64,000 nucleotides of DNA from an uncultured Leifsonia sp. (GTDB lineage Bacteria; Actinomycetota; Actinomycetes; Actinomycetales; Microbacteriaceae): the NCBI RefSeq assembly GCF_945957465.1, contig NZ_CAMFLC010000010.1, positions 1 to 64,000 on the forward strand, read 5' to 3'. The notes under the pieces are model-generated. The model saw nothing but the letters and a program-made list of their open reading frames with translations. It was not told the DNA's origin and ran no database searches. Positions 1-64,000 of the stretch are shown piece after piece (the first letter of the stretch is position 1; each line of letters begins with the position of its first letter). A program made the translations under genes and the position numbers.

Positions 1-470
1 CCCTCGCGCACGTGCTCCTCGTGGAGACGGCGCGCGAGCTGGAGGAGGTTGTTGGTCGCGTTCGGGTCGTTCGCGTCGGTCGCTCCGGCGACGAACCCGG
101 CAGCGGCTCCGCCCGCAGCGGCCGCGGGCGCCGCGGCAGCCTGCTGGCGCGCAGCCTCCGCCTCGCGCTGTGCGGCGGCGAGGCGCTGCTTGAGGTCCTC
201 GTTCTCCTGCTGGAGGCGCTGCGCTTCGCCGTTGTCGGCGGCCGGGGCCGCCGAGGCCGCGGGGGCGGCGCCGCCGCTGCGCTGCAGTTCTGCGATGCGC
301 GAGTCGGCCGCGACGAGGCGCTGCTTGAGCTCCTCGTTCTCCTGATTCAGCCGACGCAGTTCGACGACGACCTCGTCGAGGAAGTCGTCGACCTCGTCCT
401 GGTCGTAGCCCTCACGGAACTTCGTCGGTTGGAACCGCTTGTTGACTACATCTTCCGGAGTCAGCGCCAT
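1..470 (-). CDS. wag31: DivIVA/Wag31 polar growth protein, 3' end cut off
   Basis: Membrane-curvature-sensing coiled-coil scaffold that directs polar cell-wall growth in actinobacteria. The N-terminus MALTPEDVVNKRFQPTKFRE is the typical lipid-binding DivIVA start, followed by DEVDDFLDEV and heptad-rich segments (RRLNQENEELKQRL, then QRLQQENEDLKQRL). These are separated by Ala/Gly/Pro-rich linker, as in Wag31. The ATG at 470 is preceded by AAGGTGG, a good Shine-Dalgarno site. The C-terminal coiled coil lies beyond the window. It is the last gene of the dcw cluster, in the usual position after sepF and the yggT-family gene. The 181 bases up to the next gene contain no other gene and probably its own promoter. 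Confidence 0.93.
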   Translation of the reverse strand, partial: MALTPEDVVNKRFQPTKFREGYDQDEVDDFLDEVVVELRRLNQENEELKQRLVAADSRIAELQRSGGAAPAASAAPAADNGEAQRLQQENEDLKQRLAAAQREAEAARQQAAAAPAAAAGGAAAGFVAGATDANDPNATNNLLQLARRLHEEHVRE

Positions 471-651
471 GGCAAGCCACCTTAGATCATGAAAAAGACG
501 AACATTGAGTGCGTTCAGCCAACGCTAGCAAAGTGCACTGCGAGAGCGCACTCCGCCGCACCCGTGATGCATTGGCCCCGACCACACTACAACGGGTGCA
601 CGTCCGGTCCCGACACCGACGCTCGGCCGCGATCACGGCGAATCTTCGGGT

Positions 652-948
652 TCAGGTGAAACTCAGGGTCACGTACAAGCCGATGATCACGACGAGCATG
701 GTGAGGCTCCAGCCGAAGTCGATGGCCACCGGGCCCATCGAGAGCGGCGGGATGATCCGCCGGAAGAAGCGGATCGGCGGGTCGGTGACCACATACGTGG
801 ACTCGGCCAGCACCAGCCCGAAGCCGCGGGGCCGCCATTGCCGCGCGAACGTACGCACCAGGTCGAGGACGAATCGTGCCCAGAGCACGAAGAAGTAGAT
901 CAGGAGGACGTAGTAAAGGACGTTCGCGATGATCGAGACGACAAGCAC
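652..948 (-). CDS. YggT family integral membrane protein
   Basis: Small membrane protein with two hydrophobic segments, one near the N-terminus (IIANVLYYVLLIYFFVLWAR) and one at the C-terminus (LTMLVVIIGLYVTLSF). The conserved YggT stretch TDPPIRFFRRIIPPL lies between them. The family is always found between sepF and wag31 in actinobacteria and is thought to assist division or envelope assembly; the exact role is unknown. I chose the GTG at 948 because homologues begin just before the first membrane segment. A GTG at 987 in the same frame would add 13 residues. A GGAG lies only 2 bases before 948, so the start is uncertain. Confidence 0.85.
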   Translation of the reverse strand: MLVVSIIANVLYYVLLIYFFVLWARFVLDLVRTFARQWRPRGFGLVLAESTYVVTDPPIRFFRRIIPPLSMGPVAIDFGWSLTMLVVIIGLYVTLSFT

Positions 949-1023
949 GTCTCCAGTATGAACGACCGAGAATGCACGAAAGCGCACCGTCCGGACGGAC
1001 AGTGCGCTTTCGGGCGGAGGCGG

Positions 1024-1539
1024 TCAGGCCTGCGCGAAGAAGGAGGCGTCGACGTCGGCGTCCTGGCCGCCGTGCTCACCCGAGACCACGACGTGGGAGG
1101 GGGACAGCAGAAACACCTTGGGAGTCACCCGCTCGATCTTGCCGTACAGCCCCTGGGAGAGGCCGCTCGCGAAGTCGATCAGGCGGCGGGCGTCGCTCTC
1201 GCTCATCTGCGAGAGGTTGATGATCACCGGGATGCCTTCGCGGAAGGATTCGGCGATCGCCTGCGCATCGCGGTACTGACGGGGGTGGACTGTGAGGATC
1301 TCGTTCATTTCCTGTACCGAAACATTCCGTGCGGTGGACGATTTGCGCAGCGGCGTGACCGGAGCGCGTCCGGCCACGGGGGCGACCGGAGCGGGGTGCG
1401 GAACGGGCTGGACCGGCGCGGGCGAGGGAGCCTCGCGACGCGGCTGGTGCTGCGCCTGCTCCTGAGGCTGCTCGTCGAACTCGAGCTCCTCGTCGGCGAG
1501 GCCCAGGTAGACCATCGTCTTCTTCAGCGGGTTGGCCAT
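1024..1539 (-). CDS. sepF: SepF, FtsZ-anchoring cell division protein
   Basis: Cytoplasmic protein that tethers FtsZ polymers to the membrane; the main membrane anchor of FtsZ in actinobacteria, which lack FtsA. The 171-residue product has an N-terminal segment [14 protein letters not shown] (the membrane-binding helix region), an acidic then Pro/Ala-rich linker (about 20-65), and the SepF core (about 70-160). The core includes [20 protein letters not shown] and [15 protein letters not shown]. The start is well supported by GGAGGAAG 6 bases upstream of the ATG. It lies between yggS and the yggT-family gene, as in other actinobacteria. Confidence 0.95.
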
Positions 1540-1608
1540 GCGCTTCCTCCGTGTAGACCGGTGCGCCGACGCCTCGCACGCACGTTATGAACCTTCTCCC
1601 TTTCGAGA

Positions 1609-2310
1609 TTAACGAAGGGTCGGCCGATTCCCGGTAATGGCGGTGCCGATCCGAAGGTGTGTCGCGCCCGCGGCGATGGCCTCGCGGTAGTCCTGGGACA
1701 TCCCTGCCGAAATGGCGCTCGCCCCGGGGGCGATGCGCTGGACGCGCTCGCTCGCCCGGCGCACGCGCTCGAACGCGCGGGCGGGCTCCTCGTCGAGCGG
1801 CGCGACCGCCATGACGCCGAGCAGCCGCAGCCCCGGCGTCTCGAGGACCCGCTCGACCAGCGGCTCGAGGTCGCGGTCGGCGACCCCGCCCCGTGCCGGG
1901 TCGTCCGTGAGGTTGAGCTGCACGAAGGCGTCGATCTCCGCCTCGTCGGAGGCGAGCGCATCGACGAGCGAAGACCGATCGAGCGAGTGGATCACCCGCG
2001 CGTAGCGACGAACCTGCCGCGCCTTCTTGCTCTGCAGCTGGCCGACGAAGTGCCAGCGCAGGTTGAGGTCGGCGAGCTCCGCCGCCTTCTCCTGGGCTTC
2101 CTGGTGACGGTTCTCCCCCACATCCTCGACGCCGAGCGCGGCCAGCTCGCGCACGAGGGACGCGGGATGGAACTTCGTCACGACGATCGTCGTCAGCTCC
2201 TCCGGCGCGCGCCCGGCGGCCCTGGCGGCATCGGCGATGCCGCCACGGACCGCGGCCAGGCGCTCGGCGAGCGGGCTACTTGAGGAAGTCGGGGATGTCG
2301 AGGTCGTCAT
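1609..2310 (-). CDS. yggS: YggS/PROSC family PLP-binding protein
   Basis: Pyridoxal-phosphate homeostasis protein of the alanine-racemase-fold type. It carries [13 protein letters not shown], the PLP-lysine region, then [32 protein letters not shown] and [12 protein letters not shown], all family signatures. The 233-residue length is normal. The nearest upstream start in frame is the ATG at 2310, inside the 3' end of ftsZ (35-base overlap); the sequence between there and [10 protein letters not shown] ([10 protein letters not shown]) is not conserved. No strong Shine-Dalgarno site is visible, so translational coupling to ftsZ is likely. The yfiH/pgeF gene often found between ftsZ and yggS in other actinobacteria is absent. 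Confidence 0.9.
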
Positions 2311-3451
2311 TCTCGTCGTCGAACGCCGGGTCCTTCTGGGCCGTCTCGGTGACCGGGGTCTCACCGGTCGCGTGCCACTGCGTGGCGGGCGCGTCGACCT
2401 CGCCTGCCTCCACCGTCGCCGAGGAAGCCGCTGCCGCCTCGTCCGACCCGGTCTCGACGAACGTCGAGCGACGCGTGTCGGCCACCGCCTGCACCGACTT
2501 CGGCTCCCCGCCGTCGAAGCCCGCCGCGATGACCGTGACGCGCACCTCGTCGCCGAGGGTGTCGTCGATGACCGCACCGAAGATGATGTTGGCTTCCGGG
2601 TGCACGGCCTCCTGAACCAGACGGGCGGCGTCGTTGATCTCGAAGATGCCGAGGTTCGAGCCGCCCTGGATGGAGAGCAGCACCCCGTGGGCGCCGTCGA
2701 TGGAGGCCTCGAGCAGAGGCGAGGCCACCGCCAGCTCCGCGGCCTTGATGGCACGGTCGGCGCCGCGAGACGAGCCGATGCCCATGAGCGCGGAGCCGGC
2801 GCCCTGCATCACGGACTTGACGTCGGCGAAGTCGAGGTTGATCAGGCCGGGGGTCGTGATGAGGTCGGTGATGCCCTGCACACCGGCGAGGAGCACCTGG
2901 TCGGCGGTGGAGAACGCCTCCAGCATGCTGATGCCGCGGTCGCTGATCTCCAGCAGCCGGTCGTTCGGGACCACGATGAGGGTGTCGACCTCTTCTTTGA
3001 GGCGCTGGACGCCGGACTCGGCCTGCTGCTGGCGGCGCTTGCCCTCGAACGAGAACGGCTTGGTGACCACACCGATGGTCAGGGCGCCGATCGATTTGGC
3101 GATGCGTGCCACGACCGGCGCGCCGCCCGTGCCGGTGCCGCCGCCCTCCCCCGCGGTGACGAAGACCATGTCGGCGCCGGCGAGCGCTTCTTCGATCTCC
3201 TCGGCGTGGTCTTCCGCCGCGCGGCGGCCGACCTCGGGGTCTGCTCCCGCGCCGAGTCCGCGCGTGATCTCACGGCCCACGTCGAGCTTCACGTCGGCGT
3301 CGCTCATGAGCAGCGCCTGCGCGTCCGTGTTGATGGCGATGAACTCGACGCCGCGCAGGCCGAGCTCGATCATGCGGTTGACGGCGTTGACGCCGCCGCC
3401 GCCGATGCCGACGACCTTGATCACGGCGAGGTAGTTCTGGTTTGCTGTCAC
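2276..3451 (-). CDS. ftsZ: FtsZ, tubulin-like division GTPase
   Basis: Forms the cytokinetic ring; polymerises with GTP. The 391-residue protein has the nucleotide-binding [15 protein letters not shown] at the N-terminus, the tubulin signature GGGTGTG at residues 103-109, and the T7 synergy loop NLDFADV. An acidic variable linker leads to the C-terminal peptide DLDIPDFLK that binds SepF/FtsW. Start: GTG at 3451 with GGAGG upstream. The 142 bases before it (3452-3593) are notably AT-richer than the surroundings and contain no gene, which fits a dedicated ftsZ promoter; I could not define unique -35/-10 boxes. ftsZ overlaps yggS at its 3' end. Confidence 0.98.
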
Positions 3452-3593
3452 TTCCGGCCTCCACGGGAACCTTCAACCTCTAGTCGAGGCTTAAAGTTAT
3501 GCTGAGTATGCAATTCTCGATTCGACGGTAGAGGCGCATGGCTCCCAGCCGCCGCAGCTTCCAGGCGTGTCGGCAAAGTGGCCTCCAACCCGG

Positions 3594-4652
3594 TCATCCC
3601 GTCGTCACGCTGTGGGGCGACGAGACGTCGTAACGGTGTGCGTCCGGAGCGCCCTTGAGCAGAGCCGCGAGGTCGGCGGCCTTCAGCGCCGAGTCCTCCG
3701 CGCTCCCCCAGACGACCGTCGCCGTGCGGCCGCGCAGCGTGAACGACACGTCGTCCTTGGTCTTCGCCGAGATGGTGTCGATCTGTGCGCGCACGTCGGA
3801 GGGCAGCGACGCCAACACGGCGGCCGCCGCGGCGAACCCGGAGTCCGCGTTCGCGTCCGCCGCCGCACCGGTGGCCGAGATGAGCGGGAAGTCGGCCGGC
3901 CGCGCGGCGCTCGAGGAGATCGGCACCTTGGCCTCGTCGACCAGCACGAACGCCGAACCCTGCTGCACGACCCCGATCGGCTGGCGCTCGACGATGCGCA
4001 CCACCAGCGTGTCGGGCGGATGACTCTCGAGCGTGTAACTGCGGATCAGCGGGAAGCCCGCGAGGTCGCTGGAGATCTCGGCCTGATCGAGCAGGACGAG
4101 CGGCGTGCCCACCTGGTCTCCGAGCTTCTTCGCGATCGTGGCGGCATCGAGGCGGGAGGCTCCCACGACCTCCACGTGGCGCAGGGCGAGCAGCGGCGAG
4201 AGCCCGACCGCCACGACCCCGAGCACCAGGGCGACGACCACGCCGGCGGCACTCAGCCAGATCATCCTGCGGTGCCGCGAACGCTTCGTGAACCGGCGCA
4301 CCTCGCCGCGTTCGACGCGCTTGCGCTCGGCGCGGGCCGCTCGCAGCGCGCGCGAGATCTCGCGGTTGCTCGGCACACGGCCGACCGCCGGGTCGGCCGA
4401 CGCTCGCGGCCGCGTCCACGGCCTGCGTGTCGCGATGCGCTCCGGCGTGTCGACTCCACCGGGCGCCTCGGCCGTCGTCGTCCCCGACGCAGCGGGCCCC
4501 TGGCCTCCCACGATCGGGATGGGCTCGGTGACCGTTCCGACGGCTGCCGGGCGTTCTCCGACAGCACCGCGCTCGGGCGTTGCCGGCGCCGGTTCGTCCG
4601 GCGCACCGGCCCGAGGCGCGGCGGACCGGTCGAAACCCTGGGGACGCTTCAC
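3594..4652 (-). CDS. ftsQ: FtsQ, POTRA-domain division protein
   Basis: Bitopic membrane protein linking FtsL/DivIC and late divisome proteins. The 352-residue product has a long Pro/Ala-rich cytoplasmic tail (about 1-125) and one membrane segment (MIWLSAAGVVVALVLGVVAV, about 130-150). The POTRA domain follows (SPLLALRHVEVVGASRLDAATIA onward) and then the FtsQ domain (SYTLESHPPDTLVVRIVERQP). The cytoplasmic tail is longer than in E. coli but usual for actinobacteria. It begins six bases after the murC stop codon, so the two are one operon. Confidence 0.94.
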   Translation of the reverse strand: MKRPQGFDRSAAPRAGAPDEPAPATPERGAVGERPAAVGTVTEPIPIVGGQGPAASGTTTAEAPGGVDTPERIATRRPWTRPRASADPAVGRVPSNREISRALRAARAERKRVERGEVRRFTKRSRHRRMIWLSAAGVVVALVLGVVAVGLSPLLALRHVEVVGASRLDAATIAKKLGDQVGTPLVLLDQAEISSDLAGFPLIRSYTLESHPPDTLVVRIVERQPIGVVQQGSAFVLVDEAKVPISSSAARPADFPLISATGAAADANADSGFAAAAAVLASLPSDVRAQIDTISAKTKDDVSFTLRGRTATVVWGSAEDSALKAADLAALLKGAPDAHRYDVSSPHSVTTG

Positions 4653-4658
4653 CTGCCG

Positions 4659-6071
4659 TTACTCCCGAACGCGGCGGAGCGACTCGAGCAGCTGTGGCAC
4701 GATGCGGTACACATCGCCGCAGCCGAGCGTGATGACGAAATCTCCTTCGCGAGCGATCGTCGCCGTGTGGTCCGCGGCCGCCTGCCAGTCGGCGATGAAG
4801 GCGACGTGCTCGGGATGCTCGAAGCGGTCGGCGACGAGGGCGCCGGTCACTCCGGGCTCCGGGTCCTCGCGCGCGCCGTACACATCCAGCACGACGGTCT
4901 CGTCGGCGTAGGTCTCGAGCGTCTCGGCGAACTCCCGCGCGAAGAGCCGGGTGCGGCTGTAGAGGTGCGGCTGGTGCACGGCGATGATGCGGCCCTCGCC
5001 CACGACCGTCCGCGCGGCGGCAAGGGCCGCGGCGACCTCGGTCGGGTGGTGCGCATAGTCGTCGTAGACGCTCACGCCGCCCACGGTGCCGTGCAGCTCG
5101 AACCGGCGCTCGGTGCCCCCGAACTCCGCGATGGCCGACAGGGTCGCCTCGGGGTCGAAGCCCAGACCGGTGAGGACCGCGAACGCGCCGGCCGCGTTGA
5201 TGGCGTTGTGGCGGCCGGGCACGCGCAGCCGGGCGGTGTACTCCCGGCCGCGGAAGCTGAGGGCGAACGCGACGGGGCCGTCCGTGACGATCGAGTGGAC
5301 GCGCACGTCCGCGCCGTCGGCCTCGCCGAACGTGACGACGCGCTTGTCGGGTGCGACCTCCTGCAGCCGGCGGTGGACGTGTGTCGCGCCGGCGTCGTCC
5401 GACGACACGACGACGAACTCGTCCGCCTCTCGGGCGAATGTCACGAAAGCGTCTTCGAACGCCTCCAGCGAGCCGTAGTGATCGAGGTGGTCCGGGTCGA
5501 CGTTGGTGATCAGGGCGACGGCCGTGTCGTAGAGCAGGAAGGAGCCGTCGGATTCGTCGGCCTCCACGACGAACAGCTCGCCGCTGCCCGCCTGCGAGCT
5601 CTTGCCCAGGGAGGCGATGACGCCGCCGTTGACGAAGCTCGGGTCTTCGCCGAGACCGAGCAGACCGGTGATGATCATGCCCGTCGACGTGGTCTTGCCG
5701 TGGGCGCCGGCGACCGCGACGAGCCGCTTGCGGTTGATCAGCCACGCGAGAGCCTGCGACCGGTGCAGCACCGGGATGCCCTTCTCGAGCGCCAGCCGAT
5801 ACTCCGGGTTGTCCTGCCAGAGCGCACCGGTCACCACCAAGGTGTCGGCGTCGCCCACGTTCGCGGCGTCGTGGCCGATCGCGATCGTGGCGCCCAGGGC
5901 GCGCAGCGCATCGACGTTCGCCGAATGCCGGACGTCCGATCCGGTCACCCGGTGGCCCGACTCGAGGAACAGCCGCGCGATGCCGCTCATGCCCGACCCG
6001 CCGATCCCCACGAAATGCAGGCTGCCCAGGTCGTCGGGAATGGTGGCGTCGAGGTCGGGTTTGATCGTCAC
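4659..6071 (-). CDS. murC: UDP-N-acetylmuramate--L-alanine ligase MurC
   Basis: Adds L-Ala to UDP-MurNAc, the first amino acid of the peptidoglycan stem peptide. Visible motifs: [19 protein letters not shown] (Rossmann-like N-domain), [13 protein letters not shown] (ATP P-loop), [23 protein letters not shown] and [14 protein letters not shown]. The GTG at 6071 gives 470 residues, the usual length. The frame stays open up to 6170, but that stretch runs into the murG 3' end and is not conserved. No clear Shine-Dalgarno site precedes the GTG. ftsQ follows after six bases. Confidence 0.95.
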
Positions 6072-6140
6072 AGGTGCTGCTTTCGGTCCGCGATTCGGGT
6101 TGAACAGAGTACAGGCTACGCGGCCAACCTCGGTATTCGG

Positions 6141-6180
6141 CCCAGGGCACTCCGGATCAGCCCAGGGCACTCCGGATCAG
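6141..6180. repeat. 20-base perfect tandem duplication across the murG stop codon
   Basis: The unit cccagggcactccggatcag occurs twice, at 6141-6160 and 6161-6180, with no mismatch. On the minus strand the murG frame ends IRSALG and then hits TGA at 6159-6157, which lies at the end of the first copy read on the plus strand. The second copy therefore encodes the C-terminus and the first repeats it as untranslated DNA before murC. A recent slippage duplication is the simplest explanation. Confidence 0.95.
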
Positions 6181-7227
6181 CGCGACCATCCGGTCCGAGC
6201 CGTCGCGGACGCCGGTGCTCGCTGCGCGGCGCCCCATCTCCTCGACCGCGGGACGCTCGGCCAGCAGCGGAAGCAGGCGGGCGTCGACCCACGACGGGAG
6301 GAACACGGCGTCGTCGACCAGGATGCCGCCTCCCGCCTCGACCACGCCCGCCGCGTTGAAGCGCTGCTCGCCGTTTCCGATCGGGAACGGCACGTACACC
6401 GCGGGGATGCCGAGAGCGGCGAACTCGCACACGGTCGCGGCGCCCGCCCGGGCGACCGCGAAGTCGGTGAGGGCGAAGGCGAGGTCCATGCGGTCGCAGT
6501 AGTCCAGGAGCCGATAGTGCTCGATGCCGGGGTCGGTCAGCTCCCCTCGACCGCCCTGGATGTGCAGCACCTGCCAGCCGGCCGCGGTCACCTCCTCCGC
6601 GCGATCGGCGATCGTCTGATTGAGGCGCCGGGCGCCGAGCGATCCACCCGTGACGAGGAGCGTGGGCCGGTCTGCCGCGAAGCCGAACTCCGCGAGGGCC
6701 TCCGGGCGCGCGGCGGCGCGATCGAGCTCCTCGATCTCCGGGCGCAACGGCATCCCCACGAAGCGCGCGTGCGGAAGCCGGGTCCCCTCGAACGCCACCC
6801 CGACCCACGGCGTCGAGCGCGCACCGAGGCGGTTCGCGAGTCCCGGCCGCGCGTTCGCCTCGTGCAGGGCGTACGGCACCTTCGCGCTCCGCGCCGCCGA
6901 GTACGCGGGTGCCGCGGCGTATCCGCCGAAACCGACGACGATGTCGATGCCGCGGTCGCGGATGAGGTGCGTCACCGAGCGCACCGCGTGCCGGTACTGG
7001 CCGGGGAAGCGCAGGGCGGCGCCGTTCGGGCGGCGCGGGAACGGCAGCTTCGCGATCGTCGCGAGCTCGTAGCCGCGCGCCGGCACCAATCGGGCCTCCA
7101 GGCCCTCCTTCGTGCCCAGCACGACGACCTCCGCCCCGGGGTCGTCGCGGCGCAACCGGTCGGCGACCGCGAGCAGCGGGTTGACGTGGCCGGCGGTCCC
7201 CCCGCCGGCCAGCAGATAGCGGCTCAC
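6157..7227 (-). CDS. murG: MurG, lipid II-forming GlcNAc transferase
   Basis: Peripheral membrane glycosyltransferase that converts lipid I to lipid II with UDP-GlcNAc. It begins [20 protein letters not shown] with the family's GGGTAGH loop, has [28 protein letters not shown], and the donor-binding [22 protein letters not shown]. The GTG at 7227 overlaps the ftsW stop as GTGA, giving 356 residues, the normal size. The 3' end lies in a 20-base tandem duplication, so the last residues and stop sit at the repeat border. Confidence 0.96.
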
Positions 7228-8474
7228 GCCGTGGCGCCCGTGCCGGCAGCGGAACCTTTGACACGACGGGCGTCTCGGGCGTTCTGGCGGGCGAATGACA
7301 ACACGATGCCGATTGCGATCATGGAACTGATCATCGCAGTACCTCCCGCAGAGATCAGTGGGAGCGGAACTCCGAGCACCGGGATGACGCCCAGCACGAC
7401 GGAGATGTTGACGAACGCCTGGAAGATCAGCCACACCATGATCGCGGCCGTCGTGACCCGCGGGAACGTGTCGGTGGACGAGTGGATGATCCGCAGGAAG
7501 ACGATCGCGAGCAGGACGAACAGCAGGAGGACCACGATCGCGCCGATCAGGCCGAGCTCCTCCCCGATGATCGCGAAGATGAAGTCGGTGTCGGCGGCGG
7601 GCAGCCACGACCACTTCGAGTGGGAGTTTCCGAGCCCCACCCCGAAGACGCCTCCGGAGGCCAGCGCGTAGAAGCCGTTGTCGATCTGCCAGTTGACATC
7701 GGGGTTGGCGGCGCTGGTGCCGCCGAACAGCGCGGCGATGCGTCCCATTCTGCTCGCGCTCGACATGGCCACGAACACGGCGACCACCGCAACTCCGGCC
7801 AGCCCGGCGACGAGGTAGCGCAGCCGGACGCCCGCGAAGAACAGTCCGCCGAGCACGAACGCCGCCATCACGACGGTCGTGCCGAGGTCGCCGCCGAGCA
7901 CCACCAGGCCGATGGCGCCGCCCGCGATCGGCAGGACCGGCAGGGCGACGTGACGCCAATCGTCGAGCAGGTCCTGCTTGCGGGCCAGCACGACCCCGAG
8001 CCAGACCACGAGCGCCAGCTTGATGGCCTCCGACGGCTGACCGACGAAGCCGCCGATCCGGATCCAGTTGCGGTTGCCGCCGATCTCCACGCCGAGCGGT
8101 GTCAGCAGCACCAGCAGCTGCAGGAAGCACGCCGCCCCGAGGATGAACCAGATCGATCGCTTCCAGAACCGCAGCGGGATGCGCGAGACCAGGAACATCA
8201 GCGGGAGGCCGACCAGCGTGTACGCGCCCTGCGACCAGAACCGGGAGAAGAAGTTGTCGGTGTCGTTGTGCGACTCGACGGACGACGAGGAGAGCACCAT
8301 CACGAGCCCGAACACCACCATGAACAGGGTGATGCCGAGCAGGAGATAGTAGTCGGCCGACTCGCTGTTCATGGCGCGGCCCAGCGATATCCGCGCCGCA
8401 AGGGGGCCGCGGAGCTCGCGCTCGGAGTCGGACCCGTCAGGCGCCGGACGGAGTCGAGGCGGAGTCGTCGTCAT
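7224..8474 (-). CDS. ftsW: FtsW, SEDS-family peptidoglycan glycosyltransferase
   Basis: Polytopic membrane enzyme that polymerises lipid II at the septum together with FtsI. The 416-residue sequence has about ten hydrophobic helices and SEDS signatures: FWSQGAYTLVGLPLMFLVSR, QPSEAIKLALVVW, DLGTTVVMAAF, and the late loop PLPLISAGGTAMISSMIAIG. I chose the ATG at 8474 because GGAGGTGAG lies 5 bases upstream; an upstream ATG at 8534 would run further into murD. The start overlaps murD by 38 bases and the stop overlaps murG by 4. Confidence 0.95.
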   Translation of the reverse strand: MTTTPPRLRPAPDGSDSERELRGPLAARISLGRAMNSESADYYLLLGITLFMVVFGLVMVLSSSSVESHNDTDNFFSRFWSQGAYTLVGLPLMFLVSRIPLRFWKRSIWFILGAACFLQLLVLLTPLGVEIGGNRNWIRIGGFVGQPSEAIKLALVVWLGVVLARKQDLLDDWRHVALPVLPIAGGAIGLVVLGGDLGTTVVMAAFVLGGLFFAGVRLRYLVAGLAGVAVVAVFVAMSSASRMGRIAALFGGTSAANPDVNWQIDNGFYALASGGVFGVGLGNSHSKWSWLPAADTDFIFAIIGEELGLIGAIVVLLLFVLLAIVFLRIIHSSTDTFPRVTTAAIMVWLIFQAFVNISVVLGVIPVLGVPLPLISAGGTAMISSMIAIGIVLSFARQNARDARRVKGSAAGTGATA

Positions 8475-9993
8475 CCGCCTCACCTCCAAAAAACTCGTTG
8501 ACGGCCGCCTGGAAGAGGCGCCCGCGTTCTGCATAGTCGGCGAACTGGTCCATCGACGCCGCCGCCGGTGCGAGCAGCACGGTGTCGCCCTCGCGGGCGA
8601 GACCGCCGGCCAGCCGCACCGCCGTCGGCATGACCCCTTCAGTCTCGTCGGCGTCCACCTCCAGCACCGGGAGCCCGGGGGCGTGTCGCTCGAATGCCGC
8701 GAGCAGCTCGGCCCGGTCGACCCCGATCAGCACGGCACCGCGCAGCCGCCCGGCGTGGGCGGCGACGAGCTGTCCGACGTCGACGCCCTTGAGGAGGCCG
8801 CCGACGACCCACACGACGGACGTGTACGCACGCAACGAGGCGTCCGCCGCGTGCGGGTTGGTCGCCTTGGAGTCGTCGACCCAGCTGACGCCCGCCTCCA
8901 CCCGCACCAGCTCGATCCGGTGGGCATCGAGTCGGAATGCGGTGAGCACGTCCCGGATGACCTGCGGCTCCACGCCGTACGACCGGGCGAGCGCGCTGGC
9001 GGCGAGGATGTTCGCGACGACGTGCGGCGCGGCGAGGCCCGCCTCCGCCAGCTCGTCGAGCGTGGTCAGCTCGATGGCGCTGTTGCGCCGGTCTTCGAGG
9101 AAGGCGCGGTCGCACAGGATGCCGTCGACGATGCCGAAATCGCTCGGCCCGGGCACGTCGAGACCGAACCCGATCGCGCGGGCCCCCTCGACCACGTCGG
9201 CTTCCTCGACCATGCGCAGCGTGGTGCTGTCTGCGCGGTTGTACACGCATGCGACCTGGGTGTTCTCGTAGACCTTGGCCTTGGCCGCGATGTAGGCCTC
9301 GAGCGAGCCGTGCCAGTCGAGGTGGTCGTCCGCGATGTTGAGGCACGCAGCGGAGTACGGCGAGAGCTCGCCTCCGCGATTGCGGTTCACCCAGTGCAGC
9401 TGGTAGCTCGAGAGCTCGACGACCAGGACGTCGAAGCCCTGAGGATCGCGGATGGCGTCGAGCACGGGCACGCCGATGTTGCCGCACGGGGCGACGCGCG
9501 AGCCGCCGGCGAGCAGCATCGTGGCCGTCAGCTGCACGGTGGTGGTCTTGCCGTTCGTGCCGGTCACGCAGATCCAGTCGGCCGGGCTGCCGTCGGGGCC
9601 GGTGACCTTGTCGCGCAGGCGCCACGCGAGCTCGATATCGCCCCAGACCGTGACACCCTGCGATGCCGCCCAGAGGAGCAGCGGGTGGTCCCAGTGGAAG
9701 CCCGGGGAGACCACGACGAGCTCCGGCTCGAACTCGACCAGCCTCTCGGGCGGAGCGCTCAGGTCGGCCTGCTCGAGCAGTTCCGCGCCGATGACCTCCA
9801 AGAGCATGGCGCGCTCCTGGTCCGCTCGCGCGGCGACGACGAGCACGTCGGCACCGAGCTCGGCCAGTGTGTCCGCGACCGAGAAGCCGGTCACGCCGAG
9901 GCCGAACACGGCGACGCGCAGGCCTCGCCAGTCGTGGTGCCAGCTGGTGAGAGCCGCCAGGCGCTCGTCGGACGACGTCACGTCGCCAGCCAT
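8437..9993 (-). CDS. murD: UDP-MurNAc-L-Ala--D-Glu ligase MurD
   Basis: Adds D-Glu to UDP-MurNAc-L-Ala in the cytoplasm. Motifs: [49 protein letters not shown] (P-loop), [21 protein letters not shown] and [18 protein letters not shown]. Two starts compete: ATG 9993 (518 residues, used here, 16-base overlap with mraY) and GTG 9981, which would overlap the mraY stop as GTGA in the style of its neighbours. Neither has a good Shine-Dalgarno site. The C-terminus overlaps the ftsW start. Confidence 0.95.
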
Positions 9994-11090
9994 TCGAGGT
10001 AGAAGGAGCCGACACCCGCGGCCACGAGCAGGCCGCCGATGATCCAGAAGCGCACGACGACCGTGATCTCGGCCCACCCCTTCAGCTCGAAGTGATGGTG
10101 GATCGGACTCATCAGGAAGATGCGTCTGCCGTGGGTGATCTTGAAGTACGCACGCTGCACGATGACCGACCCGGCCTCGATCACGAACAGGCCGCCGATG
10201 AGCACGAGCAGGAGCTCGGTGCGGCTGAGGATCGCCAGGGCCGCCACCGCGCCGCCGAGGGCGAGCGAGCCGGTGTCGCCGAGGAAGATCTGCGCGGGCG
10301 AGGTGTTCCACCAGAGGAAGCCCACCACGGCGCCGACGATCGCCGTCGCGACGATCGCGAGGTCGAACGGATCGCGCACGTCGTAGCACTTGGCGATGTT
10401 CTCGGGGTTCAGCGTCGGGCTGGCGCACGACTGGATGGACTGCCAGAACCCGATGATGATGTAGGCGCCGATCGCCAGGATGCTCGCGCCGGAGGCGAGC
10501 CCGTCGAGGCCGTCGGTGACGTTCACGCCGTTGGAGGTGGCCGCCACGATGAAGTTGATCCAGATCAGGTACAGCCCGTAGCCGACGAGGACGCCGATCA
10601 CACCGAACTTGGTGATCGACCCGAAGTCGATGGGCAGGTCGCGGATGAACGAGACGCTCATCGTCGCCGGCGTGTACCCGCGTCCGTCGGGGAAGCGGAT
10701 GGCGAGGAACGCCCAGACCGTCGCGACCACGACCTGACCGGCGACCTTGGCCCATCCGGTGAGCCCGAGGCTGCGCTCGCGGCGGGTCTTGAGGAAGTCG
10801 TCCACGAACCCGACGACACCGAGACCGACCATGAGGAAGAGCACGAGCAGCGCCGAGACGCTCGTCTCGTCGCCGGTGAGCAGAAGCGCCGTGAAGTAGC
10901 CGAACAGGGTCCCCAGGATGACGACGATGCCGCCCATGGTGGCGGTCCCCCGCTTGGCGTGGTGGCTCTGCGGGCCGTCGTCACGGATGAACTGGCCCCA
11001 CTGGAGGCGCTTGAAGAGCCGGATGAACAGCGGCGTGAGGAACAGCGTGAACGCCATCGACAGCGCACCGGAGGTCAGAAGGGCTCTCAC
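9978..11090 (-). CDS. mraY: MraY, phospho-MurNAc-pentapeptide transferase
   Basis: Integral membrane enzyme making lipid I from UDP-MurNAc-pentapeptide and undecaprenyl phosphate. The 370-residue protein has about ten membrane helices and the family motifs [19 protein letters not shown] (catalytic Asp pair), [25 protein letters not shown] and [17 protein letters not shown] at 11090 overlaps the murF stop codon as GTGA, so translation is probably coupled. The insertion with [21 protein letters not shown] between helices is an extracytoplasmic loop with two cysteines. Confidence 0.96.
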
Positions 11091-12556
11091 GAGAAGAATT
11101 CTCCCAGTCGATCGCCGAGGAACCGCAGCCCCGCGGAGTTGGACGACTTGACGAGCACGGTGTCGCCGGCGCGCAGCGTCGAGGACAGGTGGCCGAACGC
11201 CTCGTCCTGGGTCTCGAAGAACAGCGACTCGCCGTCCCACGACCCCTCGTTGATGGCGGTGATGTGCATGCGCCGGGCGGCAGGGCCGACGATCACGAGC
11301 TGGTCGATCCCGAGACGGACGGCGAGCAGGCCGATCCGGTCGTGCTCCTCGCCCGAGAACTCGCCCAGCTCGCTCATCTCGCCCAGGACGGCGACGGTCC
11401 GCTCCCCCGGCTCGGCGATCTGCGCCAGCGTCTTGATGGCCGCGGCCATCGAGTCGGGGCTGGCGTTGTACGCGTCGTTGATGATGGTGACGCCGCGTGC
11501 GCCGCCCAGGACCTCCATGCGCCACCGCTCGGCGCGCTGCACCGTCTGCAGGGCTCCCACGATGGTGTCGATGTCGACGCCCAGCGTGTGCGCCGCGGCC
11601 GCAGCGGCCAACGCGTTCATCACGTGGTGCTCGCCGAGGACCTGGAACTGCACAGTCCGGCTCTCGCCCGCGCGCCCAGCGCCACCGGCGTCGCCCATGC
11701 CGTCGAGCGCGGGAAGGTGCAGCGTGAACGCCGTGCCGCGCGCAGTGGACCGCACGTCGGTGGCGCGCACCGCCGCCCGGTCGTCGAGGCCGAACCACAA
11801 CACCCGCGCCGCGGTCTTGTCGGCCATCGACGCGACCCGTGGGTCGTCGAGGTTCAACACCGCGACATCGGACTCGAGCAGATCGCTGACCATTTCGGTC
11901 TTGGCCGCGAGCGTCTTCTCGATACCGCCGAACTCGCCGGCGTGCGCGAGGCCCACCTTGAGGACGATCCCGATGTCGGGACGGGCCATGCGCACCAGGC
12001 GCGCGATCTCGCCGATGCCGCTCGCGCCCATCTCGGCGACCAGGTACTGGGTCTCCTCGGTCACCTCGAGCATGGTCACCGGCGCGCCCACCTCGTTGTT
12101 GAACGAGGCGCGCGGCGCGATGGTCGGGCCGAGCTGTTCGAGGATGGCGCGCAGCAGGTTCTTGGTCGTCGTCTTGCCGTTGGAACCGGTGACGCCGACG
12201 ATCTTGAGGGTGCCGAGTGCCCGGACGCGCGCGATCACCTCGGTCGCCAGATCGCCGAGGGCGACGACGGTGTCGGGAACCAGGAGCTGGGCCACCGGCA
12301 GGTCGAGCGCGTGATCGACGACCAGGAGGGCCGCGCCCGCCTCGACCGCCTGCGGGGCGAAGAGGTGGCCGTCTGTCACCTCCCCGGGCTTTGCGAAGAA
12401 GATCGCGCCGGGCACGACCTCCCGCGAATCGGTGGTGGAGAGGCCGTCCACGACGGTCTCGGGCGTGGCGGCCGTGCCGTCCGGGAGCACGGCTCCGTCG
12501 AGCAGCAGCGTGCCGCGGGTCGCGTCGGCGATCTCGGCCAGCGTGAGCGCGATCAT
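11087..12556 (-). CDS. murF: MurF, UDP-MurNAc-tripeptide--D-Ala-D-Ala ligase
   Basis: Adds D-Ala-D-Ala to complete the stem pentapeptide. The 489-residue sequence contains the Mur ligase N-domain ([21 protein letters not shown]), the P-loop [40 protein letters not shown], and the C-terminal domain with [19 protein letters not shown]. The ATG at 12556 overlaps the murE stop as TGATG and has GGGTGG upstream. A GTG three codons earlier is possible but less likely. The 3' end overlaps mraY by 4 bases. Confidence 0.95.
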
Positions 12557-14109
12557 CAGAGCCACCCGGCCTCTCGGAGGGCCAGGCGCGCGTCGTCACG
12601 TGCCGAGTACGGCAGGCGCCGGCCGGCGACCTCTTGGTAGTCCTCGTGCCCGGGGCCGGCGTACAGCACGACGTCGCCCTCGCCGGCGAGCGAGAGCGCC
12701 GCGCGGAAGGCGGCGCGCGGATCGGCCACCTCAGAGAGCTCGGCGTCCGGCACGGCGGCGCGCGCGCCGTCGAGGAGGGCGGCGCGGATGGCCGCGGGGT
12801 CCTCCGAGCGCGGGTGGAAGTCGGTGATGACCACCGCGTCGGCGCCGCGTGCGGCGATCGCGCCCATCTCGGCGCGCTTCGTGGTGTCACGGTCGCCGTC
12901 CGCCCCGAAGACCATGACGATGCGGCCCTCGGTCACGCGCCGGAGCGCGTCGAGCAACGACCGGAAGGCGTCGGGCGTGTGCCCGTAGTCGATGAAGACG
13001 ACGGGCCCGTGGTCGCCGGAGATCCGCTCGGTGCGGCCGGGCACGTAGGCGTCGATCCCGCCGTCGCGGTCGAGGGCCGCGCCGATGGCGTCGAGGTCGT
13101 AACCGGACTCCACGAGCATCACGATCGCGAGCGCCGCGTTGGCGGCGTTGTAGGCGCCGAGGAGCGGAACCTTGGTCTCGAGCCGGCGGCCGTCCGGGCC
13201 GGCGAGCTCGAAGACGGTCTCGGCGAGGGTCTCCTGCACGACCGTGAGCGTCCAGTCGGCGTCGACGCCCGGCACGCTCGCGAGCGTCGTGACCGGGATG
13301 CGCGACTGCTCGACGAGGGCGCGGCCCCAGTCGGAGTCGACCGTGACGACACCGCGACGCGCGCGGTCGGGCTGGAACAGCTCCAGCTTGGCCGCGAAGT
13401 AGTCGTCCATCGCCGCGTAGTCGTCCAGGTGGTCATGGCTGAGGTTGGTGAAGCCGACGACGTCGAACTCGATGCCGTCGACGCGATGGCGGGTCAGAGC
13501 CTGCGCGGACACCTCCAAGGCGACGGCGCGCACACCCTCCTCGCGCATACGGGCGAGCAACGCGTGCAACTCGCTGGCCTCCGGAGTGGTCAGCTTGCTC
13601 GTGATCGCCTGCTCGCCGATGCGGCGCTCCGCGGTCGACGACAGCCCGGCGACGACGCCGAGCTGGCCGAGGATCGCATACAGCAGGTACACGACGGTGG
13701 TCTTGCCGTTGGTGCCGGTGACGCCGAACAGCGTCGCCGCGTTCTCGTCGGTGCGGTAGATCCAGGCGGCGACGGCACCGAGGGCCGCCCGCGGGTCGGA
13801 CGTGACGATCACGGGCAGTCCCGAACCGGCGGCGAGTCGCGCGCCGGCCTCGTCGGTGAGGACCGCGACGGCCCCGGCCTCGGCCGCGGCGGCTGCGAAG
13901 CTCGCGCCGTGCGCGTTCTTGCCGGGCACGCCGACGTAGAGATCGCCCGGCTCGACCGCCGAGCTCGCCAGGGCGGCGCCGGTGACCTCGACCGCATCGA
14001 GGTCACCTCGCACGTCCAGCCCGAACTCCGCGACCAGCTGGGCGAGCGGGCGGGCGACGGGATGCTCGGGGCGCAGAGAGGAGGGCGCCGGTCCTGTCAC
14101 GGGGCTCAC
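12556..14109 (-). CDS. murE: MurE-type ligase adding the third stem residue, without the DAP signature
   Basis: Cytoplasmic ligase adding the position-3 diamino acid to UDP-MurNAc-L-Ala-D-Glu. It has [17 protein letters not shown] (P-loop), [37 protein letters not shown] and [11 protein letters not shown]. In DAP-adding MurE enzymes the substrate pocket carries DNPR; here the equivalent segment reads [15 protein letters not shown], with FHPR at 431-434. The distal motif usually read as GKGHE is GPGHEDYQ. This fits a family whose wall is B-type with L-diaminobutyrate, ornithine, lysine or homoserine at position 3 rather than meso-DAP; the actual amino acid is not deducible. The start is GTG at 14109. 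The stop overlaps murF. Confidence 0.94.
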
Positions 14110-14145
14110 TTTCAGTAGACGGGTAGTGCTCAGTAGGCCGCGTTC

Positions 14146-15888
14146 TTAGAAATACGGCGGGTAGTCGGCCGGGCTCGACGTCGAGGGCTTCACCCGGTAG
14201 CTCTTCAGCACCTGACTCATGATCGTGTGGAACAGCGGAGCGGCGGCTGCCGACGAAGTAATGGTAGTCGGGAACCCGAGGTTGACCGAAACGACGTACT
14301 GCGGATCGTCCACCGGGGCGACGCCCATGACCGACACGTAGTACGACGGGAGGTACCCGCCCTTGCCGTCCGGCTGCTGGGCCGTACCGGTCTTCGCCGC
14401 GACGTTGTAGCCCGGGATCTGCAGCTGCTTCCAGAGCTCGCCCTTGGTGGTCACCGACTCCAGCATCTGGAGGGTCGTGTCGGCCGCAGCAGCCGAGACG
14501 ACCTTCACGGGCGCAGGCTTCGGGACGTCGGTGAGCGTGCCGTCCGCCTGCTTGCAGCCCTCGACCATCGTGAGCGGGATGCGGGTGCCGCCGTTCGCGA
14601 GCGTCTGATAGGCGCTGATCATCTGCAACTGGGTCGCCGCGACGCCCTGCCCGAACATGGTCGCGTACTTGGTCTGGTCGTCCCACGTGCTCACCGGGTT
14701 CAGAATGCCCGACGAATCGTTCGGGTACGGGAGGCCGGTCTTCTCGCCGATTCCGAACTTCTTCATGTAGTCGTAGCGCGTCTGATCGCTGAGCGCTCTC
14801 CCGAGCTGTGACATCCCCGTGTTCGACGACTCCATCAGCACCCCCGTGAGGGTCAGCCGCTCGGGCGCGTGATAGCCCGCGTCGTGGAGGTCGGCGCCGT
14901 TGCCCGACTTCCATTCGTACGGCGCGATCACCTGGCTCGCCGGCGTCGCCTTGCCCTGGTCGAGCAGCATCGCGGCCGTGAGCGCTTTGAACGTCGACCC
15001 GGGCTCGCGCGGGTCGGTCAGGGGCTGCAGGCGCCAGAACGACGGATCGGTCGCGTCGATGTTGTTCGGGTCCAGCGCGGGCCACTGCGCGATGGCCTTG
15101 ATCTTGCCGGTCTTCGCCTCTGCCACGGTGACGTAGCCGAACTTCGACCCGGTGGCGGCGACCTGCTGAGCGAGTGTCTGCTCGGCGAACCATTGCAGGT
15201 CGCTGTCGATGGTGAGCTCGAGCGTGCCTCCGTCTTTGGCCTTGCGCTGCACCACGGTGCTGCCCGGGATGGCGACGCCGTCGGCGCCGCGCTGGTAGGT
15301 CTCGAGGCCGTTCTGACCGGCGAGACAGCCGTTCTCGCTCTTCTCCAGGCCGCCGTTGCCGGCCTGCGACACGTAGCCGATCAGGTTGCCGGCCACGGCC
15401 CCGTTCGGATAGCTCCGGGCCTGCGTCTTGCTGAAGGTGAGCCACGGGTACGGGAGCTTGTCGAGCTTGTCGAACACCGTCACGTCCATGCCCGACTTGA
15501 TCAGCACGTACTGCGACTTGGGATTCTCCTTGAGCGCCGCGTCGAACAGCGCGACGACCGCATCGCCGCCCTGTCCGGTGATGGCGCCGATCTTCGCCGC
15601 GGCCTCCACCATCTTGTCGCGACCGCCGGCGATCGCGTCGGACGGGGACGCCTGCGCCGTGTAGGTGTAGATGGTGGTGGCCAGCACCGTGCCGCTCGCG
15701 TCGACGATGTCGCCGCGGTTGCCGTAGAGGACCGTCGAGTCCTCTTTGGCGTTCACCGACGCCCGCTGCAGGTCGTCGGCGCGCACCACCTGGATGTCGA
15801 CGAGCTTGCCGCCGAGGATGGCGACGAACCCGGCCACGGCGAGAACGGTCAGCGCCGTGCGTCGCCGCAGCATCTTCCTGTTGAGCAT
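14146..15888 (-). CDS. ftsI: FtsI, class B penicillin-binding protein (septal transpeptidase)
   Basis: Bitopic transpeptidase working with FtsW. The 580-residue protein has an N-terminal membrane segment (TALTVLAVAGFVAILGGKLV, 11-30) and the dimerisation domain (GNRGDIVDASGTVLATT). The penicillin-binding domain follows with the three active-site motifs STFK (298-301, catalytic Ser298), SSN (354-356) and KTGT (499-502). Length and motif spacing are normal, so it should be active. It is separated from murE by 36 bases and from the ftsL-like gene by 28 bases. The natural acceptor would be the non-DAP muropeptide made by the MurE here. Confidence 0.96.
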   Translation of the reverse strand: MLNRKMLRRRTALTVLAVAGFVAILGGKLVDIQVVRADDLQRASVNAKEDSTVLYGNRGDIVDASGTVLATTIYTYTAQASPSDAIAGGRDKMVEAAAKIGAITGQGGDAVVALFDAALKENPKSQYVLIKSGMDVTVFDKLDKLPYPWLTFSKTQARSYPNGAVAGNLIGYVSQAGNGGLEKSENGCLAGQNGLETYQRGADGVAIPGSTVVQRKAKDGGTLELTIDSDLQWFAEQTLAQQVAATGSKFGYVTVAEAKTGKIKAIAQWPALDPNNIDATDPSFWRLQPLTDPREPGSTFKALTAAMLLDQGKATPASQVIAPYEWKSGNGADLHDAGYHAPERLTLTGVLMESSNTGMSQLGRALSDQTRYDYMKKFGIGEKTGLPYPNDSSGILNPVSTWDDQTKYATMFGQGVAATQLQMISAYQTLANGGTRIPLTMVEGCKQADGTLTDVPKPAPVKVVSAAAADTTLQMLESVTTKGELWKQLQIPGYNVAAKTGTAQQPDGKGGYLPSYYVSVMGVAPVDDPQYVVSVNLGFPTTITSSAAAAPLFHTIMSQVLKSYRVKPSTSSPADYPPYF

Positions 15889-15916
15889 GGAGAGCCCGTC
15901 CCGTCCGCTGTCCGAC

Positions 15917-16606
15917 TCAGTGCGTCACCGGTGTCGGCAACGCTCCCTGCAACGGTACGGACGGCTTCGCGGGAGTCGTGGATGCCGCTCCCGCGCTTGC
16001 GGAACTCCCAGCTTGGGCGGTCGCCCCCTGCCCGCCGGCCGTCCCGGGCCCGGCGACCAGCGGGACGCCGGCGAGCTGCGCGTTCGGGACGAGGTTGCCC
16101 TGACCTCCGGTCACGGTGCCGGCGGCGCCGTTCGCCGCGACCGGCGCGCCGAGGACCGCGCCGTCGGAGAGCCGGAGGTAGGCCGGGTTGCTGTTGCTGA
16201 CCATGCCGAGGGCGTTCGCATTGGCGGCGAGGTTCTGCGGGGAGGTCAGCCGGTTGAGGTCTTCCGACGCGGCCTGGTAACTGCGCTGGAGTTCGGTCTG
16301 CCTGCTCTGCAGGGAGCTCAGCTGATAGGCCCCCTGCGAGACCCCGATGCTCAGGAGCAGCTGGGCCACCACGATGACCAGCAGCGCCGACACCGCGGTG
16401 ATCGCGTACAGCGTGCGGGGCCGGGCCCGGCGCTGGCTGCGGGTGGCGACGACCTCGAGGTGCGTACGACGCTCGCGTTCGGGCCGCTGCGGCCTGTCGA
16501 GCGCCGGCTCCTCCAGCCGGGGCGCAGTCGCGGCCGTGGAGGCCGGGACGTGCCAGGCCAGGGTCGGACGTCGACGGACCCCCGCTCCCATCGGGTTGCT
16601 GCTCAC
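15917..16606 (-). CDS. FtsL-like bitopic division protein
   Basis: Position between rsmH and ftsI and architecture mark it as the FtsL-type divisome subunit. It has a basic cytoplasmic part, one membrane helix ([20 protein letters not shown], about 66-85), then a short predicted coiled coil ([25 protein letters not shown]) followed by [11 protein letters not shown], the usual FtsL/DivIC end motif. A long Gly/Ala/Pro-rich tail of about 80 residues follows, not part of the core family. Sequence identity in this family is too low to be sure of the name. The GTG start overlaps the rsmH stop (GTGA). Confidence 0.8.
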
Positions 16607-17553
16607 GAGCCCCTCCTCACTCGTTCGGCCGCGCGCAAGCGCACGGGTGTCGCCCTCGGATTGCGGGCCTTCTCGTCGTCGTCGGCCAGTTCCGCTCCGC
16701 GGATCAGCAGCTTCAGCTCCGGCCGGTGCTCCGGCAGTTCGACGGGCAACCCCGCCGGCGCGCTCGAACGCGACCGGCGCTGGAGCTCGCGCTTGACGAT
16801 GCGGTCCTCCAGCGACTGGTACGACTCCACGACGATGCGGCCGCCCACCTCCAGCGCGTCGATCGCCGCCGGGATCGCACGCTCCAGCACGGCGAGCTCC
16901 TGATTCACTTCGATGCGCAGCGCCTGGAACACGCGCTTGGCCGGGTGCCCCTGCCGTTGCACTGCGGCCGGCGTCGCCTTCTGGAGGATCTCCACCAGCC
17001 GTCCCGAGCGCACGATCGGGGCGACCTCCCGCTCCTCGACGATGCGACGCGCATAGCGGGCGGCCAGCTTCTCTTCGCCGTAGTCGCGGAAGATACGGCG
17101 CAGGTCGGCCTCGGAGTACGTCGCGAGCACCACCTCGGCGGTCAGTTCGCTCGTGCCGTCCATGCGCATGTCGAGCGGCGCGTCCTTCGAGTACGAGAAG
17201 CCCCGCTCCACCCGGTCGAGCTGCAGGGACGACACGCCGAGATCGAACAGGACACCGTCGACACGGTCGATTCCGAGCCCGTCCAGTGCCTCGCGGATCC
17301 CGTCGTACACGGTGTGGACCAGATGGACCCGGTCGCCGAACCGCTCCAGCCGGGCGCCGGCGATCGCCAGCGCGTCAGGGTCGCGGTCGAGGCCGACGAG
17401 CACAGCGTCCGGGTAGCGCTCCAGGACGCCGGCCGAGTGGCCTCCCATCCCGAGGGTGGCGTCGACGAAGACCGCCCCCGGCCTGGTCAGCGCGGGCCCG
17501 AGGAGCTCGATGCAGCGCTCCAGCAGAACGGGGGTGTGGATGTCGTCCGTCAT
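16603..17553 (-). CDS. rsmH: RsmH (MraW), 16S rRNA m4C1402 methyltransferase
   Basis: SAM-dependent N4-methyltransferase acting on C1402 of 16S rRNA. It begins [18 protein letters not shown], then has [17 protein letters not shown] (SAM site), [45 protein letters not shown] and [15 protein letters not shown]. All are family hallmarks. ATG 17553 gives 316 residues. An open frame extends further upstream to 17736 but the residues before the ATG are unlike the family. It is the second gene of the dcw operon, 107 bases after mraZ. Confidence 0.96.
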
Positions 17554-17660
17554 GTCCGCACCCGGGAGGATCGTGCCCCTGGAGCCGGATCCCCATCCAT
17601 TCCGACCTGCCACCGGGGAAGTGGTGTCAGGGCGTATGGCTGGGAGTCCGATGCCAGGCG

Positions 17661-18092
17661 CTAGAACAGTCCCGGGATCACCTCCTCCTCCGTGTTCGCG
17701 AATGCCGCCTCCTGCTCGGCGAGGTAGGTCTCCCACGCCTCCGCGTCCCAGATCTCGGCGCGGCTGCCCGCCCCGATCACGACGAGGTCTCGGTCGAGTC
17801 CGGCGTACGACCGCAACGGGGTGGGGATGGTGACCCGGTTCTGCTTGTCCGGAACCTCTGCGCTCGCCCCCGAGAGGAACACGCGCAGGTAGTCCCTGGC
17901 CTGCTTGCTGGTCACCGGCGCCTGCCGGATCTTCTCGTGGAGGGACTCGAACTCCCGCTGCGAGAAGACGTAGACGCAGTGCTCCTGACCGCGGGTCAGC
18001 ACCAGGCCCGAGGCGAGCTCATCCCGGAATTTGGCCGGCAGGATGATGCGCCCCTTCTCGTCCAGTTTCGGGGCATAGGTGCCGAGGAACAT
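17661..18092 (-). CDS. mraZ: MraZ, transcriptional regulator of the dcw cluster
   Basis: Ring-forming AbrB-like DNA-binding protein that binds tandem repeats before its own gene and controls the division cluster. The 143-residue product has the two MraZ half domains: [20 protein letters not shown] and [23 protein letters not shown] 18092 is preceded by GGGGTGGG at a good distance; the GTG nine bases upstream is less likely. Three GTGGA boxes lie 43-68 bases upstream, so it is probably autoregulated. Confidence 0.95.
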
Positions 18093-18134
18093 CGGTCCCA
18101 CCCCCCACTCTCCCGGCCACGGTTGCGGTGTGCC

Positions 18135-18160
18135 TCCACTTTACTCCACTCTCATCCACA
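18135..18160 (-). promoter_or_regulatory. MraZ operator: three GTGGA boxes at 10-base period
   Basis: On the minus strand the sequence reads TGTGGA, AGTGGA, AGTGGA at 18160-18155, 18150-18145 and 18140-18135, exactly 10 bases apart. Tandem GTGG boxes at one helical turn are the known MraZ binding pattern. They lie between the mraZ start and a likely promoter. A 7-base inverted repeat GCAATTC-GGC-GAATTGC lies just upstream, of unknown meaning. Confidence 0.85.
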
Positions 18161-18279
18161 ATTTCAGCGCAATTCGCCGAATTGCCCCGTTTAGGGGTGA
18201 TAGATACCTGAGAAGACGCGGGATACACCGGTGGAGGAAAATGGAGGACCTGCGCGGTCACGGGGAGCGCCTAACGCAC

Positions 18280-18308
18280 AAAAAAGGGCCGATCCGAAGA
18301 TCGGCCCT
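18280..18308 (-). terminator. Rho-independent terminator after the DUF3040 gene
   Basis: On the minus strand a 9-base perfect stem (GGGCCGATC / GATCGGCCC) with a 4-base loop is followed by TTTTTT at 18285-18280. It lies 36 bases after the DUF3040 stop codon and isolates that gene from the dcw operon that starts downstream. It is the only classic stem plus T-tract I found in the window. Confidence 0.93.
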
Positions 18309-18343
18309 GAAGAAGGGGTGCGCCGGGGAGCGCGGTGGAGGGG

Positions 18344-18727
18344 CTAGCCCTGCCCGTCCTGCCGCTTGTCCCAGCGGTCGTTCATGCGGTCCATGAAACC
18401 GGGCTGGCCGCGCGACGGTTTGCCGGACGTGCCGGAGGCCGCGGCGGCGTCCGGATCGATCGCCACCCGCTTGCCCGGGGCGATCGCCAGCAACACGCCG
18501 GCGAACATCACCACGAAGCCCAGGATGCCGATGATCGGCAACTGCACGAAGACCCCCGTCACCAGGACGGCGATGCCGACGACGGCGACGAGAACGCCGA
18601 GGACGATCGAGCGATACGCGGGTCGCGCCCGCTTGCCCCCGACCTTGGCGACGAAGTCTGCGTCGTTCTGATAGAGACTGCGTTCCATCTCTTCGAGGAG
18701 GCGCTGCTCATGTTCTGAAAGCGGCAT
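18344..18727 (-). CDS. DUF3040 small membrane protein
   Basis: 127 residues. The N-terminus MPLSEHEQRLLEEMERSLYQNDADF is the DUF3040 signature. Two membrane helices follow (SIVLGVLVAVVGIAVLVTGV and LPIIGILGFVVMFAGVLLA) and then a polar, charged C-terminal tail. The family is restricted to actinobacteria and is usually next to mraZ; its function is unknown. ATG 18727 has GAGGGGGA upstream and matches the family start; the frame is open up to 18787. It ends at a strong terminator. Confidence 0.88.
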   Translation of the reverse strand: MPLSEHEQRLLEEMERSLYQNDADFVAKVGGKRARPAYRSIVLGVLVAVVGIAVLVTGVFVQLPIIGILGFVVMFAGVLLAIAPGKRVAIDPDAAAASGTSGKPSRGQPGFMDRMNDRWDKRQDGQG

Positions 18728-18793
18728 CCGGATCCCCCTCTTTCTTGCGGGTTCTAGGCGTTGTGTGGCCGATTGTAGCCGCACCACTCTGAC

Positions 18794-18805
18794 TAGGCTA
18801 TACGT
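18794..18805 (+). promoter_or_regulatory. Probable leaderless promoter of the polyprenyl synthase gene
   Basis: A -10 box TAGGCT at 18794-18799 is followed by 6 bases and then the GTG start at 18806, exactly where transcription should begin. No Shine-Dalgarno site precedes the GTG. The same arrangement recurs at ten other genes in this window. Confidence 0.65.
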
Positions 18806-19924
18806 GTGTCCGAAAGCATCCGATTCGTCGACCTCATCCAGTCAAGAATCGATGGATTCTTCGATGCGCGTGCATCCATTCTCGTCTCCATCGCCGATGA
18901 ACTCGCCCCGATCGCGGCTTTTTCGAGGGATTTTCTCAGCGGCGGCAAGCGCTTCCGCGCCCTCTTCTGCTTCTGGGGCTGGCAGGCGGTGCGCAGCATG
19001 GGCGACGAGGCCGACAACGGCCCGGTGACGGCGGGCGGTCCCCTGGACGCGGTCGTGTCCGTCGCGTCGGCGCTCGAGCTCTTCCACGCCGCCGCCCTGG
19101 TGCACGACGACCTCATCGACAACTCGGACACCCGCCGCGGCAAACCATCGGCTCACCGCCGCTTCGAGCACCTCCACGAAGAGGAGGGGTGGCAGGGCTC
19201 CGGCGCCTCGTTCGGCACGGGGGCGGCGACGCTGCTGGGCGACTACCTCCTCATACTGAGCGACGAGCTGTTCGACGAGGGGCTCACCCAGACGGTGAGC
19301 GCGTCGGCCCGGCGCTCGGCGCGCGCCGAGTTCAACCGGATGCGCCTGGATGTCACCGCGGGCCAGTACCTCGACATCTTCGAGGAGATCGGGTGGGCGG
19401 GGCGCCCCGACGCCGATCAGCTCGCCCGCGCCGAGCGCGTCATCGTGTACAAGTCGGCCAAATACTCCATCGAGTCGCCTCTGCTGATCGGCGCCAGCCT
19501 CGCGGGCGCGACCGTCGGGCAGCTGGACGCGCTCCGCCGGTTCGGCCTACCGCTCGGCATCGCGTACCAGCTCCGCGACGATCTCCTCGGCGTCTTCGGC
19601 GACGCCGAGGTCACCGGCAAGCCCAGCGGCGACGACCTGCGCGAGGGAAAGCGAACGGTCCTGATCGCCCTGACCCGGGAGGCCGTGCCGGCCGGTGCGC
19701 GCGCTACGCTCGACGAACTGCTCGGGGACCCGGACCTGACACCCCAGCAGATCGAGACGCTCCAGATGACGATCCGCCAGTCCGGGGCCGTCGAGAAGGT
19801 GGAGCGAATGATCGCCGACAACGTCGCGCTCGCGATCGAAGCCCTCGACGGCGCACCGCTGGGCGCGGGGGCACGAGCCCAGCTCCGCGACCTCGCGGTG
19901 ACGGTCACCCGGCGCTCGTACTGA
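18806..19924 (+). CDS. Trans-polyprenyl diphosphate synthase (IdsA-like)
   Basis: Condenses isopentenyl diphosphate units onto allylic diphosphates. The first Asp-rich motif DDLID (101-105, preceded by ALVH and followed by NSDTRRG) and the second, YQLRDDLLGVFGD, are intact, as are GGKRFRALF and the GKRT lysine region. Length 372 is normal for actinobacterial IdsA/GGPP-type enzymes. Chain length cannot be read reliably, but it is distinct from crtE at 48.8 kb and could make GGPP or a longer chain for menaquinone. It faces the Rv2175c-like gene. In Mycobacterium the orthologous block also pairs idsA2 with Rv2175c and pknL. Confidence 0.9.
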   Translation: MSESIRFVDLIQSRIDGFFDARASILVSIADELAPIAAFSRDFLSGGKRFRALFCFWGWQAVRSMGDEADNGPVTAGGPLDAVVSVASALELFHAAALVHDDLIDNSDTRRGKPSAHRRFEHLHEEEGWQGSGASFGTGAATLLGDYLLILSDELFDEGLTQTVSASARRSARAEFNRMRLDVTAGQYLDIFEEIGWAGRPDADQLARAERVIVYKSAKYSIESPLLIGASLAGATVGQLDALRRFGLPLGIAYQLRDDLLGVFGDAEVTGKPSGDDLREGKRTVLIALTREAVPAGARATLDELLGDPDLTPQQIETLQMTIRQSGAVEKVERMIADNVALAIEALDGAPLGAGARAQLRDLAVTVTRRSY

Positions 19925-19982
19925 CGGGCGGCAGCGGTCCGGCCAGAAAGGGCGCGACGGGAGCGGATGTGACGCGAACCGG

Positions 19983-20324
19983 TCAGGCCAGCGCCTGAGC
20001 GACCCTCCGCACCTCGGCCTTGCGACCGGCGCGCAGCGCCTCGATCGGCGTGGCGCCGAGGCTCTCGTCTTCGGCGAGGAGCCAATCGACCGCCTCCTCG
20101 TCGTCGAATCCGTTGTCCGCCAGCACGATGAGCGTGCCCCGCAGCTCGCTGAGGGGCTCACCGTCGCGCAAGAAGACGGCCGGGACTTTGAGGACGCCGT
20201 CGACGCGCTTCGCCGCGAGATGACGGTCCTCGATGAGCCGGCGCACCCGGCTGACGCCGAGTCCCAGCTGCTCCACAAGGTCGGGGATGGTGAGCCACTC
20301 GGTGGCCTGGACCTGCTCGTTCAC
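19983..20324 (-). CDS. Rv2175c-family DNA-binding protein
   Basis: 113 residues with an N-terminal winged-helix-like part (TEWLTIPDLVEQLGLGVSRVRRLIEDRHL) and the conserved C-terminal part (LRGTLIVLADNGFDDEEAVDWLLAEDESLG). In Mycobacterium tuberculosis Rv2175c binds DNA and is a substrate of the adjacent kinase PknL; here the PASTA kinase lies 1.4 kb away on the other strand. A near-identical role is inferred from context. GTG start at 20324 without a visible Shine-Dalgarno site. Confidence 0.87.
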   Translation of the reverse strand: MNEQVQATEWLTIPDLVEQLGLGVSRVRRLIEDRHLAAKRVDGVLKVPAVFLRDGEPLSELRGTLIVLADNGFDDEEAVDWLLAEDESLGATPIEALRAGRKAEVRRVAQALA

Positions 20325-20476
20325 AAGGACAAGCGTGCCACGACCGCGCGTCGAGCACGAGCGCGACCGAATGTTACGGTCATGTTAACTGTTGTCACAC
20401 CCGCCTCATTGGTTGACTCCTTACTCAAGGTGTGCCAGCGTGGGAAACGGCTTTGTCACTCACGAAAGGCTCGACC

Positions 20477-21658
20477 ATGTCTGCGATCGAGAGCACGAAG
20501 CGCCGGCGCGGCCCGCGCGGCCGCACGCACGGCATGCTGGGCACGGTCCCGATCGCCCTGGCCGGCTCGATCGCCGTCACCCTCAACCTGCTCACCCCCG
20601 CTCACGCCACGGGCCCCCTCGAGAGCGAACGCGCTCCCGAGAAGAGCGACGCCACCGGCCCCAACGGCATGACCAGGGGGTCCGGCACGACCAGCGGGGC
20701 CGGCACGACCAGCGGGGCCGACACGATCCGCGCTGCGTTCGGGGAGGCCCCGGACACGACGTCCTCGTCGGCGACCGCGACCGCGGCGGTTCCGGCGACC
20801 TACCGCGTGCAGACCGGGGACACCGTGTCCACGATCGCCGCCCGCTTCGGCCTCTCGACCGCAGGGGTGCTCGCACGGAACGGCCTCAGCTGGAAGAGCC
20901 TGATCTTCCCCGGCCAGGTGCTCGCCCTCGGCGGCGCGGCGGCATCGGCGCCGGTCGCGGCCCCGCAGCCCGCTCCCGCTCCCGCTCCGTCCCCCGGTCC
21001 GGCCGGGACGTCGTACACGGTCGTCCGCGGCGACACCATCAGCGGGATCGCCGCCCGGTTCGGTCTGCGCACGGCGGCGGTGCTCAGCGCGAACGGGCTC
21101 AGCGGTGCGAGCGTCATCTACCCCGGCCAGCGCATCGCCATCCCGGGCGTCGCCAGCGCTGCGGCCACCACCCCGAGACCGGTCGCGGCGCCCGCCCCGG
21201 TCGTCAGTGCTCCCGCCCCGGCCCCGCAGATCCAGCCGGGACAGGTGGTGGCCCTCACCGAGGAGATGCGCGCGAATGCCTCCCTCATCGTCCGGATCGG
21301 GCGGCAGGAGGGCGTACCCGCCCAGGGCATCGTGGTGGCCCTGGCCGCGGCTGCCCAGGAGTCCGGGCTGCGGAACGTCCGCTACGGCGACCGCGACTCG
21401 CTCGGGCTCTTCCAGCAGCGGCCGAGCACCGGCTGGGGCACGCCCGACCAGGTGCTGGATCCGACCCGCGCGACGCTCGCGTTCTATGGCGGCGCGAACA
21501 ACCCGAACACGGGCAGGACCCGGGGACTCCTCGACATCCCGAACTGGTCGGCGATGAGCGTCACCCAGGCCGCCCAGGCCGTCCAGCTCTCGGCCTTCCC
21601 CGACGCGTACGCCAAGTGGGAGACCTCCGCACGCGCATGGCTCGCGCAACTCGGGTGA
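20477..21658 (+). CDS. Secreted double-LysM protein with a lysozyme-like C-terminal domain
   Basis: 393 residues. A basic N-terminus leads to a signal-like hydrophobic stretch (LGTVPIALAGSIAVTLNLL, 21-39) ending in PAHATG, a likely signal peptidase site. Two LysM modules for peptidoglycan binding follow at about 109-151 (YRVQTGDTVSTIAARFG) and 180-222 (YTVVRGDTISGIAARFG). The C-terminal region (about 255-393) contains LAAAAQESGLRN and DSLGLFQQRPSTGWGTP, the pattern of actinobacterial lytic-transglycosylase-like domains. A small Thr/Ser/Gly repeat lies at 66-81. ATG has GAAAGG upstream. The upstream ATG at 20432 is not supported. Confidence 0.85.
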   Translation: MSAIESTKRRRGPRGRTHGMLGTVPIALAGSIAVTLNLLTPAHATGPLESERAPEKSDATGPNGMTRGSGTTSGAGTTSGADTIRAAFGEAPDTTSSSATATAAVPATYRVQTGDTVSTIAARFGLSTAGVLARNGLSWKSLIFPGQVLALGGAAASAPVAAPQPAPAPAPSPGPAGTSYTVVRGDTISGIAARFGLRTAAVLSANGLSGASVIYPGQRIAIPGVASAAATTPRPVAAPAPVVSAPAPAPQIQPGQVVALTEEMRANASLIVRIGRQEGVPAQGIVVALAAAAQESGLRNVRYGDRDSLGLFQQRPSTGWGTPDQVLDPTRATLAFYGGANNPNTGRTRGLLDIPNWSAMSVTQAAQAVQLSAFPDAYAKWETSARAWLAQLG

Positions 21659-21731
21659 GCCGAAGATCACAGCCGGGTCACGGCCCCGCAGAACACCGGT
21701 GTTTTGCAGGGTTCACGCACCCGCCGTTCCC

Positions 21732-21743
21732 TAGACTCGATCC
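21732..21743 (+). promoter_or_regulatory. Probable leaderless promoter of the PASTA kinase gene
   Basis: TAGACT at 21732-21737, 6 bases, then GTG at 21744. The 85 bases from the LysM gene stop contain no Shine-Dalgarno site for this GTG. Confidence 0.68.
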
Positions 21744-23648
<1,905 letters not shown>

Positions 23649-23664
23649 CGCCTCACCCTGCTCC

Positions 23665-23710
23665 CAGACTGCCGACTGCTCTCAGACTGCCGACTGCTCT
23701 CAGACTGCCG
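23665..23710. repeat. 18-base tandem repeat, about 2.6 copies
   Basis: The unit cagactgccgactgctct repeats perfectly at 23665-23682 and 23683-23700, with ten bases of a third copy to 23710. It lies immediately after the kinase gene and runs straight into the large palindrome that follows. Non-coding. Confidence 0.93.
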
Positions 23711-23766
23711 AAGGGCACGTCGTGTTCGCTTCTCGCGCGGAAAAGCGACAACGACGTGCCCTTCGG
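23708..23766. terminator. Large palindrome between convergent genes, possible bidirectional terminator
   Basis: A perfect 16-base inverted repeat (CCGAAGGGCACGTCGT at 23708-23723 and its complement at 23751-23766) encloses 27 bases that hold a second, smaller stem (TCGCTT / AAGCGA). It lies between the convergent kinase and DAHP synthase genes, so termination in both directions is plausible, but no T-tract follows on either strand. It may also be a dispersed palindromic element. Confidence 0.6.
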
Positions 23767-23784
23767 AGGGTCGTCTCGCACGGG

Positions 23785-25155
23785 TCAGCCCTGGCTGAGC
23801 TCCTCAGCCACGAGGAACGCCAGTTCGAGCGACTGCATGTGGTTCAGGCGCGGGTCGCACAGCGACTCGTAGCGTGTCGCCAGCGTCTCCTCGTCGATGT
23901 GCTCCGAGCCGCCGAGGCACTCGGTGACGTCGTCGCCGGTGAGCTCCACGTGGATGCCGCCCGGGTGCGTGCCCGCCGCACGGTGCGCCTCGAAGAAGCC
24001 CTTGACCTCGTCCACGACGTCGTCGAAACGGCGCGTCTTGTAGCCATTCGGCGTCGTCAGCCCGTTGCCGTGCATCGGGTCGGTCACCCACAGCGGGTTG
24101 GCGTCCGAGCGCTTGACGGCCTCCAGCAGCGGAGGCAGGGCGTCGCGGATCGTGCCCGCGCCCATGCGCGTGATGAACGTGAGCCGGCCGGGCTCGCGCT
24201 CGGGGTCGAGCGCGTCGATCAGGCGGCGCATGTCGTCGGGCGTCGTCGACGGGCCGAGCTTGACGCCGATCGGGTTGCGGACGCGCGACAGGAAGTCGAC
24301 GTGAGCGCCGTCGAGGTCGCGGGTGCGCTCCCCGATCCAGACGAAGTGCGCGGAGGTGTTGTACGGCGTCCCCGTGCGCGAGTCGATGCGGGTCATCGGA
24401 CGCTCGTAGTCCATGAGCAGCGCCTCGTGGCTGGAGTAGAACTCCACGCGGGTGAGTTCGTCGAAGTCCGCTCCCGCGGCCTCCATGAACTTGATGGCCC
24501 GATCGATCTCGCGCGCGAGACCCTCATAGCGCTGGTTGGCCGGGTTGGCCGCGAAGCCCCTGTTCCAGCTGTGCACCTCGCGCAGGTCGGCGAAGCCACC
24601 CTGGGTGAACGCGCGGATCAGGTTCAGGGTGGAGGCCGCGGTGTGGTAACCCTGGACGAGCCGGCGCGGGTCCGCGGTGCGCGACTCCGGGGTGAAGTCG
24701 TAGCCGTTGACGATGTCGCCTCGGTAGGCCGGCAGCGTCACGCCGCCGCGCGTCTCGGTGTCGCTCGAGCGCGGCTTGGCGAACTGGCCCGCCATGCGGC
24801 CCATCTTGATGACCGGCACCGACGCGCCGTACGTGAGCACGACCGCCATCTGCAGCACCGTCTTGACGCGGTTGCGGATCTGGTCTGCGGTCGCGCCGGC
24901 GAAAGTCTCGGCGCAGTCGCCGCCCTGGAGCAGGAAGGCGTTGCCCTGTGCGGCTCGGGCGAGCCGGGACCGCAGCTGGTCGACCTCACCGGCGAACACC
25001 AGCGGAGGCAGCGCGGCGATCTCGGCCGACGCTGCGGCAGCCGCCTCCGGGTCGGGCCACGTGGGCTGCTGCTTGATCGGAAGCGTGCGCCAATACTCCA
25101 GGCCCTCGATCACGGAGTCGTCAGCTTTCACGACGGGATCTGTGGTCTGCAGCAC
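23785..25155 (-). CDS. aroG: Class II 3-deoxy-D-arabino-heptulosonate-7-phosphate synthase
   Basis: First enzyme of the shikimate pathway: condenses phosphoenolpyruvate and erythrose-4-phosphate. The 456-residue sequence is of the plant/mycobacterial class II type: NAFLLQGGDCAETFAG, VIKMGRMAGQFAKPRS, LPAYRGDIVNG, HFVWIGERTRDLDGAHVDF, NPIGVKLGPS and LWVTDPMHGNG. The start is GTG 25155. A TAGGCT box about 40 bases upstream (near 25200) may be its -10. Its mycobacterial orthologue (Rv2178c) lies in the same neighbourhood beside pknL. Confidence 0.95.
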   Translation of the reverse strand: MLQTTDPVVKADDSVIEGLEYWRTLPIKQQPTWPDPEAAAAASAEIAALPPLVFAGEVDQLRSRLARAAQGNAFLLQGGDCAETFAGATADQIRNRVKTVLQMAVVLTYGASVPVIKMGRMAGQFAKPRSSDTETRGGVTLPAYRGDIVNGYDFTPESRTADPRRLVQGYHTAASTLNLIRAFTQGGFADLREVHSWNRGFAANPANQRYEGLAREIDRAIKFMEAAGADFDELTRVEFYSSHEALLMDYERPMTRIDSRTGTPYNTSAHFVWIGERTRDLDGAHVDFLSRVRNPIGVKLGPSTTPDDMRRLIDALDPEREPGRLTFITRMGAGTIRDALPPLLEAVKRSDANPLWVTDPMHGNGLTTPNGYKTRRFDDVVDEVKGFFEAHRAAGTHPGGIHVELTGDDVTECLGGSEHIDEETLATRYESLCDPRLNHMQSLELAFLVAEELSQG

Positions 25156-25249
25156 TGTTCTGTTCCGCTCGGTCGGGTGGAAATGGGGATAACCGAGCCT
25201 ATCGCGCCCGACGGGGGTCGTGCGCAGCGCGAACGGATTGTGACGCCGG

Positions 25250-25936
25250 TCAGGCGAGCGCCGCGCGCTTCTCCTTCACCGTGCTGGCGTACACGTCCAC
25301 GTACTCCTGCGCACCGAGCGCGTGCAGTGCGTACATGATCTCGTCGGTGACCGAGCGCAGGATGAAGCGGTCGCCCTCCATGCCTTCGAAGCGCGAGAAG
25401 TCGAGCGGCTCACCGATGATGATGCCGATGCGGCCGATGCGGGGCAGGCGCTTGCCGATCGGCATGATCTCCGCCGTGTCCACCATGGCGACGGGGACGA
25501 CAGGCACCCCCGCCTCCAGGATCATCCGGGCGACGCCGGTGCGCCCACGGTACAGCTTGCCGTCCGGGCTGCGAGTGCCCTCCGGGTAGATCCCGAGGAT
25601 CTCGCCGCGCGCCAGCACGGCCAGGCCGGTGTTGAGGGACGCCTCGGACGCCTTGCCGCCCGATCGGTCGATCGGCAGCTGCCCCGTGGCGTTCATGAAC
25701 GCCTTGGTCGCCCAGCCCTTCAGTCCGCGCCGCGTGAAGTAGTCGCTCTTGGCGAGGAACGAGACGTGCCGGTCGACGACGAGCGGCAAGAAGATCGAGT
25801 CGATGAACGAGAGGTGGTTGCTCGCCAGGATCACGGCGCCGTCCGCCGGCACGTTCTCGATCCCCACGACCCAGGGGCGGAAGATTCCGCGCAGGATCGG
25901 ACCCGCGATCAGGTTCTTCATCAGCCAGTAGAACAT
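25250..25936 (-). CDS. 1-acyl-sn-glycerol-3-phosphate acyltransferase family protein
   Basis: PlsC-type acyltransferase, 228 residues, probably peripheral on the inner membrane. The catalytic NHLSFID (NHx4D box), the YPEGTRSPDG motif and GVPVVPVAMV are present. The start at ATG 25936 fits the family; the open frame to 25993 adds unlike residues. A TAGGCT box is 8 bases before the ATG, so the mRNA may be almost leaderless. The substrate (phosphatidate synthesis or another acceptor) is not clear. The neighbouring orthologue in Mycobacterium (Rv2182c) is annotated the same way. Confidence 0.9.
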   Translation of the reverse strand: MFYWLMKNLIAGPILRGIFRPWVVGIENVPADGAVILASNHLSFIDSIFLPLVVDRHVSFLAKSDYFTRRGLKGWATKAFMNATGQLPIDRSGGKASEASLNTGLAVLARGEILGIYPEGTRSPDGKLYRGRTGVARMILEAGVPVVPVAMVDTAEIMPIGKRLPRIGRIGIIIGEPLDFSRFEGMEGDRFILRSVTDEIMYALHALGAQEYVDVYASTVKEKRAALA

Positions 25937-26012
25937 CGAACGAAAGCCTACTGCCCCGCGCGTCGCGACGGGAGGTGCGGCGCGACGGCGCACCGACCGT
26001 CGGCGCGCTCCC

Positions 26013-26960
26013 TCAGAGCGAGGCGTGCAGGCGGGCGAGGTCCGCCGCGCCGACCACGCCCGCGTCGTTCACGAGCTCGGCGATCTTGAACTCGGGCTCG
26101 GGGTGGAAGCCCCGCGCGGGCAGGTTCTCGAGGTAGGCCAGCCGGATCGGCTCCAGCAGCAGCTCGCCCGCCTGCGCCACACCGCCGCCGAAGACGAAGA
26201 GCTGCGGGTCCAGGATCGCACCGAGGCTCGCGCAGGCCTGGCCGAGCCAGTCGCCGAGCTGCCGGAGGGCGGCGAGCGCCCCCGGGTCGCCCGCCATGAT
26301 GAGCGCGGAGATGTCCGAACCGGTCAGCGAGCCGTTGCGGCTGCGCACGTCGGCGAGCACCTGGCCGATTCCTCCCGCGTCGGCCAGCTCGTTCGCCATG
26401 CGCTGCAGCGCGCGCCCGGAGCCGTACTGCTCGATACAGCCGTGCGCACCGCAGCCGCAGGGCAGGCCGCCCGGAACGACGCGCATGTGGCCGATCTCGG
26501 CCCCGGCGCCGAAACCTCCACGGAACAGCCGGTCGTTGCTCACGATGGCGCCGCCGACCCCGGTGCCGATGGTCAGGATGACCATGTCGCTCACCAGGCG
26601 CCCGGCCCCGTAGCGGAACTCGGCCCAACCGGCTGCGTTCGCGTCGTTCTCGATGATGACCGGGAGGTCGATCCGCTTCTCGAGCTTCTCGCGGAACGGC
26701 TCGTGCCTCCAGTTGATGTTGGGGGCGTAGTAGACGATCGACTGCGCGGCGTCGATGAACCCGGCCGCGGCCACACCGGCCCCCGCGATCTCCTCCGGAC
26801 CGTCGGAGAGGCGTTCGATCATCGCGACGACGGCGTTCTCGATCTCCGCCGGACGGCTGGCGTCAGTGGGCACGCGGTCTTCGCGCACGATGGTGCCGAA
26901 CTCGTCGACGACCGCCCCGGCGATCTTGGTCCCGCCGATGTCGATTCCGATGGCGTGCAC
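26013..26960 (-). CDS. ROK-family glucokinase
   Basis: Phosphorylates glucose or a related sugar with ATP (or polyphosphate). It begins MHAIGIDIGGTKIAGAVVDE (phosphate-binding DxGxT), and has IENDANAAGWAEFRYGAG, TIGTGVGGAI, GHMRVVPGG followed by CGCGAHGCIEQYGSG (the ROK zinc-binding Cys cluster, CxCGxxGC). Length 315 and motifs match actinobacterial GlkA, used when glucose is not taken up by a PTS. ATP versus polyphosphate use cannot be decided by eye. Confidence 0.9.
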   Translation of the reverse strand: MHAIGIDIGGTKIAGAVVDEFGTIVREDRVPTDASRPAEIENAVVAMIERLSDGPEEIAGAGVAAAGFIDAAQSIVYYAPNINWRHEPFREKLEKRIDLPVIIENDANAAGWAEFRYGAGRLVSDMVILTIGTGVGGAIVSNDRLFRGGFGAGAEIGHMRVVPGGLPCGCGAHGCIEQYGSGRALQRMANELADAGGIGQVLADVRSRNGSLTGSDISALIMAGDPGALAALRQLGDWLGQACASLGAILDPQLFVFGGGVAQAGELLLEPIRLAYLENLPARGFHPEPEFKIAELVNDAGVVGAADLARLHASL

Positions 26961-27124
26961 GGGCGAGCCCCTTCCGGGTAGGCGCTTCTCAGGCGGTGGG
27001 TGGGAGGCGCGGGACGAGCCGGTCGGAGGAGACTCTCTGCCGCACCATCTAGAGTGTAATCAACCACTGCGAGCCGAAGCCATTCGGCCCGATGACCCGC
27101 CCGCCCGGTATCGAGGGAGCTACC

Positions 27125-28945
27125 GTGAACCAGTTCGAAATCCCCGCACTCGTCCCCGCCGACCCGGAGGCCAACGCGACGGACCTGCTCGTGCAGCGGG
27201 TCGCAGCCTCTCCGGACGCCGCGCTGTTCAGCCGGCCGGACGGCGACGGCTGGAGGGACGTGACGGCCGCTGAGTTCCTCCGCCAGGTCATCGCTCTGGC
27301 GAAGGGCCTCGTCGCCGCGGGCATCCAGCCCGGCGACAAGATCGGCCTGATGTGCAAGACCCGGTACGAATGGACGCTGATCGATTTCGCGACCTGGTTC
27401 GCGGGCGCGGTGCTCGTGCCGATCTACGAGACCTCCTCCCCCGCTCAGGTGCAGTGGAACATGTCCGACTCCGGCGCGATCGCCGTGATCCTCGAAGATG
27501 CGGAGATGTTCTCGCGGTTCGACGAGGTGCACCCCGACCTCCCCCTCATCCAGAACGTGTGGCAGCTCCACCTCGGCGATCTCGAGAAGCTCGCCAACGC
27601 GGGCGCCGACGTGCCCGACGACGAGATCGAACGGCGCAGGAACCTCGCGCGCGGCGAGGACATCGGCACCCTGATCTACACCTCCGGCTCCACGGGACGC
27701 CCCAAGGGCTGCGTGATCACCCACTCCAACTTCGTGGAGCTGTCGCGGAACGCGACCGAGGCCCTCGACGAAGTCCTGCAGGGCGCCTCCACGCTGCTGT
27801 TCATCACGACGGCGCACGTGTTCGCGCGTTTCATCGCCGTGCTGTGCGTCAACGCCGGGGTGAAGGTGGGCCACCAAGCCGACACCAAGCAGCTGCTCCC
27901 CGCGCTCGCGAGCTTCAAGCCGACCTTCCTGCTCGCGGTGCCGCGCGTGTTCGAGAAGGTCTACAACTCCGCCGAGCAGAAGGCCGAGGCCGGCGGCCGC
28001 GGCAAGATCTTCCGAGCAGCGGCCGACGTCGCCGTCGAGCACTCGAAGGCCGTTGAGGCCGGATCGGTGCCCTTCGGCCTCAAGCTCAAGTTCGCCCTGT
28101 ACGACCGGCTGGTGTTCTCCAAGCTGCGCGCGGCCATGGGCGGCCGCGTGAAGTACGCGGTCTCGGGCTCCGCCCCGCTCGGCTCGCACCTCGGCCACTT
28201 CTTCCACAGCCTCGGCATCAAGATCCTGGAGGGCTACGGCCTCACCGAGACCACGGCGCCCGCGACGGTCAACCGACCGGACATGTTCAAGATCGGCACC
28301 GTCGGTCCGGTCCTCCCCGGCGTCGCCGTGCGCCTCGTCGAGGACGGCGAGATCGAGGTCAAGGGCGTCAACGTCTTCAAGGAGTACTGGAAGAATCCCG
28401 AGGCGACGGCCGCCGCCTTCGACGACGGCTGGTTCCGCACCGGCGACCTGGGCAGCCTGGACGACGACGGCTACCTGACGATCACGGGGCGCAAGAAGGA
28501 GATCATCGTCACCGCCGGCGGCAAGAACGTCTCGCCCGCTGTGCTGGAGGACCCGATCCGCGCGAACCCGCTCGTCGGGCAGGTGATCGTGGTCGGTGAC
28601 CAGAAGCCGTTCATCGCCGCGCTGGTCACACTCGACACCGAGATGCTGCCGACCTGGCTCGCGAACAACGGCGAGGACAAGGACATGACCCTCGCGGAGG
28701 CCTCCGTCAACCCGGCGGTGAACGCCGAGATCCAGCGCGCGATCGACGCCGCCAACCAGGGCGTGTCGCGCGCGGAGAGCATCCGCAAGTTCGTCATCCT
28801 GGCCACCGAGCTCACCGAGGCGAGCGGACACCTCACGCCCAAGCTCAGCATCAAGCGCAACGTCATCCTCTCCGACTTCGCCGACGTCATCGACGGCGTC
28901 TACAGCGGCAACCCCAGCACCCAGGGCATCTCCCTCGCCCACTAA
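27125..28945 (+). CDS. Long-chain fatty-acid--CoA ligase (AMP-binding)
   Basis: Activates fatty acids to acyl-CoA. The 606-residue protein has the AMP-binding P-loop LIYTSGSTGRPKGCVITHSN, ILEGYGLTETTAPATVN, DDGWFRTGDLGSLDDDGYL and GRKKEIIVTAGGKNVSP, as in the FadD15-like family. GTG 27125 is preceded by GAGGGAG and is the better start; an upstream ATG at 27092 lacks one. The TAA stop ends three bases before the left 58-base inverted repeat of the DUF559 cassette. Confidence 0.92.
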   Translation: MNQFEIPALVPADPEANATDLLVQRVAASPDAALFSRPDGDGWRDVTAAEFLRQVIALAKGLVAAGIQPGDKIGLMCKTRYEWTLIDFATWFAGAVLVPIYETSSPAQVQWNMSDSGAIAVILEDAEMFSRFDEVHPDLPLIQNVWQLHLGDLEKLANAGADVPDDEIERRRNLARGEDIGTLIYTSGSTGRPKGCVITHSNFVELSRNATEALDEVLQGASTLLFITTAHVFARFIAVLCVNAGVKVGHQADTKQLLPALASFKPTFLLAVPRVFEKVYNSAEQKAEAGGRGKIFRAAADVAVEHSKAVEAGSVPFGLKLKFALYDRLVFSKLRAAMGGRVKYAVSGSAPLGSHLGHFFHSLGIKILEGYGLTETTAPATVNRPDMFKIGTVGPVLPGVAVRLVEDGEIEVKGVNVFKEYWKNPEATAAAFDDGWFRTGDLGSLDDDGYLTITGRKKEIIVTAGGKNVSPAVLEDPIRANPLVGQVIVVGDQKPFIAALVTLDTEMLPTWLANNGEDKDMTLAEASVNPAVNAEIQRAIDAANQGVSRAESIRKFVILATELTEASGHLTPKLSIKRNVILSDFADVIDGVYSGNPSTQGISLAH

Positions 28946-29790
28946 CCCCGACATTCGTCACGAATGTCGACTTTCGTGCCACGAATGTCGACATTCGTGA
29001 CGAATCTTCGAAGGCGCTCGTAGAAGGCCGCGCGATCCTGGAAGAGGTCGCGAGCGGTGACCCGTACGACGTGCCATCCCTCGGCTTCCAGGAGGTCTCG
29101 ACGCTCGATGTCGGTGTGCCACTGACGTTGGTCGACACGGTGCCCGTCGCCCTCGTACTCGAACGCCAGGCGCCGGTGCGGGATGCTCAGGTCCGGGTGC
29201 AGCACCAGCCTCCCCTGTCGCACCGTCACCGGATGATTGACGTCGAGACCGGTGAAGCCGTACTCCTCCAACAGCAACCGGAGCAGGGACTCGGGACGCG
29301 AATCAGCGCCCTGACGTATCCGCGGAAGTGCCCACACCCGCTTACGGGATCCCTTCGTGCGGTGCAACGCGCCGGCCGCGCCCATGAGGTCCTGGAGGCC
29401 CGCCACGGCCTCTCGCCTGCGAGAGCCGACGAGGTGATCACCCGCAGCGACCAGGTCTTCACGGTCGAGAACCCCCGACAACTGACACCACACGTTCGCC
29501 GGCGAACAGACGGGTAGGCCATCGATGACTCGACCGTCGATGCTCCCGAGGCTGTGCCCGCGCACGCCGCGACCGCGGGGCGGTGTGCGCGGGAATTCTA
29601 CGGAGACGTGCAAGGGTCCTTCCGCCAGCCGCGCGGGGAGCGGTATGCCGAGAAGCGCGGCACCGGTCTGGTGGCTGAAGTACGCGCCATCGGACATGAG
29701 CGGAAGGTAGGCCAAGCACAAGTCCCGCAAACCTTGCGGCACAGTCGGCAGGTGCACGGAGTGAAACGGACTGTGAGATGGAATTCGCAT
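28942..29790 (-). CDS. DUF559 (PDDEXK-like) protein with an AbiEi-like N-terminal region, inside an inverted-repeat cassette
   Basis: 282 residues. The C-terminal part (about 160-260) is a DUF559/Vsr-like nuclease fold with a plausible catalytic set Glu167, Asp200 (LHPDLSIP), Glu211 and Glu213 (FEYEGDGH), then ERRDLLEAEGWHVVRVTARDLF. The N-terminal part (SDGAYFSHQTGAALLGIPLP, LPVCSPANVW) resembles the AbiEi-antitoxin-like domain common in Microbacteriaceae DUF559 proteins. Activity is unproven. Residues 263-280 are encoded by the left inverted repeat and the stop codon (28944-28942) lies outside it, overlapping the ligase stop. The gene looks less GC-rich than its neighbours, suggesting transfer. 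ATG 29790 has GAGGGG immediately before it; ATG 29694 (MSDGAYF) is an alternative start. Confidence 0.82.
   Translation of the reverse strand: MRIPSHSPFHSVHLPTVPQGLRDLCLAYLPLMSDGAYFSHQTGAALLGIPLPARLAEGPLHVSVEFPRTPPRGRGVRGHSLGSIDGRVIDGLPVCSPANVWCQLSGVLDREDLVAAGDHLVGSRRREAVAGLQDLMGAAGALHRTKGSRKRVWALPRIRQGADSRPESLLRLLLEEYGFTGLDVNHPVTVRQGRLVLHPDLSIPHRRLAFEYEGDGHRVDQRQWHTDIERRDLLEAEGWHVVRVTARDLFQDRAAFYERLRRFVTNVDIRGTKVDIRDECRG
28949..29006 (+). repeat. Left 58-base inverted repeat of the DUF559 cassette
   Basis: Perfect inverted copy of 29881-29938. It is built from about 20-base modules: a 10+1+10 palindrome CGACATTCGT-C-ACGAATGTCG (28949-28969), a variant with CGACTTTCGT and ACGAATGTCG, and a third partial module ending CGTGACGAATC. 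It starts 3 bases after the ligase TAA. Counting the flanks, 64 of 65 bases match, including the CTAACC around both stop codons. Confidence 0.95.
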
Positions 29791-29880
29791 CCCCTCATCG
29801 TGGCGAGGTGCACACTCGCAGCGTCGCGTGCCGCCGCATCTGTGGACAACGCGCCCCAGCCCCGCACTGTGCGGACGCGC

Positions 29881-29938
29881 GATTCGTCACGAATGTCGAC
29901 ATTCGTGGCACGAAAGTCGACATTCGTGACGAATGTCG
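29881..29938 (-). repeat. Right 58-base inverted repeat of the DUF559 cassette
   Basis: Perfect reverse complement of 28949-29006. It begins 3 bases after the epimerase stop codon (29944-29942) when read on the minus strand, so each flanking gene is followed by the same sequence in the same orientation. It lies about 90 bases upstream of the DUF559 start codon and may also affect that gene's transcription. Confidence 0.95.
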
Positions 29939-29941
29939 CGG

Positions 29942-30790
29942 TTAGAGTTCGTCGCGCCAGGAGTGGGTGGGGGCGTAGCCCAGGATGCGGCGGGCCTTGT
30001 CGATCGAGAGGAGGGTGTCGTTGTTGTCGAGGTCGTCGCGCTTCAGCGGGACGCCGGGGAAGACCTCGGCGATCAACTCGGCGTTGGGACGACTCATCAC
30101 GGTGTCGGCCGCGGCGATGATGAACCGGTCGAAGCCGGTGGTGTCCCACTCCAGTGCCCGCATGATCGCCTGGGCGCCGTCGCGGGCGTCGATGTAGCCC
30201 CACAGGTTCCACTTGCGCGCGCGTGCATCCGCGTCGTACGACGGGAAGGCCGCATAGTCCGACGGCTCCATCACGTTCGAGAACCGCAGCGCGACGATCT
30301 TCAGCGCCGGGTCCCAGCGCACCAGTTCGATCGCCATCTGCTCCTCGAGGTGCTTGACCAGGGAGTACGTCGACTCCGGACGCGCCGGGTAGTCCTCGTC
30401 GACCGGGATGTACGGCGGCGGCACGTCGAACGGGAGGCCGAGCACGGTCTCGCTCGACGCGTACACGACGTTGCGGATGCCGGCGCGACGCGCGGCCTGG
30501 AACACGTTGTAGGTGACCCGGATGTTGTTGTGGAACGTCGCGACGTCACTCAGGATGCCGGGCGCCGGGATCGCCGCCAGGTGCACGATCGCGTCGAAGC
30601 CGTCGTGGAGGTCGTTGACGCCGAGGATGGCGTCCAGCGTCTGGCCGAAATCGGTGAGGTCGACCCGGACGAAGCCGGCGCCGCGCTCTCCCGTCGCATC
30701 CAGATTGACGACGGTGTGGCCCGCCGCACGTAGTTCACGCACGACGGTGCGTCCGAGCTTTCCCGATCCTCCGGTGACTGCGATGTCCAT
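29942..30790 (-). CDS. NAD-dependent epimerase/dehydratase family protein
   Basis: Extended short-chain dehydrogenase fold, 282 residues. The N-terminus MDIAVTGGSGKLGRTVVREL is the GxxGxxG cofactor site; IVHLAAIPAPG, the active-site region YASSETVLG and YSLVKHLEEQ (YxxxK) follow, then ALRFSNVMEP. It probably acts on a nucleotide-sugar or similar substrate, which cannot be named. It ends three bases before the right inverted repeat of the DUF559 cassette and begins 22 bases after the deformylase stop codon. Confidence 0.85.
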   Translation of the reverse strand: MDIAVTGGSGKLGRTVVRELRAAGHTVVNLDATGERGAGFVRVDLTDFGQTLDAILGVNDLHDGFDAIVHLAAIPAPGILSDVATFHNNIRVTYNVFQAARRAGIRNVVYASSETVLGLPFDVPPPYIPVDEDYPARPESTYSLVKHLEEQMAIELVRWDPALKIVALRFSNVMEPSDYAAFPSYDADARARKWNLWGYIDARDGAQAIMRALEWDTTGFDRFIIAAADTVMSRPNAELIAEVFPGVPLKRDDLDNNDTLLSIDKARRILGYAPTHSWRDEL

Positions 30791-30811
30791 GGGATCGAGT
30801 CTAGACGGACG

Positions 30812-31303
30812 CTAGAACCAGTCGCTCTCGCGCACCTGACGCATCGCTTCGCGCCGGGTCTCCTTGTCGAGGCGGTCGAGGTACAACCGGCCGTCGAGGT
30901 GGTCGGTCTCGTGCTGGAGCGCCTGGGCCATGACCCCGGTGCCCGACAGCTCGATCTCGTTGCCCTCGAGGTCGATGCCGCGCACCCGCGCGAACGGGTA
31001 GCGGGCGGTCTTGAACCACAGGCCGGGCACCGACAGGCAGCCTTCGTCGACGAGTTCGGGCTCGCCCGACACCTCCACCAGCTCGGGGTTGATGATGTAG
31101 CCGATCTCGCCGTCCACGTTGTAGCTGAACGCCCGCAGGCCGACCCCGATCTGCGGGGCGGCGACGCCGGCGCGGCCGGGCGGCACGACGCTGTCGATCA
31201 GGTCCTCGACGAGGCCCCTGACGCCGTCGTCGATCTCGCGGACCGGTTCGGACGGAGTCTTGAGGACGGGGTCGCCGAACAGGCGGATCTGGCGTTCGGT
31301 CAC
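30812..31303 (-). CDS. def: Peptide deformylase
   Basis: Removes the formyl group from nascent N-terminal methionine; metal-dependent hydrolase in the cytoplasm. All three motifs are present: GVAAPQIG (GxGxAAxQ type), EGCLSV with the metal-binding Cys, and QHETDHLDG with HExxH. The Gly-to-Val change in the first motif is a frequent variant. 163 residues, normal length. It is placed between the epimerase and a MinD-like ATPase gene, probably co-transcribed with the epimerase. Confidence 0.94.
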
Positions 31304-31352
31304 GGGGATCTCCTCGGGCGCGCGCAGGGCGCGATCACTGCGGACGGGTGGT

Positions 31353-32687
31353 TCAGGCGCGCTCGGCCGGCAGGCCCTCGACCACGAGTGCGGCGAGGGC
31401 GCGAGCCGAGAGCTTGGTCAGCGGCTTGAGGTCCTTCCAGGACACCACCGAGCCGGCGGCCAGCTGCGGGTCGTACGGGATGCGGACGATCTCGCGCACC
31501 CGCGAACGGAAGTGCGACTCGATCTCCTCGAGCTTGACCAGGTTCGTGGCGTGGGTGGCGGTATTGAGGGCGACCACCGCATTCCGTACGAGGTCCGTGT
31601 AGCCGTTGGCCTCGAGCCAGGTGAGCGTCTCGGAGGCGAGACGCGCCTCGTCGACGCTGCCGCCGGACACGATCACCAGCGAGTCGGCCCGCTGGAGCGT
31701 CGCGCGCATCACCGAGTGGACGATGCCCGTTCCGCAGTCGGTCAGCACGATGGAGTAGAACCGGGCCGACAGATCCGCGACGACGTTGTAATCGTTCTCG
31801 TCGAAAGCCTCCGACAGCAGCGGATCGGTGTCGGATGCCAGGATGTCGAGCCGGGTCTCGTCGCGTGAGACGAGCGCTGAGAAGTCGGTGAAGCCGCCGA
31901 TGCTCGCCGCCTTGTGGACGACGTCGCGCACGGTCGCCCTGGTCTGCTTGGGGACGCGCTCCGAGAGCGTACCGCGGTCGGGGTTGGCATCGATCGCGAT
32001 GATGCGGTCTTCGCGCGCATCGGCCAGCGCCATCCCGAGCAGGGTGGTGACGGTCGTCTTGCCGACCCCGCCTTTGCGCGTCAGCACGGGGACGAATCGC
32101 GTGCCGCCCTCGAACTGCTTCTGGATGCGGTGGTCGAGCTCCTTGCGCGCACGCACCTTCGCGGAGTCGCCGAGGTTCACCGTGCGGAACGTGACGTTGT
32201 ACACGAACCGCTGCCACGGGCCCTCCGGCCCCGGCCGCGTCTTGCGGTTGACCTCCAGCAAGCGGTCGGCGGTCAGCATGGCGGCCGGCTCGGGCTGCGG
32301 CGAGTGCTCGCCGCGCAGCCGGTCCCGACGCGACTGGCCGAACGCCTCGGCGTGCCCTTCGGCGCCGGGCGGCGGAACAGAACCGCTCGCGGCCGGGTCC
32401 GACTCCGTCGACGTCGGAGAAGCCGCGAGCCGCGATGCGACGATGGCGACGGACGTGGTCGTCGGGTCGGTCGGCGACTCCACGAAGCCCGGATTCACGG
32501 GGACGTCGTCGATCGCGACCGCGGCCTCGTCCTCCGGGATCTCTTGGGGCGGGGACGGCGGCAGGTCGACGGCGATGCTCAGCGTCGTGTCGACCTCGAG
32601 CGGCGACGGTCGGAAGCTGGGCTTCTCGTTCGCCGCCTCGAGGTCGCCGCGTTGCGGCTCCTCCGGCTTGTCGGCCACGGTGGTCAC
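31353..32687 (-). CDS. MinD/ParA-like ATPase with a long disordered N-terminus
   Basis: 444 residues. About 185 N-terminal residues are Pro/Ser/Ala/Asp-rich and low-complexity. The ATPase domain follows, with [22 protein letters not shown] (deviant Walker A KGGVGKTT), [11 protein letters not shown] and [15 protein letters not shown]. The architecture resembles the MinD-like ATPases linked with type VII secretion or septum positioning in actinobacteria (Rv3876/EspI type), but no secretion genes are adjacent, so the role is open. It lies just downstream of pyc. Confidence 0.82.
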
Positions 32688-32736
32688 TCCTTCTGCCGCT
32701 CGACGCGAGACGACTGCGACAGTTTATCGGGCGGGG

Positions 32737-35700
32737 TCAGGCCGGTGTGATGACGACCAGGAGGTCGCCCGCGTCCACCTGCTGGGTCTTCGGGATCGCG
32801 AGGCGCTCGATGGTTCCGGCGACGGGGGCGGTGATGGCCGCCTCCATCTTCATCGCCTCGATCGACGCGACCGACTGCCCGGCCGCCACGACATCGCCCG
32901 GCACGACGTGGAGGGTGACCACGCCCGAGAACGGAGCGGCGACCTGGCCCGGCTTGGCCGTATCGGCCTTCTCGGCCGCCTTGGCCTCCACGACGATGCT
33001 GCGGTCGCGCACGAACACCGGGCGCAGCTGACCGTTCAGCGTGGTCATGACGGTGCGCATGCCCTTCTCGTCCGCCTCGCCGATGGCTTCCAGGCCGATG
33101 TAGAGCCGTACGCCCTTGCTGAACTCGATGACGTGCTCCTCGCCGGCGCCGAGGCCGTAGAGGTAGTCGACCGAGTCGACGACCGAGAGGTCGCCGAACA
33201 GCTCGCGCATCTGCTCGTAGATGCGGGTCGGAGCGGGGAACAGCAGGCGGTTGAGCGCCGCCCGGCGTGCGGTGCTGGAGCCCTCCAGCGCTTCGGCGTC
33301 GGCAGGCGAAATGTCTTCGACACCGACCTTGACGGTCTTGCCCGCCAGCACCTTCGTCCGGAACGGCTCCGGCCAGCCGCCGGGCAGCTCGCCCAGCTCG
33401 CCCGCCATGAACCCGACCACGGAGTCGGGGATGTCGTAGTTCTGCGGGTTCTCGGCGAAGTCGTCCGGGTCGGCGTGCACGGCCGCGAGATGGAGCGCGA
33501 GGTCGCCGACGACCTTGGACGACGGTGTGACCTTGGGGATGCGGCCCAGGATCCGGTTGGCGGCGGCGTACATGTCCTCCACCAGCTCGAAGTCCTCCGC
33601 GAGTCCCAGCGCCTTGGCCTGCTGCCGCAGGTTGGACAGCTGGCCGCCCGGGATCTCGTGCTTGTACACGCGGCCCGTGGGGCCGGGCAGGCCCGACTCG
33701 AACGGCCGATAGACCTGGCGCACAGCCTCCCAGTAGGGCTCGAGGTCTTCGACGGCCGACAGGGAGATGCCGGTGTCGCGCTCGGTGTGCGCGAGTGCGG
33801 CGACGAGCGCGGAGGCACTCGGCTGGCTGGTCGTGCCCGCCATCGGCGCGCTGGCCACGTCGACCGCGTCGGCACCGGCGCGCGAGGCCGCGAGCAGGGT
33901 CGCGAGCTGGCCGCCCGGGGTGTCGTGGGTGTGCACGTGCACCGGGAGGTCGAAGCGCTCGCGGAACGCCGCGACCAGCTTCTCCGCGGCGGCGGGACGC
34001 AGCAGTCCGGCCATGTCTTTGATCGCGAGGATGTGAGCGCCCGATTCCACGATCTGCTCAGCCAGGCGGAGGTAGTAGTCGAGCGTGTAGAGGTCTTCCG
34101 CCGGGTCGAGCAGGTCGGCGGTGTAGCAGACGGCGACCTCCGCCACGCCGGTACCGGTCGCGAGCACCGACTCGATCGCGGGTCGCATCTGCGAGACGTC
34201 GTTGAGGGCGTCGAAGATGCGGAAGATGTCGACGCCGGTGCTGGCCGCCTCGCGCACGAAGGCGTCGGTCACCTGCGTCGGATAGGGCGTGTAGCCCACC
34301 GTGTTGCGGCCGCGCAGAAGCATCTGGATGTTGATGTTGGGAAGCGCCTCGCGCAGGGCGGCGAGCCGCTCCCACGGGTCCTCGCCGAGGAAGCGCAGCG
34401 CGACGTCGTAGGTCGCACCTCCCCACGCCTCGACCGAGAGCAGCTCGGGGGTCAGCCGTGCGACGTACGGGGCGACCGCGAGCAGGTCCTTGGTGCGGAC
34501 ACGCGTCGCCAGCAGCGACTGGTGCGCGTCACGGAAGGTGGTCTCGGTGACCGCGAGCGCGGTCTGGGCGCGCAGCGCGTCGGCGAAGCCCTTCGGCCCG
34601 AGTTCGAGCAGCCGCTGCCGCGAGCCGGAGGGCGCAGGCACGTTCAGGTCGACGCGCGGGAGCTTCTCGACGGGGTTCGCGACCTCCGGCCGGGGTCCAT
34701 TGGGCTGGTTGACCGTGACGTCGGCGAGCCAGTTGAGCACCTTGGTGCCGCGGTCCTTGGACGTGCGGCCCTTGAACAGCCCGGGACGTTCCTCGATGAA
34801 GGAGGTGGAGACGTTGCCCGCGATGAAGTCCGGGTCCTCCATGACCGCCTGCAGGAACGGGATGTTCGTGGCGACGCCGCGCACGCGGAACTCGGCCAGC
34901 GCGCGCCGGGCCCGCAGCACGGCGGCCGGGAAATCACGCCCGCGCGTGATGAGCTTGGCGAGCATCGAGTCGAAGTGCGGGCTGATCTGCGCACCCGGGT
35001 TGATCGTGCCGCCGTCGAGGCGGATTCCGGCGCCGCCCGGCGACCGGTACGTGGTGATCTTGCCGGTGTCGGGGCGGAAGTTCGCCGTCGGGTCCTCGGT
35101 GGTGATGCGGCACTGGAGGGCGGCGCCGCGCATCTGGATGCTGTCCTGGCCGAGCCCGAGGTCGGCGAGCGTCTCGCCGGCGGCGATGCGGATCTGCGAC
35201 TGCACCAGGTCGACGTCGGTGATCTCCTCCGTGACCGTGTGCTCGACCTGGATGCGCGGGTTCATCTCGATGAACACGTGCTGGCCGGCGCGCTCGCCCG
35301 CGGTGTCGAGGAGGAACTCGACGGTGCCGGCGTTCTCGTAGCCGATGGACTTGGCGAAGGCGATGGCGTCGCGGTAGAGCGACTGCCGGATCTCCTCCGA
35401 GAGGTTCGGGGCCGGTGCGATCTCGACGACCTTCTGGTGGCGGCGCTGCACCGAACAGTCGCGCTCGAACAGGTGGATGGTGTCGCCCGTGCCGTCGGCG
35501 AGGATCTGCACCTCGATGTGGCGCGGGCGCAGCACGGCCTGCTCCAGGAACATGGTCGGGTCGCCGAACGCGCTGTCGGCCTCGCGCATGGCCTCTTCGA
35601 GCGATGCGCGCAGCTCCTCCTTGCGGGCGACCCGGCGCATGCCGCGGCCGCCGCCGCCGGCGACCGCCTTGGCGAAGATCGGGAAGCCGATCTCGTCGGC

Positions 35701-36141
35701 GCCCGCGAGCAGCTCTTCGATGTCGCGCGACGGCGGGGTCGACTTGAGCACGGGGACCCCCGCGGCGATCGCGTGCTCCTTGGCCGTCACCTTGTTGCCG
35801 GCCATCTCGAGCACCTCGGCACGCGGGCCGATGAACGCGATGCCCGCGGCGCGCGCGGCGTCGGCGAGCTCGGGATTCTCGGAGAGGAAGCCGTAGCCCG
35901 GGTAGATCGCGTCGGCGCCGGATTCTTTGGCGACGCGGATGATCTCCTGCACGTCGAGGTAGGCGCGCACCGGGTGCCCCGGTTCGCCGATCTGGTAAGC
36001 CTCGTCCGCCTTCAGCCGGTGCATCGAGTTGCGGTCTTCGTAGGGGAAGACCGCAACCGTGGCGGCGCCCAGCTCATAGGCGGCGCGAAAGGCTCTGATG
36101 GCGATTTCACCGCGGTTGGCAACGAGGATCTTACGGAACAT
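32737..36141 (-). CDS. pyc: Pyruvate carboxylase
   Basis: Biotin enzyme making oxaloacetate from pyruvate and bicarbonate, the anaplerotic feed of the TCA cycle. The single 1134-residue chain has biotin carboxylase (about 1-450: KILVANRGEIAIRAFRAA, GGGGRGMRR, EMNPRIQVEHTVTEEI), then the carboxyltransferase domain (about 500-800: GGATYDVALRFLGEDPWERL, DMAGLLRP, VHVHTHDTPGG). The biotin carrier domain ends the chain with EAMKMEA, biotinylated Lys1098. ATG 36141 has AAAGG upstream; an open frame to 36573 lies in the parA gene and is not used. It is divergent from parA across 79 bases. Confidence 0.96.
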   Translation of the reverse strand: MFRKILVANRGEIAIRAFRAAYELGAATVAVFPYEDRNSMHRLKADEAYQIGEPGHPVRAYLDVQEIIRVAKESGADAIYPGYGFLSENPELADAARAAGIAFIGPRAEVLEMAGNKVTAKEHAIAAGVPVLKSTPPSRDIEELLAGADEIGFPIFAKAVAGGGGRGMRRVARKEELRASLEEAMREADSAFGDPTMFLEQAVLRPRHIEVQILADGTGDTIHLFERDCSVQRRHQKVVEIAPAPNLSEEIRQSLYRDAIAFAKSIGYENAGTVEFLLDTAGERAGQHVFIEMNPRIQVEHTVTEEITDVDLVQSQIRIAAGETLADLGLGQDSIQMRGAALQCRITTEDPTANFRPDTGKITTYRSPGGAGIRLDGGTINPGAQISPHFDSMLAKLITRGRDFPAAVLRARRALAEFRVRGVATNIPFLQAVMEDPDFIAGNVSTSFIEERPGLFKGRTSKDRGTKVLNWLADVTVNQPNGPRPEVANPVEKLPRVDLNVPAPSGSRQRLLELGPKGFADALRAQTALAVTETTFRDAHQSLLATRVRTKDLLAVAPYVARLTPELLSVEAWGGATYDVALRFLGEDPWERLAALREALPNINIQMLLRGRNTVGYTPYPTQVTDAFVREAASTGVDIFRIFDALNDVSQMRPAIESVLATGTGVAEVAVCYTADLLDPAEDLYTLDYYLRLAEQIVESGAHILAIKDMAGLLRPAAAEKLVAAFRERFDLPVHVHTHDTPGGQLATLLAASRAGADAVDVASAPMAGTTSQPSASALVAALAHTERDTGISLSAVEDLEPYWEAVRQVYRPFESGLPGPTGRVYKHEIPGGQLSNLRQQAKALGLAEDFELVEDMYAAANRILGRIPKVTPSSKVVGDLALHLAAVHADPDDFAENPQNYDIPDSVVGFMAGELGELPGGWPEPFRTKVLAGKTVKVGVEDISPADAEALEGSSTARRAALNRLLFPAPTRIYEQMRELFGDLSVVDSVDYLYGLGAGEEHVIEFSKGVRLYIGLEAIGEADEKGMRTVMTTLNGQLRPVFVRDRSIVVEAKAAEKADTAKPGQVAAPFSGVVTLHVVPGDVVAAGQSVASIEAMKMEAAITAPVAGTIERLAIPKTQQVDAGDLLVVITPA

Positions 36142-36220
36142 GGGAACCTTTCGAGCAGGGGTCGGCACCACACAGCAAACGGTTAGGTACTCCAAGACTA
36201 GTGAAGGTAACGTGGCTGTC

Positions 36221-37030
36221 GTGCACGTACTCAGCGTTAGTTCCCTCAAGGGCGGTGTCGGAAAGACCACGGTGACGCTCGGTCTGGCCTCGGCGGCGTT
36301 CGCGAAGGGGCTCCGGACGCTCGTCGTCGACCTCGATCCACAGTCCGATGTCTCGACCGGCATGGACATCCAGGTCGCCGGCCACCTCAATGTCGCCGAC
36401 GTGCTCGCCTCCCCCAAAGAGAAGATCGTCCGCGCGGCGATCGCGCCTTCGGGGTGGACCAAGGGCCGCGCCGGCAAGGTCGACGTCATGATCGGGAGCC
36501 CGTCCGCCATCAACTTCGACGGTCCGCACCCGAGCATCCGCGACATCTGGAAGCTCGAGGAGGCCCTGGCCAACGTCGAGCACGACTACGAGCTGGTCCT
36601 GATCGACTGCGCCCCGTCGCTCAACGCGCTCACCCGCACGGCCTGGGCGGCGAGCGACCGCGTCGCCGTGGTGACCGAGCCCGGGCTCTTCTCGGTGGCT
36701 GCGGCCGACCGCGCACTGCGTGCGATCGAGGAGATCCGCCGCGGACTGTCACCGCGCCTCCAGCCGCTCGGCATCATCGTGAACCGGGCGCGCGTGCAGT
36801 CGCTCGAGCACCAGTTCCGCATCAAGGAGCTGCGCGACATGTTCGGCCCGCTCGTGCTCGCACCGCAGCTGCCGGAGCGCACATCGCTGCAGCAGGCGCA
36901 GGGCGCCGCGAAGCCGCTGCACGTCTGGCCGGGTGAAAGTGCGCAGGAGATGGCGCACAACTTCGACCTCCTGCTCGAGCGGGTCCTCCGCACCGCCAAG
37001 ATCGGCGAGTACGCGGTCGCCGGCTCCTGA
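36221..37030 (+). CDS. ParA-family ATPase
   Basis: Walker-type ATPase starting [27 protein letters not shown] (KGGVGKTT), with TLVVDLDPQSDVSTGMDI, LVLIDCAPSLNALTRTAWAAS and VVTEPGLFSV. 269 residues from GTG 36221; GTG 36212 with GAAGG three bases upstream is an alternative. No parB lies nearby, so this orphan ParA-like protein probably positions something other than the chromosome origin, or acts with the MerR/GarA cluster next door. It is divergent from pyc. Confidence 0.85.
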   Translation: MHVLSVSSLKGGVGKTTVTLGLASAAFAKGLRTLVVDLDPQSDVSTGMDIQVAGHLNVADVLASPKEKIVRAAIAPSGWTKGRAGKVDVMIGSPSAINFDGPHPSIRDIWKLEEALANVEHDYELVLIDCAPSLNALTRTAWAASDRVAVVTEPGLFSVAAADRALRAIEEIRRGLSPRLQPLGIIVNRARVQSLEHQFRIKELRDMFGPLVLAPQLPERTSLQQAQGAAKPLHVWPGESAQEMAHNFDLLLERVLRTAKIGEYAVAGS

Positions 37031-37063
37031 GCACGATCGCGACGACGCTCGAATTCTGCGAGA

Positions 37064-37102
37064 AACCGTCGAGTACACGGAGATTCCGCGGACTCGACGG
37101 TT
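37064..37102 (+). terminator. Stem-loop after the parA-like gene
   Basis: An 11-base perfect inverted repeat AACCGTCGAGT (37064-37074) and ACTCGACGGTT (37092-37102) encloses 17 bases with an inner CGGA/TCCG pair. It lies 34 bases after the parA stop and between convergent genes. No T-tract follows; termination is likely but not proven. Confidence 0.55.
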
Positions 37103-37158
37103 GAGGTCTATGCCGATTGAGTTCTGTGCCGATTGAGGTCTGAGCCGGTTGAGAACGG
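37095..37158. repeat. Four degenerate 16-base tandem repeats
   Basis: Units at 37095-37110, 37111-37126, 37127-37142 and 37143-37158 all follow the pattern NGCCGATTGAGGTCTG with a few changes. They overlap the right arm of the preceding stem-loop and end six bases before the MerR stop codon. Non-coding. Confidence 0.85.
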
Positions 37159-37163
37159 GTCGC

Positions 37164-37715
37164 TCAGGAGGCCCTGGACTTGGCGGCTCGGCGCGCAGCG
37201 AGCTCGTCGAGATCGTCGCCCTGGGTGTCGAGCTCGACGAGGGAGGACTCCACCTCGCGCAGCACCTTGCCGACCGCGATGCCGAAAACGCCCTGACCGC
37301 GGCTGACGAGGTCGATGACCTCGTCGTTGGAGGTGCACAGGTAGACGCTCGCGCCGTCGCTCATGAGCGTGGTCTGGGCGAGGTCGTTCACACCCGCTTC
37401 GCGCAGCTGGTTGACCGCAGTACGGATCTGCTGCAGCGAGATTCCGGTGTCGAGAAGGCGCTTGACGAGCTTGAGGACGAGGATGTCGCGGAAGCCGTAA
37501 AGACGTTGCGAACCGGAGCCGGCAGCGCCGCGCACCGTGGGCTCGACGAGACCGGTGCGCGCCCAGTAGTCCAGCTGGCGATACGAGATGCCGGCGGCAC
37601 GCGCCGCGACAGCACCGCGGTAGCCGTTGGCGTCGTCCATCTCGGGCAGGCCGTCGGTGAACAGCAGGCCCAGGTCGTACCGGGCGGCGCCGCTGTCACG
37701 ACTCAGTTCGCTCAT
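37164..37715 (-). CDS. MerR-family regulator (Rv1830-like)
   Basis: 183 residues. The MerR helix-turn-helix is AARAAGISYRQLDYWARTGLVEP, followed by GSGSQRLYGFRDILVLKLVKRLLDTGISLQQIRTAV. N-terminal FTDGLPEMDDANGYRG and the C-terminal part match the Rv1830 type conserved beside garA in actinobacteria. ATG 37715 has GAGAGG at a good distance; upstream starts in the frame are not supported. No ligand-binding cysteines of metal-type MerR are seen. Its targets are unknown; conservation next to GarA suggests central metabolism. Confidence 0.88.
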   Translation of the reverse strand: MSELSRDSGAARYDLGLLFTDGLPEMDDANGYRGAVAARAAGISYRQLDYWARTGLVEPTVRGAAGSGSQRLYGFRDILVLKLVKRLLDTGISLQQIRTAVNQLREAGVNDLAQTTLMSDGASVYLCTSNDEVIDLVSRGQGVFGIAVGKVLREVESSLVELDTQGDDLDELAARRAAKSRAS

Positions 37716-37836
37716 GGTGCTTGCCTCTCGCCCTGGGCTATGGATCAGCGGCTCGGGATGAGCCGCTTCATCAACGGTACCCATCCCCCGGTCGCCGGGC
37801 AACGACATCCGGCAATCGTCGTCGGCGTGTCGGAGC

Positions 37837-38538
37837 TCAGGGACGCAGACGCTCGAGCGCGGACCGGATGATACTGCCCCGCACCACGTCGAGCTGGCCG
37901 GCGATCTCGCGCGCCAGCTCGGCGGTCTGCGGGCGTGAGGTGACGTCGTTGCGTCGCGCGAGCGGCACGAGAGCCGTCTCGATCAGTCCGATCTCGCGCT
38001 CCGCCGCCGCGCGGAATCCGCGGAGGTGCCGCGGCCCGATCCCGGTTCGGGAGAGCTCGGCCAGGGCGCGCAGCACGGTCAGCGCCTCCTCGCCATAGAC
38101 ATCGGCCGGCACGATGAGCGACGCGCTCACGGCCTCCTGAAGCAGTTCAGAGCTCGCTCCGGCCTCGCGCAGCAGCTCATCGCGCTGGAACCGTCGCCCG
38201 GCCGGCAGCATCGACGCCGCGGCCCCGACCGAGGATGCGCCGGGAATGGGCGGGTCGCCACCCGCATCCACCTCGGCGAGATACTTCTTGATGACCTTGA
38301 GCGGCAGGTAGTGGTCGCGCTGCATCGCGAGCACGGTGTGCAGCCGCTCGACATCGGCCGGCGAGAACTTGCGATACCCCGCCGCCGTGCGCGAGGGGGT
38401 GATCAGCCCGCGCTCCTCGAGGAACCGCAGCTTGGACGACGACAGATCCGGGAACTCCGGAGTGAGCCGTGCGAGGACCTGGCCGATCGAGAGCAGTGCG
38501 GGCGAGGCGGCCTGGGCTCTCGCTGCTTGCCGCGCCAC
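37837..38538 (-). CDS. MerR-family regulator (Rv1828-like)
   Basis: 233 residues with an N-terminal MerR domain (LLSIGQVLARLTPEFPDLSSSKLRFLEERGLITPSRT) that is the hallmark of the Rv1828 type, followed by a winged segment and a C-terminal helical domain (LLREAGASSELLQEAVSASLIVP). Start GTG 38538 lacks a Shine-Dalgarno site and sits 11 bases after the garA stop, so coupling to garA is likely. Order garA, MerR, MerR equals Rv1827, Rv1828, Rv1830 with one gene missing between. Confidence 0.88.
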   Translation of the reverse strand: MARQAARAQAASPALLSIGQVLARLTPEFPDLSSSKLRFLEERGLITPSRTAAGYRKFSPADVERLHTVLAMQRDHYLPLKVIKKYLAEVDAGGDPPIPGASSVGAAASMLPAGRRFQRDELLREAGASSELLQEAVSASLIVPADVYGEEALTVLRALAELSRTGIGPRHLRGFRAAAEREIGLIETALVPLARRNDVTSRPQTAELAREIAGQLDVVRGSIIRSALERLRP

Positions 38539-38549
38539 GGAGGGCGGCC

Positions 38550-39071
38550 CTAACCGTTCGCCGCTGCGGCGAGGTCTTGGCGCGAGGCGTAGAACGTGAG
38601 GCGGAACTTGCCGATCTGGACCTCGGACGAGTCGCTGAGCAGTGCGCTCTCGATGCGCACGCCGTCGTAGTAGGTGCCGTTGAGCGACCCCAGGTCGCGC
38701 ACCTCGAAGGCCGTGCCGCGCCGCGTGAACTCGGCGTGCCGACGCGAGACCGTCACATCGTCGAGGAAGATGTCGGCGTTCGGGTGGCGTCCGGCGCTCG
38801 TCACATCGGCGTCGAGCAGGAATCGCGCACCCGTGTTCGGCCCGCGCCGCACGATCAGCAGAGCCGAGCCGGACGGCAGGGCGGCGATCGCCTCCTGCTC
38901 CTCCGGGCTGACCTCTCCGTCGACCGGGAACATCTTGGAGACGAACTCCTCGCCGAAGCGCGCGGTCGTGTCCTCGTTCCCCGTCGCAGAATTGCGCAGG
39001 GGGTTCGCGGCGTCGCGACCGTCGTCGTCCCCGGCCGGGAATCGTTCAGCGGGATAGTTCTCGTCAGGCAC
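38550..39071 (-). CDS. garA: GarA/OdhI-type FHA regulator of the TCA cycle
   Basis: 173 residues. GarA is a phospho-switch: unphosphorylated it inhibits 2-oxoglutarate dehydrogenase and glutamate dehydrogenase; kinases of the PknB/PknG type phosphorylate an N-terminal Thr pair and shut it off by self-binding. Here the pair is Thr35-Thr36 in GNEDTTARF (family ETT, so Glu to Asp). The FHA domain (about 70-165) has GRHPNADIFLDDVTVSRRH (Arg95, Ser109, His112) and LGSLNGTY (Asn131). GTG 39071 has GAGGAGG at ideal spacing. It overlaps the phosphatidyltransferase gene by 8 bases. Confidence 0.92.
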   Translation of the reverse strand: MPDENYPAERFPAGDDDGRDAANPLRNSATGNEDTTARFGEEFVSKMFPVDGEVSPEEQEAIAALPSGSALLIVRRGPNTGARFLLDADVTSAGRHPNADIFLDDVTVSRRHAEFTRRGTAFEVRDLGSLNGTYYDGVRIESALLSDSSEVQIGKFRLTFYASRQDLAAAANG

Positions 39072-39693
39072 CGTCAACCTCCTCGTGATCAAGCCTATCG
39101 GAATGTTGCCCGCTGTCATCGGCCGGAAGGCGGATGACCCGGGCGGTCTCGCGAATGTAGACGATTCCGGCCCACCAATAGAGGAACGCTCCCCACAGAG
39201 CGAAGGCCCAGCCCAGCGGCAACGAGTAGGGCGCGAGCGGGTCGAACGCCTCGCCCAGCATGAGCAGGGGAAGCGCCCAGAACAGGCAGAACGTGGCGAC
39301 CTTGCCCAGGTGGTGCACCGGGAGCGGGCCGAAGCCGTGATTCGCGAGGATGACGCCGAGCACCGCCAGCATGACGTCGCGCGCGACGATGACCGCCACC
39401 AACCACCAGGGGATGACCTCCCGCCAGGCGAGGCCGACGAGTGCGGCGAAGATGTACAGGCGGTCGGCCGCCGGGTCGAGGAGCTGGCCGAGACGCGAGA
39501 CCTGGTGCAGTTTCCTGGCGAGCCAGCCGTCGAGGAAGTCCGTGATGCTCGAGACGATGAGCACGCCGAGCGCGAGCGCGTCCTCCCCCACGATCACGAG
39601 CCACAGGAACACCGGCACGAGCGCGAGCCGGAAGAAGCTGAGAGCGTTCGGGACCGTCCACACGCGCGAGCTCACCGTGCCGACACCATCCAC
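39064..39693 (-). CDS. CDP-alcohol phosphatidyltransferase (PgsA-like)
   Basis: Membrane enzyme attaching an alcohol to CDP-diacylglycerol. It carries the full signature DFLDGWLARKLHQVSRLGQ followed by LLDPAAD, i.e. D-x2-DG-x2-AR-x8-G-x3-D-x3-D, plus about six membrane helices. 209 residues. The alcohol (glycerol-3-phosphate, inositol phosphate or other) cannot be read; the locus corresponds to pgsA2 (Rv1822) beside garA in mycobacteria. GTG 39693 follows a TAGAGT box by 6 bases, so the transcript is probably leaderless. Confidence 0.9.
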   Translation of the reverse strand: MDGVGTVSSRVWTVPNALSFFRLALVPVFLWLVIVGEDALALGVLIVSSITDFLDGWLARKLHQVSRLGQLLDPAADRLYIFAALVGLAWREVIPWWLVAVIVARDVMLAVLGVILANHGFGPLPVHHLGKVATFCLFWALPLLMLGEAFDPLAPYSLPLGWAFALWGAFLYWWAGIVYIRETARVIRLPADDSGQHSDRLDHEEVDGA

Positions 39694-39705
39694 GTTTCCA
39701 CTCTA
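39694..39705 (-). promoter_or_regulatory. Probable leaderless promoter of the phosphatidyltransferase-garA-merR operon
   Basis: TAGAGT read on the minus strand (39705-39700), 6 bases, then GTG at 39693. No Shine-Dalgarno site lies between. Confidence 0.68.
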
Positions 39706-39778
39706 GTGACCGCCTGGGATGCTCCGCGCGGGGGCGGCGCTCCGCGCGGGCAGCCGCGTCGCGGAGGACCCGCGCGCC

Positions 39779-39790
39779 TAGGATGTGGGC
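39779..39790 (+). promoter_or_regulatory. Probable leaderless promoter of the DUF1295 gene
   Basis: TAGGAT at 39779-39784, 6 bases, then GTG at 39791. A GTG at 39785 in the same frame would lie upstream of the expected transcription start, so 39791 is chosen. Confidence 0.65.
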
Positions 39791-40618
39791 GTGGAGCCCT
39801 TCATCGTCTGTCTCTGGATCCTCGCCGGCGTGTGCGCGATCACCTGGGTGCTGTCCCTGATCACCGGTGAGCACTCCTGGGTCGACCGCATCTGGTCGGT
39901 CGTGCCGGTCGCCTACGTCTGGGTCTTCGCGGGCGCCGCCGGGCTCCAGGACGCGCGCCTCGACCTGATGGCCGGCCTCGTCACACTGTGGGGCGCACGC
40001 CTCACCTTCAACTTCGCGCGCAAGGGCGGCTACGCGCCGGGCGGGGAGGACTACCGCTGGGAGGTGCTGCGCGGGCGGATGAGCCGCGGCGCGTTCGCGG
40101 TGTTCAACCTGTTCTTCATCGTGATCTATCAGAACGTGCTGTTGCTGCTGATCACCCTGCCGGCCTGGACCGCCTACCTGCACCCGACGCCGCTGAACCC
40201 GCTCGACCTCGTCTGCACCGTGCTCTTCCTGCTCTTCCTCGCGGGCGAGACGATCGCCGACCAGCAGCAGTGGGACTTCCACCAGTGGAAGAAGCGGGAG
40301 ATCACCGCGGGGAGGCAGCCGAGCCCGCGCTTCCTGCAGACCGGCCTGTTCCGGTTCTCGCGGCATCCGAACTTCTTCTTCGAACAGGCCCAGTGGTGGG
40401 TCGTCTTCCTCTTCGGTTGCGCCGCCGCGGGCTCGATCCTGCAGTGGGCGGTCATCGGCCCGCTGCTGCTGACCGGGCTCTTCGTCGGCTCGACGGTGTT
40501 CACCGAGAGCATCTCGCGTTCGCGCTACCCCGAGTACGCGGACTACCAGCGGCGCACGTCGCCCGTCGTGCCGTGGTTCCCTCGGCGCGGAGACGAGACG
40601 GTCACGGCGCGGTCGTGA
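39791..40618 (+). CDS. DUF1295 membrane protein (steroid 5-alpha-reductase-like fold)
   Basis: 275 residues with about seven membrane helices (WILAGVCAITWVLSLITGEH and others). The family C-terminus is clear: GLFRFSRHPNFFFEQAQWWVVFLFG, then FTESISRSRYPEYADYQRRTSPVVPWFP. DUF1295 proteins resemble 3-oxo-5-alpha-steroid 4-dehydrogenases and isoprenylcysteine methyltransferases; the substrate here is unknown. Its 3' end overlaps the convergent membrane-protein gene by 17 bases. Confidence 0.85.
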   Translation: MEPFIVCLWILAGVCAITWVLSLITGEHSWVDRIWSVVPVAYVWVFAGAAGLQDARLDLMAGLVTLWGARLTFNFARKGGYAPGGEDYRWEVLRGRMSRGAFAVFNLFFIVIYQNVLLLLITLPAWTAYLHPTPLNPLDLVCTVLFLLFLAGETIADQQQWDFHQWKKREITAGRQPSPRFLQTGLFRFSRHPNFFFEQAQWWVVFLFGCAAAGSILQWAVIGPLLLTGLFVGSTVFTESISRSRYPEYADYQRRTSPVVPWFPRRGDETVTARS

Positions 40619-41099
40619 CCGCGCGCGCCGGGCGCGGGAAGGCCTCACGCATGTGGTCGGAGTCGAGGTAGCCGGCCACGCCGATCAGGATGAGGCTGAA
40701 CACGATCTGCTCCGTGACCATCCAGAGCGGGTACAGCCCGGGGATGGCGGCGATCACGAGGGTGACGACCGGGAAGATCTTCGAAAAGAGCCGCAGGCGC
40801 GAGTACGCCCAGTAGTAGCCCTTCCTGGCGCGCCAGGCGAAGTAGAACAGCGTCACGGTCATGCCGAGCACGACCACGGACCGCATCCAGACCGCGAACG
40901 GCACCGAAACGCCGTCGAACGTCAAGACGACGGCGACGACCACCGCGGTCGTGCCGATCAGGAGTTCGGCGACCAGCAGCCACGCGATGACCACGAACGC
41001 ACGCCGTGTCCGCGGGTGGTCGCGCCCCTCCTCTGGAACGGTGTAACCGGCGTGGCGTCCGCCCGCGATCCGGTCGAGCCGTCGGAGCAGGGATTCCAT
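40602..41099 (-). CDS. Uncharacterised four-helix membrane protein
   Basis: 165 residues, no family recognised. After a basic N-terminus (MESLLRRLDRIAGGRHAGYT) there are four hydrophobic segments: FVVIAWLLVAELLIGTTAVV, SVVVLGMTVTLFYFAWRA, IFPVVTLVIAAIPGLYPLW and VTEQIVFSLILIGVAGYLDS. No catalytic motif is visible. ATG 41099 stands 6 bases after a TACGGT box, the leaderless pattern. It is divergent from the HEAT-like gene 72 bases away and convergent with the DUF1295 gene. Confidence 0.72.
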   Translation of the reverse strand: MESLLRRLDRIAGGRHAGYTVPEEGRDHPRTRRAFVVIAWLLVAELLIGTTAVVVAVVLTFDGVSVPFAVWMRSVVVLGMTVTLFYFAWRARKGYYWAYSRLRLFSKIFPVVTLVIAAIPGLYPLWMVTEQIVFSLILIGVAGYLDSDHMREAFPRPARAVTTAP

Positions 41100-41111
41100 G
41101 CATTCACCGTA
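41100..41111 (-). promoter_or_regulatory. Probable leaderless promoter of the four-helix membrane-protein gene
   Basis: TACGGT on the minus strand at 41111-41106, 6 bases, then ATG at 41099. It mirrors the promoter of the facing gene only 49 bases away, with the same hexamer and spacing. Confidence 0.65.
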
Positions 41112-41159
41112 ACGCGACGCGGCTGGGAGATGCTTCCACCTTTCGATGGATCGTGCGCG

Positions 41160-41171
41160 TACGGTGGAGTC
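41160..41171 (+). promoter_or_regulatory. Probable leaderless promoter of the HEAT-like/S4/DUF72 operon
   Basis: TACGGT at 41160-41165, 6 bases, then ATG at 41172. No Shine-Dalgarno site lies upstream. Confidence 0.67.
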
Positions 41172-41660
41172 ATGTCCTGCATCCGCTTCAACACCCCCGC
41201 CCAGCGTCAGGCCATGCGCGACCACCGACCGGCGATGCTCACCGCGGAGGAGGCCGCCGCGCTGCACCCGGCGCCGGAGTTCACGGAGAGCAAGCTGCGG
41301 AGGCTCCGGCTGCTCGCGGCCGACCCGAACCCCAAGATCCGGGAGGCCGTGGCGTCCGGCTACAACACCCCGGAGGACCTCTTCGCCGCGCTCGCGAACG
41401 ACCCGGACGAGGGCGTGCGCGGGTGCGTGGCCAAGAACGAGGCGACGCCGTGCGACATCCTGCGCTCGCTCGCGGACGACCGCTCCGAGACGGTCCGCGG
41501 CTGGGTCGCCGTCAACTACTCCGTTCCGGCGGACGTGATGGCGAAGCTGGCGAAGGACCGCAGCCGCACGGTGCGCAGCCTCGTGAAGTGGAAGGCGCAG
41601 CTGGCCGACGAGGAGGGCGCGGCGCAGCGGTCGCCGGCCGAGCCGGCGCTCCGCCCATGA
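41172..41660 (+). CDS. Leucine-rich/HEAT-like repeat protein
   Basis: 162 residues. Three to four degenerate repeats of about 24 residues can be seen: LAADPNPKIREAVASGYNTPEDLFAAL, LANDPDEGVRGCVAKNEATPCDILRSL, LADDRSETVRGWVAVNYSVPADVMAKL. These have the look of the bacterial leucine-rich-repeat-variant/HEAT-like folds that bind proteins. The role is unknown. It overlaps the following S4 gene as ATGA, so the two are co-translated. Confidence 0.72.
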   Translation: MSCIRFNTPAQRQAMRDHRPAMLTAEEAAALHPAPEFTESKLRRLRLLAADPNPKIREAVASGYNTPEDLFAALANDPDEGVRGCVAKNEATPCDILRSLADDRSETVRGWVAVNYSVPADVMAKLAKDRSRTVRSLVKWKAQLADEEGAAQRSPAEPALRP

Positions 41661-42019
41661 CGGGCGTCCGCGTCGACGCCTGGGCCTGGGCCGTGCGCCT
41701 CTACAAGACCCGGTCGGCGGCGTCGGACGCGTGCAAGGCCGGCCACCTCAAGGTCAACGGCGACCGGGCGAAGCCCTCGCAGCAGGTGAAGGTCGGCGAC
41801 GAGGTGCGCGCCTACGTGGGCGGATCCGAGAAGATCTACATCGCACGCAGACTCATCGTGAAGCGCGTCGGGGCCGCGATCGCCGCCGAGTGCTTCGAGG
41901 ACCGCACTCCGCCGCCGCCTCCGAAGACCGAAGCGCCCTCCGACATCACGCGCGAGCGCGGGGCGGGTCGGCCCACCAAACGCGACCGCCGTCTGCTCGA
42001 CCAGCTCAGGGGCCGCTGA
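41657..42019 (+). CDS. S4-domain RNA-binding protein (Hsp15-like)
   Basis: 120 residues. The S4 domain is VRVDAWAWAVRLYKTRSAASDACKAGHLKVNGDRAKPSQQVKVGDEV, close to heat-shock protein 15, which rescues stalled 50S subunits. A basic C-terminal tail (TRERGAGRPTKRDRRLLDQLRGR) fits RNA binding. The start overlaps the previous gene as ATGA, and the stop overlaps the DUF72 start as TGATG, so three genes form a tight operon. Confidence 0.88.
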   Translation: MTGVRVDAWAWAVRLYKTRSAASDACKAGHLKVNGDRAKPSQQVKVGDEVRAYVGGSEKIYIARRLIVKRVGAAIAAECFEDRTPPPPPKTEAPSDITRERGAGRPTKRDRRLLDQLRGR

Positions 42020-42828
42020 TGGCGGTGGCGCGGGTCGGCATCTCCGGCTGGACGTACGCGCCCTGGCGCGGCGTGTTCTATCCGAAGGGACTGCCGCATC
42101 GCGCCGAGCTGGAGTACGCGTCGTCCACGCTCGACTCGATCGAGATCAACGGCAGTTTCTATGCACTGCAGAAGCCCTCCAGCTATCGCACGTGGGCGCA
42201 GAGCACTCCGGACAGCTTCGTGTTCGCGGTCAAGGGCGGCCGGTACATCACCCACATCCTGCGGCTGCGGAACGCCCGGGCGGCGCTGGCGAACTTCTTC
42301 GCCTCCGGCGTCCTCGCACTCGGCCCCAAGCTCGGTCCGTTCCTCTGGCAGCTGCCACCGACGCTGCCCCTCGACCCGGAGGCCCTGGACGGGTTCCTGA
42401 CGATGCTCCCTGCGACCGCGACGGCCGCACGGGCGCTGGCGGCCGAGACGACGCTCGAGGAGGACCGCACCGACCTGACGTCCGGCGGCGAGCGTCCGCT
42501 GCGTCACGCGGTGGAGGCGCGGCATCCGAGCTTCGCCGATCCCGAGTTCGCACGGATCGCGCGCGCGCACGGCGTCGCCGTCGTGCTCGCCGACACCGCG
42601 GGCCGGTACCCGGTGATCCGCGAGGTCACGGCCGACTTCGTCTACGTGCGCCTCCACGGCGACGAAGAGCTCTACGCGAGCGGGTACACCGACGAGGCGC
42701 TCGACCGCTGGGCCGCCGAGCTGCAGGGGCGGCTCGATTCCGGCCTGGACGTCTACGCCTACTTCGACAACGACATGAAGGTGCGCGCACCGTACGACGC
42801 GATGGCGCTCCGCGAACGGCTGCGCTGA
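42019..42828 (+). CDS. DUF72 family protein
   Basis: 269 residues with the DUF72 signatures VGISGWTYAPWRGVFYPKGLP, STLDSIEINGSFYALQKPSSYRTWA, KGGRYITHILRL and VYVRLHGDEELYASGYTDEALDRWA. DUF72 proteins are TIM-barrel, possibly metal-dependent, enzymes without an assigned reaction. It is the last gene of the operon and ends inside a stem-loop shared with the convergent VOC gene. Confidence 0.88.
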   Translation: MAVARVGISGWTYAPWRGVFYPKGLPHRAELEYASSTLDSIEINGSFYALQKPSSYRTWAQSTPDSFVFAVKGGRYITHILRLRNARAALANFFASGVLALGPKLGPFLWQLPPTLPLDPEALDGFLTMLPATATAARALAAETTLEEDRTDLTSGGERPLRHAVEARHPSFADPEFARIARAHGVAVVLADTAGRYPVIREVTADFVYVRLHGDEELYASGYTDEALDRWAAELQGRLDSGLDVYAYFDNDMKVRAPYDAMALRERLR

Positions 42829-42853
42829 CCGCCGGCCCTTCGGCGGAGGTCAG
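42825..42853. terminator. Stem-loop shared by two convergent stop codons
   Basis: CTGACC (42825-42830) pairs with GGTCAG (42848-42853), and an inner GCCG/CGGC pair extends it. The TGA of the DUF72 gene and that of the VOC gene are both within the arms. No T-tract. Confidence 0.5.
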
Positions 42854-43239
42854 TCCTGCAGCACCGACATCACGTTGCCGGCCGGGTCGCGGAACCACGC
42901 GATGTCCGGTCCGCGATTCACCGCTTTGCCGCGCGCGATGCCTTTCTCGTCGGTCGGGAAGGTGTCGTCGTCGTAGATCTTCGTCACGACTCCCTTGGCG
43001 TTGAGTTCGTCGACGGCGGCGTCGATGTCCGCCACGACGAGGTTGAGGATGGTGAAGCTCGCAGGCCGGTGATCCGGCTTCGGGTAGACGAACACGTGAC
43101 TGCCGGCGGGGAGGGCGATGTCGAGGTTGCCCATCGGGCCGTCCGTCACGTCGAGGCCGAGCGCGTCACGATAGAAGGCGCGCGCTGCGTCGATGTCGTT
43201 CACGCTGAATCCGCTGAAGATCTCGAGAGTGTTGACCAT
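42850..43239 (-). CDS. VOC (glyoxalase-like) family protein
   Basis: 129 residues, a single vicinal-oxygen-chelate fold: MVNTLEIFSGFSVNDIDAARAFYRDALGLDV, SFTILNLVVADIDAAVDELNAKGV and AWFRDPAGNVMSVLQ. These proteins may act as dioxygenases, isomerases or resistance binders; the substrate is not inferable. ATG 43239 is preferred over the GTG at 43248. It is convergent with the DUF72 gene. Confidence 0.85.
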   Translation of the reverse strand: MVNTLEIFSGFSVNDIDAARAFYRDALGLDVTDGPMGNLDIALPAGSHVFVYPKPDHRPASFTILNLVVADIDAAVDELNAKGVVTKIYDDDTFPTDEKGIARGKAVNRGPDIAWFRDPAGNVMSVLQD

Positions 43240-43272
43240 GGCGTCCACTCTGCTCCGGCAGGAGCCGGGCGT

Positions 43273-44217
43273 CTAGACGAAGCGGACGGCCTCCTGCAGC
43301 CGGGGCCGCAGCTCGAAGGCGCGGTCGACGCTCTCGCGGCCGGCGGCGTTCGCGCCGTCGCGCAGCACTGTGGGCAGCAGCGAGCGCCGCACGACCAGCG
43401 ATCCCGCGAGGCGGCCGCGCTGGACGATGTCGAAGGGGACGGCGAGCGCGTCGTCGGGGACCACGACGATGAGGCCGGTGAACCGGACGCCGGCCTGGCG
43501 GCCGAAGCTCTTGGCCGCGGCGTGCAGCTCTCGGAAGGGCTCCTCGTCGCGGCCGATGCCTGAACCCGTGAGTTCACCCTTCGCGAGCTTGACCTCGCCG
43601 CCCCAGTCGGCCGAGCGCACGGCGAACAGCCCGGCGGGGCCGAGCACGATGTGGTCGAGCTTGGCGTCGGTCGCCGGGTGGACCGCCACGTCGTTCCAGA
43701 TGGTGAAACCGATGCCGAGTCCGGAGACCGCCCGCGCGGTGGCTTCCTCGGCGAGCGCCTCCGCCAGCAGCATCCGGATCTCCCGCGGCGCGGAGCGGAC
43801 CAGCGCGGGGTCGTACGGGTCGGCGTCGGAGCCGCGTCCCATCCACTCGCGCATGAGTGTGAGGAAGCGCTCGCGCGCGCGACCGCCGGGGTGGCCGTAG
43901 CTGCGCGCCCGCACGGTGGCCCCGCGCGACGACGTGCGCGTGGGGTGCACGGTCGCGCTGAACCCCGCTCCCCCGGATTCGCCCGCCACCGCATCGACCA
44001 CGAGACTCTCGCCGCGGTCGTAGCGTGCGCGGTCATCCGGATCGCCGACCAGCTCCCAGGCGGTCTGCACCGCCTGGAACGCGGCGGCGGTCCCCCCGGT
44101 GTCGGGGTGCGTGGCCCGGGCGAGCCGACGGTAGGCGCGGCGCAGTTCCTCCTGGCTGACGGTCGCACTGACGCCGAGGACCTCGTAGGGACTCGGTGCG
44201 GCGGGACTGTCGCTCAT
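43273..44217 (-). CDS. J-domain plus NERD-domain fusion protein
   Basis: 314 residues. The N-terminal J domain (about 10-70) reads SPYEVLGVSATVSQEELRRAYRRLARATHPDTGG with HPD at 37-39, so it could stimulate DnaK. The C-terminal half contains a NERD-like nuclease-related domain: NDVAVHPATDAKLDHIVLGPAGLFAVRSADWGGEVKLAKGEL, with the conserved Asp and K-x-G region. The fusion suggests a chaperone-targeted nucleic-acid-handling role, but neither activity is shown. Confidence 0.8.
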   Translation of the reverse strand: MSDSPAAPSPYEVLGVSATVSQEELRRAYRRLARATHPDTGGTAAAFQAVQTAWELVGDPDDRARYDRGESLVVDAVAGESGGAGFSATVHPTRTSSRGATVRARSYGHPGGRARERFLTLMREWMGRGSDADPYDPALVRSAPREIRMLLAEALAEEATARAVSGLGIGFTIWNDVAVHPATDAKLDHIVLGPAGLFAVRSADWGGEVKLAKGELTGSGIGRDEEPFRELHAAAKSFGRQAGVRFTGLIVVVPDDALAVPFDIVQRGRLAGSLVVRRSLLPTVLRDGANAAGRESVDRAFELRPRLQEAVRFV

Positions 44218-44352
44218 GGGTCACGACATTAGCGGGTGGATCCGCGAATTCCCTTGAATTTCGTCGAGGGCGGATCCGATTGAGGACGGAATGTGACCGC
44301 TATCCCTCCTACGCTGGAATCACCGGAACGGAAAACCGAAAGGGCAGCAATC

Positions 44353-44748
44353 ATGACCATCAGCGACTGGCGCATCGAGCTCATCGTCCTCCCCGTCACC
44401 GACGTCGACCGCGCGAAGGCGTTCTACGTCGACGCGCTCGGCTGGAACGCCGACTTCGACCACCGCGTCTCCCCCACGCTGCGCTTCGTGCAGGTGACGC
44501 CTCCCGGGTCGGCCTGCTCCATCGCTTTCGGGGAGGGCCTGACCGACATGGTCCCCGGCACGATGAAGGGTCTGCAGATCGTCATCCCGGACGCCGACGA
44601 AGCGCTGGCCCATCTGCGCGAGAACGGCGTCGACGCGGTGGGCGTCGACGAGCAGTCCTGGGGTCGGTTCGTCTACTACAGCGACCCGGACGGCAACGGC
44701 TGGAGCCTGCAGGAGCTGCCGGCGCGGTCCGCCGAGGCGGGCGCGTGA
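44353..44748 (+). CDS. VOC (glyoxalase-like) family protein
   Basis: 131 residues. MTISDWRIELIVLPVTDVDRAKAFYVDALGWNADFDHR is the VOC start, with LRFVQVTPPGSACSIAFG and FVYYSDPDGNGWSLQELP at the end. ATG 44353 has AAAGGG nearby upstream, better than ATG 44293. The region 44218-44352 upstream holds no gene. It runs convergently with the carotenoid operon. Confidence 0.85.
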   Translation: MTISDWRIELIVLPVTDVDRAKAFYVDALGWNADFDHRVSPTLRFVQVTPPGSACSIAFGEGLTDMVPGTMKGLQIVIPDADEALAHLRENGVDAVGVDEQSWGRFVYYSDPDGNGWSLQELPARSAEAGA

Positions 44749-44773
44749 CCGGGTCGGCTCAGCCCGACTCGGC

Positions 44774-45652
44774 TCAGCTCAACGCGTAGGCGATCAGCAG
44801 GAGGGTGACGACGAACCCGCACGCGTAGTTGATCCAGAGGAAGCGCCGCCAGCCCCGGTTGGCGGCGCTCGCGCGTTCGTCGGGAAGCGACCAGAACGGC
44901 GCGGCGGCCAGGAGGTACGGCACGGCCAGGAGCGCTGCCAGCGGGCCGGGCCACGCCGTCCCGAGCATCGCCAGCCCGGCCGCCGCCCAGGCGGCCATCG
45001 CGAAACGCGTCGTGCGCGCGGCGCCGAGCACGGTGGCGACGGAGGCGATGCCCGCCTCGCGGTCCGGGACGATGTCCTGCACCGCGCCGAACGCGTGACT
45101 GCCCACACCCCACAGGAAGAACGCGAGCAGCAGCAACAACAGACCGGGCGTGAAGACGGCTCCGGCCAGCACGAGACCGTAGACCGCGGGGCTTACGAAG
45201 TGGACGCTCGAGGTGGCCGAGTCCAGGAACGGCACCTCCTTGAAGCGGAGTCCCTTGACCGAGTACGCCAGGAGCGCGAAGAGGCTGACGGCCAGCACGA
45301 GCCACGACGCGGGAGACCCGACGATCACCAGGAACACCAGGAACGGCAGGTTGGTCACCGCGGCCGCGATGAGCGTTCTCCGGTGCACTCGGCGGTCGAG
45401 CAGGGCGCCCTCTGCTCCCCCCTTGCGCGGGTTGCGGAGGTCGGACTCGTAGTCGAAGACGTCGTTGATGCCGTAGAGCGCGAGGTTGTACGGAACGAGG
45501 AAGTAGAGCGTCCCGATCACGAGGACGGCGTCGACGCGTCCGACCGTGAGCAGGTAGGCGGCGGCGAACGGGAAAGCGGTGTTGATCCAGCTGAGCGGCC
45601 GGGAGGCGACGAACAGCTGGCGCAGAAGCGAAGGCTCGACGGTCGTGGTCAT
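44774..45652 (-). CDS. crtEb: Lycopene elongase (UbiA-family prenyltransferase)
   Basis: Adds C5 prenyl units to the ends of lycopene on the way to C50 carotenoids. 292 residues, about eight membrane helices, and the UbiA motifs YGINDVFDYESDLRNPRKGG (NDxxDxxxD) and HAFGAVQDIVPDREAGI (DxxxD). The ATG at 45652 overlaps the crtYf stop as ATGA. As in Corynebacterium glutamicum it is the last gene after crtYe-crtYf. The final product, decaprenoxanthin or an isomer such as sarcinaxanthin, depends on the cyclase and cannot be read here. Confidence 0.92.
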   Translation of the reverse strand: MTTTVEPSLLRQLFVASRPLSWINTAFPFAAAYLLTVGRVDAVLVIGTLYFLVPYNLALYGINDVFDYESDLRNPRKGGAEGALLDRRVHRRTLIAAAVTNLPFLVFLVIVGSPASWLVLAVSLFALLAYSVKGLRFKEVPFLDSATSSVHFVSPAVYGLVLAGAVFTPGLLLLLLAFFLWGVGSHAFGAVQDIVPDREAGIASVATVLGAARTTRFAMAAWAAAGLAMLGTAWPGPLAALLAVPYLLAAAPFWSLPDERASAANRGWRRFLWINYACGFVVTLLLIAYALS

Positions 45653-45966
45653 GCCGGCCTCCGCCGGAGCAGGATCCAGAGGCCGCCGACGAGCACCAGG
45701 CCGGCGACCGGATAGGCGAGATCCTCCACCGGTACCAGGCCGATGCGTGCGCCCGTCAGCGTGTGCGGAGCGTACGTCATCAGACCCGCGGCGATCATCG
45801 CGTTGTCGAAGACGATCGTGAGCCCGACCAGGACCGCGCCCGTCACCACAGCCGGCGCCCACCAGCGACGCAGCAGGCGCCTGCGGTCGGGCGCGCGCAC
45901 GAGGGCGACGGCGAGGACGGCGCCGGCGAGACCGAGGAAGACGAGGTCGATGAGGAGATAGGTCAT
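45649..45966 (-). CDS. crtYf: C50 carotenoid epsilon-cyclase subunit (CrtYf type)
   Basis: 105 residues, a lycopene-cyclase-domain membrane protein with three helices. MTYLLIDLVFLGLAGAVLAV is followed by FDNAMIAAGLMTYAPHTLTGARIGLVPVEDLAYPVAGLVLVG, the family signature (YxxxxxxGxxxGxxPxEDL). It works as a heterodimer with CrtYe. Overlaps crtYe and crtEb by 4 bases each (ATGA). Confidence 0.9.
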   Translation of the reverse strand: MTYLLIDLVFLGLAGAVLAVALVRAPDRRRLLRRWWAPAVVTGAVLVGLTIVFDNAMIAAGLMTYAPHTLTGARIGLVPVEDLAYPVAGLVLVGGLWILLRRRPA

Positions 45967-46331
45967 CGGCGCCTCCCGTCGTGGCCGACGAGCTCGCTCG
46001 GCTCGCGGCGGCGCGCCGTCACCCGGTCGAGGACGGCGCGGCCGCCGAACAGCAGGATGAGCGTGAGGTAGCACAGGAAGGCCAGGAACACCGGCTCCTC
46101 GAGCGGGAGCTCGGGGGCGAGCTCGATGCCGGTCATGAAGGGAGACCTCCCGCGCGCGAAGACACCGGCGACGATGCCCACGGCGTCCCAGGCGAGGAAG
46201 AAGGCCAGCGCGACGACCAGCACGACCGCAGCGCGGCGGGCATCTCGCCAGAAGACCAGCCGGAACCGGCTGTCCAGCAGCACCAGCGCACCGGAGGCCG
46301 CCAGCAGGCAGACGAGGTAGGCGAGACTCAC
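45963..46331 (-). CDS. crtYe: C50 carotenoid epsilon-cyclase subunit (CrtYe type)
   Basis: 122 residues, three membrane helices, and the family core FARGRSPFMTGIELAPELPLEEPVFLAFLCYLTL. The partner of the following gene in the heterodimeric cyclase. GTG 46331 overlaps the crtI stop as GTGA; the stop overlaps the crtYf ATG. Together the two match the split lycopene cyclase of actinobacteria. Confidence 0.9.
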   Translation of the reverse strand: MSLAYLVCLLAASGALVLLDSRFRLVFWRDARRAAVVLVVALAFFLAWDAVGIVAGVFARGRSPFMTGIELAPELPLEEPVFLAFLCYLTLILLFGGRAVLDRVTARRREPSELVGHDGRRR

Positions 46332-47935
46332 CGGACCCGCTCCGCACGGGCGACGGGTGCCGGCGGCTCGGCCAGCCGCTCGGCCGAGACGTCGCCGCGC
46401 AGACGCTTGACGACGAGCTCGGCGCTGATCAGGCACATGGGCAGCCCGATGCCGGGGATGGTGGACGACCCGGCGTAGAGCAGGCCGTCGACACGGCGCG
46501 AGGCGTTGCCCGGCCGGAAGAAGGCGCTCTGCCGCAGCGTGTGCGCCAGGCCGAGGGCGCCCCCGCGCCAGGCATTGTAGTGCTGGGCGAAGTCGTCGGG
46601 TCCGACCGTGCGACGTACCACGACGCGGTCGGCGAGGTCGGGGATGCCCGCCCAGGCGGCGATCTGGCCGATCGCGGCGTCGGCGGTGCGCTCGACGACG
46701 CGGTCGCCCGCGCCGTCCACACCGCCCGCGCCGATCGACACGTCGGCCGCCACCGGGACGAGGACGAAGAGGTTCTCGTGACCGGCCGGTGCGACGTTCG
46801 GATCGGTCGCACTCGGCATGCAGACGTAGAGCGAGGCCGGATCGGGGACTCCGGGGTGCGAGCCGAACACTCTCGCGAAGCCGGACTCCCAGTCGGACGT
46901 GAAGAACAGGTTGTGGTGCGCGAGCTGCGGCAGTCCGCCGCGGACGCCCAGCATGGCGAGCACGGCGCCGGGGCCGGGATCGCGGCGGCGCCAGGCGCGC
47001 TCCGGGTGAGTGCGCAGCGCGGGCGGCAGCAGCTCTGTCTCGGTGTGGTGCAGGTCGGCCGCGGAGACGACGAGGTCGGCCTCCGTCACCTGCCTGCGGC
47101 CCCCGGCGTCCACCCATTCGACGCCGGAGACCCGCGGCCTCCGTCCGGCGCCGGTCTGAATGGCGACGGCACGCGCCCCGGTCACCAGGTTCGCCCCCGC
47201 GCCCTCGGCGAGCGCCGCGATGCGCGCGATCAGCTCGGCGAACCCGCCCATCGGGTAACGCACGCCGTCGTCGAGGTCGAGGTGGCTCATCAGGTGGTAC
47301 ATGCTCGGCGCGCGTCCCGGGGACGTGCCGAGGAAGACAGCGGGATAGCCCAGGAGCTGACGCAACCGGGTGTCCTCCACGAAGCCCGCCGCATACCGGT
47401 CGAGCGGTTCGAGGAGCAGCCGGGCGAGCCGCCCGAGCCGACGGAGCACGGCCCCGTTCAGGAGCGGCCGCGGCGATGCGTAGGTCGCGTACAGGAAGCG
47501 GTCGACGGCGAGGCGATACGTCTCGGACGCGCCCGCCAGATACCGGTCGAGGGCGGCGCCCGCCCCGGGCTCCACGCTCTCGAACAGCGCACGATTCGCC
47601 GCGCCGTCGGCCCGCACATCGAGCGTCGTCGCGCTTCCCTCCGCGAACAGCCGGTATCCCGGGTCCAGGGTCACCAGGTCGAGTTGCTCGGCGGCGCTGG
47701 TTCCGAGGAGCCGGAAGAAGTGGTCGAAGACCTCCGGCATCAGATACCAGGAGGGGCCGGTGTCGAATCGGAAACCGCCGGCCTCCCACACCCCGGCGCG
47801 CCCGCCGAGGACATCCTGTTGCTCGAGGACGGTCACGTGATGGCCGTCGTGAGCCAGCAGGGCGGCGGTGGCCAGGCCGGAGATGCCGCCGCCGATGACG
47901 ACGGCGCGGCGCGGCGCGGGCGCACGGTCCGTCAT
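46328..47935 (-). CDS. crtI: Phytoene desaturase
   Basis: FAD-dependent desaturase converting phytoene to lycopene. 535 residues beginning with a dinucleotide-binding motif RAVVIGGGISGLATAALLAHDG, then VLEQQDVLGGRAGVWEAGGFRFDTGPSWYLMP, both CrtI-like, and the C-terminal signature LLYAGSSTIPGIGLPMCLISAELVVKRL. ATG 47935 overlaps the crtB stop as ATGA. The upstream frame, open to 48355, is inside crtB and not used. Confidence 0.94.
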   Translation of the reverse strand: MTDRAPAPRRAVVIGGGISGLATAALLAHDGHHVTVLEQQDVLGGRAGVWEAGGFRFDTGPSWYLMPEVFDHFFRLLGTSAAEQLDLVTLDPGYRLFAEGSATTLDVRADGAANRALFESVEPGAGAALDRYLAGASETYRLAVDRFLYATYASPRPLLNGAVLRRLGRLARLLLEPLDRYAAGFVEDTRLRQLLGYPAVFLGTSPGRAPSMYHLMSHLDLDDGVRYPMGGFAELIARIAALAEGAGANLVTGARAVAIQTGAGRRPRVSGVEWVDAGGRRQVTEADLVVSAADLHHTETELLPPALRTHPERAWRRRDPGPGAVLAMLGVRGGLPQLAHHNLFFTSDWESGFARVFGSHPGVPDPASLYVCMPSATDPNVAPAGHENLFVLVPVAADVSIGAGGVDGAGDRVVERTADAAIGQIAAWAGIPDLADRVVVRRTVGPDDFAQHYNAWRGGALGLAHTLRQSAFFRPGNASRRVDGLLYAGSSTIPGIGLPMCLISAELVVKRLRGDVSAERLAEPPAPVARAERVR

Positions 47936-48834
47936 CGCAGCGCCCCCGCCGCCGCGCGGAGAAGCACGGCCAGCTTGGTGCGGGTGGGCACACTCACCCG
48001 ATGGGCGATCAGGTCGGACGCCGGCGTGATGCGGATGCGGTCGCTCAGCTCGGCGAACAGGCCGTGGGCGGCCGTGATCGCGCGGCGGCAGTTGTCCGGC
48101 AGCTCCGGGATGACATCCGCGGCCGCGCCCAGGTCGCAGTCGATGTCGACCACCAGGGCGAGCTTCTGCCGCTCGGTCAGCTGCGTGGGGTCGATGCCGG
48201 GGAAGTAGCTGCGGCCGAGTTCGGCGTAGTCGACGGCGAGGTCGCGCAGGAAGTTGATCTTCTGGAACGCGGAGCCGAGCCGCCGCGCACCCGCCTCCAG
48301 GCGTCGTCTCGTCGGCTCGGGCACCGGGCTGTCGTGGAGGAACACGGCGAGGCACATCAGGCCGACGACTTCCGCCGACCCGTAGATGTAGGCGCTCAGC
48401 TCGTCGGCGCTGAAGTCGACGGGGTCGAGGTCGCGACGCATCGACGCGAAGAACGGACGCGTCAGTTCCGGCCCGAAGCCCGCCGCGCGGGCGGTGCGCG
48501 CGAAGGCGTGGACCACGACGTTGGCGCTGTATCCGGTGCGCATCGCACGCTCGGTGTCGTCCTCGAGCGCGTCGAGGACCGCCGCGATCTCGTCGGGGGC
48601 GAGCCCGGCCTCGGCCGCCGCTCCGTCCACGATCTCGTCCGCCACCCGGACCAGGGCGTAGATGTCTTCCACCCCCGGGCGGACCGAGGGCGCCAGCAGG
48701 CGCGTCGCCATCCCGAACGACGTCGAGTACTCGTGGATGATCGTCGCGGCGCTGCGATGGGCGGCCTCTCCGTAGAGCGTGAGGTCGGTCGGCGGGGTCG
48801 AGGCTCCCGCGGGCGCCGGTGCGGTGCGGGTCAT
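47932..48834 (-). CDS. crtB: Phytoene synthase
   Basis: Joins two GGPP to form phytoene. 300 residues with YALVRVADEIVDGAA (first Asp-rich motif, DExxD), YIYGSAEVVGLMCLAVF, RLGSAFQKINFLRDLAVDYAELGRSYFPG (second motif region), all typical for the squalene/phytoene synthase family. ATG 48834 overlaps crtE by 4 bases (ATGA) and the stop overlaps crtI. Confidence 0.94.
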   Translation of the reverse strand: MTRTAPAPAGASTPPTDLTLYGEAAHRSAATIIHEYSTSFGMATRLLAPSVRPGVEDIYALVRVADEIVDGAAAEAGLAPDEIAAVLDALEDDTERAMRTGYSANVVVHAFARTARAAGFGPELTRPFFASMRRDLDPVDFSADELSAYIYGSAEVVGLMCLAVFLHDSPVPEPTRRRLEAGARRLGSAFQKINFLRDLAVDYAELGRSYFPGIDPTQLTERQKLALVVDIDCDLGAAADVIPELPDNCRRAITAAHGLFAELSDRIRITPASDLIAHRVSVPTRTKLAVLLRAAAGALR

Positions 48835-49940
48835 GACGCGCGCCCGATGCATCCGCGAGCGAGCCGGGCGAGGGTCGCGGCCAGCTCGGCGGGGACCAGC
48901 GGCGAGTCGAGCGAGGCGATCGCAGTGGCGACCTGTTCGGCGAGCAGTCGCTCGACGAACGCCCGGGCGCCGCATCGCTCCAGCGTCGCGGCGGCCTGCG
49001 CCGCCTCGGCTGCCGTCAGGTCCGGCCGCCCCAGAACAGCTTCGATGCCGGGCCAGTCGCCCGTGCCGCGCGCGAAGGCGATGAGGGAGGTCTGCTTGCC
49101 CTGTCGGAGGTCGCTGCTGGCGCTCTTGCCGGTCACGTCCTCTTCGCCGAACACGCCGAGAAGGTCGTCGCCCAGCTGGAACGCCGTGCCCACGAGTCGC
49201 CCGAAGTCCGCCAGGAGGCCGACGAGTTCGTCTCCCGCCCCGGCGAGCGCGGCACCCGCCGCGAGCGGAGCGGCCACGGTGTAGACCGCGGTCTTCTCCT
49301 CGGTCATGGCGAGGACGTCGTCGATGCCGCCGTCGGACAGCGCGGTGGCGAGGCCGACGTCGGCCAGCTCGCCGGCCGCCGTCACGAACACCGCCCGGTC
49401 GAGCAGGTCGAGGATCAGCGAGCGAGCCGGCTCCGGCGCCGACAGGCGCGCGACGCGCTGGGCTGCGGCATGGAGCAGGAGGTCGCCCGCCAGGATCGCC
49501 GCGGACTGGCCCCAGAGCAGAGCATGGGGCGCCGTGGCACCGCGGGCGAGCGCGTCGGCGCTGAACTCCCCCGCCACGTTCGGACGACCGCGGCGCACCG
49601 TGTCGCCGTCGATCACATCATCGTGGAAGAGGAACGCGGTGTGCAGGAGCTCGAACGCCAGGGCGGTCTGGACCGCGTCGGAGCGCCGGCCGGCTCCGCC
49701 GAGCCCGTGGTAGGCGGTCAGGACGAGCCGCGGACGCAGTCGCTTGCCGCCGTGAGCGGACTCCGCCACGCTCTGCCAGAGCCGGCGGTACGCCCCTCCG
49801 TGCGCGGCCGCCTCGTCCTCGCGCCCGGCGAGGAAGGCCGAGAACTCGTGCTCGACGAGCAGCAGGTCCGCTTCGACCGCGTCGGCGATCGTCTCCGTCG
49901 GGCTGCTGACGTCCGCGACTTCCGGATGGAGCTGGGTCAT
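48831..49940 (-). CDS. crtE: Geranylgeranyl diphosphate synthase of the carotenoid operon
   Basis: Makes the C20 precursor for phytoene. 369 residues with HGGKRLRPRLVL, DDVID (107-111, in HDDVIDGDTVRRGRP), and FQLGDDLLGVFGEEDVTGKS (second Asp motif). Start ATG 49940 has AAGGGAGGG, a strong Shine-Dalgarno site. It is the first gene of the operon and faces the crtR-like regulator across 73 bases that hold both promoters and a palindromic operator. Confidence 0.93.
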   Translation of the reverse strand: MTQLHPEVADVSSPTETIADAVEADLLLVEHEFSAFLAGREDEAAAHGGAYRRLWQSVAESAHGGKRLRPRLVLTAYHGLGGAGRRSDAVQTALAFELLHTAFLFHDDVIDGDTVRRGRPNVAGEFSADALARGATAPHALLWGQSAAILAGDLLLHAAAQRVARLSAPEPARSLILDLLDRAVFVTAAGELADVGLATALSDGGIDDVLAMTEEKTAVYTVAAPLAAGAALAGAGDELVGLLADFGRLVGTAFQLGDDLLGVFGEEDVTGKSASSDLRQGKQTSLIAFARGTGDWPGIEAVLGRPDLTAAEAAQAAATLERCGARAFVERLLAEQVATAIASLDSPLVPAELAATLARLARGCIGRAS

Positions 49941-49961
49941 CAGACCCTCCCTTACCTAGCC

Positions 49962-49978
49962 AGGTTAGAAAATAACCT
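49962..49978. promoter_or_regulatory. Probable CrtR operator, AGGTTA-GAAAA-TAACCT
   Basis: Perfect 6-base arms around a 5-base centre, flanked by further related sequence (CTAGCC / CTAGC). It overlaps the putative crtE -10 box by five bases, so a bound MarR protein would block the operon. The size and position fit the GGPP-sensing CrtR system of corynebacteria; binding itself is inferred. Confidence 0.75.
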
Positions 49979-50001
49979 AGCACGCTTCTTACATCCGGCA
50001 A
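49974..50001 (-). promoter_or_regulatory. Probable crtE operon promoter
   Basis: On the minus strand TTGCCG (50001-49996) and TAGGTT (49979-49974) are separated by 16 bases. The -10 box overlaps the operator palindrome. The start would be near 49967, giving a leader of about 27 bases that contains the Shine-Dalgarno site. Confidence 0.65.
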
Positions 50002-50013
50002 TAGGATGTCCGC
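50002..50013 (+). promoter_or_regulatory. Probable leaderless promoter of the crtR-like gene
   Basis: TAGGAT at 50002-50007, 6 bases, then ATG at 50014. It sits back to back with the crtE -35 box, so the two promoters and the operator are within 50 bases. Confidence 0.68.
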
Positions 50014-50571
50014 ATGAGTTCCAAGGACGAGGCGCGTCGCATCTCGGGGGCGCTGATCGACCCGCGCGTCATCGATCCGCGGCAGGAGCTCGTGCGCCAC
50101 GACAACCTCACCGATGACGAACTCCAGCAGATCATCGGCGTCCTCGATGCCGTGCGGCATTGGCGTGAGGCGGAGCAGCGGCTGAACCTCGAGTCCCGCA
50201 CCGCCCTCCAACTCAACGAGACCGACATGAAGGCACTCCGCTATGTCATCGCGTCGATGAATGCGGACGTCGCGGTGACCGCGGGCGCACTCAGCGAACA
50301 CCTCCACGTGTCGACCGCCTCGGTCACCAAGCTGCTGGACCGGCTGGAGCGCGCCGGGCACATCGTCCGGCGCCCGCACCCGACCGACCGGAGGGCCGTG
50401 ACCGTCGGGATCACCCCCGAGACGCACCAGCAGGTGCGCCGCACCATGGGGATGCAGCACGCCCGCCGTTTCGAGGTGGCGCGCAGTCTGACAACCGATG
50501 AGCGGAAGGTCGTCACCCGGTTCCTCGACGACCTCACCGCGACGACGCTGGTCAGCGCTCCTCCGGAGTGA
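50014..50571 (+). CDS. crtR: MarR-family repressor of the carotenoid operon (CrtR-like)
   Basis: 185 residues. Winged-helix core: ALRYVIASMNADVAVTAGALSEHLHVSTASVTKLLDRLERAGHIVRRPHPTDRRAVTVGITPE, the MarR wing with DxR. The family member in Corynebacterium glutamicum, divergent from crtE, is released by GGPP. Position, orientation and the operator between the genes support the same role here. No close sequence comparison could be made, so the name rests on context. Confidence 0.82.
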   Translation: MSSKDEARRISGALIDPRVIDPRQELVRHDNLTDDELQQIIGVLDAVRHWREAEQRLNLESRTALQLNETDMKALRYVIASMNADVAVTAGALSEHLHVSTASVTKLLDRLERAGHIVRRPHPTDRRAVTVGITPETHQQVRRTMGMQHARRFEVARSLTTDERKVVTRFLDDLTATTLVSAPPE

Positions 50572-52042
50572 CCCCGGCGCGGCGCCGCGACGCGGCACGC
50601 TCGGCCTCCAGGACGATCCGATTCGCCATGCCCTCGAAGATCACCCCGTGGAACGGCAGCACCGCCAGCCAGTACAACCGCCCGGGCAGACCGTGCGGGA
50701 AGAACACGGCCCGCTGCCGGTAGCGGCTGCCGCCGTCCACCGGCCGGACGCCGAGTTCGAGCCATGCGCGACCCGGCACGCGCATCTCGGCGCGCAGCCG
50801 TACCTCGGAGCCGCGCTCGAGATGCTCCACTCGCCACCAGTCGAGGGCGTCCCCGGTCTGGAGCCGGTCGGCGTGACGGCGTCCCCGGCGCAGCCCGACG
50901 CCGCCCACCAGCTTGTCGGCCCAGCCGCGCAGCGCCCACGCGAGCGGGAACGAGTACCAGCCGCGCTCCCCGCCGATCCCCTCGATCACCCGCCAGACGT
51001 CGTCCGCGCCGGCCCGGCTCGTCCGTTCCCGGACGTCGGTGTAGACCGTGTGCCCCGACCAGTCCGGATCGCTGGGCAGGGGGTCGCTGGGGGCGCCCGA
51101 CACGGAGGCGTCCCTCCAGCTCGTCTCGACGGCGCCGTCACGGAGCCGCGCGAGCGCGAGCCGGACAGCGGCCCGGTAGCCGGTGAGGCCGCCCTCCGGC
51201 GGCGGGATCAGCGCATCGATGTCGCTCTCGCGCGCCACGCAGTCGTATTGCAGCGATTCGATGATGGGCACGGCGAGCGCGCGCGGGATCGGCGTGACGA
51301 GGTTGACCCACTGCGACGCCAGCCACGGCGTGAACACCGGGAGCGCAGCGATCGGACGCTGCCGCAAGCCGGCCTCCAGCGCGTACCCGTTCATCATCTG
51401 CCCGTAGCGCAGGATGTCCGGGCCGCCGATGTCGAACGCGCGCGAGACCTCCGCGGGGAGGTCGAGCGCCCCGATCAGATAGTGCAGGACATCGCGCACG
51501 GCGATCGGCTGGATGCGGTTGCGCACCCAACGCGGGGCCGGCATGTACGGCAGCACATCGGTCAGCTGGCGGATCATCTCGAACGACGCGGATCCCGACC
51601 CGATGACGACGCCCGCCTGCAGGACGATCGTCGGCACGCCGGAGCCGAGCAGGATCCGACCGACCGCGACGCGCGAACGCAGATGACGCGAGAGCGGACC
51701 ATCCGGGTGCAGAGCACCCAGATAGACGATCCTGCGCACGCCGGCGGCAGCCGAGGCGTCGGCGACGTTCTGCGCCGCCCGCGCCTCGTCGGCGTCGAAG
51801 TCTCCCGTCGCCCGCATGGAGTGCACCAGGTAGTAGACCGCGTCCATGCCGCTCACGGCCCGCTCCACCGCCGCCCGGTCGCCGAGGTCGCCTTCGACCA
51901 CCTCCACGTCGTCGCGCCACGGCACATCCGTGAGCTTGACGGGCGAACGCACCAGCACGCGCACCCGGTGGCCGCGCTCCAGCAGGCGCGGCACCAGGCG
52001 ACCTCCGATGTATCCGGTCGCACCGGTCACGAGTACACGCAT
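50552..52042 (-). CDS. SDR-family protein with DUF2867 domain
   Basis: 496 residues. The N-terminal half is an atypical NAD(P)-binding short-chain dehydrogenase (MRVLVTGATGYIGGRLVPRLLERG, VYYLVHSMRATGDF, RSRVAVGRIL). The C-terminal half (about 330-480) is the DUF2867 domain found fused to it in many actinobacteria: FPLAWALRGWADKLVGGVGLRRGRRH and YRQRAVFFPHGLPGRLYWLAVLPFHGVIF. The substrate is unknown. ATG 52042 fits the cofactor fold; ATG 52063 would add seven residues. The 3' end overlaps crtR by 20 bases. Confidence 0.85.
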   Translation of the reverse strand: MRVLVTGATGYIGGRLVPRLLERGHRVRVLVRSPVKLTDVPWRDDVEVVEGDLGDRAAVERAVSGMDAVYYLVHSMRATGDFDADEARAAQNVADASAAAGVRRIVYLGALHPDGPLSRHLRSRVAVGRILLGSGVPTIVLQAGVVIGSGSASFEMIRQLTDVLPYMPAPRWVRNRIQPIAVRDVLHYLIGALDLPAEVSRAFDIGGPDILRYGQMMNGYALEAGLRQRPIAALPVFTPWLASQWVNLVTPIPRALAVPIIESLQYDCVARESDIDALIPPPEGGLTGYRAAVRLALARLRDGAVETSWRDASVSGAPSDPLPSDPDWSGHTVYTDVRERTSRAGADDVWRVIEGIGGERGWYSFPLAWALRGWADKLVGGVGLRRGRRHADRLQTGDALDWWRVEHLERGSEVRLRAEMRVPGRAWLELGVRPVDGGSRYRQRAVFFPHGLPGRLYWLAVLPFHGVIFEGMANRIVLEAERAASRRRAGVTPEER

Positions 52043-52101
52043 CGCCGTCACACGCCCGAACATACCCCTCGCCGCGATACGTGCATCCCCGGGTGGTCCG
52101 G

Positions 52102-52113
52102 TACGGTTCTCGC
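52102..52113 (+). promoter_or_regulatory. Probable leaderless promoter of the DUF7882 gene
   Basis: TACGGT at 52102-52107, 6 bases, then ATG at 52114; no Shine-Dalgarno site. Confidence 0.68.
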
Positions 52114-52455
52114 ATGGGCAAGCTTGTTTACGGCGGGACGACAGAGATCGGCTTCGAGGATCGCGTCCTCGCCCACCTGCAGATCGTCGTCGGCCTCAAG
52201 CTGCGCCGCAAGGAAGGCTTCTTCTTCTCCTGGCGCGACGAGCAGAGCGTCGGCGACGGCCGGAGCGCCATCTGGATCGACCCCGCCATCCCGTTGCTGT
52301 TCCGCTACAGCGGCGGCCGTCCGCCGAAGATCAACAAAGCGTGGCTCGAGCAACTCACCCTGTCCTCCAACAGCGCCCAGGGTCTGCAGCTGACCGAGGA
52401 GATCGGCGCTCTCGGCGCGGACGAGGTCAACGCGGACGCTCCCCCCGGCCGCTGA
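52114..52455 (+). CDS. DUF7882-like small protein, often mislabelled DNA ligase
   Basis: 113 residues. MGKLVYGGTTEIGFEDRVLAHLQIVVGLKLRRKEGFFFSW and IWIDPAIPLLFRYSGGRPPKINKAWLEQL are characteristic of a small Microbacteriaceae protein family that databases often call ATP-dependent DNA ligase. No nucleotidyltransferase motif (KxDG) exists here, so that name is wrong. Function unknown. The gene is preceded by a leaderless-type promoter and followed by a stem-loop. Confidence 0.8.
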   Translation: MGKLVYGGTTEIGFEDRVLAHLQIVVGLKLRRKEGFFFSWRDEQSVGDGRSAIWIDPAIPLLFRYSGGRPPKINKAWLEQLTLSSNSAQGLQLTEEIGALGADEVNADAPPGR

Positions 52456-52466
52456 AAACCACGAAC

Positions 52467-52487
52467 TCGCTGAGAGAAGCTCAGCGA
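52467..52487. terminator. Stem-loop after the DUF7882 gene
   Basis: TCGCTGAG, a 5-base loop, CTCAGCGA: perfect 8-base stem 12 bases after the stop codon. No T-tract follows. Confidence 0.45.
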
Positions 52488-52490
52488 ACC

Positions 52491-52520
52491 TTGATCGGCA
52501 GCACGGCCCCCGCTTAGCCT
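52491..52520 (+). promoter_or_regulatory. Probable promoter of the small acidic-protein gene
   Basis: TTGATC (52491-52496) and TAGCCT (52515-52520) with 18 bases between. The next gene starts at 52567 with AAGGGAGG upstream, giving a leader of about 40 bases. Confidence 0.55.
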
Positions 52521-52566
52521 GTGCGGGTCCCGGCATTGCCGCGACGTCGAACCAAGGGAGGCCCTC

Positions 52567-52752
52567 ATGGCTCCAGCAGACGACGAACCCGTCGCCGCCC
52601 CGGTGGCGCCCGCAGAGGCTCCCGTCGCAGAGCCGGTCAGCGCACCGGCGGACGCCGAGGCGGGCGCGGACGAAGCCGCGCCCGGAGACCGGGCGGGCGA
52701 TATCCCGTTCGAGCAGGCGGTCGCTGAACACGAGAACCCCGAGCTCGCCTGA
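52567..52752 (+). CDS. Small acidic Ala/Pro-rich protein
   Basis: 61 residues, no family recognised. The sequence is low-complexity (many Ala, Pro, Glu, Asp) and ends GDIPFEQAVAEHENPELA. It has no Lys and only one Arg, so it is strongly negative and probably disordered. A strong Shine-Dalgarno site (AAGGGAGG) and a recognisable promoter argue that it is a real gene. Confidence 0.65.
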   Translation: MAPADDEPVAAPVAPAEAPVAEPVSAPADAEAGADEAAPGDRAGDIPFEQAVAEHENPELA

Positions 52753-52782
52753 GCCCGGGGTCCCCGTTCGTCCCGCGGTCGC

Positions 52783-53694
52783 TCAGCGGAGGTACTCGAG
52801 CAGCTCCGGGCTGCGCAGTCGCTTGAGGCTGCGCGTCTCCAGCTGGCGCACGCGCTCGCGGGTGATGCCGTACACCTCGCCGACCTCGTCGAGCGTCATC
52901 GGCTTATGACCGTCGAGGCCGAAGCGCATGCGCACGACCTTGGCATCGCGCGGCGGCAGGTCGCGCAGGCGCTCTTCCAGGTCACGGTGCCGGAACTCGA
53001 CCTCCACCGACTCGGACGGCCCGGGAGCGTCGCCGTCCTCGATGAGGTCGCCGAGCTCCGCGCCCTCGTTCTCGCCGACGGGCACGGCCAGCGACACGGT
53101 CTCGGAGTCGCTCATCTGCAGCTTGTGGACCTCGGCCGGGGTCAGGTTGGCGGCCTCCGCCATCTCCTCCAGCGTCGGTGTGCGGCCGAGCTCTCCGCCG
53201 AGGTCGCGGCGGATGCGGTCGAGCTTGTCGATCTTCTCCACGGTGTGGACCGGGATGCGGATCAGGCGGGCGGTGTCGGCGATCCCACGCAGGATCGACT
53301 GCCGGATCCACCAGGTGGCGTACGTGGAGAACTTGTTGCCGGTGCGGTAGTCGAACTTCTCGACAGCGCGGACCAGGCCGAGGTTGCCCTCCTGGATCAG
53401 GTCCATGACGGCCAGGCCACGGCCCGCGTAACGCTTGGCGATGCTGACGACGAGGCGGAGGTTCGCCTCGATGAAGCGCTCGAACGCGCGCTTGCCGTCG
53501 TCGGCCAGGTATTGCAGTTCTCTCTTCTCGCGCGGGGTCAGTCCCGCACGGGTGGTCAGGCGTTCGCCGGCGAGCACGCCGACCTCGATCCGCTTGGCCA
53601 GGGCGACCTCCTCGTCGGCGGTCAGCAGGCGGGTCCGCCCGATCGAATTGAGGTAATCGCGTACCGGGTCATTTGTCACTTCGAGCGTCGTCAT
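52783..53694 (-). CDS. Group 2 sigma-70 factor (SigB/HrdB-like)
   Basis: 303 residues, all sigma regions present: 1.2 (NDPVRDYLNSIGRTRLLTADEEVALAKRI), 2 (FIEANLRLVVSIAKRYAGRGLAVMDLIQEGNLGL, FDYRTGNKFSTYATWWIRQ), 3 and 4.2 (MTLDEVGEVYGITRERVRQLETRSLKRLR). It lacks the long acidic N-terminus of the primary factor, so it is a group 2 factor such as MysB/SigB, used in stationary phase or stress. ATG 53694 is preferred; upstream starts at 53712 and 53826 are possible. It should read promoters of the TANNNT type. Confidence 0.92.
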   Translation of the reverse strand: MTTLEVTNDPVRDYLNSIGRTRLLTADEEVALAKRIEVGVLAGERLTTRAGLTPREKRELQYLADDGKRAFERFIEANLRLVVSIAKRYAGRGLAVMDLIQEGNLGLVRAVEKFDYRTGNKFSTYATWWIRQSILRGIADTARLIRIPVHTVEKIDKLDRIRRDLGGELGRTPTLEEMAEAANLTPAEVHKLQMSDSETVSLAVPVGENEGAELGDLIEDGDAPGPSESVEVEFRHRDLEERLRDLPPRDAKVVRMRFGLDGHKPMTLDEVGEVYGITRERVRQLETRSLKRLRSPELLEYLR

Positions 53695-53873
53695 CGTGTC
53701 ATCCCATCCCATCGTCCACAGAGTTCTTCTGCCTCGATCCGTGCTCAAGCGTAGGCAGGTCGACGACGCCCCCAACAAGGGGTTGACAGGCGCGAAATGC
53801 TTCGCTAGGCGTGTCGTTGCGGCCACGCAAATGTTCGGAAGTCAAGGCCCTGCTCTGCGCAGGGGACTGCTCG

Positions 53874-53886
53874 TACAGTTCGCGAG
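53874..53886 (+). promoter_or_regulatory. Probable leaderless promoter of the MFS gene
   Basis: TACAGT at 53874-53879, 7 bases, then GTG at 53887. A second candidate lies further upstream, TTGACA at 53783-53788 with 17 bases to TAGGCG at 53806-53811, which would give a longer transcript. Confidence 0.55.
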
Positions 53887-55377
53887 GTGAGCGCGTATTC
53901 ATCGGATTCCCAGCAAGACACCGGATTGAAGACGATCCGGACGACCATCCCCGCTCGGCTCGACCGGCTCCCGTGGTCGCGCTTCCACTGGCTCGTCGTG
54001 ATCGGTCTCGGCACCGTGTGGATCCTAGACGGCCTCGAGGTGACGATCGTCGGCGCCATCGCCGGCCGCCTGACCGAGCCGGACTCCGGACTCGGGCTCT
54101 CGACCGGCGAGGTGGGCCTGGCTGCCGCGATCTACGTGGCAGGAGCCTGCACCGGGTCGCTGGTGTTCGGGTACCTGACCGATCGCTTCGGCCGCAAGAA
54201 GCTCTTCATCGTCACGCTCGGCCTCTACCTGGTGGCGACCGTGCTCACGGCGTTCTCGTTCGCCCCGTGGATGTTCTTCCTGTTCCGGTTCTTCACCGGC
54301 GCCGGCATCGGCGGCGAGTACGCCGCCATCAACTCGGCGATCGACGAGCTCATCCCCGCACGCCGTCGCGGCGTCGTCGATCTCGCCATCAACGGCTCGT
54401 ACTGGCTCGGCACCGCCTTCGGAGCAGTGCTGACCGTGTTCCTGCTCAACACCGCCCTCTTCCCCGCCGACATCGGCTGGCGCATCGCATTCGGGCTCGG
54501 CGCCGTGCTCGGCCTGGTCATCCTGCTCGTGCGCAGGAACGTGCCGGAGTCGCCGCGCTGGATGTTCATCCACGGCCGCGACGAGGCCGCCGATAAGGAA
54601 GTCGCCGACATCGAGCACGACATCGAGGAGGAGAAGGGTTCCGCGCTCGAGGCGGTGCCGGACGACAAGGCGATCGAGATCCGTCAGCGCCGCTCGACGG
54701 GCTTCGGCGAGATCATCCGGGTCGGGTTCAGGACGTATCCGAAGCGGTCGGTGCTCGGCCTGTCGCTCTTCATCGGCCAGGCCTTCCTCTACAACGCCGT
54801 GTTCTTCACGTTCTCGCTGGTGCTGACCAAGCTGCTCCACGTGCCCTCCGACGTGGCGCCGTGGGCGCTGCTGCCGATCGCGATCGGCAACTTCCTCGGC
54901 CCGTTCCTGCTCGGCCGGCTGTTCGACTCCGTCGGCCGGCGGTTCATGATCACGCTGTCGTACATCGGCTCCGGCGTCCTGCTGATCGGCACGGGCATCC
55001 TGTTCGACACCGGCGTCCTCGACGCGGTGTGGCTGACCGTGTGCTGGATGGTCGTGTTCTTCTTCGCCTCGGCGGGGGCGAGCGCGGCATACCTCACGGT
55101 GAGCGAGATCTTCCCCATGGAGACCCGGGCCATGGCGATCGCGTTCTTCTACGCCGTCGGCACGGCGGCGGGCGGGATCGTCGGGCCGATCCTGTTCGGC
55201 AACCTGATCGGCGGCGGCGTGCACGCGGTCGTCCTCGGCTACTACCTCGGCGCCGGTCTGATGATCGCCGCCGGACTCGTGGAGCTGTTCCTCGGCGTCG
55301 ACGCGGAGAACAAGTCGCTGGAGGACATCGCCGCTCCGCTGTCGGCGGGCACGCCGGCGCAGTCAGCTCGCGAGTAG
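53887..55377 (+). CDS. MFS transporter (sugar/aromatic-acid permease type)
   Basis: 496 residues, 12 membrane helices. Signature motif A is [13 protein letters not shown] (helices 2-3), with [30 protein letters not shown] and a central charged loop (about 230-290, [15 protein letters not shown]). The second half repeats motif A weakly as [10 protein letters not shown]. The fold resembles the sugar-porter/metabolite-H+ symporter families; the substrate is unknown. The last 15 bases overlap the topoisomerase gene on the other strand. Confidence 0.88.
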
Positions 55378-56331
55378 CTCCAGCAACGCCGGCTCCGGCA
55401 CCCGGCCGCCGGAGAGGTCGATGACCTCGCCCTGGCGGTAGCGGTCGAAGATCCGCGGGTCGATGTAGCTGTTCCGCGCGATGGCCGGCGTGTTGCCCAG
55501 GGCGTCCGCCGCCTCGTTCACAGCGGCGGAGATGCGCTTCCTGCGCTGGGAGTCCGAACCGCCGACACCCAGTTCGGCGAGCGCCTGCGCAGCGACGATC
55601 GTGCCGTGCAGGGTCCGGAAGTCCTTCGCCGTGAACTCGCCGCGCGTCTGCCTCCGGATGTACTCGTTGAGCGAGGCGGGCCGGATCGTTTGCCAGGTGC
55701 CGTCCTTCCAGGAGAGCAGCCGGGAGCGCGGGCCGCGCAGAGCCTGGAGCTCGGTGAGCAGCTCGGCGAGGTCGGGGTCGGTGATCGTGCTCGTCCACTT
55801 CTGCGCCGACTTGGCCGGGAACGTGAGCGTGATGTCGTCCCCCTCGATGCGGGCGTGCCGGCACAGCAGCGTGGTGAGCCCGCGGCTGCCGTTGGCGTGC
55901 AGATACTCCTCGCTGCCGATGCGAACGCTCCCGAGGTCGATGATGCGGAAGGCGGCGGCGAGGATGCGGTCGCGGCCGAAGCCCTCCTCGCGCAGGTCCA
56001 TCGTCACTTTGCGCCGCGCAGTCGGCAGCGTCTCGGCCAGCTGGGCCGCCCGCTCGAACTTGAGCCGGTCCTGATGGAGCCGCCACGAGTCGTGGTAGCG
56101 GTACTGCCGACGGCCGGCGGCGTCGGTGCCGACGGCCTGGATGTGACCGCGCGCGTCCGGGGAGATCCAGACGTCCTTCCACGCGGGCGGGATGACGAGC
56201 GACCGGATGCGCTCGAGCTCGCGCTCGTCGACGATCCGATTGCCCGCCTCGTCCTCGTAGACGGGGCCCTTCGCCGAGTCACGGCGGGCATAGCCCGGCC
56301 CGGAGGGGTCGCTGCGGCGCAGGCGGGTCAC
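55363..56331 (-). CDS. DNA topoisomerase IB (poxvirus type)
   Basis: 322 residues. The N-terminal domain has [37 protein letters not shown] and the catalytic domain ends with [11 protein letters not shown], active-site Tyr289. Arg and Lys pentad residues are plausible in VRIGSEEY and FPAKSAQKW. It relaxes supercoils through a 3'-phosphotyrosine. Its ATG overlaps the Ku gene stop as ATGA, so it belongs to the NHEJ block; a role in break repair is inferred from that. Confidence 0.9.
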
Positions 56332-57221
56332 GCGGGCTTCTTGGCCTTCTTCGCCGGCGTCTTCTTCGCAGGCTCCTTCGCCGCGGCGGAGCGCTTGGCG
56401 GGAGCCTTCTTCTCCGCCCCCGCGGCCGCCCCTCCCCTGCTGCGCTCGACGCTGCGCTGCAGCGCCTCCATCAGGTCGATCACCTCACCGCCGCCGGCCT
56501 TCTTCTCCTGCTCCTCGCCGAAGGTCGCGGCCGTGTCGATGCTCTCACCCTGCTCGAGCTTGGCGTCGATGAGCTTGCGGAGCTCCTCCTGGTATTCGTC
56601 GGAGAACTTCTCCGGCTCGAAATCGCCGGCGAAGCTCTCCATGAGGGCGGCGGAGAGCGACAGCTCCCGCTCAGTGATGCGCGGCGTGGTCTCCAGGGCC
56701 GGGAAGTCGGCCTCGCGGATCTCGTCGTGCCACAGCATGGTCTGCAACACGAGGACATTGCCGCGCACGCGGAGCGCGCCGAGGCGCGTCTTCTGGCGCA
56801 GCGCGAAGTTGACGATCGCGGTGCGGTCCTCGTCCTCCAGCGTCTTGCGCAGCAGCGCGTACGCCTTCAGCGACTTGGAATCCGGCTCCAGGTAGTAGCT
56901 GCGATCGAACCAGAGCGGGTCGAGCTGGTCGTTGGGCACGAACTCGACGACATCGATCTCCCTGCTGCGCTCGGCCGGGAGCGACTCCAGGTCCTCCGGC
57001 GTCAGGATGACGGTCCGTTCACCGTCGTCGTACGCCTTGGCGATGTGCTCATAGGGGATGGTCTTGCCGTCGATCTCGCAGACGCGCTTGTAGCGGATGC
57101 GTCCGCCGTCGGCGTCGTGCACCTGATGCAGCGCGACGTCGTGATCCTCCGTGGCGCTGTAGACCTTCACGGGCACGTTGACCAGCCCGAAGGTGATAGC
57201 ACCCGTCCAAATGGCCCTCAT
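56328..57221 (-). CDS. ku: Ku homodimeric DNA-end-binding protein
   Basis: 297 residues. Ku core: MRAIWTGAITFGLVNVPVKVYSATEDHDVALHQVHDADGGRI, KRVCEIDGKTI and ETTPRITERELSLSAALMESFAGDFEPEKFSDEY. The last 60 residues are a lysine/alanine-rich tail ([28 protein letters not shown]), typical of long Ku forms that bind DNA non-specifically. Divergent from ligD across 87 bases; the pair makes the bacterial non-homologous end-joining system. Confidence 0.95.
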   Translation of the reverse strand: MRAIWTGAITFGLVNVPVKVYSATEDHDVALHQVHDADGGRIRYKRVCEIDGKTIPYEHIAKAYDDGERTVILTPEDLESLPAERSREIDVVEFVPNDQLDPLWFDRSYYLEPDSKSLKAYALLRKTLEDEDRTAIVNFALRQKTRLGALRVRGNVLVLQTMLWHDEIREADFPALETTPRITERELSLSAALMESFAGDFEPEKFSDEYQEELRKLIDAKLEQGESIDTAATFGEEQEKKAGGGEVIDLMEALQRSVERSRGGAAAGAEKKAPAKRSAAAKEPAKKTPAKKAKKPA

Positions 57222-57296
57222 GCACCCATCGTGTCCGCGGAATCGCGGTTTATCAACAGTCGATCGCGCATCCTGCCCCGGAGACGGAGCTCGGCG

Positions 57297-57308
57297 TACG
57301 GTGATCCC
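57297..57308 (+). promoter_or_regulatory. Probable leaderless promoter of ligD
   Basis: TACGGT at 57297-57302, 6 bases, then ATG at 57309. The hexamer and spacing equal those before the HEAT-like and DUF7882 genes. Confidence 0.68.
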
Positions 57309-59804
57309 ATGGCAGCGGAGGACACGGAGACGGTCTCGCTCGACGGGCACCGGCTCACGCTCACGAACCTCGACAAGGTCCTGTACCCCGAGACCGGCAC
57401 CACCAAGGCGGACGTCATCGGCTACTACAACGCGATCGCCGACGTGATGGTGCCGCACACGCGCGACCGGATCGCGACCCGCAAGCGGTGGGTGCACGGT
57501 GTCGGGACGCCGGATCATCCCGGCGAGGTGTTCTTCGAGAAGAACCTCAACGCGGCCTCCACCCCGTCGTGGGTGAAGACGCGCACGATCACGCACAAGA
57601 CCAGCGCGAACACCTACCCGCTCGTGAACGACCGGGCGACGCTCGTCTGGCTCGCGCAACTCGCCTCGCTCGAGCTGCACGTTCCGCAGTGGAGGGTCGG
57701 ACGCGGCGACGCGCGACAGAACCCCGATCGCCTCGTGCTCGACCTCGATCCGGGCGAGGGCGCGACCCTCCTCGACTGCGCGGAGGTGGCCAGGCTGGCG
57801 CGGGCGATCCTGCGCGACATGGGGCTGGATCCGCTGCCGGTCACCAGCGGGTCGAAAGGCATCCACCTCTACGCGCCCCTGGACGGCTCGCAGACCAGCG
57901 ACCAGGTCTCCGCCGTCGCGCACGAGCTGGCGCGGGCACTGGAGGCCGACCACCCCGACCTCGTCGTCAGCGACATGAAGAAGGCGCTGCGCGCGGGCAA
58001 GGTGCTGGTCGACTGGAGCCAGAACAACGGCAACAAGACGACCATCGCCCCCTACTCGCTGCGCGGCCGGTTCCGGCCGACGGTGGCCGCGCCGCGCACC
58101 TGGCGCGAGCTGGCCTCCCCCGACCTCCGCCACCTCGAGTACACCGAGGTGCTCGATCGGGTGAAGCGCCGCGGCGATCCGCTCGCGTCGCTGTCGGCTG
58201 GTCGCGCCGCCGCCGAGCAGACCGACCGCCTGACGACCTACCGCTCCAAGCGCGACGCCGAGAAGACCCCCGAGCCGGTGCCCTCGGTGAGCCCCGACGC
58301 CGCGGACGGCCGCTCGTTCGTCATCCAGGAGCACCACGCCGGGCGGCTGCACTGGGACTTCCGGCTCCAGCACGACGGCGTCCTGGTCAGCTGGGCGCTC
58401 CCGAAGGGGCCGCCGACCGATCCCAAGCAGAACCATCTCGCGGTGCACGTGGAGGATCACCCACTGGAGTACGGCACGTTCGCGGGCGATATCCCGCACG
58501 GGGAGTACGGGGCCGGCCACGTGGACATCTGGGACCACGGCGAGTACGAGCTCGAGAAGTGGCGCGACGACGAGGTCATCGCGACGCTCCACGGCCAGAA
58601 GGACGGCGGCCTCGGCGGGGTGCCCCGGAAGTTCGCCCTGATCGCGACCGCGCAGGGCGGCGACGAGAAGAACTGGCTCATCCACCTCATGAAGGAGACC
58701 GGCGAGCACCCGTCCGCTCCGGAGGGGCCGGCGGCGGAGACGGGCGCGCGGAAGAAGGCCGCGAAGGCGAAGAAGGGCGCACCGAAGACGGCAACGGCGA
58801 AGACCCCAACGGCGAAGACGGCGCATCGCTCCATCGACAGCCCGCCGATCTCGCCGATGCTCGCCACCCTGGGCTCGCGCCAGGACATCCACGACGAGGC
58901 CGAGTGGGCGTTCGAGATGAAATGGGACGGCATCCGGGCGATCGCCGTGGTACAGGATGGCGCCCTCCGGCTGACGACGCGCAACGGGAACGACGTCACG
59001 CGCACCTACCCCGAGCTGGCCGGCCTCGCCGAACTCGCCGACGGCCACGACCTCGTCGTCGACGGCGAGATCGTGACCCTCACCCGGCAGGGCCGGCCCG
59101 ACTTCGGCCTGCTGCAGACCCGGATGGGGCTCACCCGGCCGGCCGAGGTGGAGGCGGCAGCGAAACGCGCCCCCGCACACTACTTCGTCTTCGACATCCT
59201 CGAACTCGACGGCACGGACCTGCGGCGCGAGCCGTACGACGAGCGCCGCGCCGCCCTGGAGGACGTGCTCACGCCGGCCAAGGACGATCCCGTGCAGGTG
59301 CCGCCCGCCTTCGCCGGCGATGTCGACCACGCCATCGCCTCCTCGAAGGAGCTCGGCCTCGAAGGCGTGATGGCCAAGCAGCGCGACGGCACCTACGCCA
59401 CCGGCCGGCGCTCCCGCACCTGGATCAAGATCAAGCACCACCTGAGCCAGGAGGTCGTCATCGGCGGCTGGACGCCCGGGAACGGCCGGCGGGCGAACGG
59501 CATCGGCGCCCTGCTGCTCGGCATCCCCGACGGCGACCGGCTGCGCTACGTCGGCAAGGTCGGCACCGGCTTCACCGACGCGATGCTCGACGACCTCGCG
59601 GCGAAACTGTCCGCGCACCCGCGCAAGACCCCGCCACTGGACGGCGTGCCGTCGCTGGACGCGCGCGGAGCGCACTGGGTGCGACCGGAGTACGTCGGCG
59701 AGGTCGAATTCGCCGAGTGGACGGGCACCGACCGCCTGCGGCAGCCGTCGTGGCGCGGTCTGCGGCCCGACAAGTCCGCCGACGAGGTCGTGCGGGAGTC
59801 GTAA
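57309..59804 (+). CDS. ligD: LigD, multifunctional NHEJ ligase
   Basis: 831 residues in the order polymerase, phosphoesterase, ligase, the mycobacterial order. The polymerase (about 1-290) has HGVGTPDHPGEVFFEKN, DRLVLDLDPGEG (two catalytic Asp) and VTSGSKGIHLYAPL. The phosphoesterase (about 335-480) has FVIQEHHAGRLHWDFRLQ and IPHGEYGAGHVDIWDHG. A basic Lys/Ala linker follows, then the ATP-dependent ligase with FEMKWDGIRAI (adenylated Lys538), HYFVFDILELDG, LGLEGVMAKQRDG and TWIKIKHH. All sites look intact. Confidence 0.95.
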   Translation: MAAEDTETVSLDGHRLTLTNLDKVLYPETGTTKADVIGYYNAIADVMVPHTRDRIATRKRWVHGVGTPDHPGEVFFEKNLNAASTPSWVKTRTITHKTSANTYPLVNDRATLVWLAQLASLELHVPQWRVGRGDARQNPDRLVLDLDPGEGATLLDCAEVARLARAILRDMGLDPLPVTSGSKGIHLYAPLDGSQTSDQVSAVAHELARALEADHPDLVVSDMKKALRAGKVLVDWSQNNGNKTTIAPYSLRGRFRPTVAAPRTWRELASPDLRHLEYTEVLDRVKRRGDPLASLSAGRAAAEQTDRLTTYRSKRDAEKTPEPVPSVSPDAADGRSFVIQEHHAGRLHWDFRLQHDGVLVSWALPKGPPTDPKQNHLAVHVEDHPLEYGTFAGDIPHGEYGAGHVDIWDHGEYELEKWRDDEVIATLHGQKDGGLGGVPRKFALIATAQGGDEKNWLIHLMKETGEHPSAPEGPAAETGARKKAAKAKKGAPKTATAKTPTAKTAHRSIDSPPISPMLATLGSRQDIHDEAEWAFEMKWDGIRAIAVVQDGALRLTTRNGNDVTRTYPELAGLAELADGHDLVVDGEIVTLTRQGRPDFGLLQTRMGLTRPAEVEAAAKRAPAHYFVFDILELDGTDLRREPYDERRAALEDVLTPAKDDPVQVPPAFAGDVDHAIASSKELGLEGVMAKQRDGTYATGRRSRTWIKIKHHLSQEVVIGGWTPGNGRRANGIGALLLGIPDGDRLRYVGKVGTGFTDAMLDDLAAKLSAHPRKTPPLDGVPSLDARGAHWVRPEYVGEVEFAEWTGTDRLRQPSWRGLRPDKSADEVVRES

Positions 59805-59813
59805 GCGCGGGAC

Positions 59814-61376
59814 TCAGCGTCCGCGGGGCGAGTAGACCGCCAGAGCTCCGGGGAGGATCCGCAGATCGAGGCCCTCGCCCGGCGTCTCCGTCGACGCCTC
59901 GCCGTCGTGCGCGTAGCCCGGGTCCACGTGGCCGGCCCGCACCGACAGCGCGTCGCCGGTGAACGCGTCGATGACGGGAGGCCCTTGCAGGAACGGGAGG
60001 CGGGCGACGAAGGCATCGGTGCGGCCGCCGAACGCCAGCGCGACGGCTCCCCGCGTCTTCGGTCGACGGCCCGCCGAGAGGATGCGCACGTCGAGCAGGC
60101 CGTCATCCAGCCGCCGGCGCTCGATGGGAGCGACCGACACCGGGTAGTACCGGTCCACGCCGACGAAGACCGACCAGATCGACCGGCGGCGGCCGTCGAT
60201 CTCTACCTCGATCGGGCTGGTGGAGCGCACCACCCGGATGGCGGCGATGACCGCCGCGACCGGCTTGCCCCAGCGGTCCTCGTACTTCTCGCGCTCGGCG
60301 ACGAATGCCGGGTAGAGCCCCACCGATGCGGTGTTGAGGACGGTTCGGGTCACCGCGTCTCCCCCGCCCGCCGGGAAGCGCAGCTCGGCGACGTCGACGC
60401 GGCGGCCCTCGCCCGCCTCGAACGCAGCGAGCGCGGCCTCCGTGGACGCGATGGCCGCCGCCTTGGCGAAGTGGTTGAACGTGCCGCCCGGCAGCACCAG
60501 CAACGGCAGCCCGGCGAGCCGGGCCTCGTGCGCCATCGCCGAGACCGTGCCGTCGCCGCCGGAGACGCCGAGCACGCGAGGAGGCTCCGTCGAGCCGAGC
60601 TGCTCCTGCACGAGCGCGGCGATGTCGTCGCCCTCCTGCAGCTCGTGCACACGCGCGTCGGGGAGACGCTCCGCCAGCGCCGGACGCGGGTCCGGCCTCC
60701 CGAGCCCGGCCCCCGAGCCGGGGTTGACCACGATGAACGCCCCGGCGCCGCGTGGCAGCACGGGCAGCTCGACGGATTCGGCCGTCGGTGCAGGAGCGGC
60801 CGAGCGTCGCGCTACGCTCAGCGCTCTCGTGGCCGCCTTCAGCACCACTGCCGCACCCGCGCCGATCGCTGCGCCGCCGACCACGTCGGAGAACCAGTGA
60901 GCGCCGGTGTGGAGGCGCGAGTAGGCGACTCCGGCCGCCAGCGGCGCGAGAGCGGCTCCCGCCGACGGCGACTCCGACATGGCGCCGGCGGCGAACGCCA
61001 CGGCGCTCGCGGTGTGGCCGGACGGGAACGACGGCGACGTCGGAGAGCGGTCGAGCCGGCGGGAGAGCGGGATGCTGGTCAGCACGGGACGCTGCCCGCC
61101 GACCAGCGACTTGCCGACCACATTCGCCACCAGGCTCGCGAGACCGAGCGACGCCACACCGCGCAGCGCCGCCTTCGGCTTGCCGAGTGCGACGAGCACC
61201 GCCGCGGCGGCGAACCAGAGCTTGCCGTGGTCGGCTGCGCCGCTCAGCAGCCGCCAGAAGGCGTCGACGCTGGAGCCGGTGCGCCGCCGGTCGATGCGCC
61301 GGGCCACCGCCTCATCGGCGCGGACGACCCGACGCGGGAGCGAGAACCGGGGCGAACGGCGGCGGGACGCAGACAT
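59814..61376 (-). CDS. PAP2 phosphatase and diacylglycerol-kinase domain fusion
   Basis: 520 residues. The N-terminal part (about 30-185) is a membrane PAP2 phosphatase: KSLVGGQRP, SFPSGHTASAVAFAAGA, SRLHTGAHWFSDVVGG, all three motifs with catalytic His residues. The C-terminal part (about 210-510) is a diacylglycerol/lipid-kinase catalytic domain: FIVVNPGSGAG, GVSGGDGTVSAMAHEA and LPGGTFNHFAKA. The fusion could act on one lipid phosphate pool in opposite directions, for example recycling polyprenyl or diacylglycerol phosphates. Convergent with ligD, 9 bases between stops. Confidence 0.88.
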   Translation of the reverse strand: MSASRRRSPRFSLPRRVVRADEAVARRIDRRRTGSSVDAFWRLLSGAADHGKLWFAAAAVLVALGKPKAALRGVASLGLASLVANVVGKSLVGGQRPVLTSIPLSRRLDRSPTSPSFPSGHTASAVAFAAGAMSESPSAGAALAPLAAGVAYSRLHTGAHWFSDVVGGAAIGAGAAVVLKAATRALSVARRSAAPAPTAESVELPVLPRGAGAFIVVNPGSGAGLGRPDPRPALAERLPDARVHELQEGDDIAALVQEQLGSTEPPRVLGVSGGDGTVSAMAHEARLAGLPLLVLPGGTFNHFAKAAAIASTEAALAAFEAGEGRRVDVAELRFPAGGGDAVTRTVLNTASVGLYPAFVAEREKYEDRWGKPVAAVIAAIRVVRSTSPIEVEIDGRRRSIWSVFVGVDRYYPVSVAPIERRRLDDGLLDVRILSAGRRPKTRGAVALAFGGRTDAFVARLPFLQGPPVIDAFTGDALSVRAGHVDPGYAHDGEASTETPGEGLDLRILPGALAVYSPRGR

Positions 61377-61422
61377 GCCCTTACCGTACCCGCGCCGTGC
61401 GGCGCAGACCTCCGTCGGGCGG

Positions 61423-61435
61423 TAGGATCGTCGTC
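61423..61435 (+). promoter_or_regulatory. Probable leaderless promoter of the membrane-protein/MFS pair
   Basis: TAGGAT at 61423-61428, 7 bases, then GTG at 61436; no Shine-Dalgarno site. Confidence 0.6.
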
Positions 61436-61882
61436 GTGAGCACGCACACCATCGCCGAGCCCCGCACCGCCCCCGCCGACGAGGTCGTCATCGACGACGA
61501 GCACGGCGGCCTCGTCCGCAGCCTGAGCGCCATCCTGCCGCCGCTGGTGGGCAATGCGCTGGCGACGCTGGTCGTGCTGGCGGGTCTGGTCATCGGCATC
61601 ATCAGCCTGGTGACGACCTGGACCGGCAACGCCGACGCGTTCCTCCCGTTCTTCCAGGTGACGGTCGCCGTCACCGTGGTCTCGCTCAACGCGCTCTACG
61701 CCCGGCGGACGTTCAGCTACGTGATCACGCTGATCGGCGCCATCCTGTGGCTCTGGGTCTCGGTCACACCGTTCGTTCCGTTCTGGCAGGTCGTGCTGCA
61801 GGCCGTCACGGTGACCATCATGATCCTCGGAGTCGTGTTCTCGCTGGCGGCGGTCTCGCTCAGCAAGAAGCCGCGCTTCTGA
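61436..61882 (+). CDS. Uncharacterised four-helix membrane protein
   Basis: 148 residues. After an acidic N-terminus (APADEVVIDDEHGG) come four membrane segments: NALATLVVLAGLVIGIISLV, FLPFFQVTVAVTVVSLNALY, YVITLIGAILWLWVSVTPF and VLQAVTVTIMILGVVFSLAA. No family was recognised. Its stop codon overlaps the likely CTG start of the MFS gene (CTGA), suggesting coupled translation with that transporter. Confidence 0.75.
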   Translation: MSTHTIAEPRTAPADEVVIDDEHGGLVRSLSAILPPLVGNALATLVVLAGLVIGIISLVTTWTGNADAFLPFFQVTVAVTVVSLNALYARRTFSYVITLIGAILWLWVSVTPFVPFWQVVLQAVTVTIMILGVVFSLAAVSLSKKPRF

Positions 61883-63228
61883 GCACCGAGCACACCCCGG
61901 GCACCAAGGAGCCCGACGATACGCGGCTGGCGCACGCGCGGCACTTCGTCGATCTCAGCCCCCTGCGGGAGTCGCCCGCGTTCGCCCGGTTGTGGGCCGG
62001 AGGAGCCATCTCCGGCATCGGGGGCCAGATGACGGTCGTGGCCGTCGGCCTCCACATCTACGACCTCACCCGTTCGACCCTCGCGGTCTCGCTCGTGGCG
62101 CTCTTCGCACTCGTTCCGATGATCGTGTTCGGCTTGTACGGCGGCGTCCTCGCCGACGCGTTCGACCGGCGCACGGTGGCCCTCGTCACCGCGATCGTGG
62201 CCTGGGCCTCCACCGCCGGAATCGCCCTGTTCGCCTGGATGCACGTCCAGGTCGTCTGGCCGCTGTACGTGCTCACCACGATCAACGCGGTCGCGACCGT
62301 CATGATCGGAGCGACCCGGCAGGCGATCACGCCACGCCTGTTGCCGGCCCGCCTCCTGCCTGCGGCGAGCGCCCTCGGCGGCATCAGCATGGGCGTTATG
62401 GTCACCGTCGGCCCGGCACTTGCAGGCCTTCTGGTCGCGAGCGTCGGGATCCCGTGGACCTACACGGTCGACGTGATCCTGTTCACCGCGGCGTTCCTCG
62501 GGATCTTCACGCTGCCATCCATCGTTCCGGAGGGCGAGCGGCAGAGCGCCGGGCTCTCGTCGGTCCTGCAGGGACTGCGCTTCCTGAAGACCGCACCGAA
62601 CCTCTCGATGACGTTCGTGCTCGACCTCATCGCGATGACCTTCGGTCAGCCGCGGGCGCTCTTCCCCGCCGTCGGGGCGCTGCTGATCGGCGGCGGACCG
62701 GTCACGGTCGGCATCCTGACGGCGGCGGGGGCGGTCGGCACGCTGGTCTCGAGCGTGTTCTCCGGCCGGCTCGGACACGTGCGCTGGCAGGGTCGCGCCG
62801 TCGAGCGGGCGATCCTGGTCTACGGTGCGGCCGTCCTGGGCTTCGGCATCGTGCTGGCCGTCGTCGCGTTCAGCGGTACGGCCGGCGGCGGCGGGTCGTT
62901 CGCCGAGGCGAACCTCCCCGCCCTGATCGCCGCGACGATCCTGCTCGCGGCCTCGGGTGCGGCGGACAATGTGAGCTCGATCTTCCGCATGACCATCCTG
63001 CAGGCGTCGGCGCCCGACGTGATGCGCGGCCGCCTCCAGGGTGTGTTCACCGTCGTCGTCACGGGAGGCCCGCGGCTCGGCGACCTCTACATCGGCGTGC
63101 TGGCGCTCACCGGTGCGCTCTGGTTCCCGCCGCTGCTGGGCGGACTCCTGATCGTGGTGCTGGTCGCCACGGTCGTGCGCGTCCAACGCGGCTTCCGTCG
63201 CTACGACGCGCTCGCGCCCACCCCCTGA
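61879..63228 (+). CDS. MFS efflux-type transporter, apparent CTG start
   Basis: 449 residues, 12 predicted helices. FVDLSPLRESPAFARLWAGGAISGIGGQMTVVAVGLHIYDLTRSTLAVSL is the usual start of the enterobactin-exporter-like MFS family, with YGGVLADAFDRRTVAL as motif A. No ATG, GTG or TTG occurs in this frame between the end of the previous gene and the conserved first residues. The only candidate that preserves the N-terminus is CTG at 61879, which overlaps the previous stop as CTGA in the same way as the ATGA and GTGA junctions elsewhere in the window. A sequencing error cannot be excluded. Confidence 0.8.
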   Translation: MSTEHTPGTKEPDDTRLAHARHFVDLSPLRESPAFARLWAGGAISGIGGQMTVVAVGLHIYDLTRSTLAVSLVALFALVPMIVFGLYGGVLADAFDRRTVALVTAIVAWASTAGIALFAWMHVQVVWPLYVLTTINAVATVMIGATRQAITPRLLPARLLPAASALGGISMGVMVTVGPALAGLLVASVGIPWTYTVDVILFTAAFLGIFTLPSIVPEGERQSAGLSSVLQGLRFLKTAPNLSMTFVLDLIAMTFGQPRALFPAVGALLIGGGPVTVGILTAAGAVGTLVSSVFSGRLGHVRWQGRAVERAILVYGAAVLGFGIVLAVVAFSGTAGGGGSFAEANLPALIAATILLAASGAADNVSSIFRMTILQASAPDVMRGRLQGVFTVVVTGGPRLGDLYIGVLALTGALWFPPLLGGLLIVVLVATVVRVQRGFRRYDALAPTP

Positions 63229-63240
63229 GGGGCGACCGAG

Positions 63241-63311
63241 GGGCGGCCGAGGGGCGCCGAAACGCCCCTAAAACCGCGGTTTGAGGGCGTTTGCACGCCC
63301 CTCGGCCGCCC
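63241..63311. repeat. Nested palindrome between convergent genes
   Basis: A perfect 16-base inverted repeat (GGGCGGCCGAGGGGCG at 63241-63256 and its complement at 63296-63311) encloses AACGCCC/GGGCGTT arms and, at the centre, the 12-base palindrome AAACCGCGGTTT. Three 11-base direct copies of the type CGAGGGGCGGC lead into it from about 63226. It starts 13 bases after the MFS stop and ends 2 bases before the stop codon of the next, convergent gene. It may be a bidirectional terminator or a dispersed palindromic element; no T-tract. Confidence 0.75.
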
Positions 63312-63312
63312 T

Positions 63313-63948
63313 TCAGCGGGTGCGGATGCGGCGCGCGAGCCGCGGGTAGTCGATGACGATGCCATCCTCGTCGACGCCGAGGTCGGCGGTGAAGCCGCTG
63401 CCGACGCTCCGATAGCGCACGATGGCGCGCCCGGCCTCCGGATCGAACGGATGCTCGGCGCTGTACGCCTGCCGGCTCGCGACGACCTCCAGCGACGGCA
63501 GGTCCACCCACGCCATCGTCAGCTCGGTCTCCTCCAGCCCCTCCAAAGCGCCCAGCCGCAGGATCGGCATGGTGTTCGTGACCGGGCACAGGGCCAGATC
63601 GCAGTCCAGTGCGCCATCGAGGTCCGACGGCTTCGCGACGCCGGGCTCCGCCATCGGCGCGTCGTGGTAACGGGTCTCGCCGTGCGCGTAGGACTCGCTG
63701 GTCCAGCGTCCGTGCGCGTCTCGGTGCAGCACCAGCCATCGCGTGAAGCCCCGCCCGGCCACTGAGATCGAGAGGCGCTCCGTCACCCAGCCGGAGGTGG
63801 TCTCGAGCTCCCAGCTCACGACGTAATCGGTCGTGCGCGATGTGCCGAGAGCGTCCAGCCGGTCGGGTGCGAGCGTGACGACCGCCGCTTCCAACCGCTC
63901 CGGGTCCTCGTCGCCGACCCACTCCACATGCCGCACCGCACCGCGCAT
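63313..63948 (-). CDS. Putative glycolipid-binding domain protein
   Basis: 211 residues, all beta-rich, no signal peptide or membrane segment. WELETTSGWVTERLSISVAG, WTSESYAHGETRYHDAP, DCDLALCPVTNTMPILRL, AWVDLPSLEVVASRQAYS and VRYRSVGSGFTADLGVDEDGIVIDYPRLARRI match the actinobacterial family labelled putative glycolipid-binding. The ligand is unproven. It ends right at the large palindrome. Confidence 0.78.
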   Translation of the reverse strand: MRGAVRHVEWVGDEDPERLEAAVVTLAPDRLDALGTSRTTDYVVSWELETTSGWVTERLSISVAGRGFTRWLVLHRDAHGRWTSESYAHGETRYHDAPMAEPGVAKPSDLDGALDCDLALCPVTNTMPILRLGALEGLEETELTMAWVDLPSLEVVASRQAYSAEHPFDPEAGRAIVRYRSVGSGFTADLGVDEDGIVIDYPRLARRIRTR

Positions 63949-63951
63949 CGC

Positions 63952-64000
63952 TTACGCCTCCGTCCACTGGAGCGGCGTGACTCCGCCCGAGCAGCACGAT
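63952..64000 (-). CDS. Possible 3' end of a gene cut by the window edge
   Basis: On the minus strand one frame enters from the right edge and ends in SGGVTPLQWTEA and a TAA at 63954-63952, three bases before the ATG of the glycolipid-binding gene. That tight spacing suggests an upstream gene of the same operon. Only about 15 residues are visible, so neither reality nor function can be judged. Confidence 0.3.
   Translation of the reverse strand, partial: SCCSGGVTPLQWTEA

Follow-up and report, generated by a model that had tools for sequence, protein, structure and literature searches.

The closest systems described to date are the REP/RAYT units called REPtrons. As depicted in the available text of the relevant papers, they place an enzyme gene between its own palindromes, have dispersed extragenic copies of these palindromes as well as arrays of elements, and display co-evolution of enzyme and palindrome (PMC8266576, PMC3733652, PMC2817692). 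The Leifsonia DNA analysed here is alike in all of these respects. The enzymes are unrelated: that of REPtrons is an HUH Y1 protein, whereas that of Leifsonia would belong to the Vsr/PD-(D/E)XK class. The Leifsonia system also differs in that several orthogonal enzyme-palindrome pairs coexist in a genome, and in that the palindrome type of the gene studied here has no end tag. The unpaired GTAG/CGTC tag of REPtrons is absent there; CGT[C/G] occurs within the paired part, and 12 of 41 copies have the G in box 1.

Other described systems share one half of the arrangement. CGTC-tagged REPs are likewise dispersed palindromes that RAYTs do not serve. According to the paper that describes them, they are apparently devoid of a dedicated transposase (PMC3733652), whereas the Leifsonia palindromes are associated with a dedicated gene. 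The word Actinobacteria is absent from the main text of that paper. As for the enzyme, the same type of nuclease domain, with a Vsr fold, is found in MTES_1575 and DUF559 Vsr-like REases (PMC3710099, PMC12907096), the fold being assigned to MTES_1575 in the first of these papers. There the domain occurs in fusions with HEPN and wHTH domains, or else the enzyme is tied to a cytosine methyltransferase; the main text of the second paper nowhere contains the string 'palindrom'. Finally, MITEs and insertion sequences are also short dispersed elements, present or absent between close species. They probably differ from the present case, where the enzyme gene of the locus stays put and a target duplication was not seen at the one site read. 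The listed titles and abstracts of the DUF559, MTES_1575 and related literature, a scope outside which lie preprints and most subscription journals, contained no prior description of a nuclease-palindrome partnership.

A predicted nuclease gene settled at a ligase-epimerase junction

The window is a stretch of 64,000 nucleotides from an uncultured Leifsonia sp.; its features are collected in Table 1. The names given to the two genes that face each other there are putative and follow, in part, a preliminary description of this DNA.

Table 1. Coordinates of the nuclease gene, its palindromes and neighbouring features in the window
Feature	Position	Strand	Remarks
AMP-dependent acyl-CoA-type ligase	27092..28945	+	convergent neighbour, conserved locus anchor
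Predicted MTES_1575/DUF559-type nuclease gene (Vsr fold, PD-(D/E)XK class, 282 aa)	28942..29790	-	Pfam matches; residues E167, D200, E211, H217, D227
Palindromic element on the 3' side of the nuclease gene	28953..29005	-	53-bp core, three dyad boxes, spacers both GTCGAC; doubles as coding sequence of the C-terminal tail
Palindromic element on the 5' side of the nuclease gene	29882..29934	+	inverted copy, 58/58 identical to the 3' one over 29881-29938
NAD-dependent epimerase	29942..30790	-	neighbour on the other side, conserved locus anchor
Palindrome like the flanks of the G021 nuclease L203 (GGGCACGT...ACGTGCCC outer arms)	23708..23766	.	
Palindrome of the type at the flanks of paralog C29 (AAACGCCCCTAAAAC)	63241..63311	.	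between the stops of two convergent ORFs

The preliminary description had seen two identical 58-base repeats in inverse orientation, placed three bases from the stop codon of each neighbour. This stands: the repeats (28949-29006 and 29881-29938) match at 58 of 58 positions within 65-nt arms (28942-29006 and 29881-29945) that are 98% complementary and 874 nt apart, and the stop codons of the ligase (TAA, 28943-28945) and of the epimerase (29942-29944, minus strand) each lie three bases beyond the repeats. That the repeats enclose one gene holds in so far as a single ORF is found between them, and has to be amended in that its last 19 codons belong to the left repeat, the nuclease stop overlapping that of the ligase. 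Three dyad boxes, ATTCGTSACGAAT-N6-ATTCGTGSCACGAAT-N6-ATTCGTSACGAAT, make each 53-bp repeat almost palindromic on its own, so that the orientation of the pair as 'inverted' depends on the central base and the spacers.

The protein matches Pfam MTES_1575 (PF18741; E=2e-8, 34.5 bits) and DUF559 (PF04480; E=0.011, 16 bits), in both cases below the cut-off (38.2 and 20.6, respectively). Residues E167, D200, E211, H217 and D227 are invariant across 45 aligned proteins, and we take them to be the conserved acidic and histidine residues of the catalytic type. Among the sequences of solved structures four matched at E<=1 (best E=0.42), with no nuclease among their names. A known defence system was considered and rejected: the best PADLOC match was insignificant (E=0.048) and NCBIfam gave none. 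The family is large: of 297 genomes sampled from the order, 203 match its A2 profile at E<=1e-25.

An ortholog (54-75% identity) sits at this same ligase-epimerase junction in 24 of 28 Leifsonia genomes. The predicted nuclease gene is thus an old resident of the site; turnover is seen for the repeats and not for the gene of this locus. On the 24 junctions read, the mobile or self-mobilising cassette of the preliminary description is rejected for this locus.

Matched palindromes around the nuclease family

Flanks of the nuclease genes were compared with those of control genes from the same loci. Inverted flank repeats matching with a score of at least 40 were found for 80 of 102 Leifsonia nuclease genes and for 0 of 131 controls, so that the REPtron trait of a dedicated enzyme gene flanked by its own palindromes is found here too. 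Hairpins with a stem score of at least 12 occurred on both sides of 45 of the 102 genes (0 of 131 controls) and upstream of 63 (4 of 131). The same holds outside the genus. In other Microbacteriaceae, 38 of 57 nuclease genes had matched flanks, against 0 of 101 controls, once 23 of the 80 loci, each with a Leifsonia title and placed on its contig as in the genus set, had been dropped (two Leifsonia-titled records, Root4 and Leaf264, were retained); in ten further families of the order, the figures were 30 of 40, hand-picked among the best listed places outside Microbacteriaceae, against 0 of 79. The comparison shows that most tested members of this predicted nuclease family lie between matched palindromes. 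Repeat and gene belong together, as the preliminary description supposed, and they do so across the order, more widely than it could see.

The left and right flanks of a gene also match each other better than those of other genes. At the ligase locus (n=24) the summed score was 1048, with a maximum of 876 in 5000 shuffles; in a second set (n=78) it was 4044, with a maximum of 2256 in as many shuffles. The pairing of predicted nuclease gene and repeat is not due to chance, and the flank comparisons against control genes lead us to reject an ordinary terminator or REP that merely happens to lie beside the gene.

There are exceptions. A matched inverted pair was lacking for 22 of 102 genes in Leifsonia, 19 of 57 in other Microbacteriaceae and 10 of 40 in the ten families, among them all three genes of one family (f7). 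At least four of the 22 (L144, L198, L227, L248) have strong direct matches in place of inverted ones, while some passing genes do so partly via C-rich, coding or tandem sequence (L413, L415). An inner motif, ACACGCCG, is common to the flanks of 33 of 102 nuclease genes and 14 of 131 controls.

Paralogs of one genome never shared a palindrome (0 of 98 pairs), against 490 of 3062 pairs between genomes, a similarity inflated because the 160-bp flanks used can take in neighbouring coding sequence of shared loci. Similarity of palindromes went with that of nucleases (Mantel rho 0.48; maximum 0.06 in 999 permutations), in a comparison restricted to the 80 genes scoring at least 40. The comparison shows that palindromes differ among paralogs of one genome and that their similarity follows that of the predicted nucleases.

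Dispersed copies, their form and their turnover

The repeat of the window is a dispersed REP-like element. We read 41 copies in the genome of the window, and allowing at most two mismatches retrieved 45, with 0 for the reversed pattern. The pair does not stand alone, the next best copies being 97% (over 58 bases) and 98% (over 54 bases) identical to the query; the repeat lies near unrelated genes at dozens of sites, the outcome that the preliminary description had itself named as refuting its cassette reading. The elements often stand directly behind stop codons. Of 36 that could be classified, 20 were between convergent genes and 1 between divergent ones, with a background of 40 and 41, respectively, of 180 gene pairs.

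The box motif ATTYGYSMCRAAT has forward counts of 14-460 in 23 Leifsonia genomes and 0-2 in the other 5, while its reversed pattern is at 0, once at 1. All 23 carry the gene; the 5 with hardly any matches are the one remaining carrier of the 24, which has a different palindrome, and the 4 genomes without the gene. This association is drawn from related genomes and thus does not count independent events. The type at the flanks of paralog C29 was found in 6 of 28 Leifsonia genomes; genome G017 has 4 matches and no detected gene, and genome G021 has 32, with only a relative, L203, in whose palindromes the outer arm is the same. A Microbacterium type, followed at 12 loci chosen by hand among 80, is borne by the gene in three genomes, where it had 29, 34 and 8 matches, and had 0-2 in nine others. 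For the three types counted, comparison shows that dispersed copies go, in essence, with the presence of a predicted nuclease gene bearing the type in question, or of a close relative. The REPtron feature of dispersed extragenic copies is found, save for the C7 and C25 types of the window genome, for which the 381 kb sampled yielded no clear copies of this kind.

Single copies of the window element fold strongly as DNA (z -8.8 and -9.0). Pairing between spacers was nonetheless below that expected from shuffling (3.02 vs 3.41), and one long hairpin is unsupported as the selected feature of this type. The boxes hardly vary, and the two 6-bp spacers show no co-variation that would preserve the long hairpin, for which reason recognition would probably be of double-stranded dyads; compared with REPtrons, this argues against recognition as a single long hairpin. 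Rfam gave 19 matches at E<=1 for positions 28800-30100, none above its gathering score, those on the elements being miRNA and sRNA models.

Elements come and go. Comparing two close species (G020 and G022) shows presence/absence and change of type, among 11 palindromes per genome of which one in each had neither flank lifted over and one in each only one flank. Of the two palindromes flagged 'absent', that at G020 131829 does exist in G022, its flag being an artefact of the lift-over. No target-site duplication appeared at the single clean presence/absence site read. Common descent accounts for a good part of the dispersed sites: among the 19 compared in one genome (G011), this holds for at least 6.

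A nuclease that may copy its own palindrome

We propose that the window probably contains a unit of a system akin to REPtrons and based on a Vsr-fold nuclease, where a chromosomal gene has a copy of its own palindrome on either side and further copies are scattered genome-wide. That the nuclease binds this palindrome is likely. We lean, with less assurance, towards a further step, in which the enzyme would nick or cut at the palindromes and repair would then copy elements from site to site and into the ends of genes. Such copying would account for the tandem arrays, the type swap and the complete match (58/58) of the flanking pair. We may also speculate that the flanking pair couples expression of the gene to its own recognition site.

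The palindromes might instead be operators or RNA hairpins which regulate the nuclease gene and, incidentally, the 3' ends of other genes; the nuclease would recognize them without spreading them, and recombination or another enzyme would make the copies. This agrees with the pairs seen around most tested members, with the many elements behind stop codons, a place from which hairpins can affect a transcript, and with the palindrome types that lack clear dispersal in the sample. We hold it unlikely, as box matches reach 460 and are near zero where the gene is missing, elements vary between close species, and an autoregulator alone does not need dozens of copies at unrelated genes. Still less probable is a host or conflict role (processing of hairpins or cruciforms, Vsr-like repair, self-marking against foreign DNA) for which the spread would have been selected. 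A Vsr-fold family (PMC3710099) with conserved acidic residues, at a locus constant across the genus, would fit such a role; the insignificant PADLOC match does not, nor do the different palindromes that paralogs of one genome have, since general repair would require no such difference.

Two other explanations seem very improbable to us, to the same degree. Perfect inverted ends around one gene do evoke a self-mobilising cassette made of a nuclease and its terminal repeats, yet the ortholog keeps to a single junction in 24 of 28 genomes, with recent mobility of the gene contradicted there, paralogs have unrelated ends, and homologs appeared in no phage record (E<=1e-8) and in one plasmid record (E<=1e-15). 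An unseen transposase might also move the palindromes, the nuclease gene being a passenger. Y1_Tnp (PF01797), which serves classical REPs, was the sole transposase domain looked for. None of the 28 Leifsonia genomes yielded it at E<=0.001 (5 of the 14 used as controls did), which sets aside a classical RAYT as the mover in these genomes. Any other mover would have to account for palindromes that follow the nuclease lineage, and each type would require a separate one.

Returning to cut and repair by the nuclease, we would go, with a confidence just short of even, as far as seeing a second class of REP system that evolved independently and is widespread among actinobacteria, in which each Vsr-fold nuclease would recognize its palindrome in the form of double-stranded dyads and copy it to the ends of genes, with several mutually orthogonal pairs per genome. 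The proposal gives a large nuclease family a partner and a testable role, and the dispersed palindromes an enzyme where the classical REP transposase was not found. Because most genes bear their presumed target on both sides, specificity should be predictable from sequence and testable pair by pair. If this is true, the family would constitute a natural set of sequence-specific nucleases, the target of each being readable from the DNA beside its gene.

Two identical palindromes around one nuclease gene

The window contains, as the preliminary description had it, a pair of 58-base repeats in inverse orientation, 100% identical, which bracket a single ORF of 282 aa and begin, again as stated there, three bases beyond the stops of two convergent genes. 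Against Pfam this ORF matches MTES_1575 (E=2e-8, under the curated cut-off) and, weakly, DUF559. The left repeat also codes for the final 19 residues of the nuclease, VTNVDIRGTKVDIRDECRG, and the stop of this ORF overlaps that of the ligase. The same FVTN or FVPN continuation is found in 16 of 20 C-terminal tails, taken from the 24 junction orthologs. Each repeat forms a 53-bp near-palindrome in which three dyad boxes follow one another at intervals of about 20 bp (ATTCGTSACGAAT-N6-ATTCGTGSCACGAAT-N6-ATTCGTSACGAAT). Across 41 element copies of the window genome (G000) the boxes show little or no variation at most positions, while the spacers vary.

The proposal of a mobile cassette has to be abandoned: the repeat is widely dispersed, and 24 of 28 Leifsonia genomes carry the nuclease ortholog at one ligase-epimerase junction. 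A search of its own genome with the window repeat gave dozens of copies distant from all five full-length nuclease genes. Thirty-six of the 41 copies could be classified as lying between two predicted genes, convergent in 20 cases, co-directional in 15 and divergent in 1, against 40, 99 and 41 for 180 adjacent gene pairs of the same loci; three of the remaining five are at an edge and two within a predicted ORF. The facing stop codon is at most 37 bp away in 34 of 55 distances, convergent sites counting twice and gene prediction being crude. Besides the window pair, one window-type element (G000:C7:9416-9474) has a nuclease-domain match in its vicinity: a more remote one, some 300 bp away (C7:8867-9115), lies within a 1255-aa open frame, perhaps a large MTES_1575-type protein with its element beside it.

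Both neighbours of the junction ortholog are covered in 23 genomes; in G023, where the contig ends, the stretch compared includes just the epimerase. Read by eye, nearly all these orthologs have palindromic sequence on both flanks, of a genome-specific type: ATTCGTSACGAAT, ATTCGTGCCGAAT, ATTTGTGCCAAAT or ATTTGCGCCAAAT, and in G004 a further kind. For the 3' side in G005, the stretch examined contains only part of a palindrome. On the 5' side of the G017 ortholog (locus L162, 2460-2633), the element matches four times at 40-bp intervals beside the nuclease gene.

Matched flanks of nuclease homologs, and paralogs with palindromes of their own

The left flank of each homolog was locally aligned to the reverse complement of the right, a score of at least 40 being a pass. 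The Leifsonia set took in every match at E<=1e-20 from 28 genomes, 103 in number, which makes 102 homologs because one gene is split in two; 131 other genes of the same loci served as controls. Matched inverted flanks were present in 80/102 nuclease genes and 0/131 controls (median score 58 versus 25). At least four of the 22 genes under 40 (L144, L198, L227, L248) have strong direct, not inverted, matches. A separate hairpin count (stem score >=12) was positive on both flanks in 45/102 genes versus 0/131 controls, and upstream in 63/102 versus 4/131. In the rest of the Microbacteriaceae, 38 of 57 homologs passed the flank test (two of the 57 from records titled Leifsonia) versus 0 of 101 controls; in ten further families of the order, 30 of 40 passed versus 0 of 79, nine families being represented and the tenth, f7, having none in three. 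The flanks of L413 and L415 resemble simple repeats rather than palindromes. The association of nuclease gene and palindrome is general. A motif, ACACGCCG, is common to otherwise unlike flanks (33/102 genes, 14/131 controls).

The four other full-length paralogs of the window genome, named after their contigs, all have flanking repeats unlike those of the window. These are clear for C7 and C29; around C46 the direct match outscores the inverted one, and the C25 flank, truncated at the contig end, scores below threshold. The last 60 bases or so of that contig (L143) carry, in or beside the downstream repeat, an apparent sequencing-adapter remnant, CTGTCTCTTATACACATCT, which we take to be a transposase adapter; this end is probably an assembly artefact. 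Among the 80 flank-positive genes the palindrome was shared in 0/98 within-genome pairs versus 490/3062 between-genome pairs. Protein and palindrome similarity were correlated (rho 0.48, against a maximum of 0.06 over 999 permutations, kinship of genomes being ignored), and pairing a gene's own two flanks gave better matches than any of 5000 shuffles between genes, at the ligase locus as well as at other loci.

Dispersed elements and their turnover

The dispersed copies accompany the gene. Forward matches to the box pattern ATTYGYSMCRAAT number 14-460 in 23 of these related Leifsonia genomes; the other five have 0-2 matches. The 23 rich genomes are carriers of the junction ortholog; no homolog was found at the junction in four of the poor ones, and the fifth, G004, has an ortholog with a different palindrome. 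G023, with 460 matches, is by far the richest. C29-type palindromes occur in 6 of 28 genomes: four (G000, G007, G008, G011) have a nuclease bearing such flanks; in G021 a closely related nuclease (L203, with a normalised protein score of 0.76) has palindromes that share the outer arm; no such nuclease turned up in G017. Beyond the genus, a palindrome type from Microbacterium matched 29, 34 and 8 times in the three genomes where the nuclease gene bears it, and 0-2 times in nine further genomes. The C7 and C25 palindromes had no clear additional copies in 381 kb of the window genome.

Palindromes of other types in the window
Feature	Position	Situation or likeness
C29-paralog-type palindrome	63241-63311	between convergent ORF stops 63228 and 63313
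Long palindrome	23708-23766	outer arms like flanks of nuclease L203 (G021)
Palindrome-like stretch, resembling C46-paralog type GTCGAGTACACGG...CCGCGGACTCGAC	36980-37120	shortly after a possible stop

In a 200-kb block of the close genomes G020 and G022, each with 11 palindromes found, the pair around the local nuclease and one more palindrome of such type are common to both. One palindrome of G020 is absent from G022 between seemingly the same convergent genes, with no target duplication visible at that site; a second site has palindromes of differing types. Nine of 19 dispersed G011 elements were covered in a comparison with G000, where an element site matched both flanks in six and one flank in three. 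G000, G008 and G017 have the same 3' element core at the window locus but differ in their 5' elements; the 5' copy of G000 equals its 3' copy, looking as it would after a copy or conversion event. G008 has an array of elements (L266, contig C7, 3994-4850) with many boxes spaced at 40 bp; the corresponding site in G000 (L135) carries one copy.

A possible partnership of nuclease and palindrome

The classical REP transposase domain, Y1_Tnp, was found in none of the 28 Leifsonia genomes. The most economical reading of our analyses is that each nuclease would be the trans-acting partner of its own palindrome, as TnpA_REP is described to be for REPs (PMC8266576; PMC3733652). For the window type, recognition as double-stranded dyads is favoured over one long hairpin, because the boxes are conserved and the spacers pair no better within copies than between them (3.02 versus 3.41). 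The C7 and L335 types, by contrast, are near-perfect long hairpins, and the mode of recognition may therefore differ between nuclease-palindrome pairs. The palindromes themselves, we infer, would spread by cut-and-repair.
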